Notes under the pieces: model-generated
The model's database searches: none
Told to the model about the DNA's origin: nothing
The model's input: only the letters and a program-made list of their open reading frames with translations
Position numbers and translations under genes: made by a program
Part shown: piece by piece, positions 1 through 64,000 of the stretch
How positions within the stretch are numbered: position 1 is the first letter of the stretch
Layout: every line of letters starts with the position of its first letter
DNA from: Diaphorobacter aerolatus
GTDB taxonomy: Bacteria > Pseudomonadota > Gammaproteobacteria > Burkholderiales > Burkholderiaceae_C
Direction of reading: 5' to 3'
Length of the DNA: 64,000 bases
NCBI RefSeq assembly: GCF_014489535.1
Contig: NZ_CP060783.1
Coordinates: forward strand, 1,922,001 to 1,986,000

Positions 1-263
1 ATCGGGAGAATCGGAAGATGAGCCGCGGCCGCGCATAAGGTGTCGTGAGGTCCGTTATCTGTTGTTCTGAGCAGGTGGACCGTGGCGGCGCACCTTGCCG
101 GTCGATTGTGCGCCCAAGTGCAAAGACCTGTCGCCCGGCGATGACTGCGTCCGGACAAGGGCCGAATCGCCGAATTGCGGCCCTTGCGTTCGATCTACTC
201 GATAATCAGGGTTTACCCTGCATATGCTTTTGCCGTTTGCGGCAACAGTGTCGAACCGATTTC

Positions 264-698
264 ATGAGCACAACGACCATGACCGATCCCGAAACCCTGC
301 GCATCATCGCGCCCCGACTACCTGACGACAAGGAACTGGTTCTGCGCGTCATCCCCATGCCCGCCGACACCAACGGCAACGGCGACATCTTCGGCGGCTG
401 GGTCATGGCCCAGGTCGACCTTGCCGGTTCGGTGCTGCCCGCTCGCTTGGCGCAAGGCCGCGTGGCAACGGTCGCGGTGAAGGAATTCACCTTCAAGCAA
501 CCGGTGCGTGTGGGCGACATCCTGTCGTTCTTCGCGCGCATCAGTCGCGTGGGCAACACCTCGATCACCGTGGACGTGGAAGTGTTCGCCGAACGCATGA
601 CGCTGCAAGGCCAGCACATCAAGGTCACCGAGGCCACACTGACCTACGTCGCCATCGACGATCAAGGTCATTCACGCGTGATCCCGAAGAAGGCCTGA
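264..698 (+). CDS. Acyl-CoA thioesterase (HotDog fold, YciA-like)
   Basis: A 144-residue protein predicted to hydrolyse acyl-CoA thioesters to free acid and CoA in the cytoplasm. The segment NGNGDIFGGWVMAQVD (about residues 31-46) matches the conserved start of the HotDog helix in YciA-type thioesterases, including the Asp expected at the active site, and the length is normal for the family. The open frame extends back to position 45, but that extension is Cys/Arg-rich and does not look like family sequence; the ATG at 264 is where homology should begin. A strong hairpin terminator follows the stop. The exact acyl chain preference cannot be read from sequence. Confidence 0.9.
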   Translation: MSTTTMTDPETLRIIAPRLPDDKELVLRVIPMPADTNGNGDIFGGWVMAQVDLAGSVLPARLAQGRVATVAVKEFTFKQPVRVGDILSFFARISRVGNTSITVDVEVFAERMTLQGQHIKVTEATLTYVAIDDQGHSRVIPKKA

Positions 699-743
699 GC
701 GATCGCACGGGCCGCGCCGCCAGCAGACCTGCCAGACAGACAA

Positions 744-776
744 AAAAGGCGATGCATTCAATATGCATCGCCTTTT
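744..776. terminator. Bidirectional intrinsic terminator
   Basis: A perfect 14-bp inverted repeat (arms 744-757 and 763-776) with a 5-nt loop. A-rich sequence on one side and TTTT on the other lets it act on both strands. It lies between the convergent thioesterase and bactofilin genes, where a shared terminator is expected. Confidence 0.85.
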
Positions 777-822
777 GTCTTGGAGTATCTTGCGCGTCGC
801 GCTAAGGATGAGGATCGCTCGA

Positions 823-1416
823 TCAGGAAACCGTGGATGCCGAGGCGCTCGTGCTGCCGGAGGTCGATGTCGACGAGGCCGCTGCGTTGCCGCGCGATGC
901 AGCATTGCTGCCGATGCCCGCTTCGATCTCGCCGGAGAGTTGGCCGCCCTCTTCGATCACCACCTTGCCATAACGGATCTTGCCGCTGACCTTGCCGGTG
1001 CTGTAGATCACGAGTTTGTCGCGAACGGTGAGCGTACCGTCGAATTCGCCATGGATCTCGGCGATGTCGATTTCGGCAGAGCCACGGAAAGCGCCCTGTT
1101 CCGTGATCTGGATAACGCGCGAATCCATCGTCGCTTCGACCGTGCCTTCGACCACCAAGGTGTCGCAATCGGTGATCTCGACACCCTTGAGCTTGATGTT
1201 CGGGCCGACGGTCAGCTTGCTGCCGGCAGACTCGCTGGCAGGGCTCGCTGCAGACTTGCTCGTGACCGAGCCCAGTCCCGCCGATGACGACGAGGACGGT
1301 GTCGTCGCCGAACTGCCGCCAGACAGCGATGAACCGCTTCCCAATACCGAGCCCGGCTGACGAGGTTGCAGGGTATCGGAATCACGCTTGCCGAAAAATG
1401 GGTTTTGAACTGCCAT
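823..1416 (-). CDS. Bactofilin (polymer-forming cytoskeletal protein)
   Basis: A 197-residue protein with the central bactofilin beta-helix (about residues 65-165, with repeating short beta strands such as GVEITDCDTLVVEGTVEA). Long Ser/Ala/Gly-rich, low-complexity tails lie on both sides, as is common in this family. Bactofilins polymerise without nucleotide and help place cell-wall or envelope machinery. The ATG at 1416 is preferred over an upstream in-frame one because AAGGAGT sits about 4-5 nt before it. No M23 peptidase or partner gene lies next to it, so its specific job is not indicated. Confidence 0.9.
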   Translation of the reverse strand: MAVQNPFFGKRDSDTLQPRQPGSVLGSGSSLSGGSSATTPSSSSSAGLGSVTSKSAASPASESAGSKLTVGPNIKLKGVEITDCDTLVVEGTVEATMDSRVIQITEQGAFRGSAEIDIAEIHGEFDGTLTVRDKLVIYSTGKVSGKIRYGKVVIEEGGQLSGEIEAGIGSNAASRGNAAASSTSTSGSTSASASTVS

Positions 1417-1802
1417 CAATACTCCTTGAAATAACACTTGCTCGAGAATCCGCCGAGGATCTGTTCCTTGGATACCTTACGCCACATGCGCGCCCATCGT
1501 CAAACAAGCCCCGATTGTCCACTCGGGCTCGCGGTGCGAGCCTGCGCGGAAAATCTGGAATGCTGTGCAGCCGATCAACTCCATGTACGTTGATGTGTGA
1601 TTGCCGCACTGTTTGTCAGCCAGCGACTATCACGCGTACCCATTGGCAAAGAATCGTAATGAGTAATCAGGACGCCAACCGTCTGGTTACGCAAGAAGCG
1701 TAACCAAATGGCTCGCACGATGCATGTACTTGCAGTGCTTGCTTCGGTAAACAGAGCAAGGCGTCGCCAACACCACCGAATGGGCCTGGGTGACCCGTCA
1801 AA
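1417..1802. other. Intergenic region with a perfect hairpin, no gene seen
   Basis: About 390 bp with no convincing coding frame on either strand. It holds the presumed bactofilin promoter. The one clear structure is a perfect inverted repeat at 1684-1706 (9-bp arms tggttacgc and gcgtaacca, 5-nt loop AAGAA). No T-run follows on either strand, so it does not look like a terminator. Confidence 0.5.
1684..1706. repeat. Perfect 9-bp inverted repeat, possible operator
   Basis: Arms 1684-1692 and 1698-1706 are exact reverse complements around a 5-nt spacer. The lack of a poly-T tail argues against an intrinsic terminator. A dimeric regulator site or an RNA hairpin is possible; nothing nearby identifies a regulator. 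Confidence 0.4.
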
Positions 1803-2165
1803 TTAGCTATCGGGTTCACACGCGTGGCTCCAGCCAATGACCCGCATGCTGCCAGCCTTTTCGCCCTCGATCTCCAACTCGAGGCAGGCCTTATCTTTCT
1901 TGTATTTCAGAAGGCATACGGGGCGGTCGACCGCGCACTGGTCGATTTCTTTGAACCCCTGTTGGTATATGCGTTTTTGCAGTCCCCACATGGGTGATTC
2001 GCGGGAGTGTTTCGAAGGATTGGGAAGCCAGCCCTGCCTCAAAACAACGGCACGGGCCTTGGAGATTCTCATGCCTTGCTTGAGGCCGACATCATCCTGA
2101 GCATTGGAAACACTGCCGAATGCCAGTGTGCCAAAGAGCCAAATGAACGAAATTAACCGTTTCAT
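1803..2165 (-). CDS. Small exported protein of unknown function
   Basis: A 120-residue protein starting with a clear Sec signal peptide (MKRLISFIWLFGTLAFG, cleavage likely after SNA around residue 20). The mature part is about 100 residues with four Cys, three of them in a KEIDQCAVDRPVCLL / KDKACLEL pattern and the fourth near the C-terminus (HACEPDS), suggesting periplasmic disulfides. The longer frame up to 2372 would run into the preceding gene in an unlikely frame, so the ATG at 2165 before the signal peptide is chosen. It is the last minus-strand gene after enoyl-CoA hydratase (76 bp gap). I do not recognise the family. Confidence 0.6.
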   Translation of the reverse strand: MKRLISFIWLFGTLAFGSVSNAQDDVGLKQGMRISKARAVVLRQGWLPNPSKHSRESPMWGLQKRIYQQGFKEIDQCAVDRPVCLLKYKKDKACLELEIEGEKAGSMRVIGWSHACEPDS

Positions 2166-2241
2166 TTGACGGGCGCTCTCTTGTCGTCCCTGACGTGCCA
2201 CGCTCGACGCTCGCTGTCTATCCCAAGGCTCGCATGGTCTC

Positions 2242-3018
2242 TTACAGTCGGCTGAAATCGGGAGCGCGCTTTTCCAGAAAGGCCGTGAAGGCTTCCTTGG
2301 CAGCCGGCTCGCCAAGCATGCGGCCAAAGCTGGTGGCCTCTTCGTCGATGCGTGCCAATAGTTCATCGGCATTGCTTTTCTTGAGCAGGCGCTTGGTCTC
2401 GATCAGCGATGCCAGCGACTTCGCCGCGAGCTTTCTGGCCTGCATCTGGGCGACCATGTTGCATTCCGTCGGCGGCACGACGCGGTTGACGAGGCCCACT
2501 TCAAGCGCCGCTTCGGCCATGAACGGTTCGCCCAGCAGCAGCGCTTCCGCCGCGCGGTGATAGCCGAGCATCTGCGGCACGAGCAGGCTCGAACCGGCCT
2601 CGGGACACAGCCCCAGATTCACGAACGGCATGGAGAACGCCGCGTTGTCGCCCGCATAGACCAGATCGCAGTGGAACAGCATCGTGGTGCCGACACCCAC
2701 GGCAGGTCCGCAGACGGCCGCCAGCAGGGGTTTGGGGAAGGTGGCAATCTGGCGCAGAAAACGAAACACCGGCGCGTCGCGGCCCGCTGGCGGGTTCTTC
2801 AGAAAATCCCCGATGTCGTTGCCCGCGCTGAAGACTGCCACGTCGCCCTGGAACACCACGACGCGCACCGCTGCATCCCTGGCCGCCGTTTCCAGCGCAT
2901 CCGCCAGTTGCGCGTACATCGTTGCGGTGAGCGAGTTCTTCTTGCTCACGCGGTTGAACGTGATGGTCGTGACACCTTGCTCCTGGTGCACCAGAATGTC
3001 CTGCTCGGGCGTGCTCAT
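2242..3018 (-). CDS. Enoyl-CoA hydratase/isomerase family protein
   Basis: A 258-residue crotonase-fold protein, normal length. Oxyanion-hole segments are visible as FSAGNDIGDFL (about residues 62-72) and AAVCGPAVGVGTTMLFHCDL (about 100-119). It probably hydrates or isomerises enoyl-CoA intermediates of beta-oxidation. The C-terminus QDFSRL-type ending (here APDFSRL) is a common feature of the subgroup. The ATG at 3018 has AGGAGT just upstream. It is the last enzyme of the beta-oxidation operon that runs on the minus strand from about 11.2 kb. Sequence alone does not decide between hydratase and delta-isomerase. Confidence 0.9.
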   Translation of the reverse strand: MSTPEQDILVHQEQGVTTITFNRVSKKNSLTATMYAQLADALETAARDAAVRVVVFQGDVAVFSAGNDIGDFLKNPPAGRDAPVFRFLRQIATFPKPLLAAVCGPAVGVGTTMLFHCDLVYAGDNAAFSMPFVNLGLCPEAGSSLLVPQMLGYHRAAEALLLGEPFMAEAALEVGLVNRVVPPTECNMVAQMQARKLAAKSLASLIETKRLLKKSNADELLARIDEEATSFGRMLGEPAAKEAFTAFLEKRAPDFSRL

Positions 3019-3095
3019 GTGTGTGACTCCTGATCAATGGATGTGCGGACAGGAAGGTCCGCGCACGGCACATTTTTGTGTGCTGCGCGCAAACG

Positions 3096-3928
3096 TCATT
3101 CCTTGTAGTAGACGATTTGGTTGCTGGTGGCCAGCATCAGGCCTTCGGCGCTCCACAATTGTGCCGTCTGATCACAGAAGCCATTGCGAAATTCCTGCCC
3201 TTGGCCTGCGCAAAGAGGAAGCCGCTGCCGACCGTCGCAAGCTGCTCGCGATTCGCATGGAAATACGTGGTGATCGACACCGTTCCCGCAGGCACCTGGC
3301 GCGCACGGCGCAGCCACAGGCGTGGGTAGAACACGTCGGACAAGGCGGCAAGCGCCTGAAAATCCAGCGGACGCTCGGGCGCATCACGCACCCATAGCTG
3401 CGAGAGGCTGCTGTCGCCGCTGTCGTCCCACACGGCGGGCAGATTGCCGGACACGGGACGCATCTCGTATGAACTCAGCCATTGCGAGCGAAAAGCCGGC
3501 TCAGCGCGCTCGAAGTGCCCCGGGCTCTCTACCTGCGGCATCGGCGTGTCGGTCACGCCCCATGTGGCGCGGCGCACCGCAGTCACTGCGGTCGCCGTCG
3601 TGGCGATGAGCATCTGTCCGTCGGGGCCCGGCTGCTCCAGCGTGATGATCCAGTGCTGGGTCGAGCGATTGGTGCGCACCGGAGTGGCCTTCACGGTGAA
3701 CGCGCCTTCCGTCACCGCGCCCGCGAAATTCACGGTCAGCGACAGCGGATCGCCGAGCAGTTGCGGATGCGCCAGCACCGCCTGCAGCAAGGTCGCCGCC
3801 GTGATGCCGCCGAAAGGCCCCACCATGTTCCAGTAGGCGTGGGTGGTGCGGCCGGTGAAGATGCCGGGCTCGCGGGCCTCCAGCAGCAAAGCATCGTCCA
3901 GAGGATGAATCGTGGCTTGGTTTGTCAT
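3096..3928 (-). CDS. TesB-like acyl-CoA thioesterase (apparent frameshift near 3190)
   Basis: Two frames join into one 277-residue double-HotDog thioesterase. The first frame (from ATG 3928) carries the N-terminal HotDog region with MVGPFGGITAATLLQAV. It then drifts into nonsense after GRNF and stops at 3137. The next frame supplies the expected C-terminus, NGFCDQTAQLWSAEGLMLAT followed by SNQIVYYKE, ending at 3096. Adding a single base at 3188-3191 (an AAA or lone G position) restores one frame. The enzyme would release CoA from acyl-CoA intermediates. It lies between thiolase (27 bp away) and enoyl-CoA hydratase, so it is probably co-transcribed with the operon. Confidence 0.8.
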
Positions 3929-3955
3929 GGTGGGAGTGTGCCGTTTTTTCCTGAC

Positions 3956-5152
3956 TCACACCCGCTCGAAGATACCTGCAGCGCCCTGCCCCATGCCCAC
4001 GCACATCGTGACCATGCCGTACTTGAGCTTCTTGCGTTGCAGCGCGTGCACCACGGTGGCCGAACGAATGGCGCCGGTCGCGCCGAGCGGGTGACCCAGA
4101 GCGATTGCGCCGCCCATCGGGTTCACCTTGGACATGTCGAGTCCGAGCGTGTTGATCACCGCAAGCGACTGCGCGGCGAATGCCTCGTTGAGCTCGATCC
4201 AGTCCATGTCGTCCTGATGAAGTCCGGCGTAGCGCAGTGCGGCGGGTATTGCCTCGATCGGGCCGATGCCCATGATTTCCGGCGGCACGCCCTTGCTCGC
4301 ATAGCTCACGAATCGCGCGAGCGGCGTGAGCCCGAAGCGCTTGATGGCCGCTTCGCTGGCGAGAATCAACGCACCGGCGCCATCGCTGGTCTGCGAGCTA
4401 TTGCCTGCGGTGACCGAGCCGCGCGCGGCGAAAACCGTGCGCAGTTTGGCCAGTCCTTCCAGCGAGGTATCGGGACGAGGACCTTCGTCGAGATTCACGG
4501 TGCGCGTGCTCTGCACGGTCTCGCCTTTGGCGAGATTCAAACCGCGATCCGCCACTTCGATGGGCATAATCTCGCTCGCGAATTCACCGGCCTGCTGCGC
4601 CGCAATCGCGCGGCGGTGTGATTCGAGCGCGAACGCATCCTGCGCCTCGCGCGTCACCTTCCACTGCTGCGCCACCTTCTCCGCCGTGAGACCCATGCCG
4701 TAGGCAATGCCCACATCCCCATCACGCTCGAAGATCGACGGAGAAAGCGACGGCGCGTTGCCCATCATCGGCACCATGCTCATGCTCTCCACGCCAGCCG
4801 CGATCATCACATCGGCCTCGCCCACACGAATACGGTCGGCAGCCATGGCCACCGCCGACAGGCCCGAGGCGCAGAAACGGTTCACCGTGATGCCGCCGAC
4901 GCTGGTCGGCAAACCCGCCAGAACCGCACCGATACGGGCCACGTTCAGCCCCTGCTGCGCTTCCGGAATCGCGCAGCCGCAGATGATGTCTTCGATCGCC
5001 TTGGGATCGAGGCTCGGCACCTGCGCAAGCGCGGCCTTCAAGGTCGTCGCGAGCAGATCATCCGGACGGTAGTTGCGAAAAAAGCCCTTGTGCGAACGCC
5101 CGATCGGCGTGCGCGTAGCGGCAACGATGTAGGCGTCTTGCTGTTGTTTCAT
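3956..5152 (-). CDS. Acetyl-CoA C-acyltransferase (thiolase)
   Basis: A 398-residue thiolase that cleaves 3-ketoacyl-CoA in the last step of beta-oxidation. Visible active-site elements are the nucleophilic Cys in NRFCASGLSAVAMAA (about residues 85-99), the GHPLGATG His motif and the C-terminal Cys in CVGMGQG. The frame continues upstream to 5281, but that part is simply translation of a palindromic repeat; the ATG at 5152 begins the family sequence MKQQQDAYIVAATRTPIG. It is paired functionally with the FadB-like gene upstream, though a repeat-bounded DUF559 gene now separates them. Confidence 0.95.
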   Translation of the reverse strand: MKQQQDAYIVAATRTPIGRSHKGFFRNYRPDDLLATTLKAALAQVPSLDPKAIEDIICGCAIPEAQQGLNVARIGAVLAGLPTSVGGITVNRFCASGLSAVAMAADRIRVGEADVMIAAGVESMSMVPMMGNAPSLSPSIFERDGDVGIAYGMGLTAEKVAQQWKVTREAQDAFALESHRRAIAAQQAGEFASEIMPIEVADRGLNLAKGETVQSTRTVNLDEGPRPDTSLEGLAKLRTVFAARGSVTAGNSSQTSDGAGALILASEAAIKRFGLTPLARFVSYASKGVPPEIMGIGPIEAIPAALRYAGLHQDDMDWIELNEAFAAQSLAVINTLGLDMSKVNPMGGAIALGHPLGATGAIRSATVVHALQRKKLKYGMVTMCVGMGQGAAGIFERV

Positions 5153-5192
5153 GACCAGATTCCTTGTCTGACTATTCTGTTGCTCGTCCATC

Positions 5193-5672
5193 TCAACGAG
5201 CGTCAATGAGGGCTGAATTGCTCCCTCGCCCGCTTGCGGGAGAGGGTTGGGGTGAGGGTGACGTCGGCTCTCGCAAGGCATGCAGGATCACCTCCAGCAC
5301 ACCCTCCAAATTGCCGATGACTTCGTGATTCCAGAAGCGCAATACTTGCCAGCCTGCGCTCTTCAAAAACAGCGTACGGTGCTCGTCGTAAACGATGGCG
5401 CTGCCGTGAGCATGCTGACCACCATCCAGTTCAATGGCCAGACGCTTGGGCACACACGCGAAGTCCACGAAGTAGCTACCCACCGGGTGCTGGCGACGAA
5501 ACTTCACCCCGTCGATTTGCCTGGACCGAAGTTTCTGCCAAAGCATGTGTTCGGCATCGGTCGAATTCTGCCGAAGCGCGCGGGCGCGCGGCACCCTCAC
5601 CCCATCCCTCTCCCGCTCGCGGGAGAGGGGGTTTTCCGGGCGGTGCTGGATGTCGCGCGCTTCGGCAAGCAT
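5193..5672 (-). CDS. DUF559 endonuclease-like protein inside inverted repeats
   Basis: The core (about residues 30-135 of a 159-residue frame) is a DUF559 domain: RALRQNSTDAEHMLWQKLRS, then SYFVDFACVPKRLAIELDGG and GWQVLRFWNHEVI. This belongs to the very-short-patch-repair/restriction-like nuclease superfamily; the D of VDF and the E.DGGQH segment are the expected metal-site residues. Both ends of the frame are translation of two inverted repeat copies (LSRERERDG at the front, SPSPQPSPASGRG at the back), so the true start is uncertain: ATG 5672, or GTG near 5600 or 5594. It sits between two genes of a beta-oxidation operon and has no functional link to them, which suggests insertion. Its biological substrate is unknown. 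Confidence 0.75.
   Translation of the reverse strand: MLAEARDIQHRPENPLSRERERDGVRVPRARALRQNSTDAEHMLWQKLRSRQIDGVKFRRQHPVGSYFVDFACVPKRLAIELDGGQHAHGSAIVYDEHRTLFLKSAGWQVLRFWNHEVIGNLEGVLEVILHALREPTSPSPQPSPASGRGSNSALIDAR
5221..5260 (-). repeat. Palindromic repeat, copy 1 (inverted partner of 5592-5630)
   Basis: A 40-bp element containing a near-perfect hairpin (ccctcgcccgc-tt-gcgggagaggg, one mismatch) followed by TTGGGGTGAGGGTG. Its reverse complement matches the copy at 5592-5630 at about 35 of 40 positions. The two copies bound the DUF559 gene in opposite orientation. REP-like elements of this type with CTCTCCC and GGGGTGAGGG are common in proteobacterial genomes. Confidence 0.8.
5592..5630 (+). 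repeat. Palindromic repeat, copy 2
   Basis: CACCCTCACCCCA then a perfect 11-bp stem (ccctctcccgc-tc-gcgggagaggg, 5606-5629). It is the inverted counterpart of the copy at 5221-5260 and lies at the 5' end of the DUF559 gene. The pair could form a long stem around the cassette or act as transposition ends. Confidence 0.8.
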
Positions 5673-5674
5673 GA

Positions 5675-8076
5675 TCAGTTCCTCACAGGCTTGCCGGTAT
5701 TCAGCATGCCGAGAATGCGCTCATGCGTCTTCGGGTGCGCGATCAGATGCGTGAACGCCTTGCGCTCGAGCTTCATGAGGTATTGCTCGTCGACGAGCGT
5801 GCCCGCGTCCACATCGCCGCCGCAGACGATCTCTGCGATCAGGGTGGCGATGTGTTGGTCGAACTCGCTGATGAAGCCGCCGTCGCGCATGTTCACGAGC
5901 GATCCGCGAATCGTGGCGATGCCGCTGCGGCCCGCGACCGGGAACGTGCGGGCAAGCGGCGCACGCCAGCCCGAGTCCGCCATCGCCTTGGCTTCGTTAA
6001 TCGCCACGTGCAGCAACTCGTCCTTGTGCGCGACGATGATGTCGCTGTCCAGCAAATACCCGAGTTTGCGGGACTCGATGGCGCTGGTGCCGACCTTGGC
6101 CATGGCCGCAGCGGTGAAGCCTTCGGTGAGAAACGGCAGCAGGTCCTTGCCGGTGCTCGTCGCCGCATTCTCGGCCGCGCGGCGGGCAATATAGGTCAGG
6201 CCACCCGCGCCCGGAACCAGACCGACGCCGACCTCCACGAGGCCGATGTAGCTCTCCATGTGCGCCACGCGGCGCGCGGAGTACACCGCCAGCTCGCAGC
6301 CACCGCCAAGCGCCATGCCATGTATCGCAGCCACCACCGGCACCTGCGCGTATCGCATGCGCAGCATCATGTTCTGCAGCTCCTGCTCGATGCTTTCGAT
6401 TGCATCCGCTCCGCCGACTACGAACGCGGGCATGGTTGCTTCCAGATCGGCACCCACGCTGAATGGCGCGTCGCCTGACCAGATCACCATACCCTTGAAA
6501 TCGCTTTCGGCCACGTCAACGGCTTCCATCAGCCCTTCCATGACCTCGGGACTGATGGCGTGCATCTTGTTCTTGATGCTGGCGATCAACACCTCACCAT
6601 CGAGTGTCCAGGTGCGCAGCGCCCGGCTTTCGGCAATCGTGGTGCCGGCGGTCTGCCAATCGGGGAGATTGGTTTCGCCGAGCAACTTTTCGGGAAAAAT
6701 CTGGCGCTCGTAGACCGGCAGTTCACGGCGGGGAATGAACTTGCCCTGCGATGCGCTCCACGAGCCCTGCGCGGTGTGCACGCCACCGGCGTCGGCCACC
6801 GGCCTTCGAACACCCACTGGGGCAATGGCGCATTGGCAAGTGCCTTGCCCGCGTCGATGTCTTCCTGAACCATCTTCGCCACTTCAAGCCAGCCGGCTTC
6901 CTGCCACAGCTCGAACGGGCCTTGCTTCACGCCGAAACCCCAGCGCATGGCCTGATCGATATCGCGCGCAGTGTCGGCGATGTGCTCAAGATGAACCGCA
7001 GCGTAGTGAAAACTGTCGCGCAGGATCGCCCACAGGAACTGGCCTTGCGCGCCTTCGGCACCGCGCAGCAGCTTCAGGCGCTCGCCTGCGGGCTTCTTGA
7101 GCATGCGTCCGTAGACCTCGTCGCTCTTTTGACCCGCTGGAATGTATTCCTCGCTGTCCATCTCGAACTGCAGGATGTCGCTACCCACTTTCTTGAAGAA
7201 CCCGGCCTTGGTTTTCTGACCGAGGTTGCCCAGGTCGAGCAGTTTCTGCAACACGGCGGGTGTGCCGAAATTACCGTAGAACGGATCGGTTTCAAGGCTC
7301 AGGTTGTCCTGCAGCGTCTTGATGACATGGGTCATCGTATCGAGCCCCACCACGTCGGCCGTGCGGAACGTGCCGCTCGATGCGCGCCCGAGTTTCTTGC
7401 CGGTGAGATCGTCGACCACGTCGTAGGTCAGGCCAAAGTTCTCTGCCTGCTTCATCGTCGAGAGCATTCCCGCGATGCCGATGCGGTTGGCGATGAAGTT
7501 GGGCGTATCGTGCGCTCGCACCACGCCTTTGCCGAGCGTCGTCGTCACGAAGGTTTCGAGCTGATCGAGCACCTCGGGATTGGTCGTTGGCGTGTTGATC
7601 AGTTCCACCAGTTGCATGTAGCGCGGTGGATTGAAGAAGTGGATGCCGCAAAAGCGCGGCTTGATCGCATCGGGCAGCGCTTCAGAGAGCTTGGTGATCG
7701 ACAGGCCCGAGGTGTTCGACGCTACCAGCGCATGCTTGGCAACGAACGGTGCGATCTTGTGATACAGGTCGAGCTTCCAGTCCATGCGCTCGGCAATGGC
7801 TTCGATGATCAGGTCGCAGCCCTTGAGCAGCTTCATGTGCTCCTCATAATTCGCGGGCTGGATCAGATCGGCATCCTCGGCGACGCCGATCGGCGAGGGC
7901 TTGAGCTTCTTGAGATTGGCAATCGCCTTCTCCGCAATCGCGCTCTTGGCACCTTCCTTCGCAGGCAGGTCGAACAGGATCACGGGCACCTTCACATTGA
8001 CGAGATGGGCCGCAATCTGCGCCCCCATCACGCCCGCGCCGAGCACGGCGACTTTTTTCACCTGGAATCTGGACAT
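5675..8076 (-). CDS. 3-hydroxyacyl-CoA dehydrogenase/enoyl-CoA hydratase, FadB-like (apparent frameshift near 6800)
   Basis: An 800-residue bifunctional beta-oxidation enzyme read across one frameshift. The N-terminal NAD-binding Rossmann motif is VLGAGVMGAQIAAH (about residues 10-23), followed by the C-terminal dehydrogenase domain. A crotonase domain lies near the C-terminus, with SVGADLEATMPAF and VAAIHGMALGGGCELAVYSA. The first frame loses homology after LPQWVFEG; the next frame picks up with VADAGGVHTAQGSWSASQGK. One extra C or G in the ccgg stretch at 6798-6804 joins them. The ATG at 8076 has AAAGGAAA upstream. The stop lies only 2 bp before the DUF559 frame. It feeds 3-ketoacyl-CoA to the thiolase. 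Confidence 0.88.
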
Positions 8077-8163
8077 AGGGTTGGTTTTCCTTTGAATTTT
8101 TTCTTCGGCCATGCATACGATGGCTGCGGAGCAGGTCAGGACAGCAGACGCACCCAAGGGGCG

Positions 8164-8598
8164 TCAATTCACACGCTGCCAGGTTTGCGTGCGCCAGAAC
8201 GGCCCCAGAAATCCGCGCACCTCCAGCCTGGCGCCACCGTCGGTGGGCGTGAGGCTTGCGCGGTATTCCTTGCCGTTCTCGGGATCGATGATCTTGCCGC
8301 CGGACCACACATCCTTGTCGGCTTCCTTCTTGCCGCCGCGGATGATGTCGAGCCCGACCATCGGCTTGTCCTTGCGGTCGCCGGTGCACTCATGGCACAC
8401 GGCGGCAGGATCGGCGCCTTTCTTTAGCACTTTCTCGATGCGCCCCACAAGAGCGCCCGCGTCTTCGGTGATGCGGACCTCGGCCTTGGCCTCTCCGGTC
8501 TTGTCATCGACGTTGCGCCAGAGACCCACGGGTGACATTTGCGCAAACGCGGGTGCGGCAAGCGCCATGCCCAGCACGGCTGCAAACAACTTCTTCAT
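8164..8598 (-). CDS. DUF2147 exported protein
   Basis: A 144-residue protein with a Sec signal peptide (MKKLFAAVLGMALAAPAFA, cleavage about residue 19) and a DUF2147 domain: SPVGLWRNVDDKTGEAKAEV, then GKIIDPENGKEYRASL. The CHEC motif provides a Cys pair. DUF2147 is predicted to be a periplasmic beta-barrel, lipocalin-like domain of unproved function. AAGGAGG lies about 5 nt before the ATG at 8598, a strong ribosome site. It lies between acyl-CoA dehydrogenase and the FadB-like gene on the same strand, an arrangement I recall from other Burkholderiales; a role in envelope lipid or fatty-acid handling is inference. Confidence 0.85.
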   Translation of the reverse strand: MKKLFAAVLGMALAAPAFAQMSPVGLWRNVDDKTGEAKAEVRITEDAGALVGRIEKVLKKGADPAAVCHECTGDRKDKPMVGLDIIRGGKKEADKDVWSGGKIIDPENGKEYRASLTPTDGGARLEVRGFLGPFWRTQTWQRVN

Positions 8599-8645
8599 AC
8601 GGCCTCCTTCGAAAAAAGTGCTCGAGATTTCAGCCTGGCCAACAA

Positions 8646-10441
8646 TCAGGCCAGTGCTGCGTCGGTATCCATCAGCGACTTCGATCCGGCACGCGCGCTG
8701 CGCATCAGCGACGCGGTTTCGGGGAACAGCTTGGCGAAGTAGAAACGCGCCGTCTGCAGCTTGCCCTGATAGAACGGATCGGTGTTGCCGCTGCCGATTT
8801 CGCGCAGCGCAACCTGTGCCATGCGAGCGAAGAAATAGCCGAACACGAGGTGTCCCGCCACGCGCAGGTAGTCCACCGACGCCGCGCCCACTTCGTCGGG
8901 ATTCTGCATGCCCTTGAAGCCGATCTCGGTGGTGAACTTGGTCATCTGGTCGCCCAGCATCGCCAGTGGATTGATGAACTCGGCCATCTTTTCGTTCACG
9001 CCTTCTTCTTCCACCAGTTGGCCGATCAGCTTGCCAAACTTCTTGAGCGAGGCGCCCTGGTTCGACAGAATCTTGCGGCCCAGCAGATCGAGCGCCTGGA
9101 TGCCGTTCGTGCCTTCGTAGATCATGTTGATGCGCGCATCGCGCACAAACTGCTCCATGCCCCATTCCTTGATATAGCCATGGCCGCCAAAGACCTGCTG
9201 GCCGAGCATGGTGGCCGTCCAGCCGTTGTCGGTGACAAAGGCCTTCACGATGGGAGTGAGCAGCGCGACGAGATCGGCGCTGTCCGCGCGCACCTTTTCG
9301 TCGGCATGATGGAGTTCCTTGTCGATCAGGAACGCGCTGTAGGTGATGAGCGCCCGCCCCCTTCGGCATATGCCTTGGCGGTGAGCAGCATGCGGCGCAC
9401 GTCGGGGTGCACGATGATGGGATCGGCCGGCTTGTCCTTGGCCTTGATGCCCGAGAGGCTGCGCATCTGCAGACGGTCCTTGGCGTAGCTGAGCGCGTTC
9501 TGATAAGCCACTTCGGTCAGGCCGAGCGACTGATTGCCCACGCCCAGACGCGCCGCATTCATCATCACGAACATCGCCTGCAGGCCCTTGTTGGGCTCGC
9601 CCACCAACGTGCCGATGGCGCCGTCGATGTTGATCTGCGCGGTGGCGTTGCCGTGAATGCCCATCTTGTGCTCGAGCGCACCGCAGAAGATCGGATTGCG
9701 CTCGCCGATCGAACCATCGGCATTCACATGGAACTTGGGCACGACGAACAGGCTGATGCCCTTGGAGCCCACGGGCGCATCGGGCAGTCGCGCGAGCACC
9801 AGGTGCAAAATGTTTTCGGTGAAGTCATGCTCACCCGCGCTGATGAAAATCTTGTTGCCGGTGATCTTGTAGGTGCCATCCGCCTGCGGCTCGGCCTTGG
9901 TGCGCAGCAGACCCAAATCGGTGCCGCAGTGCGGCTCGGTCAGGCACATCGTGCCGGTCCACTCGCCACTCGTGAGCTTGGGCAGATAGGTCTTCTTCTG
10001 CTCGTCCGTGCCATAGGCATGCAGCGCCTCGTACGCGCCGTGCGAGAGGCCGGGATACATGGTCCAGGCCTGATTCGCGCTGTTGAGCATTTCATAGAGC
10101 GCAGAATTCACCACGAACGGCAGGCCCTGGCCACCGTAGTCGGGGTCGCAGGAGAGCGCCGGCCAGCCGCCTTCGATGAACTGCCTGTAGGCGTCCTTGA
10201 AGCCCTTGGGCGTGGTCACTTCACGTGTCGTCTTGTCGAGCGTGCAGCCCTCGTCATCACCGCTGATGTTGAGCGGAAAGGTCACGTTGGCGGCAAACTT
10301 GCCGGCCTCTTCGAGCACCGCATTGATGGTGTCGGCGTCGACCTCGGCATACGACTTCATCTGCTGGTAGTCGTCGGTGATCTTAAAGACTTCATGCATG
10401 AGGAACTGCATGTCGCGGAGCGGCGGCGTGTATGTGGGCAT
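8646..10441 (-). CDS. Acyl-CoA dehydrogenase, FadE-type (apparent frameshift near 9359)
   Basis: A 598-residue FAD enzyme for the first, alpha-beta dehydrogenation step of beta-oxidation. The first frame contains the N-terminal and middle acyl-CoA dehydrogenase domains (MCLTEPHCGTDLGLLRTKAE; KITGNKIFISAGEHDF). It becomes nonsense after KAYAEGG. The next frame gives ALITYSAFLIDKELHHADEK, then the C-terminal FAD domain (QVFGGHGYIKEWGMEQFVRD; YEGTNGIQALDLLGRK). One extra C in the C5 run at 9357-9361 restores continuity. The length and C-terminal extension fit the approximately 600-residue class. It is the first enzyme gene after the TetR regulator, 92 bp away. Confidence 0.9.
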
Positions 10442-10533
10442 GTGGACTCCAGAAAATGGGGTGAGAGTGTTATGGGGAAATCGGAAAGAGGCAGGTGTCT
10501 GCTGAAGATCGAAAGTCGTTGCTCAGGCCGTCA

Positions 10534-11202
10534 TCACGTTGCCGCGAGCGCGGCGGCGCCGTAGCGCTGAAGAATGCTGTTGAAGCCCCCGACCGCGCGC
10601 TGGATCGAGCCGGGAGTGCGCAGGAAGCGGGCCTCGTAGTGCAGCGCCAGAATCAGGCCGTGGATTTCAAACAGCATCTGATTGGCATCCACATCGGCCT
10701 TGATCTGACCGCATTCGATGCATTGCTCGATGGCCCGCTTCATCGCGGCGTGCCAGGTGAGCACCGAATTCGCGAGCGCGTCGCGCACGGGCCCCGTGCG
10801 GTCATCGAACTCAATCGCGCCGCTGATGTAGATGCAGCCGGAATCCAGTTCGATCGACGTGCGCTTCATCCAGTTGTCGAACATCGCGCGCAGCCGATCA
10901 ATGCCGCGCGGTGCGGTCATCGCGGGATAAAAGACCTCTTGCTCGAAACGCGTGTGGTATTCCCGAATCACGGAAATCTGCAACTCTTCGCGCGAGCCAA
11001 AATGGGCGAACACACCGGACTTGCTCATGCCCGTCACGTCGGCGAGCGCGCCAATCGACAGCCCTTCCAGACCAATGTGCGTAGCCAGCCCCAGCGCTGC
11101 CTCGATGATGACGGACTTGGTCTGCTGCCCCTTGTGCAACACCCGGCCCTCCCGACTAGCGGAAACGCGCGCGGTCTTGCGAGTGGATGTGGTTGCGGTC
11201 AT
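10534..11202 (-). CDS. TetR-family regulator of the beta-oxidation operon
   Basis: A 222-residue repressor-type protein. The N-terminal helix-turn-helix (about residues 25-70) reads SVIIEAALGLATHIGLEGLS then ADVTGMSKSGVFAHFGSREE; the C-terminal half is the ligand-binding domain. The ATG at 11202 is chosen because the frame upstream is Cys/Arg-rich and unlike the family. As the first gene of the minus-strand operon it probably controls itself and the acyl-CoA genes, relieved by an acyl-CoA; the ligand is inference. An 8-bp palindrome lies just upstream at 11220-11227. Confidence 0.85.
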   Translation of the reverse strand: MTATTSTRKTARVSASREGRVLHKGQQTKSVIIEAALGLATHIGLEGLSIGALADVTGMSKSGVFAHFGSREELQISVIREYHTRFEQEVFYPAMTAPRGIDRLRAMFDNWMKRTSIELDSGCIYISGAIEFDDRTGPVRDALANSVLTWHAAMKRAIEQCIECGQIKADVDANQMLFEIHGLILALHYEARFLRTPGSIQRAVGGFNSILQRYGAAALAAT

Positions 11203-11219
11203 GCGGATCAATAAAACGA

Positions 11220-11227
11220 ACGATCGT
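11220..11227. promoter_or_regulatory. Candidate TetR operator
   Basis: The perfect palindrome ACGATCGT within aacgaacgatcgtgct lies 18 bp before the TetR start codon, where autoregulatory TetR operators usually sit. Short, so chance occurrence is possible. Confidence 0.3.
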
Positions 11228-11528
11228 GCTATTTTGCACAAAAGTCGATCACAACACCAGCGTTTGACCTTATCTTCTTGTAATTGCAGGGAAAACCCTT
11301 GAGAGGCCATTTCCCAAGTGAAATGGAATCGCGCCGCAATCTTTGGCCCTCAAAGACCTGTCTGCGCTCTCATCGAGCTGAAACGGCAGCGTGTACGCGT
11401 TTTGCCGCTTCAGGTGCGATCATTTGCTTGGCTGGGTTCTTCTCGCAGACATTGAAGGTCACTCCATCATGGTTTGCGAAAAGTCGCAACTTCGGTAGGG
11501 ACTGTGCAAGGGATGCACAAAAAAAACA

Positions 11529-11550
11529 AAGGCCGACGACGGTCGGCCTT
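11529..11550 (-). terminator. Intrinsic terminator
   Basis: A 9-bp stem (aaggccgac / gtcggcctt) with a 4-nt loop. On the minus strand it is followed by TTTGTTTTTTTTG, as expected for a terminator of the gene that stops at 11586. Confidence 0.8.
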
Positions 11551-11585
11551 AGATGGTTGAACTGTCCTAGTCATGCCAGGGCGGT

Positions 11586-12038
11586 CTATTTTTTGATTGG
11601 AATGGGGCAACAAGTCCCTGTCTCGGCGCAAGTGGGCGAAACGATGATCAATACAGAATCGTACACTTTGTGCGTTGGGCCATATGCCTCGCGGTTACCA
11701 AGGCCTGTATCGACAGTGACTGGAAGATTGTTCGTATTCAGCGGATCAAGTAAGCGCTTGATTGCATTCACTCGCTCCTTTGACAGCGTTTCGGAACGAA
11801 GGTCTTTGCGAAAGTAGATCGCGCTGATATCAATCTCAGATAGCGGTCTTACGTCGCGGCTCCACACAAACCATTCAGCAAACTTCCGCTCCTCCCCTGC
11901 ACTCAAAGCAGCGCTACGAGACTCGAAGACAACGGTATGTTCCAAGCCTCCAAGGGAGCAGGCAATGGGGCGCAAGGGCGTAACAAAAAAGATTACCGCC
12001 AATAAAGCAGCACATCTCCTTGAGCCAAATGTCCTCAT
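11586..12038 (-). CDS. Exported protein of unknown function
   Basis: A 150-residue protein with an N-terminal hydrophobic signal (CAALLAVIFFVTPLRPIACS, about residues 9-28). The mature region has a Lys/Arg-rich middle and a C-terminal Cys cluster (SPTCAETGTCCPIPIKK). The segment SAGEERKFAEWFVWSRDV and the DPLNTNNLPVTVDTG stretch faintly resemble OmpA-like/peptide-interaction domains but without recognisable binding residues, so I assign no function. It stands alone with its own terminator downstream. Its GC content looks lower than its neighbours, which may indicate later acquisition. Confidence 0.6.
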   Translation of the reverse strand: MRTFGSRRCAALLAVIFFVTPLRPIACSLGGLEHTVVFESRSAALSAGEERKFAEWFVWSRDVRPLSEIDISAIYFRKDLRSETLSKERVNAIKRLLDPLNTNNLPVTVDTGLGNREAYGPTHKVYDSVLIIVSPTCAETGTCCPIPIKK

Positions 12039-12276
12039 GGTCTTTCACCTCTGCCGTTGTCTTTGCCATGGCCGGTTGTCCCGTCGCCGCGTCCTCGCAC
12101 TGATACGCATCGCTTCGGCGCATCACATCAGATTCATCAGAGACGGCCCGTCTTCGAGGTGAGGCGCTCAACCGACTCTGCGCTCAAAAATACAGGCCTT
12201 GGGCCTCCAATATTCAACTGCCCAACTTCTTGGGATCAGTTCAATGGGCGGATTTTTATTCTCGGTGCCGTCCTGA

Positions 12277-12927
12277 TCAACGCATGGCTTCGAGCAGGTT
12301 TTGGACGTCGGCGGCGGGTGTGCTCTTGAAGCCCGAGCGGACGTAGCGCAGCAGGCGTCCGCGCAGCAGATCTCCGAGCAAGGCCGCGCGGCGCTGGGCT
12401 TCGGCGGTTGGGGCGGCGGCGCTCGCGGCGTCCGCGCCACCGCGCAGGCATTGGCGCAGCGAGGCCTCGATCTTGTCGAAGAACAGGTTCATGCGCTGCT
12501 GCAAGCGTTCGTTTTCAAACACCAGGGCATCGCCCACCATGACCTTGACCATGCCCGGGTTGCGCTCGGCGAATTGCAACACCATGGTCACGATGCGCAT
12601 GGCCTGATCCGTGCCGTTGACCGGCGTTTCGCCTTCCCCGTGCGGCTCGGTGATGCGATTGATCAACGTGAACACGCTGCTTTCGATGAACTCGATCAAG
12701 CCCTCGAACATCTGCGCCTTGCTGGCGAAATGGCGATAGAGCGCGGCCTCGCTCACCTCAAGGCGCGCGGCCAGCGCGGCGGTGGTGATGCGTTCCGCGC
12801 CCGGCTGCTGCAGCATGGTGGCGAGCGCCTGAAGGATTTGCACCCTTCGCTCGCCCGGCCGCGGACGCTTGCGCGCTGCCACTGGCACCGCAGGGTTCGA
12901 GATTCCGGATTCTTCTACTGAGGACAT
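12277..12927 (-). CDS. slmA: Nucleoid occlusion factor SlmA (TetR family)
   Basis: A 216-residue TetR-fold protein that binds DNA sites across the chromosome and blocks FtsZ assembly over the nucleoid. The N-terminal HTH is visible as GERRVQILQALATMLQQPGA then ALAARLEVSEAALYRHFASK. The body FEGLIEFIESSVFTLINRI is characteristic of SlmA rather than of metabolic TetR repressors. The ATG at 12927 is preferred over an upstream Cys-rich extension. It lies beside argB on the same strand, a pairing seen in many Burkholderiales. Confidence 0.88.
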   Translation of the reverse strand: MSSVEESGISNPAVPVAARKRPRPGERRVQILQALATMLQQPGAERITTAALAARLEVSEAALYRHFASKAQMFEGLIEFIESSVFTLINRITEPHGEGETPVNGTDQAMRIVTMVLQFAERNPGMVKVMVGDALVFENERLQQRMNLFFDKIEASLRQCLRGGADAASAAAPTAEAQRRAALLGDLLRGRLLRYVRSGFKSTPAADVQNLLEAMR

Positions 12928-13139
12928 AGGATTGCATTCGCAACAGTTGTAAGCAGAATTTTCGCACACTCGCCCGTCTCATAGCATTCGTAGGCGCTGA
13001 TACATTGCAAGTTCCTGCAATTGCCGAACCAGTTTCAGTAGATTCCAAAAACGCCAAGACCCTTGCGCAAAGCCGCATGCAGCCTACCTGCCGACCGAAA
13101 AATGCGGTCCGGCAGGTGATTTGTAAAGACCGAAATGAA

Positions 13140-14029
13140 TCAGTAGCTTCGGATCATGGTGCCGTACGCCTGATCGGTCAGGATTTCCAGCAGCATGGCA
13201 TGAGGCACCCGGCCATCGACGATGTGTACGGCGTTCACGCCGCTCTTGGCCGCATCGATGGCGCCCGCGAGCTTGGGCAGCATGCCACCGGAAATCGTGC
13301 CGTCCTCGATCAGGTCATCGATCTCACGTGAGGTCAGCTCGGTCAAAAGCTTGCCGGCTTTGTCGAGCACGCCCGGAATGTTGGTCAGCAGCACCAGCTT
13401 TTCGGCCTGCAACACCGAGGCCAGCTTGCTGGCCACCACGTCGGCGTTGATGTTGTAGCTCTCGTTTTCCTCGCCGAAGCCAATCGGGCTGATCACCGGG
13501 ATGAATGCATCGTCCTGCAGCGCCTTCACCACGCTCGGGTCGATGGCGACGATGTCGCCGACCTGACCCACGTCGTGTTCGAGGTTGGGATCCTTGTTGT
13601 CGAGCAACTTGAGCTTTTTGGCACGGATCAAGCCGCCGTCGCGGCCCGTCAGGCCCACGGCCTTGCCGCCCGCCTGGTTGATCAGGCCGACGATGTCCTG
13701 CTGCACTTCACCGGCGAGCACCCACTCGACCACTTCCATGGTTTCGGAGTCGGTGACGCGCATGCCCTGGATGAACTCGCCCTTCTTGCCCAGGCGCTTG
13801 AGAGCGGTCTCGATCTGCGGGCCGCCGCCGTGCACCACGACCGGGTTCATGCCGACGAGTTTGAGCAGTACCACGTCTTCCGCAAAGTCGGCCTGCAGTT
13901 CCGGATCGGTCATCGCGTTGCCGCCGTACTTGATCACCATGGTCTTGCCATGGAACTTGCGGATGTAGGGCAGCGCCTGTGCCAGGATTTCTGCCTTGTC
14001 GCGCGGGCAATCGAGGAAAGATCGTTCAT
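13140..14029 (-). CDS. argB: Acetylglutamate kinase (apparent frameshift near 14006)
   Basis: ArgB phosphorylates N-acetylglutamate, the second step of arginine synthesis. The kinase core is intact: [31 protein letters not shown] and the C-terminal [20 protein letters not shown]. The N-terminal part is out of frame. ATG 14029 reads MNDLSSIA, and the frame after the break reads [20 protein letters not shown]. One extra C in the run at 14005-14007 gives [20 protein letters not shown] and a normal 296-residue enzyme. The shorter frame starting at 13940 would lack about 30 residues. The next minus-strand gene downstream is slmA, 212 bp away. Confidence 0.92.
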
Positions 14030-14152
14030 GGGTTGAAGGCCTTCCGAAAATGGAATGAGGTCAGGGAATGGAATAACCTGAAATTGTGCCGCAAACACAG
14101 AGGAGCCGAAGCAAGGCCGCCAGAATCGCGCGCTGGCGTCCAGCAGCAGCAA

Positions 14153-15259
14153 TCAATGCTTGAGCCAGTTCGGCACCTTGAAGCGCACGATGCACAGATA
14201 GGCCACCACATAGCTCACCACGAACAGTCCGCAGAACGCCATCAGCACCCAGGTCTTGTTCCAGAACAGGATGGCAGGCACGACGGTCAGCATCGTGAAG
14301 GCCCACAGATAGGGCGATGTGCGGTTGTTGCGCATCAACATGCGGCGTGATTCGTCATCGTGGAACACGCCGATCACGATGCGGCGATAGATGAGTTGGT
14401 GAAAGTGCAGCGCATCCGCCATGCCGGGCGACACCCCGCGCACCAGCTTGCGGTAGATCGAGAACAGCGTCTCCCAGATCGGGTAGATCAGCAGCAGCAC
14501 CGGGAACCAGGGTGACACCTCCGGGTTGCGTTGCACCAGCGCAATGCTGACCATGGCGATCACCACACCCCAGATGTAGGCCCCGCCATCGCCCGCGAAC
14601 AGCATGCCGCGCGGGTAGTTCCAGATCAGGAAGCCGCCGGTCACGGCCGACAGGCAAATGATGAGTGAGCCGAGCGCACGGTCGTTGACCTGCAGGCAGA
14701 CGTGGGCGAGCGCAAGGCTGATGACCAGCGCCACCATCCCCGCCAGGCCGTTGTAGCCGTCAATGATGTTGAATGCATGCGGCAGGCCAGCAATGGCCAG
14801 CAAGACGATGCCCATGCCGATCCACGGTGCCTGCACCAGCAGCGCGTCCAGCCAGGGCGCGCCGAGGCGAGGGATCGTCATGCCCAGCAGCGAGATTGCG
14901 AGCACGCCAGACAGAAGCGTGAGACCGAGGCGGTAGCGCACCGTCATGCGCTGCGTCATGTCTTCGATGATGCCGCCGAGCGCCGCCGGAAGCAGCGCCA
15001 CCATCCACCAGTACGCCCAGTTGCCGAGCCTGAGCGAGCCCGGATCACCTGCGTGGGTGGTCAGTATCACGCCCGACCCCCAACTGACGAACAGTCCGGT
15101 CAGCAGCGCGATACCGCCCATGCGCGGCACCTCGCCCGTGTGAAAGCGTTGCGGTTTGAACTCGTCGTAATGCGGCGTCCGGCGTCCACGCAACGCACGG
15201 ATGATCAGCGCGGCCGTCATGCCCGCCACCAGAAAAGCGATCAGCGACAACCAGATCAT
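14153..15259 (-). CDS. Polyprenyl-phosphate sugar-1-phosphate transferase (WecA/MraY family)
   Basis: A 368-residue polytopic membrane enzyme (about 10-11 hydrophobic segments) of glycosyltransferase family 4. It would transfer a HexNAc-1-phosphate from a UDP-sugar to undecaprenyl phosphate, starting a lipid-linked glycan. Family signatures are HAFNIIDGYNGLAGMV (about residues 162-177), GMLFAGDGGAYIWG and the cytoplasmic HFHQLIYRR segment standing in for the usual His-rich loop. It is co-directional with the upstream GT2 gene (22 bp gap) and is the likely initiating enzyme of the surface polysaccharide made by this locus. The exact sugar cannot be told. Confidence 0.9.
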   Translation of the reverse strand: MIWLSLIAFLVAGMTAALIIRALRGRRTPHYDEFKPQRFHTGEVPRMGGIALLTGLFVSWGSGVILTTHAGDPGSLRLGNWAYWWMVALLPAALGGIIEDMTQRMTVRYRLGLTLLSGVLAISLLGMTIPRLGAPWLDALLVQAPWIGMGIVLLAIAGLPHAFNIIDGYNGLAGMVALVISLALAHVCLQVNDRALGSLIICLSAVTGGFLIWNYPRGMLFAGDGGAYIWGVVIAMVSIALVQRNPEVSPWFPVLLLIYPIWETLFSIYRKLVRGVSPGMADALHFHQLIYRRIVIGVFHDDESRRMLMRNNRTSPYLWAFTMLTVVPAILFWNKTWVLMAFCGLFVVSYVVAYLCIVRFKVPNWLKH

Positions 15260-15281
15260 GTGCGTCCTGCTGTCACCGGTG

Positions 15282-16046
15282 TCACCTGGGCATTGGCGCG
15301 AGGCGGCGCGCCCGTCGGTAGACCGACGAACTCCACAAACGGAGCAGACTGCTCACGTGCCAGATCAAATGAGAAAGTGATCGCCCACTCGCACGTTGGG
15401 CTGCATGAATGACGCGTACAGGAGCACGAACGATCGACAAACCGGCAAGGCGAATACGCAGACTCAGATCGACATCCTCACAGTACATGAAATAACGCTC
15501 GTCAAAACCCCGAACCTGCCTCCACACGGCGGCTGGCAAAACCAGACAGGCGGCGTTGACCCAATCCAGCCGTTTTTCGGCGTGACCGAGCGCGCGGCGT
15601 TGCCAAAGCGCAACAGGTGTAGGTAACGCACGTTCGCTGTCCTGCACCTGGCCGGCCTCATCGACCTGCACCGGATAGGCGCAACCCACGCCCGATTGCG
15701 CCGCGCAACCCACCAAGTCTGCAAACGGATCTGCGATCAAACGGATGTCCGGATTGAGCACGCAGACAAATTCTTCGACCGCATCTGCGAGTGCCCGATT
15801 GTGGTTTTCGCCGAATCCCAAGGGATGGTCGTTGCGGCGCACCTGAAACTCGAATGGCCACGCGGACAAAGGATCTGCGGGCCATTGCAACTCCTCCGCG
15901 GGCTTGTTCAGCGTGATGACCACCCGATGAACGGAACCGGCACTGAATCGCCTCAAATCCTCCAACAGTTCTGTAACGGCTGTACCGTGTCCGTGGCTGA
16001 CAATCGACACGACCAGACGCTTTGGAGTTGTTATCTCGGAATCCAT
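15282..16046 (-). CDS. Family 2 glycosyltransferase
   Basis: A 254-residue cytoplasmic glycosyltransferase with the GT-A fold. The start KRLVVSIVSHGHGTAV is the nucleotide-sugar-binding strand, VLNPDIRLI supplies the metal-binding Asp, and ERYFMYCEDVDLSLRIRLAG is the conserved acceptor/catalytic ED segment seen in rhamnosyltransferase-like enzymes. It is divergent from the giant glycosyltransferase gene (84 bp between starts) and forms an operon with the WecA-like gene. A rhamnosyl donor is plausible given the rfb genes at 43-46 kb, but this is inference. Confidence 0.88.
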   Translation of the reverse strand: MDSEITTPKRLVVSIVSHGHGTAVTELLEDLRRFSAGSVHRVVITLNKPAEELQWPADPLSAWPFEFQVRRNDHPLGFGENHNRALADAVEEFVCVLNPDIRLIADPFADLVGCAAQSGVGCAYPVQVDEAGQVQDSERALPTPVALWQRRALGHAEKRLDWVNAACLVLPAAVWRQVRGFDERYFMYCEDVDLSLRIRLAGLSIVRAPVRVIHAAQRASGRSLSHLIWHVSSLLRLWSSSVYRRARRLAPMPR

Positions 16047-16130
16047 TGGCGTGTATTGTCCTCGTTACAGACCCTGGCCGTGTCATTAATTGATTCCCGC
16101 CAAGCGTTGAGCCTTGGTCATAATTCGGGG

Positions 16131-19100
16131 ATGACACAGAATATTGAGGATTTGCACGTTTACCTGCGCAAAATCCGCCCCGGCGAACGCACATCGCTTT
16201 CCGTAATCGCAAGTTTAGTCCACGAAGGTGCCACGGTGCTCGATCTGGGCTGCGGCAGCGGTGCGCTGGGACAGTACCTCCATGAAACTCTCGGTTGCAC
16301 AAGTGACGGCCTGACATGGAGTGACGCCGAGGCGGAGCACGCGCGTCCGCACTACCGTCAAGTGGAAGTTGCCGACCTCGAAAATTGCAATTTACTTACA
16401 TTATTTTCAAATAGACACTACGACTACATTGTCTGTGCCGACGTGCTCGAGCACCTGCGCCAGCCCGAGCGGATTCTTCAAGCCTGCAGGCAACTCCTCA
16501 AGCCCGGGGCCAATTGCTGGTGTCGGTGCCCAACGCTGGCTACGCGGGGCTGGTCGCAGAATTGCTGCAAGGCGAATTCCGTTATCGCGATGAAGGGTTG
16601 CTTGACCGCACCCATCTGCGCTTCTTCACGCGCCGGTCTCTGGCACGCTTTCTGGGCGAGAACGCCTGGCGCATCGACGTGCTGGATACGGTCCGGCGCG
16701 AGTTGCCCGATTCCGAGTTCAAGACCCGCTTCGATGACCTGCCTCCCGCTGTCGCGCGCTTTCTGCTGAACACGCCCGACGCGCTCGCCTACCAGTTCAT
16801 CGGCGCCGCGCACCCCGAAACCGCACCCGTCAGTGACAATCCCGATCAGGCCGAGGACAGCGAACCTGCGCATGCTTTGTTCACCTCGCAGGTGTTCGCG
16901 GATCTCGGCGACGGGTTTGCGGAAGACGCCAAGATCAGCGCGACCGGCATCATGGGTCAGGATCGACAATCGGTGAAGTTCGACATCCCGGTGGCCACCT
17001 CGCCCCTGCGTCGGCTGCGCATTGACCCTGCCGACCGACCCGGGTTCCTGTACCTCTACGCGATCGTGCTTCGCAACGCCAGGGCGATGTGCTCTGGAGC
17101 TGGTCGCCAGAGCACGCCGACAGCCTGCATCTCAGCACCACGCCGCAGCATCAGATCGCCTGGCAGCCACCCGCGCCCAGGGTCTCGTCGGCGATGGTGC
17201 TGCTGCTCACGGGTGATGATCCCTGGTTCGAGCTGCCGCTGATTCCTGAAGAACTTGCCAACGATATCGATCAGACGCTGTCGCTTGAACTCGAGGTCGG
17301 CTGGCCCATGTCGGCCGACTATCTGGCGATGGCCCATCAGGTGCAGCCGCTGCACGCACACATCGATCAGTTGAACACCGAGGTCAATGACCTCAACGGC
17401 TGCGTCGTCGATCTGAATGGCCAGATCAACACTCTCAATGGCCAGATCAACACCCTCAATGACGAAACGACCAGCCTCTCGCACTCACTCGCGGCCAGTG
17501 AATACCAGCGTCGCAGCTTCCAGGATGAGTCTGCGCAATTCCAGCGCAACGCCACCCGGCTCGAGCACGAGTTGGTCAAGGTGCAGGGTGAGTTCAAGGA
17601 TCTCGCCTCGCATCTGAAGAACATCGAGAACTCGACGGTGTTCAAGGCGACGCGTCCGCTGGTCAACGCCAAGATCGCGCTTGATCGTCTGCGCGGCAGA
17701 ATGCCAAAGCACGAAAAGCTGAAAGCCAGTGCATTCGCGCCGATCACCCGGCCCGCCACTCCGGTCGCGCCGTCCACGCATCCGGTCGACGTGATCGTGC
17801 CGGTCTACCGCGGGTTGGCGGATACCCAGCTTTGCGTGGAATCGGTGCTCGCGGCCCCGGTACAGGTGCCCTACCGCCTGGTCATCATCAACGATTGCAG
17901 CCCCGAGCCCGAAGTGACGCAGTGGCTGCGCGAGCGTGCTGCGGGCGAGCCGCGCATCCTGCTGCTGGAGAACGCGGAAAACCTCGGCTTTGTCGGCACG
18001 GTCAATCGCGGCATGGCGCTGTCGGACGCCAACGACGTGCTGCTGCTCAACAGCGATACCGAAGTCGCCAACAACTGGCTCGACCGCATTCGCGCGGCCG
18101 CGTATGGCGACAGAAAGATCGCTTCGGTCACGCCGTTCTCGACCAATGCGACGATCTGCAGCTATCCGCGCTTTTGTGAAGACAACCCGCTGCCCCCTGG
18201 ATACGACACGGCGCGCATGGACGCGCTGTGCGCGAAAACCAACCCCGGCGCCGTCATCGACGTGCCCACCGGGTGGGTTTCTGCATGTACATCCGCCGCG
18301 ACAGCCTGAAGGACGTCGGCCTTTTCGACGTGGAGAACTTCGGCAAGGGTTACGGCGAAGAAAACGACTTCTGCCAGCGCGCCGAAGATGCGGGCTGGCG
18401 CAATCTGCATCTGCTCGACACCTTCGTCTTGCATACGGGTGGCGTGAGCTTTGGTGACAGCAAGAGCCCGCGAGAGCGCGCGGCAATGGAAAAGCTCGCG
18501 CGCCTGCATCCGAACTACGCGCACGATGTGCACCGGTTCGTACAGGCCGATCCGGCGCGCCCGTATCGCCTGGCACTCGACCTGGCCCGCATCCGCGACG
18601 CTGGTCTTCCGGTCATCCTGACCGTGCTGCATGATCGCGCGGGCGGCACGGTGCGGCACGTGCGCGAGCTTGCAGAGCATCTCTCGGACAAGGCCGTGTT
18701 CCTGATCCTCACGCCCTATGCGAACAAATGCGTTGCGCTGCGCATGGCGGGCGAGAACGAGGGTTTCGAGCTCACGTTCAAGATCGCCGAGCAGTTCGAG
18801 GATCTGCTCAACGTGCTGCGCCAGTTGCATGTGTCACACGTGCACTATCACCACCTGCTCGGTCACGACAAACATGTGCGCGACATTCCCGCGCTGCTCA
18901 ATGTCAGCTACGACTTCACCGCGCACGACTTCTATAGCTACTGCACCTACATCACCATCACGGGTGAGGAAAACCGCTACCAGGGAGAGATCTCGCCCGG
19001 CCAATGCAAGTGCTGCACGCCCGACATGCCCGCGCCTCTGGAAGGCAACGTGGCGCGCTGGCGTGGTGCCAATGCACGCTTCCTGAGCGCCGCGCGCACC

Positions 19101-19987
19101 GTTCTCACGCCAAGCCGCGACACGGCCAGACGCATCATCGGTTTCGCGCCCGCCGCCAACGTGCATGCCGTCCAGCACACCGATATCGACACCAGCGTGC
19201 CCCTGCCCGATCCGTCGCCGCAGCCGATCAAGGACGACCGGCCGCTGCGCATCGTCGTGCTCGGAGCACTCAGCGCGATCAAGGGTGCCGACGTACTGGA
19301 AACCGTCGCAATCGAAGCCGCACGTCAGGACGCCCCGGTCGAGTTCCACTTGCTCGGCTACGGATACCGCCACCTGCTGAGCCAGCCCAAGGCCGCGCTC
19401 AGCGTGCACGGAGCCTACAAGGAAGAGGACCTGCCGCGCCTGCTCGCGTGGCTCAAGCCCGATCTGATCTGGTTTCCGGCGCAGTGGCCCGAGACCTACA
19501 GCTACACGCTGAGCGCCGCGCTGCAGGCCGGGTTGCCCGTGGTCGTGCCCGACATCGGGCCTTTGCGGAACGCGTGGTCAATCGCCCATGGACCTGGGTT
19601 CACGACTGGGATCGCGACGCCAGGCAATGGATCAACTTCTTCAAACAGGTGCGCGAAGAGAACTTCGTTCCGGCCATTGCACCGGTTCTCGATCTGGCAC
19701 AGCCCGACGCGGCCAATGCGGTCGAAACGCCCGACGCCGAGCGCTGGACCTATCAGAACGACTACTTCAGCAACATGTCCGCACCGTCGGAACCGACCGA
19801 AGACGGCACGCCGCTCGAGCGTGACTACGTATTGCAGTTCGTGCCCGAGCGCGCATACAGCGGCGCGACGAAGGCGGGCATTCTCGGCATGCTGGTCTAC
19901 CTGCGCTCGCTCCCGGTGTTGAGCGGCGTGGCGCGCAAGATACCGCCACAGTTTCAGCGCCAGGTGAAGACTTGGTTGAACGGCTGA
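16131..19987 (+). CDS. Giant methyltransferase-coiled coil-GT2-GT4 protein (four apparent frameshifts)
   Basis: Five successive frames read as one protein of about 1286 residues. Order: a class I SAM methyltransferase (VLDLGCGSGALGQYLHETLG, about residues 36-55; DYIVCADVLEHLRQPERIL); a linker; a coiled coil with repeated QINTLNG heptads (about 410-500); a GT2 domain (VDVIVPVYRGLADTQLCVES, LLLNSDTEVANNWLDRI); then a GT4-like C-terminal domain (DRPLRIVVLGALSAIKGADV, WFPAQWPETYSYTLSAALQA). Breaks lie at 16506-16509, 17079-17080, 18271-18273 and 19557-19559; each is closed by one added G or C. The protein probably builds and perhaps caps or methylates a surface glycan. A CKCC motif in the GT2-GT4 linker is of unknown role. 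Confidence 0.8.
17416..17457 (+). repeat. Two tandem 21-bp units coding heptads
   Basis: The 21-nt unit aatggccagatcaacactctc is repeated with one change, coding NGQINTL twice. It lies in the coiled-coil part of the giant glycosyltransferase and extends its heptad pattern. Confidence 0.85.
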
Positions 19988-20012
19988 GCGCCTACGCTGC
20001 CATCAAGAGATC

Positions 20013-20040
20013 AAAACGGGCTCCTTCGAGAGCCCGTTTT
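20013..20040. terminator. Intrinsic terminator between convergent genes
   Basis: An 11-bp stem (aaaacgggctc / gagcccgtttt) with a 6-nt loop, A-run before and T-run after. It serves the giant glycosyltransferase and probably also the convergent membrane-protein gene. Confidence 0.85.
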
Positions 20041-20056
20041 CTTGCAGTCGCACGCA

Positions 20057-22644
20057 TCACGTGCCGCCAGCGCGCACGCGAAACAGCGTCCAGTTTGCGC
20101 CATCGGTCTGCACCAGTTCCAGATGCGCATTGCCCTTGAGCAGAGCCGCGTCCTGCAGGTTGGCGAGCACGAAGTTCGCGTGCAGCTTCCGGAAATCGAA
20201 GCGCTCCGGCTGCACGCTCAGCGTCACGGCATCCATGCGTGGACTGCTGATCTGGAAATCCCCGGGCGCCATCAGTTCGGAAGCCAGTTTGATCTGCATG
20301 AACTGGTAGCGGTTGTAGACCGCCTCCAGCTTGCCCTCGGGGTCGAGGTCTCGCCAAAACCTGAGTGGCGGATCGTAGAAGAAACCATTCACCACGCCCA
20401 CACCTGAAATCGGCAGCGCGCTCACCCACAGGTCTTCGTTCACCACTGCAACGCGTGCGGGAGCATCGGCTTGCGTGCGCAGCGCGGACCGCAGTTCGGC
20501 CACCAACTGCACGTGCTGCGGCGCCTGCTGCAAGGGGTTGAACGGAAGACTGACCGACAGGGTCCACACGGTACAGATCGCCACCGCGCTCCACACCTGC
20601 CCGCGCACCAGAAGATAGGCAAGCCACGCCGCACCTGCGAGCACCAGCACCAGTACGGCGGGTTCAGCCAGTCCTGCATCGGCACCGGCATCATCGTGAG
20701 CCAGTGCCAGTGGAACCACGCAAAACCGATGGCGCAAGCCGCGCCAAGCCATTGCAAGGCCGTCGTGCGCGCGCGCGAAGCATCCGCCCATTGCCGCATC
20801 AACGGGGCGTCCCTGAGCAGCGAGCCCAACAGAAACGCCTGAGCAAGCACCAGCACCACATCAAGCCGAAACGCGGGCACCTTGCCCCACAGCGTCGCGC
20901 GCGCCCACCACGCCGGAATGCCGATGAACATGTGCGTGAGCACGAACGCGACGAACAACCAGAGCACGATTACCAGCGCATCGATGGAGCGCCTGATCAC
21001 CGCCCGCAGGACGGTCGCCACCGCGAGCGGAATCAACAGGTAAAGACTTCCGGCCGCATCACTCGGAATCGACCACTGCGAGCTTTCGTACAGGGTCACG
21101 AGGTTGGCCAGGCCCTTGGACAGATGCCAGGGCTCGACATAGCCGCCAAGCTCCATCGAGCGCTGCCCCGGATACACCGTCGCTCCCAGCGCGCGGATGG
21201 CGTCCTCGGCGTCGTGCCACCACGCGGCCAGCAACACGCCACCCAGCAGCACGGCGCACACTGCGCCGAGCAATTGCGCCCCGCCCGCATTCACACGCGA
21301 ACGCACCTGCCACAGTTGCGCGAGCGTGAGCAGCACCATCAGATAGGCCAGCGGAATCTGCCAACCCGGATAAAGCACCAGCACGAACCCAGCTGCAGAC
21401 CACCCCAGCACCGCACCCCAGATCATTGCACTCGTCGCGCGTTCGGCAAGAAACATCCGCACGGCAGCGAGCGCCGCGAGCAATGGAAAGAAGCTCGCAT
21501 ACGCGGGCCAGCCCGACCAGCCGACCGAGTAGGCCGATCCAGGCACCAGCACCGCCAGCACGGCCGCCTTGCGCCAATCCAACGCGAACCAGCCGCGCAG
21601 AACCGCCCACAGAGCGAGAAAACAGGCAAAGAACGGAAACCACCAATGCCAGGCCAGGCCGCGCTTCAGATCCAGCACCAGAAACCCCCAGCTCGCGGGC
21701 TTGGCGATGGCCTCCAGTCCTCGCGTGGGCGCACCGCTCATGCCGACCACGTTCATGTTCTGACCGTAGACGCCGTGCAACGGATTGACCGATGCGAATC
21801 GTTCCGGCTCCACGGCCTGGCTCATGGCCAGAGGAGTGACGATCAGCCATTCGTCGCGCCGCACCTCCTGCGCTTTTCCAAGAAAAGGCGCGCCATCGTG
21901 TTCGAGCAATTTCGCGTGATCGAGCAACAGCGACAGCGACGATCCACTCCATCCGCCAGCCACCAACAAGGCAAACGACATCGCCACTGCCGCCATGAAC
22001 CCCGGCGCGCCTCGCGCGCTTTCGCGCCGTGAAAACGCAACGCCCAGATAGACGAGCGGAAGCAACGCGGCCAATGCCAATGTCAGCCTGGCCCTTGTGG
22101 AAGATTTGCGTGGGCCCTGCGGAATCTGGATCTGCCGCACCTGCTCGCTGAGTTGCAGATCGAACTGGCCGCCATCTCCGTTCGTGACCTGCACGCGCAG
22201 CGGCAGCATGGTCGAGGAAAGATCCTGCGGCAGGCGCACCGGCAATTGAAAACCGCTGCTGAGCCACAAGGCCTGTTTTGACGATTCGACCACGTCGGGG
22301 CGATTCGTGAGAAAACCGAGTCGGCCACGATAGATCGACTGCTCACCAAGCCAGATTTCCACCAACGTGACATAGACGCTTGGGTTGTAGGCTGCGGCCC
22401 ATCCCTGCAAGGTCAGCACACCATCACGAACCTCGGCCTTGTCGACAAAGCCCTTGCCTGCCGCGCGTACTTCCGGTGCAGCGGGTGTGAGGCCGGCGCT
22501 CGCGACATCGATCTCTGAGCGCGTATCCCGCGCGTGAGAAGGCGCGGACAGCAAGGCGACAAGACAAAGAATGAATACAGAGAGCACCGTCACCCACGCG
22601 CTGCGCGGCTGTGCGGTGAATGACAGATGACTGCTACGCGGCAT
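20057..22644 (-). CDS. Large polytopic membrane protein of the glycan locus (apparent frameshift near 20661)
   Basis: About 862 residues across one break. A signal/anchor (WVTVLSVFILCLVALL, about residues 14-30) is followed by an extracytoplasmic beta-rich domain to about residue 190, then about 11-13 hydrophobic helices, and a soluble C-terminal domain (FDFRKLHANFVLANLQDAAL). The first helix pair encloses LGKAQEVRRDEWLIVTPLAM, a loop with acidic and Arg residues that recalls the first periplasmic loop of GT-C transferases and YfhO-like proteins. One extra C in the run at 20660-20662 joins the frames (DWLNP then AVLVLVLAGAAWL). It is the last gene of the minus-strand exporter/methyltransferase group. 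Function is unproved; a lipid-linked sugar transferase is one possibility. Confidence 0.7.
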
Positions 22645-22741
22645 GGTGTGCGCGGCTCGCGCACGATACGCCAGCCCCTGATCCTCCTGTGCCGCGCAAG
22701 TTATCACAGTTTGCGTCGGCGATTGACCCCACGGCGACGGC

Positions 22742-23341
22742 CTATTTGTAGCCCGGCATCACCTGATAGCGCAATTGCTGCATCAGCCTGCGACGCAGCA
22801 TCTGCATGCCGCTGAGCTGCGGCTGGCGGAACACACCCACGGTGTCGCCCCAGGCCGCGCTGTCCTCGCTTGCATGCGGCTCCCAATCGGTGCTGACGTG
22901 CAACAGTTCAAGCGACGCGTATTTGGCAAGCGCACGGTATGCGTCCGGATAAAAACGCCAGCAGTCCTGTGGATAACGATGCTCGGGCCCGCGCGAGGGA
23001 GCGAGCAGGAAGATGTGACCACCCGGCTTGAGCACGCGCACCATCTCGAGCCACGAGCACCAGAAATACTCCACATGCTCGAACGCCTGCCCCGAGACGA
23101 TCACGTCGACAGAAAAGCTGTCGAACGGCAGCCGATACGGCGATTCAAGCACCACATCGACATTGGGACCCGCCGCCAGATCGACACCGGTGTATTGCCA
23201 GGCCGGGTGCACAAAGAACTGCTTGTAGCTGCCATTGACGTCGTAGCTTCCGATGTCGATGATCTTGAGCGACTTGGTGGTACTGCCCGAGAGAAACTGA
23301 TGAACCAGCCCTTGCACATGGGCCAGTGAACTCGTATGCAT
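22742..23341 (-). CDS. Class I SAM-dependent methyltransferase
   Basis: A 199-residue protein with the Methyltransf_11-type core. Motif I is KIIDIGSYDVNGSY (about residues 25-38), FDSFSVDVIVSGQAFEHVEY is motif II/III, and VRVLKPGGHIFLLAPSRG is the post-III strand. It starts 9 bp after the previous methyltransferase gene ends, so they are surely co-transcribed. In an ABC-exporter glycan locus such enzymes usually methylate a sugar or the terminal residue. Confidence 0.85.
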   Translation of the reverse strand: MHTSSLAHVQGLVHQFLSGSTTKSLKIIDIGSYDVNGSYKQFFVHPAWQYTGVDLAAGPNVDVVLESPYRLPFDSFSVDVIVSGQAFEHVEYFWCSWLEMVRVLKPGGHIFLLAPSRGPEHRYPQDCWRFYPDAYRALAKYASLELLHVSTDWEPHASEDSAAWGDTVGVFRQPQLSGMQMLRRRLMQQLRYQVMPGYK

Positions 23342-23350
23342 TGCGTGTCC

Positions 23351-24244
23351 TTATTCTGGTTTTTCCACCACCCAGGCATCCTGGTGGTGCCAGAAATGCT
23401 GGGGCGCAAACTTCAGGATTCGCGCACCCGGCAGATGTTCGGCGATGCGATTTTCCACGTACTGCTGCGACGTGAATGCCGTGCCGTATTCCGCGCCTTC
23501 AATGGCATTGGATTCACTCGATGCGGTGAAGAAGAAACCCTCGGCATCGAGCGGAACGTTGGTGCGCCGCACGGCTTCCGCACCGTGCGTCGTGAATACC
23601 AGCACGCCACCCGGAGCGACCATGTCATAAATCCGCCTGAGCCAGCGCGACCAGGTCGATGCCGGCAGATGGCTGAACAGCGAAAGCACGAACACCGCGT
23701 CGTGCTGACGACTCCACTGCACATGCTCGGGCACGGCGGCGGAGACGAAACCATTCACGTTGAACGCCGCGCGCGCAAACGACACCGAATCGGCCACCAC
23801 GTCGGAGACTACGACGCGATCCGCGCCGAGCGCCTTCACCAGATGACGCGTGAAGCGGCCATGGCCGCTCGCGAATTCCAGAAAACTGCGCGTGCGCAGC
23901 AGCGGATGGTTGACCTCTTCGAGCAACAGTACCAGCTCGGACATGGTGCGCCAGCCGTCGGCCAGATAGTCGCGGATCGGATTGAGGCTCGAAGGATGGT
24001 CTGCGAAGAACTTGTAGATGTCGTCCGCCTCGGAAATCTCGCAGGGGCAGCCCATCCACTGCCCGTAGGAGAGCAGCGGAAATTTCGCCTCGATGAGGTT
24101 GTGTGCGGCAAGCCGCGTAGCCGCGACGTCGCGCGCGGCGGTCAGCAATTCGCCGGCCGCGTTCATGTCTCCACGGGCGATCAGTGCCTGCGCGCTTTCA
24201 ATCGGGCTTTGCGCGGCCTGTGTGTTTTCTGAAGAAGACATCAT
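23351..24244 (-). CDS. SAM-dependent methyltransferase with N-terminal extension
   Basis: A 298-residue protein. The first about 110 residues are helical and acidic; the methyltransferase core follows, with FLEFASGHGRFTRHLVKAL (motif I), DRVVVSDVVADSVSFAR and AVFVLSLFSHLPASTWSRWL. Two adjacent ATG codons (24244 and 24241) are both possible starts; a longer frame to 24364 would overlap wzt and is rejected. It lies 38 bp downstream of wzt. The core looks complete, so it is likely active. The acceptor is unknown, presumably the exported glycan. Confidence 0.82.
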   Translation of the reverse strand: MMSSSENTQAAQSPIESAQALIARGDMNAAGELLTAARDVAATRLAAHNLIEAKFPLLSYGQWMGCPCEISEADDIYKFFADHPSSLNPIRDYLADGWRTMSELVLLLEEVNHPLLRTRSFLEFASGHGRFTRHLVKALGADRVVVSDVVADSVSFARAAFNVNGFVSAAVPEHVQWSRQHDAVFVLSLFSHLPASTWSRWLRRIYDMVAPGGVLVFTTHGAEAVRRTNVPLDAEGFFFTASSESNAIEGAEYGTAFTSQQYVENRIAEHLPGARILKFAPQHFWHHQDAWVVEKPE

Positions 24245-24282
24245 CAATCTCAAAATTCGGTTGTACCAGTCAGGACCGGCGA

Positions 24283-25605
24283 TCAGATCCACTCGTGCGG
24301 AAGACGAACCAGGCCCGGCATGAGCGTTGGCGAAACAAAACGGAAGTGCTGGTAGTGCAGCCACGCATCGTAAAGCACCAGGCCGCTTTCATCGAACAGG
24401 TAGGCGCTCACCACATATTCGCCGCTGTGCAGCGGCAGATTGGGAAAGCGCAGTACGCACTCCCAAGTGCCATCCGGCATGCGCCGCGGATGCGCGCCTT
24501 CTTCATGGGTCGCGAGCGACGTGATGCCCGTGCCCTGCGATTGCTCGATCATGAAACCCAGATTGGGCCGCTCATCACCGCGCCCTCGCACGTGAAAGGT
24601 GACCACAAGATCCACACTTTCGAGCAGCGGCGGCTTGCCGTCGGCCAGATCGGCAATCGTTGCCGACAGCAGACTGGCCCCGAGGCCATCAGGATCGGGC
24701 TGCATGCGCGTGCCGGTTGCGGACTGCGTGGCGGGCAGGTCATCGCCGAGAGCATTGAGCGTCACGTCCGATGGAAGGTCTGCCTCGCCCAGCTCCGATG
24801 GCGCAACTGGAACAACGGCATCGGCGCGCAAGCGGCTGTGCATCTCGTAGGAGCCCATGACCGCCTCGGTCGGCCCCATCTCCATGATCTGCCCGGCCTT
24901 CAGCCAGATCGCCTGATCGCACAGATGACGGATGTGATACGAGCTGTGCGAGCAGAACAGAATCGTGCAGCCCGCATCGCGGAACTCCATGATGCGCGCC
25001 ACGCATTTTTTCTGGAAATGCTGGTCGCCCACGGCCAGCGCCTCGTCGATGATCAGCACATCCGGCGGCACGGCGGTGATCAGTGCAAAGGCAAGACGCA
25101 CCGTCATCCCGGAGGAATAGGTCTTGACGGCGCGATCCATGGCCTCGCCAAGCTCGGAGAACGCGATGATTCCCGGCTCGAGCTTCGCCATTTCTTCGTG
25201 GCTGATGCCGATCAGGCTACCGGCAAAATACAGGTTGTCGCGCCCGCTGAACTCGGGATGGAAACCCGCTCCGAGCTCTAGGATCGCGGTGACGCGCCCC
25301 ACCCGCTCGACCGTACCCGAACTGGGCTGCATCGTGCCCGCCAGCAGCTTGAGCAACGAGCTTTTGCCCGCGCCGTTGTCACCCACCACGCCAACGCACT
25401 GGCCTCGTTTGAGTTCAAACGAAATGTCCTTGAGCGCCCAGTGACTGCGGTGCCGCACCTTGTTGCTGAACAGCGCCTTGAAACGCTCGCGCGGAGAATC
25501 GTAGAGCTTGTATTCCTTGCTCACATGGCTCACGCGCAGCACCGCATCGTCGCCACTGGCAAGCGCGCCGGTTGGTGGGGAAGCCTTCACGACGTTCATA
25601 GCCAA
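24283..25605 (-). CDS. wzt: Polysaccharide ABC exporter ATPase with C-terminal glycan-binding domain
   Basis: A 440-residue ATP-binding subunit of an O-antigen/capsule-type exporter. The nucleotide-binding domain (about residues 20-250) has Walker A GDNGAGKSSLLKLLAG, signature YSSGMTVRLAFA and Walker B DVLIIDEALAVGD. The extra C-terminal domain (about 290-440, with VTFHVRGRGDERPNLGFMIE and LPLHSGEYVVSAYLFDES) is the Wzt-C beta-sandwich that recognises a modified chain end in systems where glycan length is set by capping. It overlaps the permease gene by 10 bp. Having Wzt-C plus methyltransferases next door supports export of a capped glycan. Confidence 0.93.
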   Translation of the reverse strand: MAMNVVKASPPTGALASGDDAVLRVSHVSKEYKLYDSPRERFKALFSNKVRHRSHWALKDISFELKRGQCVGVVGDNGAGKSSLLKLLAGTMQPSSGTVERVGRVTAILELGAGFHPEFSGRDNLYFAGSLIGISHEEMAKLEPGIIAFSELGEAMDRAVKTYSSGMTVRLAFALITAVPPDVLIIDEALAVGDQHFQKKCVARIMEFRDAGCTILFCSHSSYHIRHLCDQAIWLKAGQIMEMGPTEAVMGSYEMHSRLRADAVVPVAPSELGEADLPSDVTLNALGDDLPATQSATGTRMQPDPDGLGASLLSATIADLADGKPPLLESVDLVVTFHVRGRGDERPNLGFMIEQSQGTGITSLATHEEGAHPRRMPDGTWECVLRFPNLPLHSGEYVVSAYLFDESGLVLYDAWLHYQHFRFVSPTLMPGLVRLPHEWI

Positions 25606-26395
25606 TCTACCAACTGATCATGGCTGCGGCGCACGGCCACGGACAAGAGCGCTGCGGCGCCCGCAATCCACAGAGCCAGGGCGATCCATACGCTCCACGC
25701 AGGCCATGCCCCCTGCAGCAAAATCGTCTGCCAGCCGGAAACCACCGGCGTCATCGGATTGATCCACAACACCCAACGCCAGGCAGCGGGAAACATCGTC
25801 ATGGGAAACAACACGGGCGACACAAAAATCCCGATCTGCAACGCGAATCCCACGATCTGTACCGTGTCGCGCAATGCCGCCGCCATGATGGCAAACAAAT
25901 AGGCCAACAGAAAACTCATCACCACCTGCAGCAATAGCAGGGGATCACCGCGATCACCGGCAGGGCGAAATGATGGACCGGCGCATATGCCAGTGTGAGC
26001 AGCAACAGCATCGGCCCGAATACCACGGTGCTGGCCAAGACGGTGCGCGCAGGAAAAATGATCGGCGGAAGCGCATTCTTCTGCAGCAGCCCACCCGCAT
26101 CGAGCAGGCTTGACGTACCGCGCCCGAAGGCATCGCAGAACGCCATCCACGCCAGCGACCCGACGATCAGATAAGTGCCGACGCGTGAGGTCGGAGCATG
26201 TTCGCCAAGGCGCATGGCGAACACCACGTCGAACACCAGATAGTAAGCCGCCACGGTGAGCAGCGGCTGGATGTACGCCCAGAGCACCCCCATTGCCGAA
26301 CCCTGATAGCGCGCGACGACCTCTCGCCGCGTGAGGACAGCGACAAGGCTTCGCAAGCGCCAGAGCTGCGCGAGTTCAGTGAAAAAAGTGCCCAT
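25596..26395 (-). CDS. wzm: Polysaccharide ABC exporter permease (apparent frameshift near 25941)
   Basis: A 266-residue ABC-2 type membrane subunit with about six helices. The N-terminal part reads LVAVLTRREVVARYQGSAMG and VGSLAWMAFCDAFGRGTSSL. After VIAVIP the frame is lost; the next frame continues LLLLQVVMSFLLAYLFAIMA and ends HDQLVDWL. One extra C in the run at 25940-25943 reunites them. With Wzt it moves undecaprenyl-linked polysaccharide to the periplasmic face. It is the first gene of the minus-strand set wzm-wzt-methyltransferases-membrane protein. Confidence 0.88.
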
Positions 26396-26640
26396 GCAAA
26401 CGAAACACCGCCGGGAAGAACAAATGGGAGTAGGACACTCAAACGCGGCAACGCGAGAGACTCACCACAGGTGCAAGTCTTCTCGCGTCTAAAACCAATT
26501 TTCGAATACTGGTTGTGGGTTCGGAACGATCAATCACGCAGCGGCAACCAGACATCCATGGTACCAGCGATCACGCCAAGGGCGGCCGTGCATGACACGT
26601 TGCCTTCCGAACTCACGGGCATCCGTGGATGGTTTGTGAT

Positions 26641-27546
26641 TTACTTTTTCGCTGGTGCCGCTGCAGCTGCAGCAGGCTTGCTTGCAGCCATCGCCTTGAG
26701 AGCGTCTTCGTGAACCGTGGCGTCCTTGATGAGGGCCTTGTTCTTTTCCACGCGCTTGTCGGAGAGCAGTTTGGTTGTTGAATCCGCCTTCAAACGATCT
26801 GCAACGTCCTCATAGGGAACCACACGAGCTGGTCGCTGTTCCACATACTGAATGATGTGATAACCAAACTGCGTCTTCACAACATCGCTCAACGGTTTTT
26901 CCTTGGAGAGTCCACCGATGGCGCGTTCGAATTCGGGAACATACCGACCATCAGGCGCGAAGCCGAGATCGCCGCCATTGGGGCCATTGGTCTTGTCTTC
27001 CGAGTTTTCCTTGGCGAGCTTTTGAAAGTCCGCGCCAGCCTTCAATTCTGCCAACAGTTTCTCGGCCTTGGCCTTGGACGCCGGCTTGTCACCTTCGATC
27101 AGGATGTGACGAACGTGGGTTTCCGGTGGAGCTTCAAAGGCCTTGGGGTTGGAGCGATAGAAGTCGCGTGCATAACTGTCTATGGCCTTGGCGTCAGGCA
27201 TGTGCGACGCATCAATTTGCTCCAGACGTGCCGTCGAAAGAACGCGCTCCTTGGCCAGTTGCAACTGCGCCTTCATCTGAGGTGTTGCCGCCAGGCCGTT
27301 CTTTTCTGCCTCTTGGGCCAACAGACGACGAGCTGCCAAGGTGCTGGCAATCTGTTTCAGAACGGCCGGATTTTCCAATGTTCGTTCACGCGTGGGCGCG
27401 GGTGCATTTTGCAGCTCCGCACGAATATCCTGGTCGGTGATGTTGATGCCGCCGACCTCCATCACCACGGCCGGTTGTGCGGCCAACGCACCAGTTACCA
27501 AAAAAAGCCCGAAGGCGGCAGCACCAAATTTACGAGACGTTCTCAT
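26641..27546 (-). CDS. Periplasmic parvulin-type peptidylprolyl isomerase
   Basis: A 301-residue protein with a Sec signal peptide (about residues 1-23, ending ALAAQ), an N-terminal helical SurA_N-like chaperone region, and a parvulin domain at about residues 142-235: THVRHILIEGDKPASKAKAE, NGGDLGFAPDGRYVPEFERA and KTQFGYHIIQ. The C-terminus is an Ala/Pro/Lys tail. It would catalyse cis-trans proline isomerisation and help outer-membrane or secreted proteins fold. It stands alone between the glycan exporter and the exported surface protein; a palindromic sequence (ctagga/tcctag) lies 102 bp upstream. Confidence 0.9.
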   Translation of the reverse strand: MRTSRKFGAAAFGLFLVTGALAAQPAVVMEVGGINITDQDIRAELQNAPAPTRERTLENPAVLKQIASTLAARRLLAQEAEKNGLAATPQMKAQLQLAKERVLSTARLEQIDASHMPDAKAIDSYARDFYRSNPKAFEAPPETHVRHILIEGDKPASKAKAEKLLAELKAGADFQKLAKENSEDKTNGPNGGDLGFAPDGRYVPEFERAIGGLSKEKPLSDVVKTQFGYHIIQYVEQRPARVVPYEDVADRLKADSTTKLLSDKRVEKNKALIKDATVHEDALKAMAASKPAAAAAAPAKK

Positions 27547-27647
27547 GACGGTTTAAAAAATCCTGGGTCACAGAAGCAGACTAGCTTATAAGTCCGCAAA
27601 CGCAATACCTTCGCGCACGTGGGAGCCACCGCAAAGTGAGGGAGTGC

Positions 27648-27666
27648 CTAGGACGCAAGTTCCTAG
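27648..27666. promoter_or_regulatory. Short inverted repeat upstream of isomerase gene
   Basis: Arms ctagga (27648-27653) and tcctag (27661-27666) separated by 7 nt. It lies in the intergenic region upstream of the isomerase start. Could be an operator; no known regulator matches and chance is possible. Confidence 0.25.
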
Positions 27667-27740
27667 ATCGCCATCGGCGAGCACGAGTCGGAGATATCAC
27701 ACGGACATTTCACTAAGGAAATGCAAAAAATTAGAGATAA

Positions 27741-27769
27741 AAAAAGGCGGGGAAGTTCCCCGCCTTTTT
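27741..27769 (-). terminator. Intrinsic terminator of the surface-protein gene
   Basis: A perfect 12-bp stem (aaaaaggcgggg / ccccgccttttt) with loop AAGTT, 33 bp after the stop of the 518-residue exported protein. Strong hairpin with T-run on the minus strand. Confidence 0.9.
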
Positions 27770-27801
27770 ATTCACGCATCGCTGCGTACACATCCCAAGA
27801 A

Positions 27802-29358
27802 TTAGGGAGTGACACGAACGAAACGGTGACCCCAGTTCACACCGAAGTTACCGGCAGTGCCGGAAGCCACGGATGGGTTGTAAGCGCTAACAAACGCTTG
27901 ACCCAGGATTGGCAGACCAGCAACGCGTGCGCCGGGGGTGTTCAGCTGAGCCCAGCCATTTGCATAGCCAGTGTCCATGTCCTTCAGAGACACGGAAGCG
28001 GCCAGAACGGCGGATTGAGCAGCACCAGCGTTGTTGAAGCTCAACACCGAGGTCTCACCGCAGAACAGCGTAGGCGCTGTTGGGGTACCGGGAGAGATCA
28101 CCACGTCATCAGGCGATGCTGGCGAGTTCTCTTCGCGATCCCAGACCGTGTAGGTCACATTGCGCACGCAGACTGCGTCACCGTTCATTACCGTGTTGGC
28201 AGAAGTGAAGTGCTTGTTCACGGTCGTGTTGTACACGGCGGTAGGCTTGGTTGCCGAGTAATCCACAGCCACTGCATAGCGACGTGTAGGCATCGAGAAC
28301 ACCCAGTCGGTCTCAGCCTTGATGGTAGGCTCAGTCCAGAACTCGTTGATCACAGCACGTGTCGTGATGGCATCGGCCAACTTGATGGCTTGATCAGCAG
28401 GCCAGTTGGTGGATTCTGCCGTGTACACGGTGTACGGTGTAGACATGTCGGGCAAGTCATACATCGCAGCTGCGTAAGCAGGTGTCGTTGGCGAAGCAGC
28501 GGAACCCACGAACAGCGGATCGGACGAGAACGTTCCTGGATTTGTAACCGGCTCAGAAACCTGCGGGAAGTACACGATGTTACCGGAAGCCAGTGCTGAC
28601 GGATTGACGGCACTGTTCACCGCTTCGATAGCCGTAGCTGCACCGCTCCATGACAGTGCCTTAGGCACGTTCATGATGGTCCAGTTAGCAGCCAGACCCG
28701 TGGTCGGGTTGGTCATACCGATGGCTGGATTCTTGTAAGCGGCTTCGTTGGCCAGATCCTTGTTGATCGCGCTCCAAGCCAGGTTGGTGCCGTCGTCCGC
28801 GCACTTGGCAACGCTGTTTGCGTGCTTGATCAGCGGGTACAGACCGGTCGTCGACTTAGGAATGTCGGCCATGTTGAAGATTTCAACGTAACCTTCACGC
28901 GTGTTATTGGCCTTCTCTTCCGCAGTCACATTCGGGTTCAGACGCGATGTGATGAACGGAGTGTCGTTGATCTTGGCCTTGGAAGGCTTCGTGCAAGTGT
29001 TGTCTTCGGTCTTCAGGTAAGACAGGCCATCCTTGTTCTTGCTGATGTTGGCAGTCCACACGTCACCAGGCGACAGGAAGACTTGGAAGTCAAACACGTC
29101 GTCGGAATTGCGGGCGCCACGGAAACGAACCTTCACAGCCTTGCCGTTCACGGTGTCGGTGTTGATCAGCGACAGCAGGTTGGCATTGCCATCTTGCGTG
29201 CTGAAGTAAGGCACCAGCAGCATGTGGCCGGTACCAGTGTTGCCGAACTGCAGGTCGTTAGCAGTTGCAGTACCACCGATAGTACCGATGGCGTGCGCGC
29301 TACCAGCAAAGCCCACCACTGCGGTGGCGATGCTCAGAGCGAGAACATTCTTCTTCAT
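27802..29358 (-). CDS. Exported surface protein of unknown function
   Basis: A 518-residue protein with an ideal signal peptide (KNVLALSIATAVVGFAGSAHA, cleavage after residue 23). The mature chain is rich in Asn, Thr, Ala and Ser, low in Cys, and begins with GTIGGTATANDLQFGNTGTG then LLVPYFSTQDGNANLLSLIN. The latter pattern occurs in secreted beta-rich proteins of Burkholderiales annotated only as cell surface proteins. Its codon use looks biased to one set, it has a GGAG ribosome site, a strong terminator and a long leader, all suggesting high expression. No anchor or autotransporter domain is seen, so it is probably secreted or loosely surface-attached. I cannot name a function. Confidence 0.75.
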   Translation of the reverse strand: MKKNVLALSIATAVVGFAGSAHAIGTIGGTATANDLQFGNTGTGHMLLVPYFSTQDGNANLLSLINTDTVNGKAVKVRFRGARNSDDVFDFQVFLSPGDVWTANISKNKDGLSYLKTEDNTCTKPSKAKINDTPFITSRLNPNVTAEEKANNTREGYVEIFNMADIPKSTTGLYPLIKHANSVAKCADDGTNLAWSAINKDLANEAAYKNPAIGMTNPTTGLAANWTIMNVPKALSWSGAATAIEAVNSAVNPSALASGNIVYFPQVSEPVTNPGTFSSDPLFVGSAASPTTPAYAAAMYDLPDMSTPYTVYTAESTNWPADQAIKLADAITTRAVINEFWTEPTIKAETDWVFSMPTRRYAVAVDYSATKPTAVYNTTVNKHFTSANTVMNGDAVCVRNVTYTVWDREENSPASPDDVVISPGTPTAPTLFCGETSVLSFNNAGAAQSAVLAASVSLKDMDTGYANGWAQLNTPGARVAGLPILGQAFVSAYNPSVASGTAGNFGVNWGHRFVRVTP

Positions 29359-29436
29359 AGAAACTCCAGTTGAAAAGTTGTTTGGCGCAACTAAGGTAGA
29401 GGTTGATTACGCCTTTTAATCCTAGCATAGCGGGCA

Positions 29437-29449
29437 GGCAATTTGCCTA
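29437..29449. promoter_or_regulatory. Palindrome in the surface-protein promoter region
   Basis: aggcaa-T-ttgcct is a perfect 6-bp-arm palindrome about 80 bp before the start codon. On the minus strand TTGCCT could act as a -35 element with TTAAAA about 16 nt downstream as -10. Regulatory role is inference. Confidence 0.3.
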
Positions 29450-29567
29450 GAGAATTCACCCCGCTGCCGCAGATATGTTGGTTGAGTGCAACATTTACAG
29501 GTACTCGATACTCGTTTCCTCCATCAGTCACGCCATTTCAACCTGCAATAGGACAACAGACGCGGAC

Positions 29568-30029
29568 TCAAATTTTTTCGAATATCCACCATTGCCCGTC
29601 CTCCAAAAGCCATGTTTCGTCAATGTAGGTGACGATTTGTTTCGGAAAATTCTGCCGAAACATTATGGCAGCCGTGGCAGCCAGACGAATCTGCGCATCG
29701 CACTTGTCCTTCGTCGGACATGTGACCTTGACCACATCACCCTCCAGTACACGCACATCCTTGCCACGCTGCTCCTTGTATTTCTCAGGAGTGACCGAAG
29801 CACGAAATGATGGCGTATTGTATTGATATGCCGCATTCTGGTCACCTTTTATCAGCGCCGCCCAACGCGCGTTTGCGCGCGCCTTGACCGCATCTTCGGG
29901 GCTACCACCGCCCATGCTGGCGCAGCCCGCCAACACTGCCAGTGCGACGCCAGAAACCGCAATTTTGAAGGTTGCCATAGGGCGAATTCCAACGCCTTTC
30001 AGACCACGGGGAACATCAATCTTCGTCAT
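29568..30029 (-). CDS. Putative outer-membrane lipoprotein of unknown function
   Basis: A 153-residue protein whose hydrophobic stretch ends in the lipobox LAGC (VALAVLAGCASMGGG), so it should be lipidated on Cys-36. The mature part, SPEDAVKARANARWAALIKG then AAYQYNTPSFRASVTPEKYK, resembles a small NTF2-like/DUF4019 type fold. Two starts are possible: ATG 30029 with AGGAG about 9 nt before it, or ATG 29978 close to the signal peptide. No partner is evident; it lies between the surface protein and the secretin gene on the same strand. Confidence 0.75.
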   Translation of the reverse strand: MTKIDVPRGLKGVGIRPMATFKIAVSGVALAVLAGCASMGGGSPEDAVKARANARWAALIKGDQNAAYQYNTPSFRASVTPEKYKEQRGKDVRVLEGDVVKVTCPTKDKCDAQIRLAATAAIMFRQNFPKQIVTYIDETWLLEDGQWWIFEKI

Positions 30030-30154
30030 GCTTTTTTACTCCTGGATACAGATTTTAATAGCGAGTTAAACGCTGGACTACTGGGGTGTGGGCGCTGCGA
30101 GCGGCGGCGCCGTTCTTGGCGCAGCTCGTTCGCGGTTGTAATTGTCCACTTCTC

Positions 30155-32545
30155 TCAGCCCTTCAATCGATCACGCAGGTCGTCGGAAACCTCCCTGATA
30201 TCGATGTCGGTGCGTACGACTCTGGGCGAGAGAACCACCAAAAGTTCCGTCCGGTCATTTGTACTCCCTTGGGTTCCGAACAGGCCGCCCAGCAGGGGAA
30301 TCTGCGAAAGCACGGGAACACCCTTCTTCGATTTCGATTCGGTGTCCTTGATCAAGCCTCCCATGACGATGGATTCCCCGGACCGCACCGCCACCTTGCT
30401 GCTGACCTGGCGTTGCATGAATGACGGGGTGTCGGAGCTTTTATCCAGAATGTCTGTCAACATTTGGTCTACCTGCATGGTCACCAGATTTCCCGCGTTG
30501 ACCGAGGGAGTCACGACCAGATTGACACCTGTATCCTTGTATTGGATCGAATTCGTGACCGTACTATTCGTTCCGTTTGGAATGATGGTGGTAGCCGTGT
30601 TCACAGCCCGCTGCTCGCCCACCGCGATAGTAGCTGTGTGGTTGTCGAGCACCATCAGATTAGGACTGGACACGACCTTCAGATGCGTCTTTTCCGCCAG
30701 CGCGGTCAACGTAGCCTGAACTCGACCATAGGGATTGAGGCTTTGGTAGGTGAAGCCGCCCGCAGCATTGACCGAGCCGCCCACAGTACCTCTGCCAGTG
30801 CGATTATTGGGTACTGAGCCCGGCTTGTTTCCATCCGTGAAATACCACTGCAATCCATATTCCAAATCATCGCCGAGCGTGACCTCGATGATGCTCGCTT
30901 CGATCAGCACCTGGGTCGGCGGAATATCCAGCCGTTTGAGGGTGGCCTCAATCTTTTCGTACTCCGCGCGGGTCGACCAGATCAGTACCGAATTGTTCAG
31001 CGCGTCAGCCACGACTCGAATCGAACCGAAGTTGGCAGCCATCGAGATCGAGGGACGATTGGCGTTGTTCGCCGTGTTTCGCGTATTGAGGTTGGACAAA
31101 CCTCCGGAGCTGAAGCCCGATCCCATGTTTTGACCGAACATGCCCGCGCCGCCGCCGTAGCCGACCCCTCCGCCATAACCTCCATATCCGCCACCATAGC
31201 CGCCTCCGCCGCCATAGGCGTTGTTGACACCGCCCAGATTGGCGTTGAAGGCATTGTTGCTGTTGCCGTAAGGATTGTTGACACCGGCGGTACCAGCGAC
31301 CGCTCCGCCCATCCCCGGAGCCACACCGGTGGCGCCGGTCGCGCCGCCGCTCTGGAACGGGTTGTTCTGCATACCACCAAACACCCCACTGAGCACCGAC
31401 GCCAGATGCTGGGCGTTGCCGTTTTGCACTTGGTAAATGAACAACTGCGGCTCTGCCCCGTTGTCGCTTGGCTTGTCGAGCTTTTCGATCCAGCGGCGGG
31501 CTTCTTCAAGGTAAGCGGCACGCGGCGTCACGACCAGAATGCTGTTGATGCGCGCGATGGGCAACACACGAATCGCGCCATAGAGCGGAAAATTCTCGCT
31601 GAGCGCCACGGCGGGGGTGTTTGCGGCCGCGGCACCTCCGGCTGGAGTGCCCTGGGATTGGCCTGCCGGTCGCGCCGCTGCGGGAGCGCCGCCCGCCGGG
31701 GCACCGCCCGAGGCACCGCTGTTCAGCAGTTGCAGGGCGGATTCGACTTCCTTCACGGACGCGTATTTGAGCGGGAAGACGCCGACCGACATGCCCTTGA
31801 GCATGTTCACGTCGAAGGTCTTGACCATGTCCATCCAGCCTTCCGCCTGGTTACGCGTGCCCACCATGACCAGCATGTTGCGCAGCGTGTCCACGCGCAC
31901 GATGGCTTCGCCCTGCACCATCGGCTTGAGGATCGCGGCCATTTCGGTGGCGCCGATGAACTCCAGCGGAATGATGACCACGCCGTAGCCGGGCGGCAGC
32001 GAGCCCTTGGTGCCCGCAACGCGAATGTTGGAGACCACGCCCTTGAGCGAGTCGAGCTTGCCCACGTGGTAGACGCCGCGCGAATCACGACCCATGGCGA
32101 GGCCATTGACCTGCAAGGCGCTTTCCAGCAGCGAGAGCGCGTCATCGGGCGAGATCGGGCCACGGGTGGCCAGTGTCACGCTGCCGGTGATCGGCTGATG
32201 CAGGATGTAGTCGACCTTGAGAACCTCGCGCATGAAGACCGTGACCACGTCCTGGATCGGCGCGTCTTCGAATTTGTAGCCGCTTGGCGAGCCTTCCACG
32301 GGCACGTAGGCCGGTGGCATGTTGATCAGCTTGTCGTCTCCACGCAGGATGCGCGGCTCGAAGTCGGGCTGGGGCGGCTTCTTGGGATCATCGCTGGTCG
32401 CCGCCGTGGCGGGCACGGCAACGGCAGCCTTTGCTGCGGCAGGGTCAACAACGGTCTGGGCATGCAAGCTCCCCCACAGAGCCAGCAGCAGGCCCGTAGT
32501 AATCAGTTGACGCGGTTTCATTGAATTCTTCTTCACTCTATTCAT
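30155..32545 (-). CDS. gspD: Type II secretion secretin
   Basis: A 796-residue outer-membrane channel protein. A signal peptide (ITTGLLLALWGSLHAQ) is followed by the N0 domain (YKFEDAPIQDVVTVFMREVL), N1-N3 repeats (GVVIIPLEFIGATEMAAILK; GVFPLKYASVKEVESALQLL), and the C-terminal secretin barrel (VLIEASIIEVTLGDDLEYGL; SKVAVRSGESIVMGGLIKDT). A Gly/Tyr/Asn-rich insertion of about 100 residues lies within or next to N3. It is the last gene of the gsp operon and its start overlaps the stop of the preceding gene (ATGA type). Forms the exit pore for folded exoproteins. Confidence 0.95.
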   Translation of the reverse strand: MNRVKKNSMKPRQLITTGLLLALWGSLHAQTVVDPAAAKAAVAVPATAATSDDPKKPPQPDFEPRILRGDDKLINMPPAYVPVEGSPSGYKFEDAPIQDVVTVFMREVLKVDYILHQPITGSVTLATRGPISPDDALSLLESALQVNGLAMGRDSRGVYHVGKLDSLKGVVSNIRVAGTKGSLPPGYGVVIIPLEFIGATEMAAILKPMVQGEAIVRVDTLRNMLVMVGTRNQAEGWMDMVKTFDVNMLKGMSVGVFPLKYASVKEVESALQLLNSGASGGAPAGGAPAAARPAGQSQGTPAGGAAAANTPAVALSENFPLYGAIRVLPIARINSILVVTPRAAYLEEARRWIEKLDKPSDNGAEPQLFIYQVQNGNAQHLASVLSGVFGGMQNNPFQSGGATGATGVAPGMGGAVAGTAGVNNPYGNSNNAFNANLGGVNNAYGGGGGYGGGYGGYGGGVGYGGGAGMFGQNMGSGFSSGGLSNLNTRNTANNANRPSISMAANFGSIRVVADALNNSVLIWSTRAEYEKIEATLKRLDIPPTQVLIEASIIEVTLGDDLEYGLQWYFTDGNKPGSVPNNRTGRGTVGGSVNAAGGFTYQSLNPYGRVQATLTALAEKTHLKVVSSPNLMVLDNHTATIAVGEQRAVNTATTIIPNGTNSTVTNSIQYKDTGVNLVVTPSVNAGNLVTMQVDQMLTDILDKSSDTPSFMQRQVSSKVAVRSGESIVMGGLIKDTESKSKKGVPVLSQIPLLGGLFGTQGSTNDRTELLVVLSPRVVRTDIDIREVSDDLRDRLKG

Positions 32546-33222
32546 TGGGTAACTGGGCGTGCTCCGGCTCTGGCACGGATTTCGTTTCGTCGGCGCAGGC
32601 GCTCCCGCTGAGCTTCTTCCATGGCGGCACGCCGCTCTTCTGCGGAAGCATCGACAGGGATGTTTCCGGAATTCTGCGGTGCCTGACCATCAGGCGCTCC
32701 ACCGGCGACCACCGGCTTTGGCACGGGCGCGGGCTTGGCCGTCAGAAGCGGCAGCTTCTTCGTTTCACCATTGCTCTCGAAGATCGCATCGCGATCATCG
32801 ATGGACTTGAAGGTCCAGGCGCCGAGCTTGTCGTTGATGGCCACCATGCGCACCTTGCCCTCGACTTTCGCGAGCATGCCCGAGGGCGAGTCGCCCCCGC
32901 CATAAAGGCCGAAGACGTGAATGCCCGCAAACGGATCGGGCGGTGGCGCCTTCTTTTCCTCTTCCTTGGGCGGTGGCGGTGGTGGTGGACGGCGGCTTGG
33001 CGAGAACAGCGGACGCTCCAGCGTCTCGACAAACAGCCCCACGTCCACCTTGGAGGCAGAACTGGGCAGTGGATCTGCAAACTGCAGGTCCGGCATGACC
33101 GCCTGCGGCGGCGTCCAGACCACGTTGCGCAGAGAACCATCGGGCTTGAGCCACATCGCTGCCAGCCCCAGTGTGAGCAGCAGGATCAGGATACCGAGAA
33201 TGCGTGTTGCGGACAGTGTCAT
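32542..33222 (-). CDS. GspC/GspN-like inner-membrane secretion component
   Basis: A 226-residue protein with one N-terminal transmembrane helix (ILGILILLLTLGLAAMWL), a Pro-rich spacer (RRPPPPPPPKEEEKKAPPPD) and a small beta domain (FAGIHVFGLYGGGDSPSGML; KVRMVAINDKLGAWTFKSID) similar to the HR domain of GspC/PulC that contacts the secretin N0 domain. A long charged C-terminal tail follows. It occupies the operon slot usually given to gspC or gspN, so it probably links the inner-membrane platform to GspD. Which of the two names is right cannot be decided here. Confidence 0.75.
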   Translation of the reverse strand: MTLSATRILGILILLLTLGLAAMWLKPDGSLRNVVWTPPQAVMPDLQFADPLPSSASKVDVGLFVETLERPLFSPSRRPPPPPPPKEEEKKAPPPDPFAGIHVFGLYGGGDSPSGMLAKVEGKVRMVAINDKLGAWTFKSIDDRDAIFESNGETKKLPLLTAKPAPVPKPVVAGGAPDGQAPQNSGNIPVDASAEERRAAMEEAQRERLRRRNEIRARAGARPVTQ

Positions 33223-33776
33223 GCAGGTTTGCGGTGCAACACCGAGAGTTTGAGGTCGGCGCCAAGGCGCTGCGGCTTGTCAGCGCGCTGCAGGCCGACG
33301 ACCTGGATATTGATGCCATCCACCAGGATCACCGGAGTGAGGCTGGGCAGTACCGCGAGCGCCGCCTGCAGATGAATTAGCTCGCCTTCGGCGCGAACGG
33401 ACAGCGAAATGCGCTCGAAACCCTGCTCCGTCTTGGTCGGCAGCACCTGGCTGCTCACCACCGTCAAACCGGCCGTGCTAAGCACCGAGCGCACGCGCTG
33501 CTGCGCGTCATTGCCGGCCTGGGTGGCGTCCATTTCGCTCGGGTAGATGAACAGCGACATGCGATCACCGAGCAGCTTGGCCTTTTCATCCATTTTCCCG
33601 GCACTTGCCTGCAGGCCGAGCAGGCGTGCAAATCGCGGCTCAAGGCGGTTGATCTGATCCTCACCTTCCGCATATTTGTTGGACACAAAGATGCCGAGCG
33701 CGAACAGCGGTATCAGGCACACGACCACTGTGAGCGCCATGAGAATCCAGTCGCGACGAGAGAGCTGGTTCATCAT
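33219..33776 (-). CDS. gspM: Type II secretion platform protein GspM
   Basis: A 185-residue inner-membrane protein: a short cytoplasmic N-terminus (MMNQLSRRDWILMALTVVVC), one transmembrane helix, a coiled segment (AEGEDQINRLEPRFARLLGL) and a ferredoxin-like periplasmic domain. It partners GspL in the assembly platform. Its stop overlaps the next gene by 4 bp and its start touches the end of gspL, typical of tight coupling in gsp operons. Confidence 0.82.
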   Translation of the reverse strand: MMNQLSRRDWILMALTVVVCLIPLFALGIFVSNKYAEGEDQINRLEPRFARLLGLQASAGKMDEKAKLLGDRMSLFIYPSEMDATQAGNDAQQRVRSVLSTAGLTVVSSQVLPTKTEQGFERISLSVRAEGELIHLQAALAVLPSLTPVILVDGINIQVVGLQRADKPQRLGADLKLSVLHRKPA

Positions 33777-35095
33777 TAGCCTCCAATCGTTTCTGCGGAG
33801 GATGGCGCACCCGTCCTGGCGGGAGCGGGCGCTGGCGCGGGAGCGGCTGCCGGTGCCGGAGCAACAGCGGGCGCCGGAGTTGGTGGAGCCGCCGCCGGAG
33901 CAGCAGCAGCAGGCGTCGTCACCGCAGCGGCCGGTGCAGCGCTTGCCGGTGCCTGTGCGCTCGACGCGGCATTGGCCGGAGCCAGTGCCGCGGCCGTGGC
34001 AGCATCTGCCAGAGAAACGCCAAAACCATCCGTCAACTGAAATTCAATCTGGAATGTTTCCTTGACCATTCCAGGCTGGCGCACGGCCGGAGACGGTGCA
34101 CGCACTTCCTTGATTTCGGGCATCGATCCGAGCTTTTGCATGAGCGAGGCGGAATCACTCGCCTGTCCACCAATCATCACCTTGCGGCCCTCGATCTGCA
34201 GGCGTTGCAAAACGGTGTCGTCGGGCAGCGCCTTGGTGAGCGCCTGGACAACCTGCAAGGTGTCCAGGCGATGGCCGATGATGTCGGCCAGCGCCTTCAC
34301 CTGATCTTCGATCTTGACCAGGCCCTCCCGCTTGCCGACTTGCGGCCCTGCGGCTTTGTCGAGCGCTGCGTAGGCTACGTTGGCTTGCATGGCGCGGGCC
34401 CGCATTTGCAGATAGGGAGTGATCGCCATGGCTACGCACAGCGCCAGGGCGAGGCCGGACAAAATCCCAACCGTCGTCCAGTAACGCTTGCCACTGCGGG
34501 CGCGCCGCGCCTCGCCGAAACCCGGCATGGGCATCGCCGCGTCGGTGCGCTGCGGCAGGAGCGCCCACACTTCGGGCTCGCTGCCCGTTGCGACGCCCGC
34601 CTGGGTCGAAAGATATTGCTCGACACGCGAACGCGATGCCAGCGCCATTTCCACGTTGACCACGCCTGCCGCATTGGCAGCGCCGTCGGGATCGATGGCG
34701 TAGCCCCACACCAACGCGGAGGAAGCGAACGGGTTGCTGTTGGCCGCCTCCAGGGCAAGCGCCTGCACCATCTTGTCCGAATCCAGCAACGGCATCGTGA
34801 GGCGCTTGCGCAGCAGCAGATTCTCGGGCAGCAATACGGCCGCAAAGTCCGATGCGTTCTGCGCGGACTCGGCTGCCGACGCACGGGTCTTGCGACGGAA
34901 CCCGCGCGTGCGGGCGTCCGGCTCCCAGATCGAGCCCCCTTGCGCATCGGCACCCGCCACACGGATCTCCACGCGCGGAGCCAGCCAGGCCCACGCAGGC
35001 GTGCGCACCAACTTGGCCCATGGGCTGCGCAAGTCGTGCCATAAATTCCGCAGGTCGAGACCAAAGAGCCTCAGATCGTCACTGGCAATGGGCAT
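33776..35095 (-). CDS. gspL: Type II secretion platform protein GspL/PilN-like
   Basis: A 439-residue bitopic protein. The cytoplasmic part (about residues 1-220) has the actin-like GspL pattern (PENLLLRKRLTMPLLDSDKM; ALALEAANSNPFASSALVWG), then one transmembrane helix (TVGILSGLALALCVAMAITP) and a PilN-type periplasmic domain (LQRLQIEGRKVMIGGQASDS). The last about 65 residues are almost entirely Ala/Pro/Val, a low-complexity tail. It recruits the GspE ATPase to the platform. Confidence 0.8.
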   Translation of the reverse strand: MPIASDDLRLFGLDLRNLWHDLRSPWAKLVRTPAWAWLAPRVEIRVAGADAQGGSIWEPDARTRGFRRKTRASAAESAQNASDFAAVLLPENLLLRKRLTMPLLDSDKMVQALALEAANSNPFASSALVWGYAIDPDGAANAAGVVNVEMALASRSRVEQYLSTQAGVATGSEPEVWALLPQRTDAAMPMPGFGEARRARSGKRYWTTVGILSGLALALCVAMAITPYLQMRARAMQANVAYAALDKAAGPQVGKREGLVKIEDQVKALADIIGHRLDTLQVVQALTKALPDDTVLQRLQIEGRKVMIGGQASDSASLMQKLGSMPEIKEVRAPSPAVRQPGMVKETFQIEFQLTDGFGVSLADAATAAALAPANAASSAQAPASAAPAAAVTTPAAAAPAAAPPTPAPAVAPAPAAAPAPAPAPARTGAPSSAETIGG

Positions 35096-35110
35096 GCTTC
35101 AAGTAAAGTT

Positions 35111-36013
35111 TCATGAATTCGGCGAGGGAGCCTGCTCCACGCGGGAATCGGCATAAAAAACCCGCCATGGTAACCCGTCAGGCGAGCTGTTAGTGATCAG
35201 GTAGCGACGAACCACCGTGATCGCCCCTCCATCGGGAAGCGGGACGCGGGCGCTCATTTCCACGGACTTGGTAGACGTGGGCCCGGCCAACCAGGCGCCA
35301 TTCATGCCGCTGGTATCCGCGCCGACATTATCCCCAGATCGCGCCTGCACGAAGCTGGCAACCGCCCCCGCATTACCCCCTGCAACAATATTGAGCACAT
35401 TGGGAGGAGCGGCCTGCACATTGACCTGGCCGCTGCCGCCCGAATCCGTCGTCACGAGCGGCGCAATGCGCGCGTAGACCGCATAGTCCATTCCGGGCAG
35501 GCGCATGAGATCCTCGGGCGCTTCGAAACTGATCGGCCTTCCGGAAGGACCGGGCGTGGTGCGTATCGCGAGGATGGCATTGGCGAGATTGCCAGCGCTG
35601 CCATCGTCCATGCCACCACCAATCTTGAACAGCGCCTGCAGCAGTTCAACCGGCGCACGGTTGATATTGATGTAGCCATTCATCGGAGTCATCCGCACCA
35701 TCACGTCCCGCCCTGCATAGGGAACCGGCGCTTCTATCAGTTTTTCCGGGCGTTTACCGCTCGCCACCATCGACTGCAACGCGACCTGCATCGCTCCTTC
35801 GGCGACCGCCTTGGCTTCGACGGTCTGGCGCGCGAACGAAGCGACCTTGAGCTCGGACTTCACCGTCAGCATGATTCCCGTCACCAGCACGCTGAGCGAC
35901 GCCACCAGCCACAGCACGGCGATCAGCGCAAAGCCGCCATGATCGCGCACCTGCCGAACTGCGGCATGCGGGCTGGAACGCCGGGCTTGGGAATTGCGGG
36001 CGACTGCGATCAT
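35111..36013 (-). CDS. gspK: Minor pseudopilin GspK
   Basis: A 300-residue minor pseudopilin. The prepilin-like segment is GGFALIAVLWLVASLSVLVT (about residues 26-45); in place of the usual Glu+5 it has a neutral residue, which is characteristic of GspK. The globular part includes NGYININRAPVELLQALFKI and the GspK insertion domain. It caps the pseudopilus tip together with GspI and GspJ. The stop of gspJ overlaps its start by 4 bp. Confidence 0.88.
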   Translation of the reverse strand: MIAVARNSQARRSSPHAAVRQVRDHGGFALIAVLWLVASLSVLVTGIMLTVKSELKVASFARQTVEAKAVAEGAMQVALQSMVASGKRPEKLIEAPVPYAGRDVMVRMTPMNGYININRAPVELLQALFKIGGGMDDGSAGNLANAILAIRTTPGPSGRPISFEAPEDLMRLPGMDYAVYARIAPLVTTDSGGSGQVNVQAAPPNVLNIVAGGNAGAVASFVQARSGDNVGADTSGMNGAWLAGPTSTKSVEMSARVPLPDGGAITVVRRYLITNSSPDGLPWRVFYADSRVEQAPSPNS

Positions 36014-36756
36014 GATCCGCCAATCACTTCGTCATCACCATCCGCGCCACCGGGGAGTGAACCGGGCAGCGGCCACAAGGGCACGACCCATTGCAATGGC
36101 GCTCTCGCCTCACGCTGAATATCGATGGAAATGCGTGCGGGCAGATAGCCGGGATGCGCCCAGGTGCCCTCCCACTCGGTATTCGCGTCCATGTTCAGCG
36201 GCCGGTCGTTTTCGTACTGGAAAGAGGCGGCGGCTACGCCCTGCATCAGCACCTGAGAGGAAGCCGCGCCCCAGTCGGGGAAGTTCGCCTGATCGTCCCA
36301 GGGAAGGTACCGCAACACCAGTGCGTTCGAGCCTTCGACCGGCTCGACGCCGAGATGGAAGAAACTGCGTCCGCCAGCGCCATAGCGCGCAGGCAGCACA
36401 CCCACCCACGAAACCTGATCGGGCCCACCCAAAAACAGCGGCGGGGGACGTCCACTGCTGGGCGCTGAGCCCAGTTGCGGCAGGGGCGCGTTGATGCCAG
36501 CGCCGACCACGGGACGCGCCGACGGCCGGCCCAGCGTGGATCGCACAAAGCGTTCGGCAAGCCGTTCCTCGTCCTGCATGGCGAGGTGCGCATCGACGCG
36601 GTCGCTGCTCTGCCCCGCGCTACGCATGCCCGACACCAGCGCAAGCATGATGGTGGACAGCAGCACCATGACCACCAGCATTTCGACGAGCGTGAAACCC
36701 CGCGGTTCGCGTGCGCACGGCCTTGTCGCCGGCTGTTGTCTTGTCGGAGCCGTCAT
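36010..36756 (-). CDS. gspJ: Minor pseudopilin GspJ
   Basis: A 248-residue minor pseudopilin with cleavage/methylation motif PRGFTLVEMLVVMVLLSTIM (Gly-1, Phe+1, Glu+5). The C-terminal region is beta-rich (FFHLGVEPVEGSNALVLRYL). The open frame reaches upstream to 37443, but that is out-of-frame gspI/gspH sequence; ATG 36756 overlaps the gspI stop by 4 bp and starts the real protein. Confidence 0.88.
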   Translation of the reverse strand: MTAPTRQQPATRPCAREPRGFTLVEMLVVMVLLSTIMLALVSGMRSAGQSSDRVDAHLAMQDEERLAERFVRSTLGRPSARPVVGAGINAPLPQLGSAPSSGRPPPLFLGGPDQVSWVGVLPARYGAGGRSFFHLGVEPVEGSNALVLRYLPWDDQANFPDWGAASSQVLMQGVAAASFQYENDRPLNMDANTEWEGTWAHPGYLPARISIDIQREARAPLQWVVPLWPLPGSLPGGADGDDEVIGGS

Positions 36757-37196
36757 ATCCCCGGCCTCCGGGGGCCACGTTCGGGACGCAGCGTCCTGAG
36801 GATCATTTCCCTGGGCTCGCCCCGGTCCATCCAGCGAACGGATACGACCAGCTCGTGCAGCTTGGGCGCCTGGGGTGCGGAGTTGCCCGAATCGTAGGGC
36901 TGGGTCTGCAACGACCAGGCGATGTCGCCCACCGCTCCCGACTCGTTGAGCCCCGCGGTCGGCACCGCGTCCACGCGGCTGATCGTGGATTCGGCAATCG
37001 AAGTCGCCTGCTGGCGTAAATCGAGATCGCCCACCGTGCGCACGCTGCTGCCGGTGGCCCGGTAGAGAACGCCCAGCGAGATCGCCATGATCGCGAACGC
37101 GACCAGCAACTCCAGCAGCGAAAAGCCGCGAACACGCCGCCGTGACGGCACCCGGCCACGCACGGCCGCCCTGGGTGCGAACCTGAACCTGTTCAT
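36753..37196 (-). CDS. gspI: Minor pseudopilin GspI
   Basis: A 147-residue pseudopilin. The Arg-rich leader ends in RRVRGFSLLELLVAFAIMAI, giving the GspO cleavage site at G/F with Glu+5. The short C-terminal domain (QTQPYDSGNSAPQAPKLHEL; VVSVRWMDRGEPREMILRTL) fits GspI. Start and stop overlap gspH and gspJ by 4 bp each. Confidence 0.88.
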   Translation of the reverse strand: MNRFRFAPRAAVRGRVPSRRRVRGFSLLELLVAFAIMAISLGVLYRATGSSVRTVGDLDLRQQATSIAESTISRVDAVPTAGLNESGAVGDIAWSLQTQPYDSGNSAPQAPKLHELVVSVRWMDRGEPREMILRTLRPERGPRRPGI

Positions 37197-37639
37197 TTCT
37201 GCACCGGCTCCTGTTCGACGCGGCCCGAGAACCAGTCGACGCGCAGGCGCACGCCATCCCCTGAGCTGCGCAGAACGTCGACGCTGCCACCGCTGGCACC
37301 GCCCGAGGAGAGGAAGCGGATCGCAAAATGTGCGCCCTTGGCCTCGCTGTCCGCCACGATGGCTCGCATGTCGATGCTCTCGGGAATCGCGCGCTGCTTT
37401 GCGCCTTCGATGCCGTATTGCCGGTGTTCGAGATCGACGGCAAACACGCTGTCGCGTCCGGTCAGAGTGGCCATCTGGCGCGCCGCGCGCATCTCGGAGA
37501 CCACGCCGCGCACCGCATCGCGATATTCCATCGACGTCTTCATCTTGTCATAGGCCGAGGGCGCGATCGACATGACCAGAGCCAGGATGGCGAACACCAC
37601 CATCAGCTCGATCAATGTGAATCCGCGCTCCCGTGCCAC
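37193..37639 (-). CDS. gspH: Minor pseudopilin GspH
   Basis: A 148-residue pseudopilin with leader MARERGFTLIELMVVFAILA and the GspH domain (RDAVRGVVSEMRAARQMATL; GVRLRVDWFSGRVEQEPVQK). The start is GTG at 37639. It lies 32 bp after gspG and overlaps gspI by 4 bp. Confidence 0.86.
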   Translation of the reverse strand: MARERGFTLIELMVVFAILALVMSIAPSAYDKMKTSMEYRDAVRGVVSEMRAARQMATLTGRDSVFAVDLEHRQYGIEGAKQRAIPESIDMRAIVADSEAKGAHFAIRFLSSGGASGGSVDVLRSSGDGVRLRVDWFSGRVEQEPVQK

Positions 37640-37671
37640 AACAAGACGATGCCTTTGAAAGAAAAACGAAA

Positions 37672-38115
37672 TTATTTGGTGTTGCGCACGTCGGCGTTTT
37701 CACCCTCGCCACCCGGAGCACCGTCGGCACCGAGCGAGAGAATTTCCAGACCGCCGTTCGGGCCGGGATTGGCATAACGGAAAGGATGGCCCCACGCGTC
37801 CGCAGGAACGTCATCGCCCTTGAGGTACGGGCCGGCCCAGCCGCTTGCGTTGCCGGGGCGCTTCATCAGCGCGCCCAAACCTTCGTCATTGGTCGGATAG
37901 CGGCCCACGTCGAGCTTGTAGATTTCGAGCGCCTTGTCGATGTCGGAGATCTGCACCGCCGTCGTCTTGGACTTGGCACCGCCCAACTGGTTGAGCACCT
38001 TGGGGCCGACCAGACCGGCCAGCATGGTCAGAATTGCCAGCACGACCAGCAATTCAATCAAAGTGAAGCCCGCCTGGGCCTTTTTCTTGCGAGGGTTGTT
38101 CATGGTTTGCGTCAT
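37672..38115 (-). CDS. gspG: Major pseudopilin GspG
   Basis: The main pseudopilus subunit, about 147 residues. The leader NNPRKKKAQAGFTLIELLVV contains the prepilin peptidase site; the globular part has YKLDVGRYPTNDEGLGALMK, PYLKGDDVPADAWGHPFRYA and the calcium-loop-type ILSLGADGAPGGEGENADV. Starts at 38115 (MTQTMNN) or 38103 are both reasonable; no clear ribosome site is visible. No prepilin peptidase gene lies in this window. Confidence 0.92.
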   Translation of the reverse strand: MTQTMNNPRKKKAQAGFTLIELLVVLAILTMLAGLVGPKVLNQLGGAKSKTTAVQISDIDKALEIYKLDVGRYPTNDEGLGALMKRPGNASGWAGPYLKGDDVPADAWGHPFRYANPGPNGGLEILSLGADGAPGGEGENADVRNTK

Positions 38116-38134
38116 ATAAAACAAAACAGTTAAA

Positions 38135-39391
38135 TCAGGCAGCGAGATCGTTGACGGACAGAATGCCCATGAGGATCGACACGATGATCGCCGCTATCAG
38201 GATACCGAGCACGAGGATCAGCACCGGCTCCACCAAGGTCAAGGTCCGTTTGATACCCACCTCCACCTCACGGTTCAAAATATTCGCCAGTTCGAGCGTC
38301 ATCGGGCCAATGCGGCCCGTTTCCTCTCCAACGCGCAACAGATTGATGGCGAGCGGCTCGAAGATGGCTGTTCCGATGGCCGCATCTGCCACCTTGCTAC
38401 CCTCCTTGACCTTGGGAGCCATGGTCTCCAGAGGTTTGCGCAGCAGGAGGTTGGTCACGGTCTGGGTGGAAATATGCAACGCCGTCAGCAGCGGAACGCC
38501 ATTGCCGAGCAGCGTGCCGAGCGAGCGCGAAAACAGCGTCATCTCGTATTTCTTGGACAGCGTGCCGACCAGCGGCATGCGCAGGATCACCGACTGCCAC
38601 CACTGGCGTCCGCCCGGCGTCCTGAGCCATTTGAGCAGCAGCCAGATCACCAGCGCCGCCACGATCACGATCACCAGACCGTAGTGCTGGAAGACCTTGC
38701 CGATGTTCATCACCACGCGCGTCGGCACGGGCAGCGCGTCGCCCATGTCGTTGAACAGCTTTTCAAACTGCGGCACGACGAAACCCAGCATCGCGATCAG
38801 CGACAGCACCGCCACGCCCAGCAGGATCGCCGGATAAATCGCGGCTGAAATCACGCTCTCGCGCAGCGAGCGGATGCGCTCCATGTGCTCGACCAGACGT
38901 GCCATCACCGACGCCATCTGGCCGCTGATCTCGCCCGAGCGGATCATGTTCACGTAGAAATCGCTGAAAAGCTGCGGATGATTGGCAAGCGCCTTGGATA
39001 GCGGTGTGCCGCTCTTGACCTTGTCCAGAATGTCGATGAGCAGCGCGGTCACCGTGGGCTTGTAACTCATGTCGATCAGCACACGCAACGCGTTGTCCAG
39101 CGCCAGTCCGGCCTTGAGCATGATGGCCAGTTCGGAGGTCAGCGAGAGCACATCGGCCGCATTGACCTTGGCCTTGGGGTTGCCTTTTTTCTTTGCGGGA
39201 TTGAGCGCAGTGCCGACGGCACCGGCCTTGCCCGCTGCGGATGCACCCGAAGCGCCGGCCTCGCGCACGTCAAGCGGCGTCAACCCCTGATCACGCAGAC
39301 GCTTGAGCACCTGCGCGGCGCTCGTGGCGTTGAGACTGCCCTTGGTAACCTTGCCGTTCGCGGCGGCCGCGCTCCAGTCGAAATCAGGCAT
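38135..39391 (-). CDS. gspF: Type II secretion platform protein GspF
   Basis: A 418-residue polytopic membrane protein with two repeated T2SSF domains (LTSELAIMLKAGLALDNALR and SRSLGTLLGNGVPLLTALHI) and three main transmembrane segments; the C-terminal helix is VLILVLGILIAAIIVSILMG. It lies at the centre of the inner-membrane platform and works with GspE and GspL. It overlaps gspE by 8 bp. Confidence 0.93.
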   Translation of the reverse strand: MPDFDWSAAAANGKVTKGSLNATSAAQVLKRLRDQGLTPLDVREAGASGASAAGKAGAVGTALNPAKKKGNPKAKVNAADVLSLTSELAIMLKAGLALDNALRVLIDMSYKPTVTALLIDILDKVKSGTPLSKALANHPQLFSDFYVNMIRSGEISGQMASVMARLVEHMERIRSLRESVISAAIYPAILLGVAVLSLIAMLGFVVPQFEKLFNDMGDALPVPTRVVMNIGKVFQHYGLVIVIVAALVIWLLLKWLRTPGGRQWWQSVILRMPLVGTLSKKYEMTLFSRSLGTLLGNGVPLLTALHISTQTVTNLLLRKPLETMAPKVKEGSKVADAAIGTAIFEPLAINLLRVGEETGRIGPMTLELANILNREVEVGIKRTLTLVEPVLILVLGILIAAIIVSILMGILSVNDLAA

Positions 39392-41111
39392 CGTTCTGAT
39401 CCTGCGTCACGCGGGCCAGCTCATCCAGGCTCGTCGCACCCGCCAACACCTTGCGCAGGCCGTCCTCGTGCAGGCTGAGCATGCCGTCGCGCGCTGCGAT
39501 GGTGTTGATTTCCACGGCGTCCTTGCCCTGAAGAATCGCCGTGCGAATCTTTTCGTCGAGTGACAGCAATTCGTGAATACCGGTACGGCCACGAAAGCCC
39601 GTCTGGCGGCATTGTTTGCAGCCGACGGGTTTGTAGACCGGCGTGCCCAGTTCGCAAAAGCGCGACAGGCCCGAGGTCTTCCATTCGGTCTCCGACGGGA
39701 TATGTGGCGCCTTGCATTCGTTGCACAGCGTACGCACGAGGCGCTGGGCCAGAATGCCGTTCACTGACGACGTAATCAGATAGCCTTCGACGCCCATGTC
39801 CTTCAAGCGGATGATGGCGCCGGCCGCCGTGTTCGTGTGCAGCGTGGACAACACCAGGTGACCGGTCAGCGCAGACTGCACGGCGATCTGCGCCGTTTCG
39901 CCATCGCGCATTTCGCCGATCATGATGATGTCCGGGTCTTGTCGCAGAATCGAGCGCAGCGCGTTCGCGAAGGTCAGATTGATCTGCGAGTGCACCTGGA
40001 TCTGGTTGATTCCCTCAAGCTGGTATTCGACCGGATCCTCGACCGTGATGATCTTCTGCGTCTCGGAATCGAGCTTGGCGAGCGCCGCGTACAGCGTGGT
40101 CGTCTTGCCCGAACCGGTCGGCCCGGTGACCAACAAAATGCCGTGCGGCTTGGCGAGCAGGCCGTTGAACTTTTCAAGCGTATCGGTGGCAAAGCCCATG
40201 TCCACCAGGCTGAAGCGCACGCTTGCACGGTCCAGCACGCGCATCACGATGCTTTCGCCATGCACGGTCGGAACCGTGGAGACACGCAAATCTAGCTCGC
40301 GCCCCTTCACGCGGGTCTTGATGCGCCCGTCCTGCGGCAGGCGACGCTCGGCGATATCGAGGTGCGCGAGCAGCTTGACGCGCGAGCCCACGGCCGCGCT
40401 GTGCTTGGGCGGAACGATTTCCGAGGAATGAATCACGCCATCGACGCGGTAACGCACATGCATGCCATCGTCGAACGGCTCAAGGTGGATGTCCGATGCG
40501 CGCATGTCGATCACGCGACCAACAATCGCATTGACCAATCGAATGACCGGCGCCTCGCTCGCGAGGTCTTTCAGGTGCTCGACGAAATCGCCCGAGTCGC
40601 CATCGAGGCCTTCCATGCCTTCGCCATCGACTTCCTGCGCCGGTTGCGCGAGCGCGCGCTCGATGTCGGACACGTTGGCGACGAATGGCCGCACCTCGAG
40701 CCCCGAAACCATGCGCAACGCCCTGAGCACGAAATCGTCCTGCGGCACGGCCATGGCCACATCGAGACGGTCATCCTCGACGCGCAGCGGATAGACGTTG
40801 TGGCTGACCAGAAAATCCGGCAGCAGCCCCTCGACCTCGGGCATGAGCGTGGGGAACTCCTCGGCGGTCACGAAGGGCACGTTCAGCTGCCTGGAGAGTG
40901 CCTGGCTGATGTCCAGTTCGGAGACCACGCCGAGTTGCACCAGCACCTTGCCCAGCATGCCACCCATTTCCTGTTGCGCATTGAGGGCACGCTCCAGATC
41001 GCGGTGATTGATCTTACCTGCCTGCAACAGCATCTCGCCCAGACGCAAGCGTCCGGCCGCTGGCGGATCTACGAGGACGGGTTCAAGGGGCTCTGCTAGT
41101 TGTGTCATCAT
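39384..41111 (-). CDS. gspE: Type II secretion ATPase GspE
   Basis: A 575-residue cytoplasmic ATPase that drives pseudopilus assembly. An N-terminal T2SSE_N domain (GRLRLGEMLLQAGKINHRDL) precedes the ATPase domain with Walker A GPTGSGKTTTLYAAL, Asp-box EDPVEYQLEGINQIQV and Walker B IMIGEMRDGETAQIA. A zinc-binding tetracysteine element is visible as CNECKAPH and CKQC. The start is at the paired ATGs 41111/41108; the extension to 41144 has no support. First gene of the operon, divergent from the secreted glycosidase-like gene. Confidence 0.94.
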   Translation of the reverse strand: MMTQLAEPLEPVLVDPPAAGRLRLGEMLLQAGKINHRDLERALNAQQEMGGMLGKVLVQLGVVSELDISQALSRQLNVPFVTAEEFPTLMPEVEGLLPDFLVSHNVYPLRVEDDRLDVAMAVPQDDFVLRALRMVSGLEVRPFVANVSDIERALAQPAQEVDGEGMEGLDGDSGDFVEHLKDLASEAPVIRLVNAIVGRVIDMRASDIHLEPFDDGMHVRYRVDGVIHSSEIVPPKHSAAVGSRVKLLAHLDIAERRLPQDGRIKTRVKGRELDLRVSTVPTVHGESIVMRVLDRASVRFSLVDMGFATDTLEKFNGLLAKPHGILLVTGPTGSGKTTTLYAALAKLDSETQKIITVEDPVEYQLEGINQIQVHSQINLTFANALRSILRQDPDIIMIGEMRDGETAQIAVQSALTGHLVLSTLHTNTAAGAIIRLKDMGVEGYLITSSVNGILAQRLVRTLCNECKAPHIPSETEWKTSGLSRFCELGTPVYKPVGCKQCRQTGFRGRTGIHELLSLDEKIRTAILQGKDAVEINTIAARDGMLSLHEDGLRKVLAGATSLDELARVTQDQNDA

Positions 41112-41233
41112 CAAATAAGAGTTCTCACCTGCGCGGGAATGCATGGTTCATGCCGCACGGTCGTGGCAATCCAACCCTCCATCATACCGATCACGCCTTT
41201 CAATGGCTGGCGACAAGCACAGATAAGAAATAC

Positions 41234-43096
41234 ATGCGATCAGCACTGTCACATATCGGAAGAATTAGTGGAAATATAGGAGCAAGCGCCGTTGTCGCAC
41301 TGGCGATACTGGCGGGCAATGCCCACGCCCAGATCGCCGCCGACGGACTGATGCCGCGCGCACCGTTGCTGATCACGCCGATGGTTTCGGGCATCCTGCT
41401 GTGCAACGAGGGCAACCAGAGGACGGAGCTCACGACGCTCGAACAGATCGAGGAATGGTGCGAAAAGAACCACCAGACCCGCGATCTCGCGGCCAAGGCG
41501 GCGCTGGACGAACTGGAGCCCAACGGCCCGGCCGGCAAGGTCCAATTGGGCTACACCTTGCTGGTTCCCTTGCTGGAACTGTATGAGAAGCAAGGCAACG
41601 ACTGGCGGATCAGCCCTGCCAGGGCGAAAAAATACCTCAACGTCATCTCGGTCATCGACCGCCCCGTTGTCGTCTACCTGATGGGGGATCACTACGACAG
41701 CAGTTCCGCCCTCTCCCAGGAACTGGCCCGTGATCCGCAGAACCTGCTGGCCTATGCGAGCGGCCCGGTGCCCGTCACCCGCTACATCGGGCACGGAATC
41801 ATTCCATTCACGTTGCGCACCGACGAAAACATTCCGGTCAATCGCTACCGCTTCCAGGCGCTGCGCTACATGACCCAGCAGCTACGCGCGCTCGATGCGC
41901 CGACGCGCTCGCGGATCGCTGCCGTCACGCTGGCCGGGGAAATTCACCACATGTATCCCGACTTCGAGAACGGTGTGGGCGAATTCGACCACATCAAGGT
42001 GACCGACTACCGCCCCGAATCGCAGCAGGAATTCCGCGCCTGGCTCAAGGACAAATACGGCACGGTGGAACGCCTGAATCGCAAGCTCGGCTTCCGGTAT
42101 GCAGCTATGGCCGATATCGAAGCGCCGTCGCTCGACATCCGCACACAGCCCCTCAAGACCTTTGCCCAGCATTACGACGCCTACGCTGCGGGCACGCTGC
42201 CGATGTCTGGCTGGCTCTGGGATCCCGAGAAGAAGATCGACCAGATCACTCTGCATGTGGACGGCAAGTTTCACGCCGCCGTCGCCGTGGGTCTCGGACG
42301 CATGGACGTCTATCGCGCCAAGCCCGAGGTAACCACTCCCAACACCGGCTTTCGCGGCCTGATCGATTTCAGCGCCATGGCACCCGGCAAGCACGTTGCG
42401 CAGATGGTCGCAAGCTCGAAGGGCAAGCGGTTTCTGCTCGGCGAGCGTGAGTTCGTGGTCGTGCCGCCGGATCAGTCATCCACCAGCGCCATCCCGCAGC
42501 CGCAACGCCTGAAGGGTTTGCCAGAAGCGGGCGAACTCGCGTCCGTGCAGCTTTGGCTCGATCGGCCCAAGCCGCTGCAGGATGTTTACTACAACCCGAT
42601 GGCGCGCGAATGGAACCGGTTTCGCGCGCATCAGGTGAACCAGTTGCTCGACCATTTCTACCGCATCGCACGCGCCGAAGGTCTGCCGGCCGACTTGCTG
42701 TATTCACACCAAATCATCCCCGAGACCAATGGTGCCTGGAATCCCGTGCTGTTCGCATCGGACCAGTCGATTTCAAACACCACACCCTGGCGCACAGGCA
42801 TCAACCAGTACGGCGCGAGTCCCTACGTTTTCGAATATCTGAACGAACGTTTGGTACGCGCCTATGGGGTGCCCGAGTTCAATCCCCTGCAGGGACGCAA
42901 CCCCGAAGCCGCGCGTGCGGCGCTGGTCAGGCACTACCAGGCCGGCGCAAGGTTCGTGAGCCCGTTTTTCATCTCGGTGGTACCGGCGCGTCTGCGCGCG
43001 GCCGATGACAAGCGCCTGTTCGATATCGCGACGGACAATCCGGTCGATGGCAACGACGCGTTTCACGACACCCTGCAATGGTTCGTGCGCAAATAG
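41234..43096 (+). CDS. Secreted glycoside-hydrolase-like protein
   Basis: A 620-residue protein with a Sec signal peptide (SALSHIGRISGNIGASAVVA, cleavage after NAHA). The middle resembles a TIM-barrel glycosidase of the GH42/GH-A type: RIAAVTLAGEIHHMYPDFEN then SQQEFRAWLKDKYGTVERLN, where E of AGEIHH is a candidate catalytic acid. A beta-sandwich module lies inside (ITLHVDGKFHAAVAVGLGRM ... LIDFSAMAPGKHVAQM), followed by a second barrel-like part with HQIIPETNGAWNPVLF. It is divergent from gspE with about 120 bp between starts. It may act on the cell's own surface glycan; secretion by the adjacent type II system is inference. Confidence 0.65.
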   Translation: MRSALSHIGRISGNIGASAVVALAILAGNAHAQIAADGLMPRAPLLITPMVSGILLCNEGNQRTELTTLEQIEEWCEKNHQTRDLAAKAALDELEPNGPAGKVQLGYTLLVPLLELYEKQGNDWRISPARAKKYLNVISVIDRPVVVYLMGDHYDSSSALSQELARDPQNLLAYASGPVPVTRYIGHGIIPFTLRTDENIPVNRYRFQALRYMTQQLRALDAPTRSRIAAVTLAGEIHHMYPDFENGVGEFDHIKVTDYRPESQQEFRAWLKDKYGTVERLNRKLGFRYAAMADIEAPSLDIRTQPLKTFAQHYDAYAAGTLPMSGWLWDPEKKIDQITLHVDGKFHAAVAVGLGRMDVYRAKPEVTTPNTGFRGLIDFSAMAPGKHVAQMVASSKGKRFLLGEREFVVVPPDQSSTSAIPQPQRLKGLPEAGELASVQLWLDRPKPLQDVYYNPMAREWNRFRAHQVNQLLDHFYRIARAEGLPADLLYSHQIIPETNGAWNPVLFASDQSISNTTPWRTGINQYGASPYVFEYLNERLVRAYGVPEFNPLQGRNPEAARAALVRHYQAGARFVSPFFISVVPARLRAADDKRLFDIATDNPVDGNDAFHDTLQWFVRK

Positions 43097-43127
43097 GCCA
43101 TGGCGGCCTCTCACGTCTCAGGCAGGC

Positions 43128-43672
43128 TCAGGCGAACAATTCGGCGTTCTTGAACGCGACTCCCGACTGGTCCTTGGCCGACAGGCTGGGCGTGCCTTCA
43201 AAGTGCCAGTCGACGCCGATGTCGGGGTCGTTCCAGACAATGCAGCGCTCGTGTTCGGGTGCGTAATAGTCGGTGGTCTTGTAGAGAAAATCCGCCGTCT
43301 CGCTGAGCACCACAAAGCCGTGCGCGAATCCCGGCGGCACCCATAGCTGGTGCTGGTTTTCCTCGCTCAGTTCCGTGCCGACCCATTGGCCCAGCGTGGG
43401 TGAGTTCCGGCGAAGATCCACGGCCACGTCGAAGACGGAACCGCGCACCACGCGCACCAGCTTGCCCTGTGGCTGCTGAATCTGGTAGTGCAGCCCCGCA
43501 GCACGCCCTTGCTGCTGCGACTGTGGTTGTCCTGCACGAAGGGGTGGTTGGTCCCGGTGGCTTCGTTGAACGCCCTCTGGTTGAAACTCTCGAAGAAAAA
43601 GCCGCGCGCATCTCCGAACACCTTGGGTTCGATCAGCACGACGTCGGGAATGGTCAGGCGGGTTGCTTTCAT
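43128..43672 (-). CDS. rfbC: dTDP-4-dehydrorhamnose 3,5-epimerase (apparent frameshift near 43495)
   Basis: A 181-residue cupin epimerase, the third enzyme of dTDP-L-rhamnose synthesis. The first frame supplies VVLIEPKVFGDARGFFFESF and the active-site His segment FVQDNHSRSSKGVLRG. The next frame continues LHYQIQQPQGKLVRVVRGSV and ELSEENQHQLWVPPGFAHGF through to the end. One extra C in the run at 43494-43497 closes the gap. It is the last gene of rfbB-D-A-C, 6 bp after rfbA. Confidence 0.93.
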
Positions 43673-43678
43673 GCTCGT

Positions 43679-44578
43679 TCAATACACCTTGTCGCGCAGA
43701 ACGCGCATCAGATACTGACCATAACCACTTTTGGTCAGCGGCTTGGCGAGACGTTCCAGTTGCGCCGCGTCGATCCATTGGTGACGCCATGCGATCTCTT
43801 CCGGACACGCGATCTTCAGACCCTGACGGTGCTCGAGCGTGGAAATGAACTGCCCGGCTTCGAGCAGGCTTTCGTGCGTGCCGGTGTCGAGCCACGCATA
43901 GCCACGGCCCATGATTTCGACGTTCAACTCGCCCTTGTCGAGGTACAGGCGATTCAGATCGGTGATTTCAAGTTCGCCGCGAGCGGAGGGCTTCAGGCCC
44001 TTGGCCATCTCCACGACCTGCTCATCGTAGAAGTACAGTCCCGTGACCGCATAGTTGGACTTCGGCTCGGCCGGCTTTTCTTCGAGCGACAACACCTTGC
44101 CTGCCCCGTCGAACTCGGCCACGCCATAGCGCTCGGGATCGTGCACGTGGTAGGCGAACACGCTCGCGCCCGACGTGCGATTGCGCGCGCTGCCCAGCAG
44201 CTCATGGAAGTCGTGTCCATAGAAGATGTTGTCGCCGAGCACCAGCGCGCTCGGGCTGCCATCCAGAAATTTCTCGCCGATCACGAAGGCCTGCGCCAGA
44301 CCGTCGGGACTGGGTTGCACTTCGTAGCTCAGGCGAATGCCCCATTGGCTGCCGTCGCCCAGCAGTTGCTCGAAGCGCGGCGTGTCCTGCGGCGTGCTGA
44401 TGATCAGGATGTCGCGAATGCCCGCGAGCAACAGCGTGCTCAGCGGGTAATAGATCATGGGCTTGTCGTAGACCGGCAGCAGTTGCTTGCTGATCGCCAA
44501 TGTCGCTGGATGCAGGCGCGTGCCGGATCCACCCGCGAGAATGATGCCCTTGCGCTGAATGGTGCTGTTCGTGTTCAT
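43679..44578 (-). CDS. rfbA: Glucose-1-phosphate thymidylyltransferase
   Basis: A 299-residue nucleotidyltransferase forming dTDP-glucose from dTTP and glucose-1-phosphate. The N-terminal signature is [53 protein letters not shown] and [20 protein letters not shown] are typical of RfbA/RmlA. The ATG at 44578 starts the family sequence; the longer frame is spurious. Lies between rfbD (22 bp) and rfbC (6 bp). Confidence 0.96.
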
Positions 44579-44600
44579 GATGATTCTTGTCGGATGGTGG

Positions 44601-45491
44601 TCACAGGATTTCCGTGAGCATGCGCTCGACGCCCTGTTGCCAATGCGGCAGCGTGAGGCCAAAGGTGGACTGCAACCGGCTTGTGTCGAGGCGCGAGTTG
44701 TGGGGCCGTTGGGCCGGCGTCGGGAAGGCCGACGTCGGAACCGGCGCGATCTCCGTCGCCTTGATCTGCAGAGCGGGCTGAATTTTCTGCGCGCGCTCGA
44801 TCACGAATTTCGCGTAGTCGAACCAGGTGGTGACGCCGCCCGCGACACAGTGGTACAGGCCTGCCTCCTCGGGCCTGCGCTGCAAATGGCGAATGGCATG
44901 CGCCGTCACATCGGCCAGCAGATCGGCTCCCGTGGGTGCGCCGAACTGGTCGTCGATGACGGTCAGGCGTTCACGCTCCTGAGCAAGGCGCAGCATGGTT
45001 TTTGCGAAGTTGCCACCGCGCGCCGCATAGACCCAACTGGTGCGCAGGATCAGGTGCCGGGCACCGCTGGCACGGATAAGCTCCTCGCCTTCGCGCTTGG
45101 TGCTGCCATATACGGACAGCGGACCGGCCACATCGGTTTCGACCCATGGGCGTTCGCCCGAGCCGTCAAACACATAGTCCGTGCTGTAGTGGACCAGCCA
45201 GGCGCCCAGGCGCGCCGCCTCTTCGGCTATCAAACCCGGCGTCGTGGCGTTGAGCTTGCGCGCCAGTTCGGGCTCGCTCTCGGCCTTGTCGACCGCGGTA
45301 TGCGCTGCGGCATTGACGATCACATCAGGCGAGAGCGTACGCACGGCAGCAGCGACGCCCTCGGGGTTTGAAAAATCACCGCAATGGTCGGTACTGTCGA
45401 AGTCCAGTGCAGTGACCTGCCCCAAGACGCTCAGGCTGCGCTGCAACTCCCAGCCGACCTGACCGCCCTTGCCCAGCAGAAGAATCTTCAT
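44601..45491 (-). CDS. rfbD: dTDP-4-dehydrorhamnose reductase
   Basis: A 296-residue short-chain reductase making dTDP-L-rhamnose. The NAD(P)H-binding start is [40 protein letters not shown] and [20 protein letters not shown] follow, with the catalytic [12 protein letters not shown]. Start 45491 overlaps the end of rfbB by 4 bp. Confidence 0.96.
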
Positions 45492-46564
45492 GCGCTGGCC
45501 TTGTTCTCTTGGCTGTATTGCTGCGATATCCAGTCGCGGTAGGAGCCGGTCTGCACGCCAGCCACCCAATCGGCGTTGTCCAGATACCACTCCACGGTCT
45601 TGCGGATACCGGTCTCGAAGGTCTCGGCGGGCTTCCAGCCGAGTTCGCGCTCGAGCTTGCGCGCGTCGATCGCATAGCGGCGGTCATGGCCCGGACGGTC
45701 GGTCACATAGGTGATCTGCTCGCGGTAGCTCTTGCCGTCGGCACGCGGACGCAATTCGTCAAGCAGACCGCAGACCAGGTTCACGATCTCGATGTTCGGT
45801 TTCTCGTTCCAGCCGCCGACGTTGTAGGTCTCGCCGAGCTTGCCGCCTTCGAGTACGCGCCGGATCGCGCTGCAATGGTCTCGCACGTACAGCCAATCGC
45901 GGATCTGCATGCCGTCACCATAGACCGGCAATGGCTTGCCAGCCAGCGCATTCACGATCATCAGCGGAATCAGCTTTTCGGGAAAATGGTAGGGGCCGTA
46001 GTTGTTGCTGCAGTTGGTGGTGAGCACCGGCAGTCCATAGGTGTGATGCCAGGCGCGCACCAGATGGTCGCTGGCCGCCTTGCTCGCCGAATACGGGCTG
46101 TTGGGCTCGTAGTTGTGTTCTTCGGTGAACGCCGGATCGGTTGGCTTGAGCGAACCGTAGACTTCGTCGGTGGACACGTGCAGAAAGCGAAATGCCTGCC
46201 TGTCCGCATCCGCAAGCCCGGCCCAGTAGTGGCGCGCGGCCTCCAGCAGACGAAAGGTGCCGACGACGTTGGTCTCGATGAAGTCTTCGGGTCCATGGAT
46301 CGAGCGATCCACATGCGACTCAGCCGCGAAATTCACGATGGCGCGCGGCTGATGCTCCTTGAGCAGGCGCTCGATCAGCGCGCTGTCGCCGATGTCGCCC
46401 TGGACAAATTGGTGGCGCGCATCCCCCTGAAGCGTCCGCAGATTCTGCAGATTGCCGGCATAGGTGAGCTTGTCGACGTTGACCACTGGCTCGTTGTGAG
46501 TGGCCAGCCAGTCCAGCACGAAGTTGGCGCCAATGAAGCCTGCGCCGCCAGTGACCAGAATCAT
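45488..46564 (-). CDS. rfbB: dTDP-glucose 4,6-dehydratase
   Basis: A 358-residue extended short-chain dehydrogenase, second step of dTDP-L-rhamnose synthesis. Visible: [20 protein letters not shown] (NAD site), [38 protein letters not shown] and the YxxxK catalytic pair in [20 protein letters not shown]. First gene of the rfbBDAC operon; divergent from the phasin gene with about 150 bp between starts, which should hold both promoters. Confidence 0.96.
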
Positions 46565-46715
46565 GGTTGTGTGTCCGAAAGGGAAAATTGACAAAACCCT
46601 TAATTATCCCATCACTCACACGGCACCCTTCCGGTAACGAAAAGTCATAGACTTCAAGGCTTTGAACCGATCAAAGTCATTAGGGTCTGTTCAATATCGA
46701 CCGTAAAGGATCACC

Positions 46716-47198
46716 ATGAGCGATCAAAAGCCATCCGGCGGATACAAGGGCCCGGGAGCGATTCCGGAACAACTGCAACAGCTCCCGCACCTCGCCAGGG
46801 AGTCGGCGGAACAGATCTGGCAGGCCGGTCTCGGCGCATTTTCCAAGGCGCAGAAGGAAGGCGGCAAGGTCTTCAACGGGCTGGTGCAGGATGGAATGGC
46901 GCTGCAAAAGCAGGCACAGGCGCTGGCGCAGGAACAGTTGCAGGCCGCCGGCGCGCGATTCGAAGACCTGACGAGCAGGATGGGCTCGCGCGCGAGCGAA
47001 CCGCTCGACAAGCTCGAGTCGCTTTTCGAGCAGCGCGTGGCCAAGGCGCTCGAGCGGCTGGGAATTCCCAGCGCCGAGGAACTGCAGGCCCTCAAGGCAC
47101 AGGTTGAATCCCTGACCGAGGAACTCAAGCAAAGCCGCGCACGCGAGTCCAAAGGACAAGGCCCGACGACCCATCCCGGCGACAACGGCGGCCGCTGA
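46716..47198 (+). CDS. Phasin-family PHA granule-associated protein
   Basis: A 160-residue mostly helical protein. AEQIWQAGLGAFSKAQKEGG and KVFNGLVQDGMALQKQAQAL match the conserved phasin core (PhaI/PhaF type) that coats polyhydroxyalkanoate granules; the C-terminal half is coiled coil (EELQALKAQVESLTEELKQS) and charged. AAGGA precedes the ATG at 46716. A TetR gene of the PhaD type follows on the same strand. No PHA synthase lies in this window. Confidence 0.87.
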   Translation: MSDQKPSGGYKGPGAIPEQLQQLPHLARESAEQIWQAGLGAFSKAQKEGGKVFNGLVQDGMALQKQAQALAQEQLQAAGARFEDLTSRMGSRASEPLDKLESLFEQRVAKALERLGIPSAEELQALKAQVESLTEELKQSRARESKGQGPTTHPGDNGGR

Positions 47199-47341
47199 AT
47201 TCCTCGAAACGAAAATCCTACCCCGCGCCGACTCCGCCCGGTCTCATCGATTACCCAGTGTCCATAGCCGCATTGGCGAGTTAGAGTCATCACTCAACAA
47301 GCCATTGCAGTGAAAAAAGACAAGACGGCAAGGAGACGGGC

Positions 47342-48025
47342 ATGGCGACCAGGAAGGCACCGCGCCGCACCGCCGAGCGCATTCTCGAGAGCAGCCTCGC
47401 GCTGTTCAACCGCTTTGGTGAGCCCAATGTTTCCACCAATGCGATCTCGGCAGAACTGCGCATCAGCCCGGGCAATCTGCACTATCACTTTCCCGCCAAG
47501 GACGATCTGATCAATGCGCTGTTCGGTCAGTACGAAGCGGCGCTGCATCCCGTTCTGCGTGCGGCCGACGGCGTCACGAATGTCGAGGACGCCTGGTTCT
47601 TCGTGCATTCGGTGCTTGAGGCGAACTGGCAATACCGTTTTATCTACCGCAACCTCAACGAGCTGTTGTCTCGCAATCTGCGTCTCGAAGCGAGCATGCG
47701 CCAGACGCTCGACGATCTCACCCGAAGCCTGCACCAGTTGCTCGTCACCATGCAGCAGCACCATTCCGTGATCGCGCCGCCGCTGGGCTGGGCAACCGTC
47801 TCCCGCAGCATGGTGCTGTTGCTGGTCTTCTGGCTGAGTTATGAATACGTGCTCGATCCACGGCACGCGCTCGAAGACGAAAATGCGCAGACCGCCGCCA
47901 TGCGCAGCGCAGCGCATGTGCTGAGCCTGCTCGCGCCCTACGCCGCGCCCGATCAGCGGGCGCATTTGCAGCGCCTGATCGACACCTACGCCGAGCTAGC
48001 CAGAGACGAAGCCGCCGTGGCCTGA
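47342..48025 (+). CDS. TetR-family regulator, PhaD-like
   Basis: A 227-residue regulator. HTH at about residues 10-55: RTAERILESSLALFNRFGEP then AISAELRISPGNLHYHFPAK. The C-terminal domain (HSVLEANWQYRFIYRNLNEL) is that of the PhaD-like/TetR_C_33 group found beside PHA genes. AGGAGA lies 4-7 nt before the ATG at 47342. It follows the phasin gene by 143 bp and may control it; the ligand is unknown. Confidence 0.85.
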   Translation: MATRKAPRRTAERILESSLALFNRFGEPNVSTNAISAELRISPGNLHYHFPAKDDLINALFGQYEAALHPVLRAADGVTNVEDAWFFVHSVLEANWQYRFIYRNLNELLSRNLRLEASMRQTLDDLTRSLHQLLVTMQQHHSVIAPPLGWATVSRSMVLLLVFWLSYEYVLDPRHALEDENAQTAAMRSAAHVLSLLAPYAAPDQRAHLQRLIDTYAELARDEAAVA

Positions 48026-48044
48026 AAGTCCGTGCGTCAGATCG

Positions 48045-48817
48045 TCACGGTGCGACCGACACCCGGCGTGCGGCAATTTCGAGCAGCCCGTCGAATATCA
48101 GCGGTTCGACGAGCTCGAACGGTCGCGTCATGCTCGGGGCCATCTTCCAGCCCGCGCCGCCGGTCATCAGGCATGCGGGTTCCATGTCGCAATGCTCCCT
48201 CAGGTGCTGGTACATGCGCTCGACCGCGCCGGCAATCGCATAGGTGCCGCCGCTCGTGAGCGCATCGCTGGTGTTCGACGGGAACGGGCGCACCTCGCCC
48301 GTTGGCACATGCAGTCCGGCGGTGCCGGTTTCGAGCGCGCGCAGCATGATGCCGTGCCCCGGAAGAATCAGGCCGCCGAGAAACCTGCCGTCGGTGTCGA
48401 TGGCCTCGACGGTCACCGCCGTGCCGACCATCACCAGCACCAGCGGCCGCGCCGGGCCCTGCGCGAGCAAGCGATGGCGCGCGCCGATCATCGCGACCCA
48501 GCGGTCTGCGCCCAGACGCGAAGGATGGTCATAGCCGTTCGAGAGCCCAGCCTCGTGCTGCGACGGCACGACCCATTGCGGGGCCACGTCCCAGATTTCC
48601 ATCTGCTCGGCCACGCGCCGCTTGACCGCATCGCCCGCAACCACGCAGCCCAGCATGTGTTCGGGAGCGGGGAGCCTCGCCCAGGGCCCTTCGGCGAGGC
48701 GATCAATGTGGTCCAGAAATTCCGCGCCGTGCGCCAGCAGTTGCGCGCCGGGCTGGGGGCATCGAACAACGCCCATTTGAGACGGGTGTTGCCCACGTCG
48801 ATGGCCAGGAATGTCAT
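48045..48817 (-). CDS. coaX: Type III pantothenate kinase (apparent frameshift near 48757)
   Basis: A 257-residue ASKHA-fold kinase for the first step of CoA synthesis. The first frame gives the phosphate-binding [17 protein letters not shown]; after DAP it is lost. The next frame continues [20 protein letters not shown] and holds the rest: [40 protein letters not shown] and [20 protein letters not shown]. One extra G in the G5 run at 48755-48759 (plus strand) restores it. Divergent from the BON/LysM gene. Confidence 0.92.
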
Positions 48818-48994
48818 GCGAGCGATTATCGTGAGTTTTCGAGAGTTAACACTTGATAGTCAAAACTGAGGTGCAGAATGTGCCTCTTGCCAAGCGCGCC
48901 GCGCAAACGGAAGGGTAAATCTCTTACATGCATCGTCATGGGAACCCCTTACAGTGGCAAGTCGCTAAATTCCGCAACCTTAGGAGATCAAAGC

Positions 48995-49465
48995 ATGGGA
49001 TTGTTTAGTTTCATCAAAGAAGCCGGTGAAAAGCTCTTCGGCGGCTCGTCCGCACAAGCAGCCGCTCCATCCGAAGATCTGAACGCCAAGGCCGCATCCG
49101 CGATTGCCACTTACATTGGCGCGCAGAACCTCGGTGTCTCCGACGTGAACGTGAAGTTCGACGGCGCATCCGGTGCCGTGACCGTGACGGGCGTTGCGCC
49201 CACGCAGTCCGCCAAGGAAAAGGTCACCCTGTGCTGCGGCAACGTAGCCAGCGTGCAGTCCGTGGACAACCAGATGAGCGTGACCAATCCGGAACCCGAA
49301 GCCCAGTACCACGATGTGGTGCGCGGCGACACGCTGTCCGCCATCTCCAAGAAGTACTACGGCGACGCCAACAAGTACAACGTCATTTTCGAAGCGAACA
49401 AGCCCATGCTGTCTGATCCGAACAAGATCTACCCGGGCCAGAAGCTGCGCATTCCTGCACAGTAA
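48995..49465 (+). CDS. BON- and LysM-domain protein (YgaU/Kbp-like)
   Basis: A 156-residue protein: a short N-terminal segment (MGLFSFIKEAGEKLFGGSSA), a BON domain (about 40-95: VNVKFDGASGAVTVTGVAP) and a C-terminal LysM domain (YHDVVRGDTLSAISKKYYGD ... KIYPGQKLRIPAQ). The E. coli homologue Kbp binds potassium; LysM binds peptidoglycan-like glycans. No signal peptide is seen, as in Kbp. AGGAG sits about 9 nt before the ATG at 48995. A hairpin terminator follows. Confidence 0.93.
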   Translation: MGLFSFIKEAGEKLFGGSSAQAAAPSEDLNAKAASAIATYIGAQNLGVSDVNVKFDGASGAVTVTGVAPTQSAKEKVTLCCGNVASVQSVDNQMSVTNPEPEAQYHDVVRGDTLSAISKKYYGDANKYNVIFEANKPMLSDPNKIYPGQKLRIPAQ

Positions 49466-49523
49466 TTCGCCAGCGATGTGCCGATGACCGCGCGACGCAA
49501 TCGCGCGTGATCGGCCATTCGAC

Positions 49524-49557
49524 AAAAAGCCAAACCGCTTCGGCTGTCTGGCTTTTT
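49524..49557 (+). terminator. Intrinsic terminator
   Basis: Arms aaaaagcca (49524-49532) and tggcttttt (49549-49557) with a partly paired interior (ccg/cgg). T-run on both strands; lies between the BON/LysM gene and the convergent rhodanese gene, so serves both. Confidence 0.8.
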
Positions 49558-49576
49558 CTTTGTTTTTAGCTGGCGT

Positions 49577-50044
49577 TCACTGCCTCCACGGCAAACCGCG
49601 AAAACGCCAGCCGCCCAGGCGATTGCGTTGCCCGCTGGCATCCACGTCGCCCTCGAAACCTTCAAGTATGTTGTAGGCCTCGATTCCGAGTTCCGTCGCA
49701 CGTTTGGCGGCCGCCACCGAGCGCACGCCGCTGCGGCACAGCAGCACCACCTTCTTGCCGCCCTCGGGCACGGCAGCGCGCAACTGTTCATCGAACGCCG
49801 CGTTCATTGCCATGCCGGGCCACTGCTTCCAGGCCACGGCGACTGCACCGGGCACGGTGCCGACCCATTCACGTTCGGCGTCGGTGCGCACATCGATCAA
49901 AACCGCCTGCCCGTCCTGGACCCAGCGCCAGGCCAGTTGCGGACTCACGTCGCCCGCATAGCCGTCAGCGGGCCGGGGTTGATCCAATGATCCGGGGGCG
50001 GATGACGTAGAAGATGAGGATGAGGATTGCGGCGTGGTAGTCAT
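49577..50044 (-). CDS. Rhodanese-like domain protein
   Basis: A 155-residue single-domain rhodanese. After a Ser-rich leader come SPQLAWRWVQDGQAVLIDVR, the active-site loop VVLLCRSGVRSVAAAKRATE with the catalytic Cys, and the C-terminal GIEAYNILEGFEGDVDASGQ. Probable role in sulfur transfer; acceptor unknown. The ATG at 50044 is chosen; an upstream in-frame start at 50071 is less likely. Convergent with the BON/LysM gene. Confidence 0.9.
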   Translation of the reverse strand: MTTTPQSSSSSSTSSAPGSLDQPRPADGYAGDVSPQLAWRWVQDGQAVLIDVRTDAEREWVGTVPGAVAVAWKQWPGMAMNAAFDEQLRAAVPEGGKKVVLLCRSGVRSVAAAKRATELGIEAYNILEGFEGDVDASGQRNRLGGWRFRGLPWRQ

Positions 50045-50092
50045 GCGCTCGATTCTGGCAGATGCCCACACAGGGCCGCGCGCCGCAAGACA

Positions 50093-51130
50093 TCACTCCC
50101 ACGAGGGCGTTGCCTGTTCCTTGAGGCTGCGGCGCAGCGCCTTGTACTCGGGCATCACCGAGCCCACCGTGTCCCAGAAACGCGGCGAATGATCCATCAC
50201 CCGCAGGTGTGAAAGCTCGTGCACCACCACGTAGTCGATCACCGAGGGCCGGAAATGCAGCAACCGCCAATTCAGGCAAATCGAGCCATCCGAACGCGCA
50301 CTGCCCCAGCGGGTCTGCGCGCTCGACAGCCGAAGCCGCGTCCAGCGCACGCCGAGCTGCGGCGCAAAGTGATCGAGCCGCGCGACGAAATGGGCACGCG
50401 CCTGCCTGAGCAGCCACGCCTGCACCGCGTCGCGCACCTTGGAGGCGTCGGCCGCATGCGGCAAGGCGATGTGCAGTTCGCGCGGCTCACCGGGCAGCGC
50501 GGAATCGAGCAATGCGCCGCCGCGCCCCGCAAAACGGTGCTCCGCATCGAGAACGATTCTGAGCGGCTCGCCGAGAAACGGGAACACCGCGCCGTTCTTC
50601 CATTCAATGCGCGCATCCTCGCGCTTTTGCTGGCGCAGTTGCGCATCGCCGAGCTTGCGCAGAATCCAGCCGGATTTTTCCTTGAGCGCCTCGTCAATGG
50701 CCGACAGCGTCACCCACGACGGCGCGCGCACGGACAGGCCGTCCGCATCCACGACAAAACCGATGCTGCGACGTCGCACCCGTTGCAGTGCATAGGCCAC
50801 GCGCGCGTGCCCCAGAAGCACCTCGCGATTGGCGCGGGGATGGCTGAACGACGCCGGTTGGAGCACGCGGTCTAGCGGCTCGGCGGGCGCAGGTTCGCGG
50901 TGATCGCCGGAGGTCGCCGGTGCCGGCTCTGTTTCCCGGAGGGCCGGCGCAAACTCGGCCCACAGATCCTGCGACTCGTCCGAGGCGGGCTTCAGGCGCC
51001 TACTGCGTCCATCACTGCTCCTGCGTGGCGCGACGACAGGGCTGGGCGTCTCCTGCCGGACGGTCGCCGGTTTGGCGTCGCCCGAGATGCCAAACAATTC
51101 GAGCGCCATCTGAATCAAGCCCTGCCCCAC
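50093..51130 (-). CDS. YgjP/WLM-type metallopeptidase-like protein
   Basis: A 345-residue protein. The first about 110 residues are charged and low complexity. The C-terminal YgjP-like (DUF45) domain has LSVRAPSWVTLSAIDEALKE and the zincin motif HELSHLRVMDHSPRFW (HExxH, about residue 309). The start is GTG 51130 or ATG 51109; the latter has GGGGCAGGG upstream. It directly follows plsC (8 bp). Function in this family is largely unproved; a cytoplasmic protease-like role is inferred. Confidence 0.85.
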   Translation of the reverse strand: MGQGLIQMALELFGISGDAKPATVRQETPSPVVAPRRSSDGRSRRLKPASDESQDLWAEFAPALRETEPAPATSGDHREPAPAEPLDRVLQPASFSHPRANREVLLGHARVAYALQRVRRRSIGFVVDADGLSVRAPSWVTLSAIDEALKEKSGWILRKLGDAQLRQQKREDARIEWKNGAVFPFLGEPLRIVLDAEHRFAGRGGALLDSALPGEPRELHIALPHAADASKVRDAVQAWLLRQARAHFVARLDHFAPQLGVRWTRLRLSSAQTRWGSARSDGSICLNWRLLHFRPSVIDYVVVHELSHLRVMDHSPRFWDTVGSVMPEYKALRRSLKEQATPSWE

Positions 51131-51138
51131 TTTTTTTG

Positions 51139-51884
51139 TTACTTTCCGGGAGGATAGGCCTCGGGTCGAGGCGCCGCATCTCCGCTTCGATCCAGTCCTG
51201 GGCCTTCTGCATGAGTTCGTCCTGCGTCAGGCCCTCGGATGAAATCTGCGGACCAATGGAGACATCGACGACGCCGGGCCGCTTGGTGAACGGCTTCCTT
51301 GGCCACACCCGCGCCGAGGTCACGGCAATCGGCACCACGGGAACGCCCGCGCTCAATGCAAGGCGTGCGCCGCCGCTCTTGTATTGCCCCACCTCACCGC
51401 GCGCAATGCGCGTGCCTTCGGGGAACATGATCACCCAGGTGCCCTGAGCCAGCAGCTTGCGGCCCTGCTGCAGCAGCTTGGCGAATGCGCGGCTGCCCTG
51501 GCTGCGGTCGATGTGAACCATGTCGAGGCTGCCGATCGACCAGCCAAAGAACGGAATCTTCAGCAGTTCCTTCTTGAACACATAGGCGAGTTGGCGCGGC
51601 ATGATCGCCGGCATCAGAAAGGTCTCGTAGGTGGACTGATGCTTGCACAGCAACACCACGCCCTGCTTCGGATCGACGGGCAGATTTTCCATGCCCGTGA
51701 CGCGATTCGAGATACCGAGCAGCGGACGCGCGCTGTTGACCGAGAGCGCCAGCCAGGCACGCGCAATCGCGTAGACGGTCTGTTGCTTCGCTCCCGAAAA
51801 GCGCGCGATCAGGACGGCCAGCGTGTAGGGAATGACGGTGACACTCATCCACAGCAGATGAAGAACGGAACGGATGAAAGCCAT
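51139..51884 (-). CDS. plsC: 1-acyl-sn-glycerol-3-phosphate acyltransferase (apparent frameshift near 51164)
   Basis: A 248-residue membrane-bound acyltransferase making phosphatidic acid. It has an N-terminal hydrophobic segment (MSVTVIPYTLAVLIA), the HX4D-like block HQSTYET and the FPEGTR phosphate-binding block, with RLALSAGVPVVPIAVTSARV after it. The raw frame runs on to 51012 through sequence of the next gene. Adding one C in the run at 51163-51165 gives the natural ending RRLDPEAYPPGK and a TAA at 51139, just before the YgjP-like gene. Upstream of it lies gmhB in the next group. Confidence 0.9.
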
Positions 51885-51961
51885 ATTTTTGAATCAGTTT
51901 CCTAAAGGGGTGCCGCCGCCAGAACGCATCGTCGCAAGCGCATGGAACCGGCGTCGCCCAC

Positions 51962-52537
51962 TCAATGCAGGGGCACCTTGGCGGCCTGCGCCGCCGCGAT
52001 GAAGTCTACAAATGCGCCCAGATCGGCATGCACATGCGTGCCCTTGGGCCACGGTTCGGGCAGATCGTCTGCGGGATTTATCTCGGTCGCCGCGCCGGTG
52101 CAGATCAAATGCAATTGCGGCAGGCCGATGGCCGCAGCGGCCTGCAGATGCAGCAGGCTGCTGCCCACGGCCAGCATCTCGCCGCGTTCGACGCCGTAAC
52201 GGTCACGAATCTGCTCCATCAATCCCGGCGCAGGCTTGCGGCAACTACAGTGCTCGGCCTCGCTGTGCGGGCAGAAGAACACCGCGTCGATCTTTCCGCC
52301 TACCGCCGACACCTGCTTGAGCAGGCGCGCGTGAATGGCATTGAGCGCATGCACGTCAAACACCCCACGCCCGAGCCCCGGCTGGTTGGTGGCGATCACC
52401 ACGTGCCAGCCGGCGCGCGACAGTTGCGCAACCGCCTCGAGCGCACCGGGAATCGGAATCCATTCATCGGGCGTGGAGATGTACTCGTTGCCCAGGACAT
52501 TGAGTGTGCCGTCGCGGTCGAAGATGGCGATTTTCAT
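51962..52537 (-). CDS. gmhB: D-glycero-beta-D-manno-heptose 1,7-bisphosphate 7-phosphatase
   Basis: A 191-residue HAD-superfamily phosphatase of the heptose pathway for lipopolysaccharide core. Catalytic Asp pair in IAIFDRDGTLNVLG at the N-terminus; the zinc-binding Cys/His cluster CPHSEAEHCSCRKPAPGL identifies GmhB rather than a general HAD. The ATG at 52537 starts exactly at the motif. It lies 80 bp after glyS and 78 bp before plsC, a glyQS-gmhB-plsC order typical of Burkholderiales. Confidence 0.94.
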   Translation of the reverse strand: MKIAIFDRDGTLNVLGNEYISTPDEWIPIPGALEAVAQLSRAGWHVVIATNQPGLGRGVFDVHALNAIHARLLKQVSAVGGKIDAVFFCPHSEAEHCSCRKPAPGLMEQIRDRYGVERGEMLAVGSSLLHLQAAAAIGLPQLHLICTGAATEINPADDLPEPWPKGTHVHADLGAFVDFIAAAQAAKVPLH

Positions 52538-52617
52538 GACTCGATTATGAAAGCAATCTGGCGGAAGCCCGCACTGCATTGTCCATGGATCCTCGGGCGC
52601 TCATCGGTCAGGGGACT

Positions 52618-54786
52618 CTATGCGAGACGCGACAGGTCGGCCACGCGGTTCATCGCCACATGCAGCGATTGCAGCAGGCCCTGACGATTCAGGCGCAGCG
52701 CCTCCTCGTCGGCGTTGACCATCACGTCGTCGAAGAAGGTGTCGACCGGTGCGCGCAATGCGGCCAGCGTTTGCAGGCTGCCGGTGTAGTCGCCTTCGGC
52801 AAATCGGGCATCGGCCTCGGGGACGGTCTGCTGCATCGCGGCGTAGAGCGCCTGCTCGGCTGGTTCCCGAAGCATCGCGGGATTCACATGCGGATCGACC
52901 TGACCGGCCTTCTTGAGGATATTGCCGATGCGCTTGTTCGCGGCAGCCAGCGCCGGTGCCTCGGGCAATTCGGCAAACGCGCGCACCGCTTGCAGCGCCT
53001 TGGGAATCTCGCCCCATGGCACGTTGGCGGCGATCACCGCATCGGCCTCCTGAGCGCTGTAGCCCTGCTCGCGGAGATAGCCCGCCAGGCGCTCGTGGAT
53101 GAATTCCAGCAACTGCGCATTGCTCTTTTGGGCATCGGGCAGCAACGCACCGAAGGCCTTCGCCGCGGCGTCCAGAATGCGCGTCAGATCAAGCGGCAAT
53201 TCCTTGTCGATCAGCATGCGGATCACGCCGAGCGCGTGACGGCGCAGCGCAAACGGATCGCGGTCACCGGTCGGCAGATTGCCGATGCCGAACATGCCCA
53301 CCAGCGTCTCGAGCTTGTCGGCCAGTGCCACCACCACGCCCACGTTCTCGCGCGGCAGTTCGTCGCCCGCGAAACGCGGCTTGTAGTGGTCTTCGATGGC
53401 GTGCGCCACCTGCACCGACAGTCCGTCATTGGCAGCGTAGTAGCCGCCCATGATGCCCTGCAGCTCGGGGAACTCGCCGACCATGTCGGTGACCAGATCG
53501 GTCTTGGCCAGCATCGCGGCGGTGTCGACGCTCTCCAGCAGATATTCTTCGGCGATTTCGCCTTCGACGCTGCCCAGTTGCTCGGGATGCGCCTTGGCGA
53601 TGGCGTCGAACAGATCGTGCGCAATCGCCTTGGCAATGGCGCGCACCCGCTGCATGCGTTCGCCCTGGGTGCCGAGCTTGTTGTGATACACGACCTTCGA
53701 GAGCGCATCGACGCGCGAGAGCAGCGTCTTCTTGCGGTCCTGGTCGAAGAAGAATTTCGCATCCGCCAGGCGCGGACGCACCACGCGCTCGTTGCCGCCC
53801 GTGACCGCGCTGGCATCCGATGGGCTGATATTGCTGACGACCAGGAATTGGTGGGTCAACCTGCCTTCGGCCGACAGCAGCGGGAAGTACTTCTGGTTGG
53901 CCTTCATCGTGAGAATCAGGCATTCCTGCGGCACGTCGAGAAATTCCTTCTCGAACTCGCAGACCAGCACGTTCGGGCGTTCGACCAGTGCGGTCACTTC
54001 GTCGAGCAGTGCCTCGTCTTCGATGGCGCGAACGCCACCGCCCACGCGTTCGGCAGCGGCCTTCAGTTGCCGTGCGATTTCATCGCGGCGCTCGGGGAAA
54101 CTGGCGATCACGGCGCCCTGCTCGCGCAGTTGCGCGGCATAGGTATCGGCGCTCGTGATGCCGATGGGATCGACGCTCGCTTCGAACCGATGGCCGTGCG
54201 TGATGTTGCCGGCCTTGAGGCCCAGCGCACTCACTGACAGCAGAACCTCGGTGCCATGCAGCACGACGAGACCGTGCGCCGGGCGCACGAAGTTCACACT
54301 GCTCCAGCCGTCCTGCAACTGGTAGCGCATGACCTTGGGAATCGGCAGCCTGGCGATGGCTTCATCGAGCGCGTTCTGCACGCCTTCGGTGAGTTGCGCG
54401 CCCTTGGCGGTGCTGTGGTAGTAGAGGATGTCGGCCTTGCCGTCGTTGACGCGCTCAAGCGTCGCCACGGCGGATTCTTCGGCACCGAGAGCGTTGAGCT
54501 TCTTCACCAGTGCGGGCGATGCCTTGCCTTCGGCGTCGAGCCCCACGCTCACGGGCATGAGCTTTTGCGACACCGCCTTGTCGGCGGCTTGCGGCAGCAC
54601 TTCGGTGATGTGCGCGGCCAGGCGGCGCGGTGAAGCATAGGCCGTGATGCGCGAGCCGGGCGAGGTCAGCCCCTGGGCCTTGAGCTGCTCGAACAGCACG
54701 ACCGCGAACGCATCACCCAGTTTCTGGAGCACCTTGGGAGGCAGCTCTTCGACAAACAGTTCAACAAGAAGATTCGGTGTTGTCAT
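52618..54786 (-). CDS. glyS: Glycyl-tRNA synthetase, beta subunit
   Basis: A 722-residue beta chain of the bacterial alpha2-beta2 enzyme, normal length. MTTPNLLVELFVEELPPKVL at the start, FLVVSNISPSDASAVTGGNE in the middle and the anticodon-binding-like C-terminal domain (VMVNADEEALRLNRQGLLQS) are characteristic. Downstream of glyQ by 24 bp, forming an operon. Confidence 0.96.
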   Translation of the reverse strand: MTTPNLLVELFVEELPPKVLQKLGDAFAVVLFEQLKAQGLTSPGSRITAYASPRRLAAHITEVLPQAADKAVSQKLMPVSVGLDAEGKASPALVKKLNALGAEESAVATLERVNDGKADILYYHSTAKGAQLTEGVQNALDEAIARLPIPKVMRYQLQDGWSSVNFVRPAHGLVVLHGTEVLLSVSALGLKAGNITHGHRFEASVDPIGITSADTYAAQLREQGAVIASFPERRDEIARQLKAAAERVGGGVRAIEDEALLDEVTALVERPNVLVCEFEKEFLDVPQECLILTMKANQKYFPLLSAEGRLTHQFLVVSNISPSDASAVTGGNERVVRPRLADAKFFFDQDRKKTLLSRVDALSKVVYHNKLGTQGERMQRVRAIAKAIAHDLFDAIAKAHPEQLGSVEGEIAEEYLLESVDTAAMLAKTDLVTDMVGEFPELQGIMGGYYAANDGLSVQVAHAIEDHYKPRFAGDELPRENVGVVVALADKLETLVGMFGIGNLPTGDRDPFALRRHALGVIRMLIDKELPLDLTRILDAAAKAFGALLPDAQKSNAQLLEFIHERLAGYLREQGYSAQEADAVIAANVPWGEIPKALQAVRAFAELPEAPALAAANKRIGNILKKAGQVDPHVNPAMLREPAEQALYAAMQQTVPEADARFAEGDYTGSLQTLAALRAPVDTFFDDVMVNADEEALRLNRQGLLQSLHVAMNRVADLSRLA

Positions 54787-54810
54787 GATGGATTTCCCTG
54801 CTGCGGCGCC

Positions 54811-55788
<978 letters not shown>

Positions 55789-55858
55789 GTCGGTTCTGGC
55801 TAATTCGGTGAACGCGTTTTCTCGCGTGAACCGGCGATTTTAGTTGGCGCAAACAAAA

Positions 55859-55876
55859 CGGGGGCCGAAGCCCCCG
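55859..55876 (-). terminator. Intrinsic terminator downstream of fabB
   Basis: A 7-bp GC stem (cgggggc / gcccccg) with loop CGAA, followed on the minus strand by GTTTTGTTT. It lies between the stop of fabB and the start of glyQ. Confidence 0.75.
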
Positions 55877-55900
55877 GATACTCGGTACCGACGCGGTTGG

Positions 55901-57121
55901 TTACTTGCCGTCCCAACTGCGCAGAACCAGCGACGCATTGGTGCCGCCAAAGCCGAAGCTGTTGGAGAGCACGTGGCGCAATTGCGCATCGCGCGACTCG
56001 GTCACGAGGGGCAGATCGCCGACGGCCGGATCGGGATTCTCCACGTTCGCGGAACCCGCAATAAAGCCCTTGTTCAGCATGATCAGGCAGTAGATTGCTT
56101 CCTGCACGCCGGTTGCGCCCTGCGAATGCCCGGTGAGGGACTTGGTGGACGAAAACGGCGGCACTTTGTCGCCGAACACCTTGCGCATCGCATGCAATTC
56201 CGGCACATCGCCGACGGGCGTGGAGGTGCCGTGCGTGTTGATGTAGTCGATGGGGCCATCCAGGTCACCGATGGCCTGTTCCATGCACGCCACGGCGCCG
56301 ACGCCGGAAGGCGCGACCATGTCCTCGCCATCCGAGGAGATGCCGAAGCCGACGATTTCCGCGAGGATGTTCGCGCCACGTGCCTGGGCATGCTCAAGGC
56401 TTTCGAGTACCAGCGCGCCGCCGCCGCCCGCGATCACGAAACCGTCACGGTCGGCATCGTAGGGACGCGAAGCCTTCTCGGGATCGTCATTGCGCTTGGA
56501 GGACATCGCGCCCATGCCGTCAAACAGCAACGCAAGCCCCCAGGACAGTTCCTCGCCACCTCCGGCGAACATCACGTCCTGCATGCCCCAGGCGATCTGC
56601 TGGGCCGCCGCGCCAATGCAATGCGCCGAAGTGCTACAGGCGGAGGTGATCGAGTAGTTGATGCCCTTGATCTTGAAGTAGGTCGCCAGATTGGCCGACA
56701 CCGTCGAGCCCATGCAGCGCGTGACCTGGTACGGTCCCACGCGGCGAATGCCCTTGGTGCGCAGCGTATCGGCCGCCTCGATCTGGTTGGCCGGCGAGCC
56801 GCCGCCCGAGCCCATGATCAGGCCGGTGCGCAGGTTGGAGATTTGCTCGGGTTGCAGGCCCGCCTGTGCAATCGCGTCGGACAGCGCCACGAACGCATAG
56901 GCGGCGGCGCCACCCATGAACCGCAGTTGCCGACGATCGATGCGCTCTTCCAGGTTGATTTGCGGAATGCCTGCGACCTGGCTGCGAAGACCCATCTCGG
57001 TGAACTCCGGCATGGCCTTGATACCCGAGCGACCCTCGCGCAGCGAAGCCTCCACCGTTTCAAGATCGTTGCCGATGCACGAGACGATACCCGCGCCCGT
57101 GATCACCACCCGCTTTTTCAT
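55901..57121 (-). CDS. fabB: Beta-ketoacyl-ACP synthase I
   Basis: A 406-residue condensing enzyme needed for unsaturated fatty-acid elongation. The catalytic Cys is in [20 protein letters not shown]; the two His residues lie in [15 protein letters not shown] and [20 protein letters not shown]. The start [20 protein letters not shown] matches the family exactly. Overlaps fabA by 4 bp; fabA-fabB is the standard pair of unsaturated fatty-acid synthesis. Confidence 0.97.
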
Positions 57122-57642
57122 GCTGCTGCCCCTTGGCCATTGCCTTCGCGCATGAAAAGGCCCACGCGCAGGTCATTGGCCGCATAGATTTCCTTGCCGT
57201 CGGCGAGCAGACGCGCATCGCCGATGGCCATATTGAGCTTGCGTTTGATGACACGCTTGATGTCAATTTCGTAAGTAACCAGTTTCACGTCGGGTCCGAC
57301 CTCGCCCGTGAACTTGACCTCGCCCGCGCCGAGCGCGCGACCACGCCCCGGCAATTGCAGCCACGTCAGGTAGAAGCCGATGAGCTGCCACATGGCATCA
57401 AGGCCAAGGCAACCGGGCATCACCGGGTCGCCGCGGAAATGGCAGTCGAAGAACCACAGATCGGGCTTGATGTCGAGTTCGGCCACGATCTTTCCCAGCC
57501 CATGCGCACCGCCATCACTGTCGATGTGCGTGATGCGATCAAACATCAGCATGGGTGGCAGGGGCAGGCGCCCGCTGTCCGGGGTGAACAACCGGCCCTC
57601 ACCGGAGGCGATCAGTTGCTCGTAGGAAAAGGAATCAGCCAT
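57118..57642 (-). CDS. fabA: 3-hydroxydecanoyl-ACP dehydratase/isomerase
   Basis: A 174-residue HotDog dehydratase that introduces the cis double bond into C10 acyl-ACP. The active-site His is in [20 protein letters not shown], followed by the Asp helix [34 protein letters not shown] is the classic N-terminus. First gene of the fabA-fabB operon. Confidence 0.97.
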
Positions 57643-57806
57643 TGTCAGTCATTCTCCAGACGGTCATGCGCCGTCATCGTGGGATCGCTGGAATTCAATC
57701 CAGACATGAACATTCTTGCAAAAAGGGCATCATTATCAAGGCTTGCAGTCGCCCGATTGCAACAAACGGCCAAGAAATTGATACAAAACCTCGAAGCGCT
57801 GGCCCA

Positions 57807-59427
57807 TTATCGCCAATGCTCCTGCGCGCCGGCCCGGCGCCCGCGCAACGCGAGCAGCACCGCCCGAGCAGCCCCAGCCCCAGAACGGCCACAGCCCGAG
57901 ACGCCCAACCCACCATGCAAACGGCGTGACCGCGCCGCTCACTCCGCGCACCTGCGTCAGCAGCACGCCGCGTTGGGTGTTTTCCAGGCGATCCGTGACC
58001 TGCCCACGGTGATCGATCACCGCGGTTGCTCCGGTATTCGTAGCGCGCACCATCGGACGCTCGAACTCCAACGAGCGCATGCGGCTGATCGCAAGATGCT
58101 GGTCAATCGCAACGGAATTGCCAAACCAGCCGATGTTGCTCAGGTTCACCATGAAGGTCGGCGCCTGGGTCGCATCGACAAACCGCGCGCCGAGTTCCTC
58201 GCCGAACAAATCCTCATAACAGATGTTGGGCGCAATGCGCTCGCCCTTCCAGACGAACGATGGCTGGCCGATATGGCCGCGATTGAAATCGCCCAGCGGG
58301 ATGTTCATCATCTCGGTGAACCAGCGGAAGAACGGCGGAATGAATTCACCGAACGGCACCAGATGGTGCTTGTCATATTGGTAGGGCTGCTGCATGCCGG
58401 GCGCAAAACCATAGACCGAATTCGTGTAGCCCTCGGTGAAATTGCCAAGCGGAATGCCGACCAGCAACGCCTGCTCGCCACCGGGCTGGGAATAGCGCGC
58501 GGATATGGCTTCCAAGTAGCCGGGCGGCAATTGCTGGGGCAGCAGCGGAATCGCGGTTTCCGGCGCGACCACCAGTTGCGCCCGAGCCTCGTTCAGGCGA
58601 CCCGCGTACCACTCAAGCGCCAGCGGGATGCCGCTGCCGGGCTGGAATTTCTCGTCCTGCGGTATCTGGCCCTGCATCAGCGCGAGCGACATCGGCGCGG
58701 AGAGGTGACTGGCTTCGAGCGTCTTCAATCCGGTCTGCCGCTGCGAGGCCACGCCGCCCAGCACCATGAGCACGCCCGCGACCGCAATCCACCATTTCTG
58801 GTTGTGCGAATCCTCGGTGCGCCACATCGCGGCCGATGCCGCAAGAAAGGCCGCAGCAAAACAGATGCCGTACACGCCGACGTAACGTGCGAGCGCCGCA
58901 AGCGGCCCGTCGACGTGCGCGTATCCGATGGCACCCCACGGAAAACCGGTCCACCATTGGCCGCGCGCCAGCTCCGCCAGCAGCCACAGGGCAGCAAACA
59001 ATACCGCAGCCCGGAGTCGGCTATGCGGCAGGCGCTTTCGGAACCACCACACGGCAATCGCGTAGTAGCTGCCGAGAAACGCGGCCAGCCCCACCACGGC
59101 CAACACCGCCAGCGGCGCGGCAAGCCCGCCGTAGGTATGCATGGAGATATACAGCCACCAGAAGGTGCCGCACAGCCAGGCGGTAGCGAAAACCCAGGCC
59201 ATGAAACCCGCGCGGCGCGGCGTCGCGACCCTCAGGATCGCGTGGACAAAAACCGCCAGCGACGCCAGTTGCAGCCACCACAGCGGCTGCCCGCCCCAGG
59301 GCCAGGCCAGAGAAAGCGCCTGCGCCACTCCGGCGAGCGCCACCAGCGGCCAAAGCCACCAGGGGCCGCGAACGCCCGTAGCGCGCGGGGCGGCGGGATC
59401 ATCGTGCACCATGTGCGTTTGCTGCAT
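57807..59427 (-). CDS. lnt: Apolipoprotein N-acyltransferase (two apparent frameshifts near 57864 and 57896)
   Basis: About 540 residues; transfers the third acyl chain to the N-terminal Cys of lipoproteins in the inner membrane. Several transmembrane helices lie in the first about 200 residues. The nitrilase domain has catalytic Glu in LVVAPETAIPLLPQQLPPGY, Lys in YDKHHLVPFGEF and Cys in NICYEDLFGEE. The raw frame runs to 57736 with a nonsense tail. Adding one C at each of two CCC runs (57895-57897 and 57863-57865) yields a last transmembrane helix (VAVLGLGLLGAVLLAL) and a Arg-rich ending with TAA at 57807. Downstream of the CorC-like gene by 18 bp, a common pairing. Confidence 0.92.
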
Positions 59428-59445
59428 CGTCGGTCAGCTTGCCAT

Positions 59446-60327
59446 TCAGGAGTTTTCCCCGGCCGCGCCCTCGGGAGCGGGCGAGACCTTGAACCAGCGC
59501 ACCGCTCCGCCCTTGCCGTGCAGCACGATGAAGCGCAGCCCGCCGATGTCGAAATGCTCGCCCTTGCGCGGCACGCGGCCGAGTTCGTGGGTGATCAGGC
59601 CGCCGATGGTGTCGAACGACTCATCGAGATCGGAACTCTCGAGCGTGACGCCGAACGCCTCGGCCACGCGCTCGACGGGCGTGTCGCCGCTGACACGATA
59701 GGTCTGGTCCGCGAGGCCGAAGATGTCGCCCTCTTCCTCGGGAAGATCGAATTCGTCCTCGATCTCGCCGACGATTTCCTCGATCACGTCCTCGAACGTG
59801 ACCAGTCCGGCTGTGCGGCCAAACTCGTCGATCACGAGCGCCATGTGGCTGCGCGAGCTGCGGAATTCGGTCGAAAGATCGTTCAGGCTCTTGCTCTCCG
59901 GCACGAACAGCGCCGGGCGCACCATGGTGCGGATGTTGAGGCTCGGCGAGCGCGAGAGCTTGAGCAGGTCCTTGGCGAGCAGCACGCCGATGATGTTGTC
60001 GCGCTCACCCTGATAGACCGGAAACCGCGAATGCGCCGTGCGGATCACCTGCAGGATCAGGTCGTCGATCGGCTCGTCGATGTTCAGCAGATCCATGCGC
60101 TTGGCGGGCACCATCACGTCGCTGGCGGTCAACTCCGCCATGCGCAGCACGCGTTCCAGAAGCACCCGGGTGTCCGCATTGATGACGTCGTCATGCTCGG
60201 CCTCGGCCATTGCGGCCACCAGTTCTTCGGTGGAATTGGGCCCCGGGTTGATGAATTCGATGACGCGTTGCAGGAGCGTGCGTTTGTCTTCCTTGTCGGA
60301 ATGACGCGCGGGATGCGGATCTGACAC
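59446..60327 (-). CDS. CorC/HlyC-type CBS-domain protein
   Basis: A protein of about 293 residues with two CBS domains (VMVPAKRMDLLNIDEPIDD; ALFVPESKSLNDLSTEFRSS) and a C-terminal CorC_HlyC domain (FDTIGGLITHELGRVPRKGE). Such proteins are linked to magnesium/cobalt efflux and in many Gram-negatives sit next to lnt. The start is GTG 60327 (VSDPHPARHSDKEDKRTLL); the TTG at 60366 is a weaker option. Operon with lnt. Confidence 0.9.
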   Translation of the reverse strand: MSDPHPARHSDKEDKRTLLQRVIEFINPGPNSTEELVAAMAEAEHDDVINADTRVLLERVLRMAELTASDVMVPAKRMDLLNIDEPIDDLILQVIRTAHSRFPVYQGERDNIIGVLLAKDLLKLSRSPSLNIRTMVRPALFVPESKSLNDLSTEFRSSRSHMALVIDEFGRTAGLVTFEDVIEEIVGEIEDEFDLPEEEGDIFGLADQTYRVSGDTPVERVAEAFGVTLESSDLDESFDTIGGLITHELGRVPRKGEHFDIGGLRFIVLHGKGGAVRWFKVSPAPEGAAGENS

Positions 60328-60424
60328 AGTCTTGATGCAGGACGTGCGGTGGTGAAGGGGACTCAAGAATAACGGATTGTGGCCGAACCCGCGTCGGACT
60401 TCGCGCCGCCGATTGCCGCGCTAT

Positions 60425-61168
60425 TCACTCGGCCGATTGATGACGGCCGTCACGCACGCCCTGGCGGATTTCCTGCAGGCCGCCAAGCATGTTCCAGAAT
60501 TGTTGAGCCTGCTTCTTGAACTGGTAGTCGAGTTCGCCAAACTGCACGGCCACCATCTTGCTCATGCGCGTGTCGAAACTCGCGGGCGGCAGTTGCAGAT
60601 AGGCCTCGGATTCCGATCCATCGCGGTGCACGGTCGCGCCAGCGTTGCGGGCGATCTTGAGCATCGCGGTGTTTTCGGAGAGCGCGTGGATGAACATCAT
60701 CTTCACGTCGCGGCTGCGCGCCAGCATCATGGCGCGATCGAACAACTGCGCGCCATAGCCGCGACCACGGGCCTTGGAGAGCACGGAGACGCCGAACTCG
60801 GCGCAGCTCTTGAATTCCTCATGTTCCGCATAGGCCACATGGGCCATGGCGATGAGTTCAAGGCGTCGGTTGAACACGCCAATGACCTCATCGCGGTCGA
60901 AATCGATGTGATCGACGTAGCGGCGCACCTGCGCATCGCTGGCGGGGTAGCCAAAGCGCAGATAGCGATCCTCTGGACTCAGACTCAGCAAATGCGTAGC
61001 AATGCGCTCGCGGTGTTGGGCAGCCAGCGAACGAATGGGCACTGGAGCAGAAACCATTTTTGAAACACCTCGTTGTGTCGACTCGGGTTGATCCACCTTG
61101 GAGCCAACGCCCCAGATGCGTCGGCCCATGTCCCAGGAAGTGAGAAGCCAGTCTTTCGTCAATAGCAT
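60425..61168 (-). CDS. GNAT-family acetyltransferase
   Basis: Up to 247 residues with a GNAT domain: SLSPEDRYLRFGYPASDAQV, EFGVSVLSKARGRGYGAQLF (acetyl-CoA-binding R/QxxGxG-like motif) and MMFIHALSENTAMLKIARNA. ATG 61057 (MVSAPVPIRSL) lies right before the domain with GAGGTG upstream; ATG 61168 would add 37 residues. Substrate unknown. Stands alone between the CorC-like gene and the Lrp gene. Confidence 0.85.
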   Translation of the reverse strand: MLLTKDWLLTSWDMGRRIWGVGSKVDQPESTQRGVSKMVSAPVPIRSLAAQHRERIATHLLSLSPEDRYLRFGYPASDAQVRRYVDHIDFDRDEVIGVFNRRLELIAMAHVAYAEHEEFKSCAEFGVSVLSKARGRGYGAQLFDRAMMLARSRDVKMMFIHALSENTAMLKIARNAGATVHRDGSESEAYLQLPPASFDTRMSKMVAVQFGELDYQFKKQAQQFWNMLGGLQEIRQGVRDGRHQSAE

Positions 61169-61317
61169 GATGCAGCCATTCTAGGGTTTTCCCTAGGAAT
61201 TCGCATCGATTTTGCTGCATTGCAATATAAAAACTGGGGATGTTTCCGTTTCGAGTCGCCGGATGCGCGAAAAATCCAGAAACCAGGCCGTTTGATTGCT
61301 ATGAACTCAGAAGCAAA

Positions 61318-61824
61318 TCAAACCGGCACCGCCGTTGTGGCCTTGACACGGTCGAGCACGAAACTGGTCTTGCAGTCCTGCACGCTCGGATGCTTGAGCA
61401 GCGTCTCCATGATGAAGCGGCTGTAGTGCGCCATGTCGGCCACCACGACGCGCAGCAGATAGTCCATCTCGCCGGTCAGCGCCGAGCACTCCACCACCTC
61501 GGGCCAGGACTGCACGCTGGCGCGAAACAGGTCCATGGGATTGCGCTTGTGAATCTCGGTGTTCTTTTCAAGCCGCACATTGATGTAGGCGGTCAGCCCG
61601 AGCCCGACCGCCTCGGGTTTGACCAGCGCGACATAGCGCTCGATGATGCCCGCGTCTTCGAGCCGCTTGGCGCGGCGAAGCACGGCGCTGGGCGAGAGGC
61701 CGACGCGCTCGCCGATCACGTCATAGGTTTCGCGCCCATTGGCCTGCAGGCTGCGCAGGATCGCGCGATCCAGTTTGTCCAGCGACACCGCCGAAGAATC
61801 ACCCAGTGGGGAAGAAGTGCTCAT
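61318..61824 (-). CDS. Lrp/AsnC-family regulator of aromatic amino acid catabolism (inferred)
   Basis: A 168-residue regulator. HTH about residues 15-60: DRAILRSLQANGRETYDVIG then GLSPSAVLRRAKRLEDAGII; RAM ligand domain with VECSALTGEMDYLLRVVVAD. Divergent from hpd with 227 bp between starts, so it most likely regulates hpd-phhA in response to an aromatic amino acid, as such gene pairs do elsewhere. Ligand and sites are inference. Confidence 0.9.
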   Translation of the reverse strand: MSTSSPLGDSSAVSLDKLDRAILRSLQANGRETYDVIGERVGLSPSAVLRRAKRLEDAGIIERYVALVKPEAVGLGLTAYINVRLEKNTEIHKRNPMDLFRASVQSWPEVVECSALTGEMDYLLRVVVADMAHYSRFIMETLLKHPSVQDCKTSFVLDRVKATTAVPV

Positions 61825-62051
61825 GGAAACGATTTTCCGCCACTTCGGCGCCCTGGTTAATCCGAGACTTCCCTAGCGCATGAATATTGCATTTCATTTG
61901 CCAATTCATCATAAATAGTGCGTTCCATGCGATTATCCCGGATGAAATAGGCGAAAAAAAGCCAGCATAGCCAATTACATTCAATGTTTGACGGAGCAGC
62001 GCTGCGACGGCGCGACACAAACACCGCTTGTTCAAGCAACGGAGACACATC
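61825..62051. promoter_or_regulatory. Divergent control region between Lrp gene and hpd
   Basis: About 227 bp, clearly more AT-rich than its surroundings (61860-61990), holding both promoters and the expected Lrp sites. A ribosome site GGAGA lies before hpd. Individual boxes could not be assigned with confidence. Confidence 0.5.
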
Positions 62052-63171
62052 ATGAACGCCCCATCACCTCACGACCCGAAGAATCCGCCTGGGAAAATCC
62101 CATGGGCACCGACGGTTTCGAATTCATCGAATACGCCGCCCCGATCCCGTCGCGATGGGGAAGTCGTTCGAATCCATGGGATTCAAGCCCGTCGCCCGCC
62201 ACCGCCACAAGAACGTGCTGCTGTACCGTCAGGGCGAAATCAACTTCATCATCAACGCCGAGCCCGACAGCTTCGCCCAGCGCTTTGCCCGCCTGCATGG
62301 GCCGAGCGTCTGCGCCATCGCGTTCCGCGTGCACGATGCCAAGGCCGCCTACGAACGCGCGCTCAATCTCGGCGCATGGGGCTATGCCGGTACCGCCGAG
62401 CCGGGACAATTGAACATTCCCGCGATCAAGGGCGTGGGCGACAGCCTGATCTATTTTGTGGACCGCTGGCGCGGCAAGAACGGCGCGCGCCCGGGCGACA
62501 TCGGCAACATCGGCTTCTTCGACGTGGACTTCGTGCCGCTGCCCGGCATCAGCACCGAGGAAATGCTCTGCCCCAAGGGCGCGGGACTCACCTATGTGGA
62601 CCACCTCACGCACAACGTGCACCGGGGCCGCATGGTCGAATGGGCCGATTTCTACGAGCGTTTGTTCAACTTCCGCGAAATCCGCTACTTCGACATCGAG
62701 GGCCAGGTCACGGGCGTCAAGAGCAAGGCCATGACCAGCCCCTGCGGCAAGATCCGCATTCCGATCAACGAGGAAGGCAAGGAAAAGCCGGGGCAGATTC
62801 AGGAATACCTGGACATGTACAAGGGCGAGGGTATCCAGCACATCGCCATGGGCTCGTACGACCTCTACGCCACGGTGGATCAGTTGCGTGCCAACGGCGT
62901 GCGGCTGCTCGACACCATCGATACCTACTACGAGCTGATCGACAAGCGCATCCCGGAGCATGGCGAAAGCGTCGCTGAGCTGCAAAAGCGCAAGATTCTG
63001 ATCGACGGGAAAAAGGATGCCATCCTGCTGCAGATCTTCAGCGAGAACCAGCTTGGCCCGATCTTCTTCGAGTTCATCGAGCGCAAGGGCGACGACGGCT
63101 TCGGCAACGGCAATTTCAAGGCGCTGTTTGAAAGCATCGAGCTCGACCAGATGCGCCGCGGCGTGCTCTGA
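62052..63171 (+). CDS. hpd: 4-hydroxyphenylpyruvate dioxygenase (two apparent frameshifts near 62092 and 62140)
   Basis: A 373-residue iron dioxygenase converting 4-hydroxyphenylpyruvate to homogentisate. Metal ligands lie in VDHLTHNVHRGRMVEWADFY (His), YKGEGIQHIAMGSYDLYATV (His) and GPIFFEFIERKGDDG (Glu). The N-terminus is split over three frames: MNAPSPHDPKNPPG, then ENPMGTDGFEFIEYAAP, then DPVAMGKSFESMGFKPVARH. One base added at GGG 62091-62093 and one at CCCC 62139-62142 unite them. GGAGA lies before the ATG at 62052. First gene of hpd-phhA. Confidence 0.93.
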
Positions 63172-63203
63172 TTCGATCCAACCGACGCCTCAGGAGGCAA
63201 GCC

Positions 63204-64000
63204 ATGGGACAGGCACCGGTCACCTACGGCCAGTCCACGCGCCCGCCGCGCGGCGACTACGGCCGCGCGCGGGAGGATTTCACCTGCGCACAGAACTTCG
63301 ATGCGTACACGGAAGCGGATCACGATACCTATCACCGCCTCTACGAACGCCAGTCGGCCCTGCTTCCAGGTCTGGCGAGCCAGGCCTTCATCGACGTGTT
63401 GCCAAGGCTCGGGCCAAGGAGCGCATTCCGCGCTTTGACGACATCAACGAATCACTGCACAAGGCCACGCGCTGGGAGATCGTCGCGGTACCGGGGCTGA
63501 TTCCCGAACGCGCCTTTTTCTCGCTGCTCGCCAATCGCCGGTTTCCGGTGACGGACTGGATTCGCAAGCCCGAGGAATTCGAATACATCGTCGAGCCCGA
63601 CGTGTTCCACGACCTCTTCGGCCATGTGCCGCTGTTGTTCAATCCGGTGATCGCCGACTACATCCAGCGCTACGGCCAGGGCGGTCTCAAGGCAGAGGAA
63701 CTCGGCGCGGGCGAGATGCTTGCGCGGCTCTACTGGTACACCATCGAATTCGGCCTGATCCGCGAGCCGGAGGGGCTGCGGGCCTATGGCGCGGGCATTC
63801 TGAGCTCCAGCGGCGAACTCAAGCACAGCGTGCAAAGCCCCGAGCCGCAACGTCTGCCGCTGGAACTCGCGCGCACCATGCGCACGCGCTACAAGATCGA
63901 CACCTACCAGCAGACGTATTTCGTGATCGACAGCTTCGAGCAGCTGTTCGAATTGACGGCGCCCGATTTCACCCATCTCTACGACCAGCTGCGCGCCCTG
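63204..64000 (+). CDS. phhA: Phenylalanine 4-monooxygenase, 3' end outside window (apparent frameshift near 63412)
   Basis: At least 266 residues; hydroxylates phenylalanine to tyrosine with pterin cofactor. The catalytic block is VEPDVFHDLFGHVPLLFNPV (two iron His) with Glu in LARLYWYTIEFGLIREPEGL, then the C-terminal YQQTYFVIDSFEQLFEL. The first frame (MGQAPVTYGQSTRPPRGDYG, IDVLPRLG) breaks at GGG 63411-63413; adding one G leads to AKERIPRFDDINESLHKATR. GGAGG lies 7 nt before the ATG. 32 bp after hpd, so co-transcribed. Truncated by the window end, not by a stop. Confidence 0.93.

Follow-up and report, generated by a model that had tools for sequence, protein, structure and literature searches.

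Within the analyzed window of 64,000 nt (Diaphorobacter aerolatus, contig NZ_CP060783.1, positions 1,922,001 to 1,986,000), a 159-aa DUF559 ORF (5193–5672, minus strand; PF04480, E 5.8e-40) lies between a FadB-like gene (5675–8157, minus strand) upstream and a thiolase gene (3956–5152, minus strand) downstream in the same operon. The ORF begins two bases after the stop of the FadB-like gene and runs in the operon's direction; its PF04480 domain core, without the repeat-coded ends, spans 5274–5588 on the minus strand (E 1.2e-39). Although the mechanically listed thiolase ORF begins within the unit (5281), its conserved start is at 5152. The FadB-like gene, carrying 3HCDH and ECH domains, is split over two overlapping ORFs (6586–8157 and 5675–6817; overlap 6586–6817), as if by a frameshift near position 6790 that might be real or a sequencing error.

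Two inverted elements bound the DUF559 gene. Their arms (5223–5274 and 5578–5629) are 81% identical over 52 nt, while the element proper comprises 36 bp (CCCTC[GT]CCCGC-NN-GCGGGAGAGGG-NN-GGGGTGAGGG) at 5223–5258 (plus strand) and 5594–5629 (minus strand). Each copy consists of a predicted stem-loop (CCCTC[G/T]CCCGC..GCGGGAGAGGG) followed by two free bases and a G-rich tail (GGGGTGAGGG); in the copy at the 5′ end of the gene, stem-loop and tail occupy 5606–5629 and 5594–5603, respectively, and both tails point at the gene. The elements supply codons near both ends of the ORF (N-terminal ENPLSRERERDGVRV, C-terminal SPSPQPSPASGRGS), and the repeat also accounts for the recurrent SPHPNPLPQAGEG-like ends of predicted DUF559 proteins. 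From outer end to outer end, the unit measures about 410 bp. The original prediction, which described a small DUF559 gene enclosed by inverted repeats that contribute coding sequence to its ends, was thus confirmed.

The 23-base core of the element occurs twice in the window, compared to 0.00 expected over 100 dinucleotide shuffles, and 24 times in the whole 4.95-Mb genome at up to three mismatches, with no hit for the reversed control pattern. Of these 24 copies, 14 form seven REPIN-like inverted pairs with the polarity of the gene's flanks and starts 71–73 bases apart, two flank the gene, and eight are otherwise placed. Arrays were found near 1.069 and 3.634 Mb, the latter being a 704-bp array of pairs (3634312–3635015; nine core copies) that is missing at the matching place in two related genomes, G018 (same genus) and G147, where 75 and 15 bases stand instead (sampled genomes and loci are hereafter numbered with the prefixes G and L, respectively, G000 being the window's genome). 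In contrast, PF04480 occurs only once in the genome.

The repeat corresponds to a known orphan, namely the intrastrand triplex motif TM_ECO, formerly BoxC or PIT (PMC4666352), with which it shares stem, loop, G-rich third strand, a length of about 36 nt, and the occurrence as inverted pairs. Known since the 1990s, the motif was reported with 23 copies in E. coli and, by the count of that study, in more than 260 genomes, but without a function, partner gene or mobilizer; triplex formation in vitro was published for the E. coli motif. Copy 9 of that study (1351204–1351239 of MG1655) lies beside ycjD (1351407–1351760), annotated as a DUF559 gene, and we found a second, truncated copy to overlap the 3′ end of ycjD (positions 4395–4420 of the retrieved stretch L203). 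Neither ycjD nor fabI is contained in the main text of that paper; the link to DUF559, including ycjD next to copy 9, is our own. More generally, searches of the literature, restricted to open-access papers, most of them seen only as list entries, and thus not covering subscription papers on BoxC, revealed no paper that we recognized as reporting this link.

To test whether the pairing is general, loci were selected by the PF04480 profile alone, comprising the 19 strong hits from 150 genomes of the family and 89 further loci from the top of the hit list of a phylum sample of 398 genomes (skipping places already sampled, one locus at a contig end and one short locus; some genomes contributed several loci). 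Of these 108 loci, 70 had a BoxC-like element (up to two mismatches to seven forms) within 250 bp, 45 of them on both sides, whereas control windows 1.1–1.4 kb away had one in only 1 of 216 cases. A pattern-free search identified flanking inverted repeats at 76 loci, and the union of both criteria amounted to 94 of 108, leaving 14 loci without any flanking repeat. Applied to pseudo-genes with a slightly wider inner margin, the same inverted-repeat criterion was fulfilled by 1 of 139 in the named loci (see below) and 0 of 139 in the window, and weak PF04480 hits (E 3e-13 to 1.7e-7) yielded 0 of 11. The tail of the nearest element pointed towards the gene in 98 of 115 cases.

A second set consisted of the best 80 of 573 relatives from named genomes, five of which had too little flanking sequence. 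Of the remaining 75, 62 had a BoxC-like element, 54 an inverted repeat, and 72 either; this set may be enriched, because the ends of the query are themselves encoded by the repeat. It included Variovorax, Xanthomonas, Pseudomonas, Sphingomonas, Bradyrhizobium, Legionella, and MAGs labelled Chloroflexi, Planctomycetota, Nitrospirae and Gastranaerophilales, with tails towards the gene in 82 of 101 cases. Among seven further loci inspected out of 20 listed, those of A. lipoferum, Sinorhizobium, Deinococcus and Pseudanabaena showed inverted copies, although in Deinococcus the tails pointed away from the gene. A. brasilense and Shinella showed elements on one side only in the 220 bases inspected, and in enterobacteria, too, the copies lay mainly on one side of ycjD. 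In N. gonorrhoeae (L340), a DUF559 gene related to the solved structure 3HRL was located between two long direct, rather than inverted, repeats that each hold a BoxC-like hairpin.

At the genome level, presence of the gene was associated with repeat number. Within the family, at least 10 copies were found in 16 of 19 genomes with a strong PF04480 hit (E under 1e-30, a cut-off set at the gap in the hit list), compared to 8 of 131 others (Fisher p 4e-13). The eight exceptions were G015 (78 copies), G142, G109, G044, G061, G065, G018 and G060, whereas G140, G017 and G049 encode DUF559 but have few or no copies of the searched forms; G148 had 11 reversed-pattern hits against 17. In the phylum sample, at least one exact hit was found in 69 of 110 genomes with a strong hit to the compact gene (E at most 1e-12) and in 18 of 288 others (p 2e-31), including repeat-rich genomes without a compact DUF559 gene (G287 with 92 copies, G346 with 36). 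A few genomes in this sample had high reversed-pattern counts (G398, 319 against 403; G337, G513 and some others). These p-values ignore ancestry, and an independent-pair test on 53 genomes yielded at most four informative pairs, all in the expected direction (p 0.125).

Nuclease lineage and repeat type were found to change together. Two repeat types (V1, CCCTCTCCCGC; V2, CTTCCCCC or CCTCCCCC) were assigned to the gene flanks by eye, and in the 13 of the 19 family genomes where both type and counts could be scored, the majority of full-length dispersed copies (counts including the flanking copies) was of the flank's type (V2 hosts, 8 of 8; V1 hosts, 5 of 5; Fisher p 8e-4). Left out were G017 (V1-like flank, no counts), G004 and G120 (a third flank type; V2/V1 counts of 0/26 and 11/0, respectively), and G045, G049 and G140 (other types, no counts). 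In 14 of the 19 genomes the gene lies at the same fadB–thiolase junction, in the operon's direction in all 14. For these, the DUF559 tree splits V1 from V2 (support 99/98 on 126 columns; 95/93 on 101 core columns without the repeat-coded ends). In contrast, the thiolase and fadB tree places the window's genome (V1) among V2 hosts (100/100) and G005 (V2) among V1 hosts (100/98), and rejects V1 as one clade (AU p 8e-46), while the converse test of the host grouping on the DUF559 core tree fell just short of significance (p 0.059). When the five other family members were added, V2 remained one group with weaker support (87/93) and V1 took in locus L041.

Two observations had been named beforehand as speaking against the original prediction, namely the same gene without repeats at the same place in all relatives, or repeats unassociated with DUF559 genes, and neither was made: the gene does sit at this junction in 13 other sampled relatives, but each of these has the repeat at the gene, in most cases on both sides (on one side in L034 at the cut-off used). 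Inspection of 50 thiolase loci, 48 of which have the FadB-like neighbor, revealed different states of the site. The full unit was present in G000, G020 and G035 (a repeat-rich genome with 160 core copies), an inverted pair without the gene in G045, and a solo hairpin in G044. Of the 38 gaps seen in full, 32 measured 18–48 bp and contained no element, among them that of G018, whereas four others (G042, G002, G006, G025) carried different sequence; seven long gaps without DUF559 were seen only in their first 60 bases. In G042, G002, G006 and G028 (loci L184, L190, L200 and L309; G028 seen only in its first 60 bases), the junction carries a different, mutually similar insert (AAGCTACTGCG...CTCACGTAC-like), as if it were a hotspot for repeats.

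A clean empty site with a target duplication, as expected for a classical IS or MITE, was found neither at the fadB–thiolase junction, where the empty site of G018 shows no alignable duplication, nor at dispersed sites of the window's genome compared to G018 and G147 (an eighth site, S1, gave no usable match), nor at three E. coli BoxC-pair sites, although flanks were often too diverged. At the latter (hrpB–mrcB, alx–sstT and fepB–entC), pairs are absent or shortened in some strains: at two of them (hrpB–mrcB in L352, alx–sstT in L354 and L355) the pair has collapsed to a single hairpin, and whole absences are imprecise. As for ycjD itself, at least 80% of its region is present in 3362 of 5426 E. 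coli genomes, but genomes without it carry other genes there (TetR regulator and RND efflux genes in three of three such stretches; eefRABCD according to PMC12817139), so this is no empty site.

The AlphaFold model of the protein (mean pLDDT 80) best matched 3HRL, the endonuclease-like protein ngo0050 of N. gonorrhoeae (Z 15.6, rmsd 1.4, 48% identity over 94 residues), which would be the product of the gonococcal locus mentioned above if that locus, as we assume, is ngo0050 itself. Further matches were the EDxHD homing endonuclease I-Bth0305I (3R3P; Z 12.1), Vsr (1CW0; Z 10.9) and, weakly, TnsA (Z 7.2), with mitoribosomal and FASTK RAP-type domains scoring in the same range as Vsr; such a search cannot show the absence of other folds. 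A profile search likewise returned 3HRL (3e-40) and 3R3P (1e-4). E41, D70, D83, H87 and D96 are invariant in 67 aligned rows, and we infer that they represent the EDxHD set. These results place the protein, by predicted fold, in the Vsr/EDxHD branch of PD-(D/E)XK nucleases, in line with the previous placement of YcjD near Vsr (PMC1189080), but, in contrast to I-Bth0305I, we saw no intron and no NUMOD-type DNA-binding extension, and the gene is flanked by dispersed repeats.

The arrangement resembles a REPtron, in which a RAYT (TnpA_REP) gene is associated with GTAG REPs and REPINs (PMC3116915, PMC8266576, PMC3733652): one enzyme gene is bordered by inverted palindromic repeats that are also dispersed as gene-less inverted pairs and tandem clusters, there are several cognate repeat flavors, and the unit mostly resides at its site. 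However, the ORF matches only PF04480 and PF18741 rather than the HUH Y1 transposase family PF01797, whose single, weak hit in this genome lies elsewhere (1.74 Mb), and the repeats possess a G-rich third strand but no GTAG at either end. CGTC REPs, said to lack a transposase (PMC3733652), were not supported as the partner repeat either, as the stem is of the CCCTC type with a GTGAGGG tail and CGTC-like motifs were only sporadic near the loci scanned for them. Nor do RAYTs seem to be needed, since PF01797 is missing from 7 of the 19 DUF559 genomes, including the repeat-rich G020, G043, G074 and G100 with 30–61 copies (G043 and G074 being 80% and 90% complete).

Our favored explanation, to which we assign a probability of roughly 0.6, is that the locus represents a REPtron-like unit of a kind we found no report of, with a Vsr/EDxHD-type nuclease gene instead of a RAYT between two inverted copies of its cognate BoxC element (a hairpin plus a third, G-rich strand), and that the dispersed pairs of the same polarity are its gene-less derivatives. 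What our data demonstrate is the strong association of gene and repeat, the polarity of the flanking elements, the matching of nuclease lineage and repeat type, and the existence of gene-less pair and solo forms at the same junction. By inference only, the protein would act as a nuclease that recognizes the folded single-stranded element (or its base) and nicks it, so that the element is copied, converted or moved, and the same reaction would keep both ends of the unit alike. As with RAYTs, the unit would be resident, here at the fadB–thiolase junction, while the short pairs form the dispersed population. The original prediction, which likened the layout to REPtrons and proposed that a Vsr-like nuclease helps spread or maintain the repeat family, is therefore partly supported: layout and association are strongly supported far beyond this locus, whereas action of the nuclease on the repeat and transposition remain inferred, the target duplication it envisaged was not found, and the unit looks mostly resident at one site rather than freely jumping. 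The repeat-rich genomes without a compact DUF559 gene, the repeat-poor genomes with one, the 14 loci without flanking repeats, and the deviating layouts in enterobacteria, N. gonorrhoeae and Deinococcus also weigh against this reading.

In its widest form, which we consider about as likely as not, DUF559 nucleases would be the dedicated mobilizers of the BoxC superfamily, constituting an ancient class of repeat–enzyme pair, independent of RAYT–REP and spread over several bacterial phyla, in which a Vsr/homing-type nickase acts on a hairpin or triplex DNA element and spreads it as gene-less inverted pairs. E. coli YcjD would then be the partner, active or relict, of the E. coli BoxC family. BoxC elements lack a known function and mobilizer, and DUF559 proteins are widespread with hardly any assigned role; linking the two turns both into one testable system, in E. 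coli K-12 among others. If correct, single-copy nucleases outside the HUH class can also support dispersed palindromic repeats, so enzyme-driven repeat spread arose more than once.

Of the alternatives, the most serious, albeit unlikely, is that DUF559 is a free-standing homing endonuclease that cuts the empty fadB–thiolase junction (and other fixed sites) and is copied in by repair, the BoxC arms merely being the ends of the cassette and the dispersed copies by-products. The location of 14 of 19 family copies at one junction in the same direction, the scattered presence and host-tree conflict, which fit horizontal replacement at one site, and the second-best fold match to I-Bth0305I speak for this view. 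Yet, it does not explain why repeats, not sites, recur at DUF559 genes across many unrelated loci and phyla, why flank type matches dispersed type, or why repeat number goes with the gene. Both models could also hold, with a homing-type nuclease whose recognized DNA is the BoxC end.

Somewhat less likely still, BoxC elements might be spread by another agent, such as RAYTs or replication slippage, with DUF559 genes caught between two copies or tolerated there without acting on the repeat. This would be in line with the repeat-rich genomes lacking a compact DUF559 gene, one of which (G015) has 20 Y1-transposase matches, with the slippage-like collapse of E. coli pairs, and with the single weak RAYT-type hit in the window's genome. 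However, the DUF559 genomes without PF01797 speak against this reading, and a passenger would be expected neither to be one particular gene family across phyla nor to track repeat type. It is improbable that the nuclease instead polices the repeat or other mismatched DNA (Vsr-type repair, limiting hairpin or triplex DNA) and is kept nearby by chance or selection, not for spreading it. While its predicted fold is Vsr-like, a Caulobacter DUF559 protein, VsrA, is linked to damage at a methyltransferase's unmethylated motifs (PMC12907096), and BoxC loci are reported as unstable in E. coli (PMC4666352), a policing enzyme should go with fewer, not more, copies, whereas the association is positive and the repeats bound the gene with a preferred polarity. 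Chance or a base-composition artefact of G-rich sequence, suggested only by the few genomes with high reversed-pattern counts, is refuted by the control windows, pseudo-genes, weak DUF559 hits, shuffles and reversed pattern in the own genome.

Certain DUF559 genes possess much longer inverted ends (about 100 and 53 bp; L096 and L116 of G344, and L343 on a Deinococcus plasmid) that are more like transposon ends. Similarly, the Legionella anisa locus (L261) shows an inverted match of 98 bases across the gene, and transposase/DUF559 segments of L. pneumophila are reported as recombination hotspots (PMC12308824).
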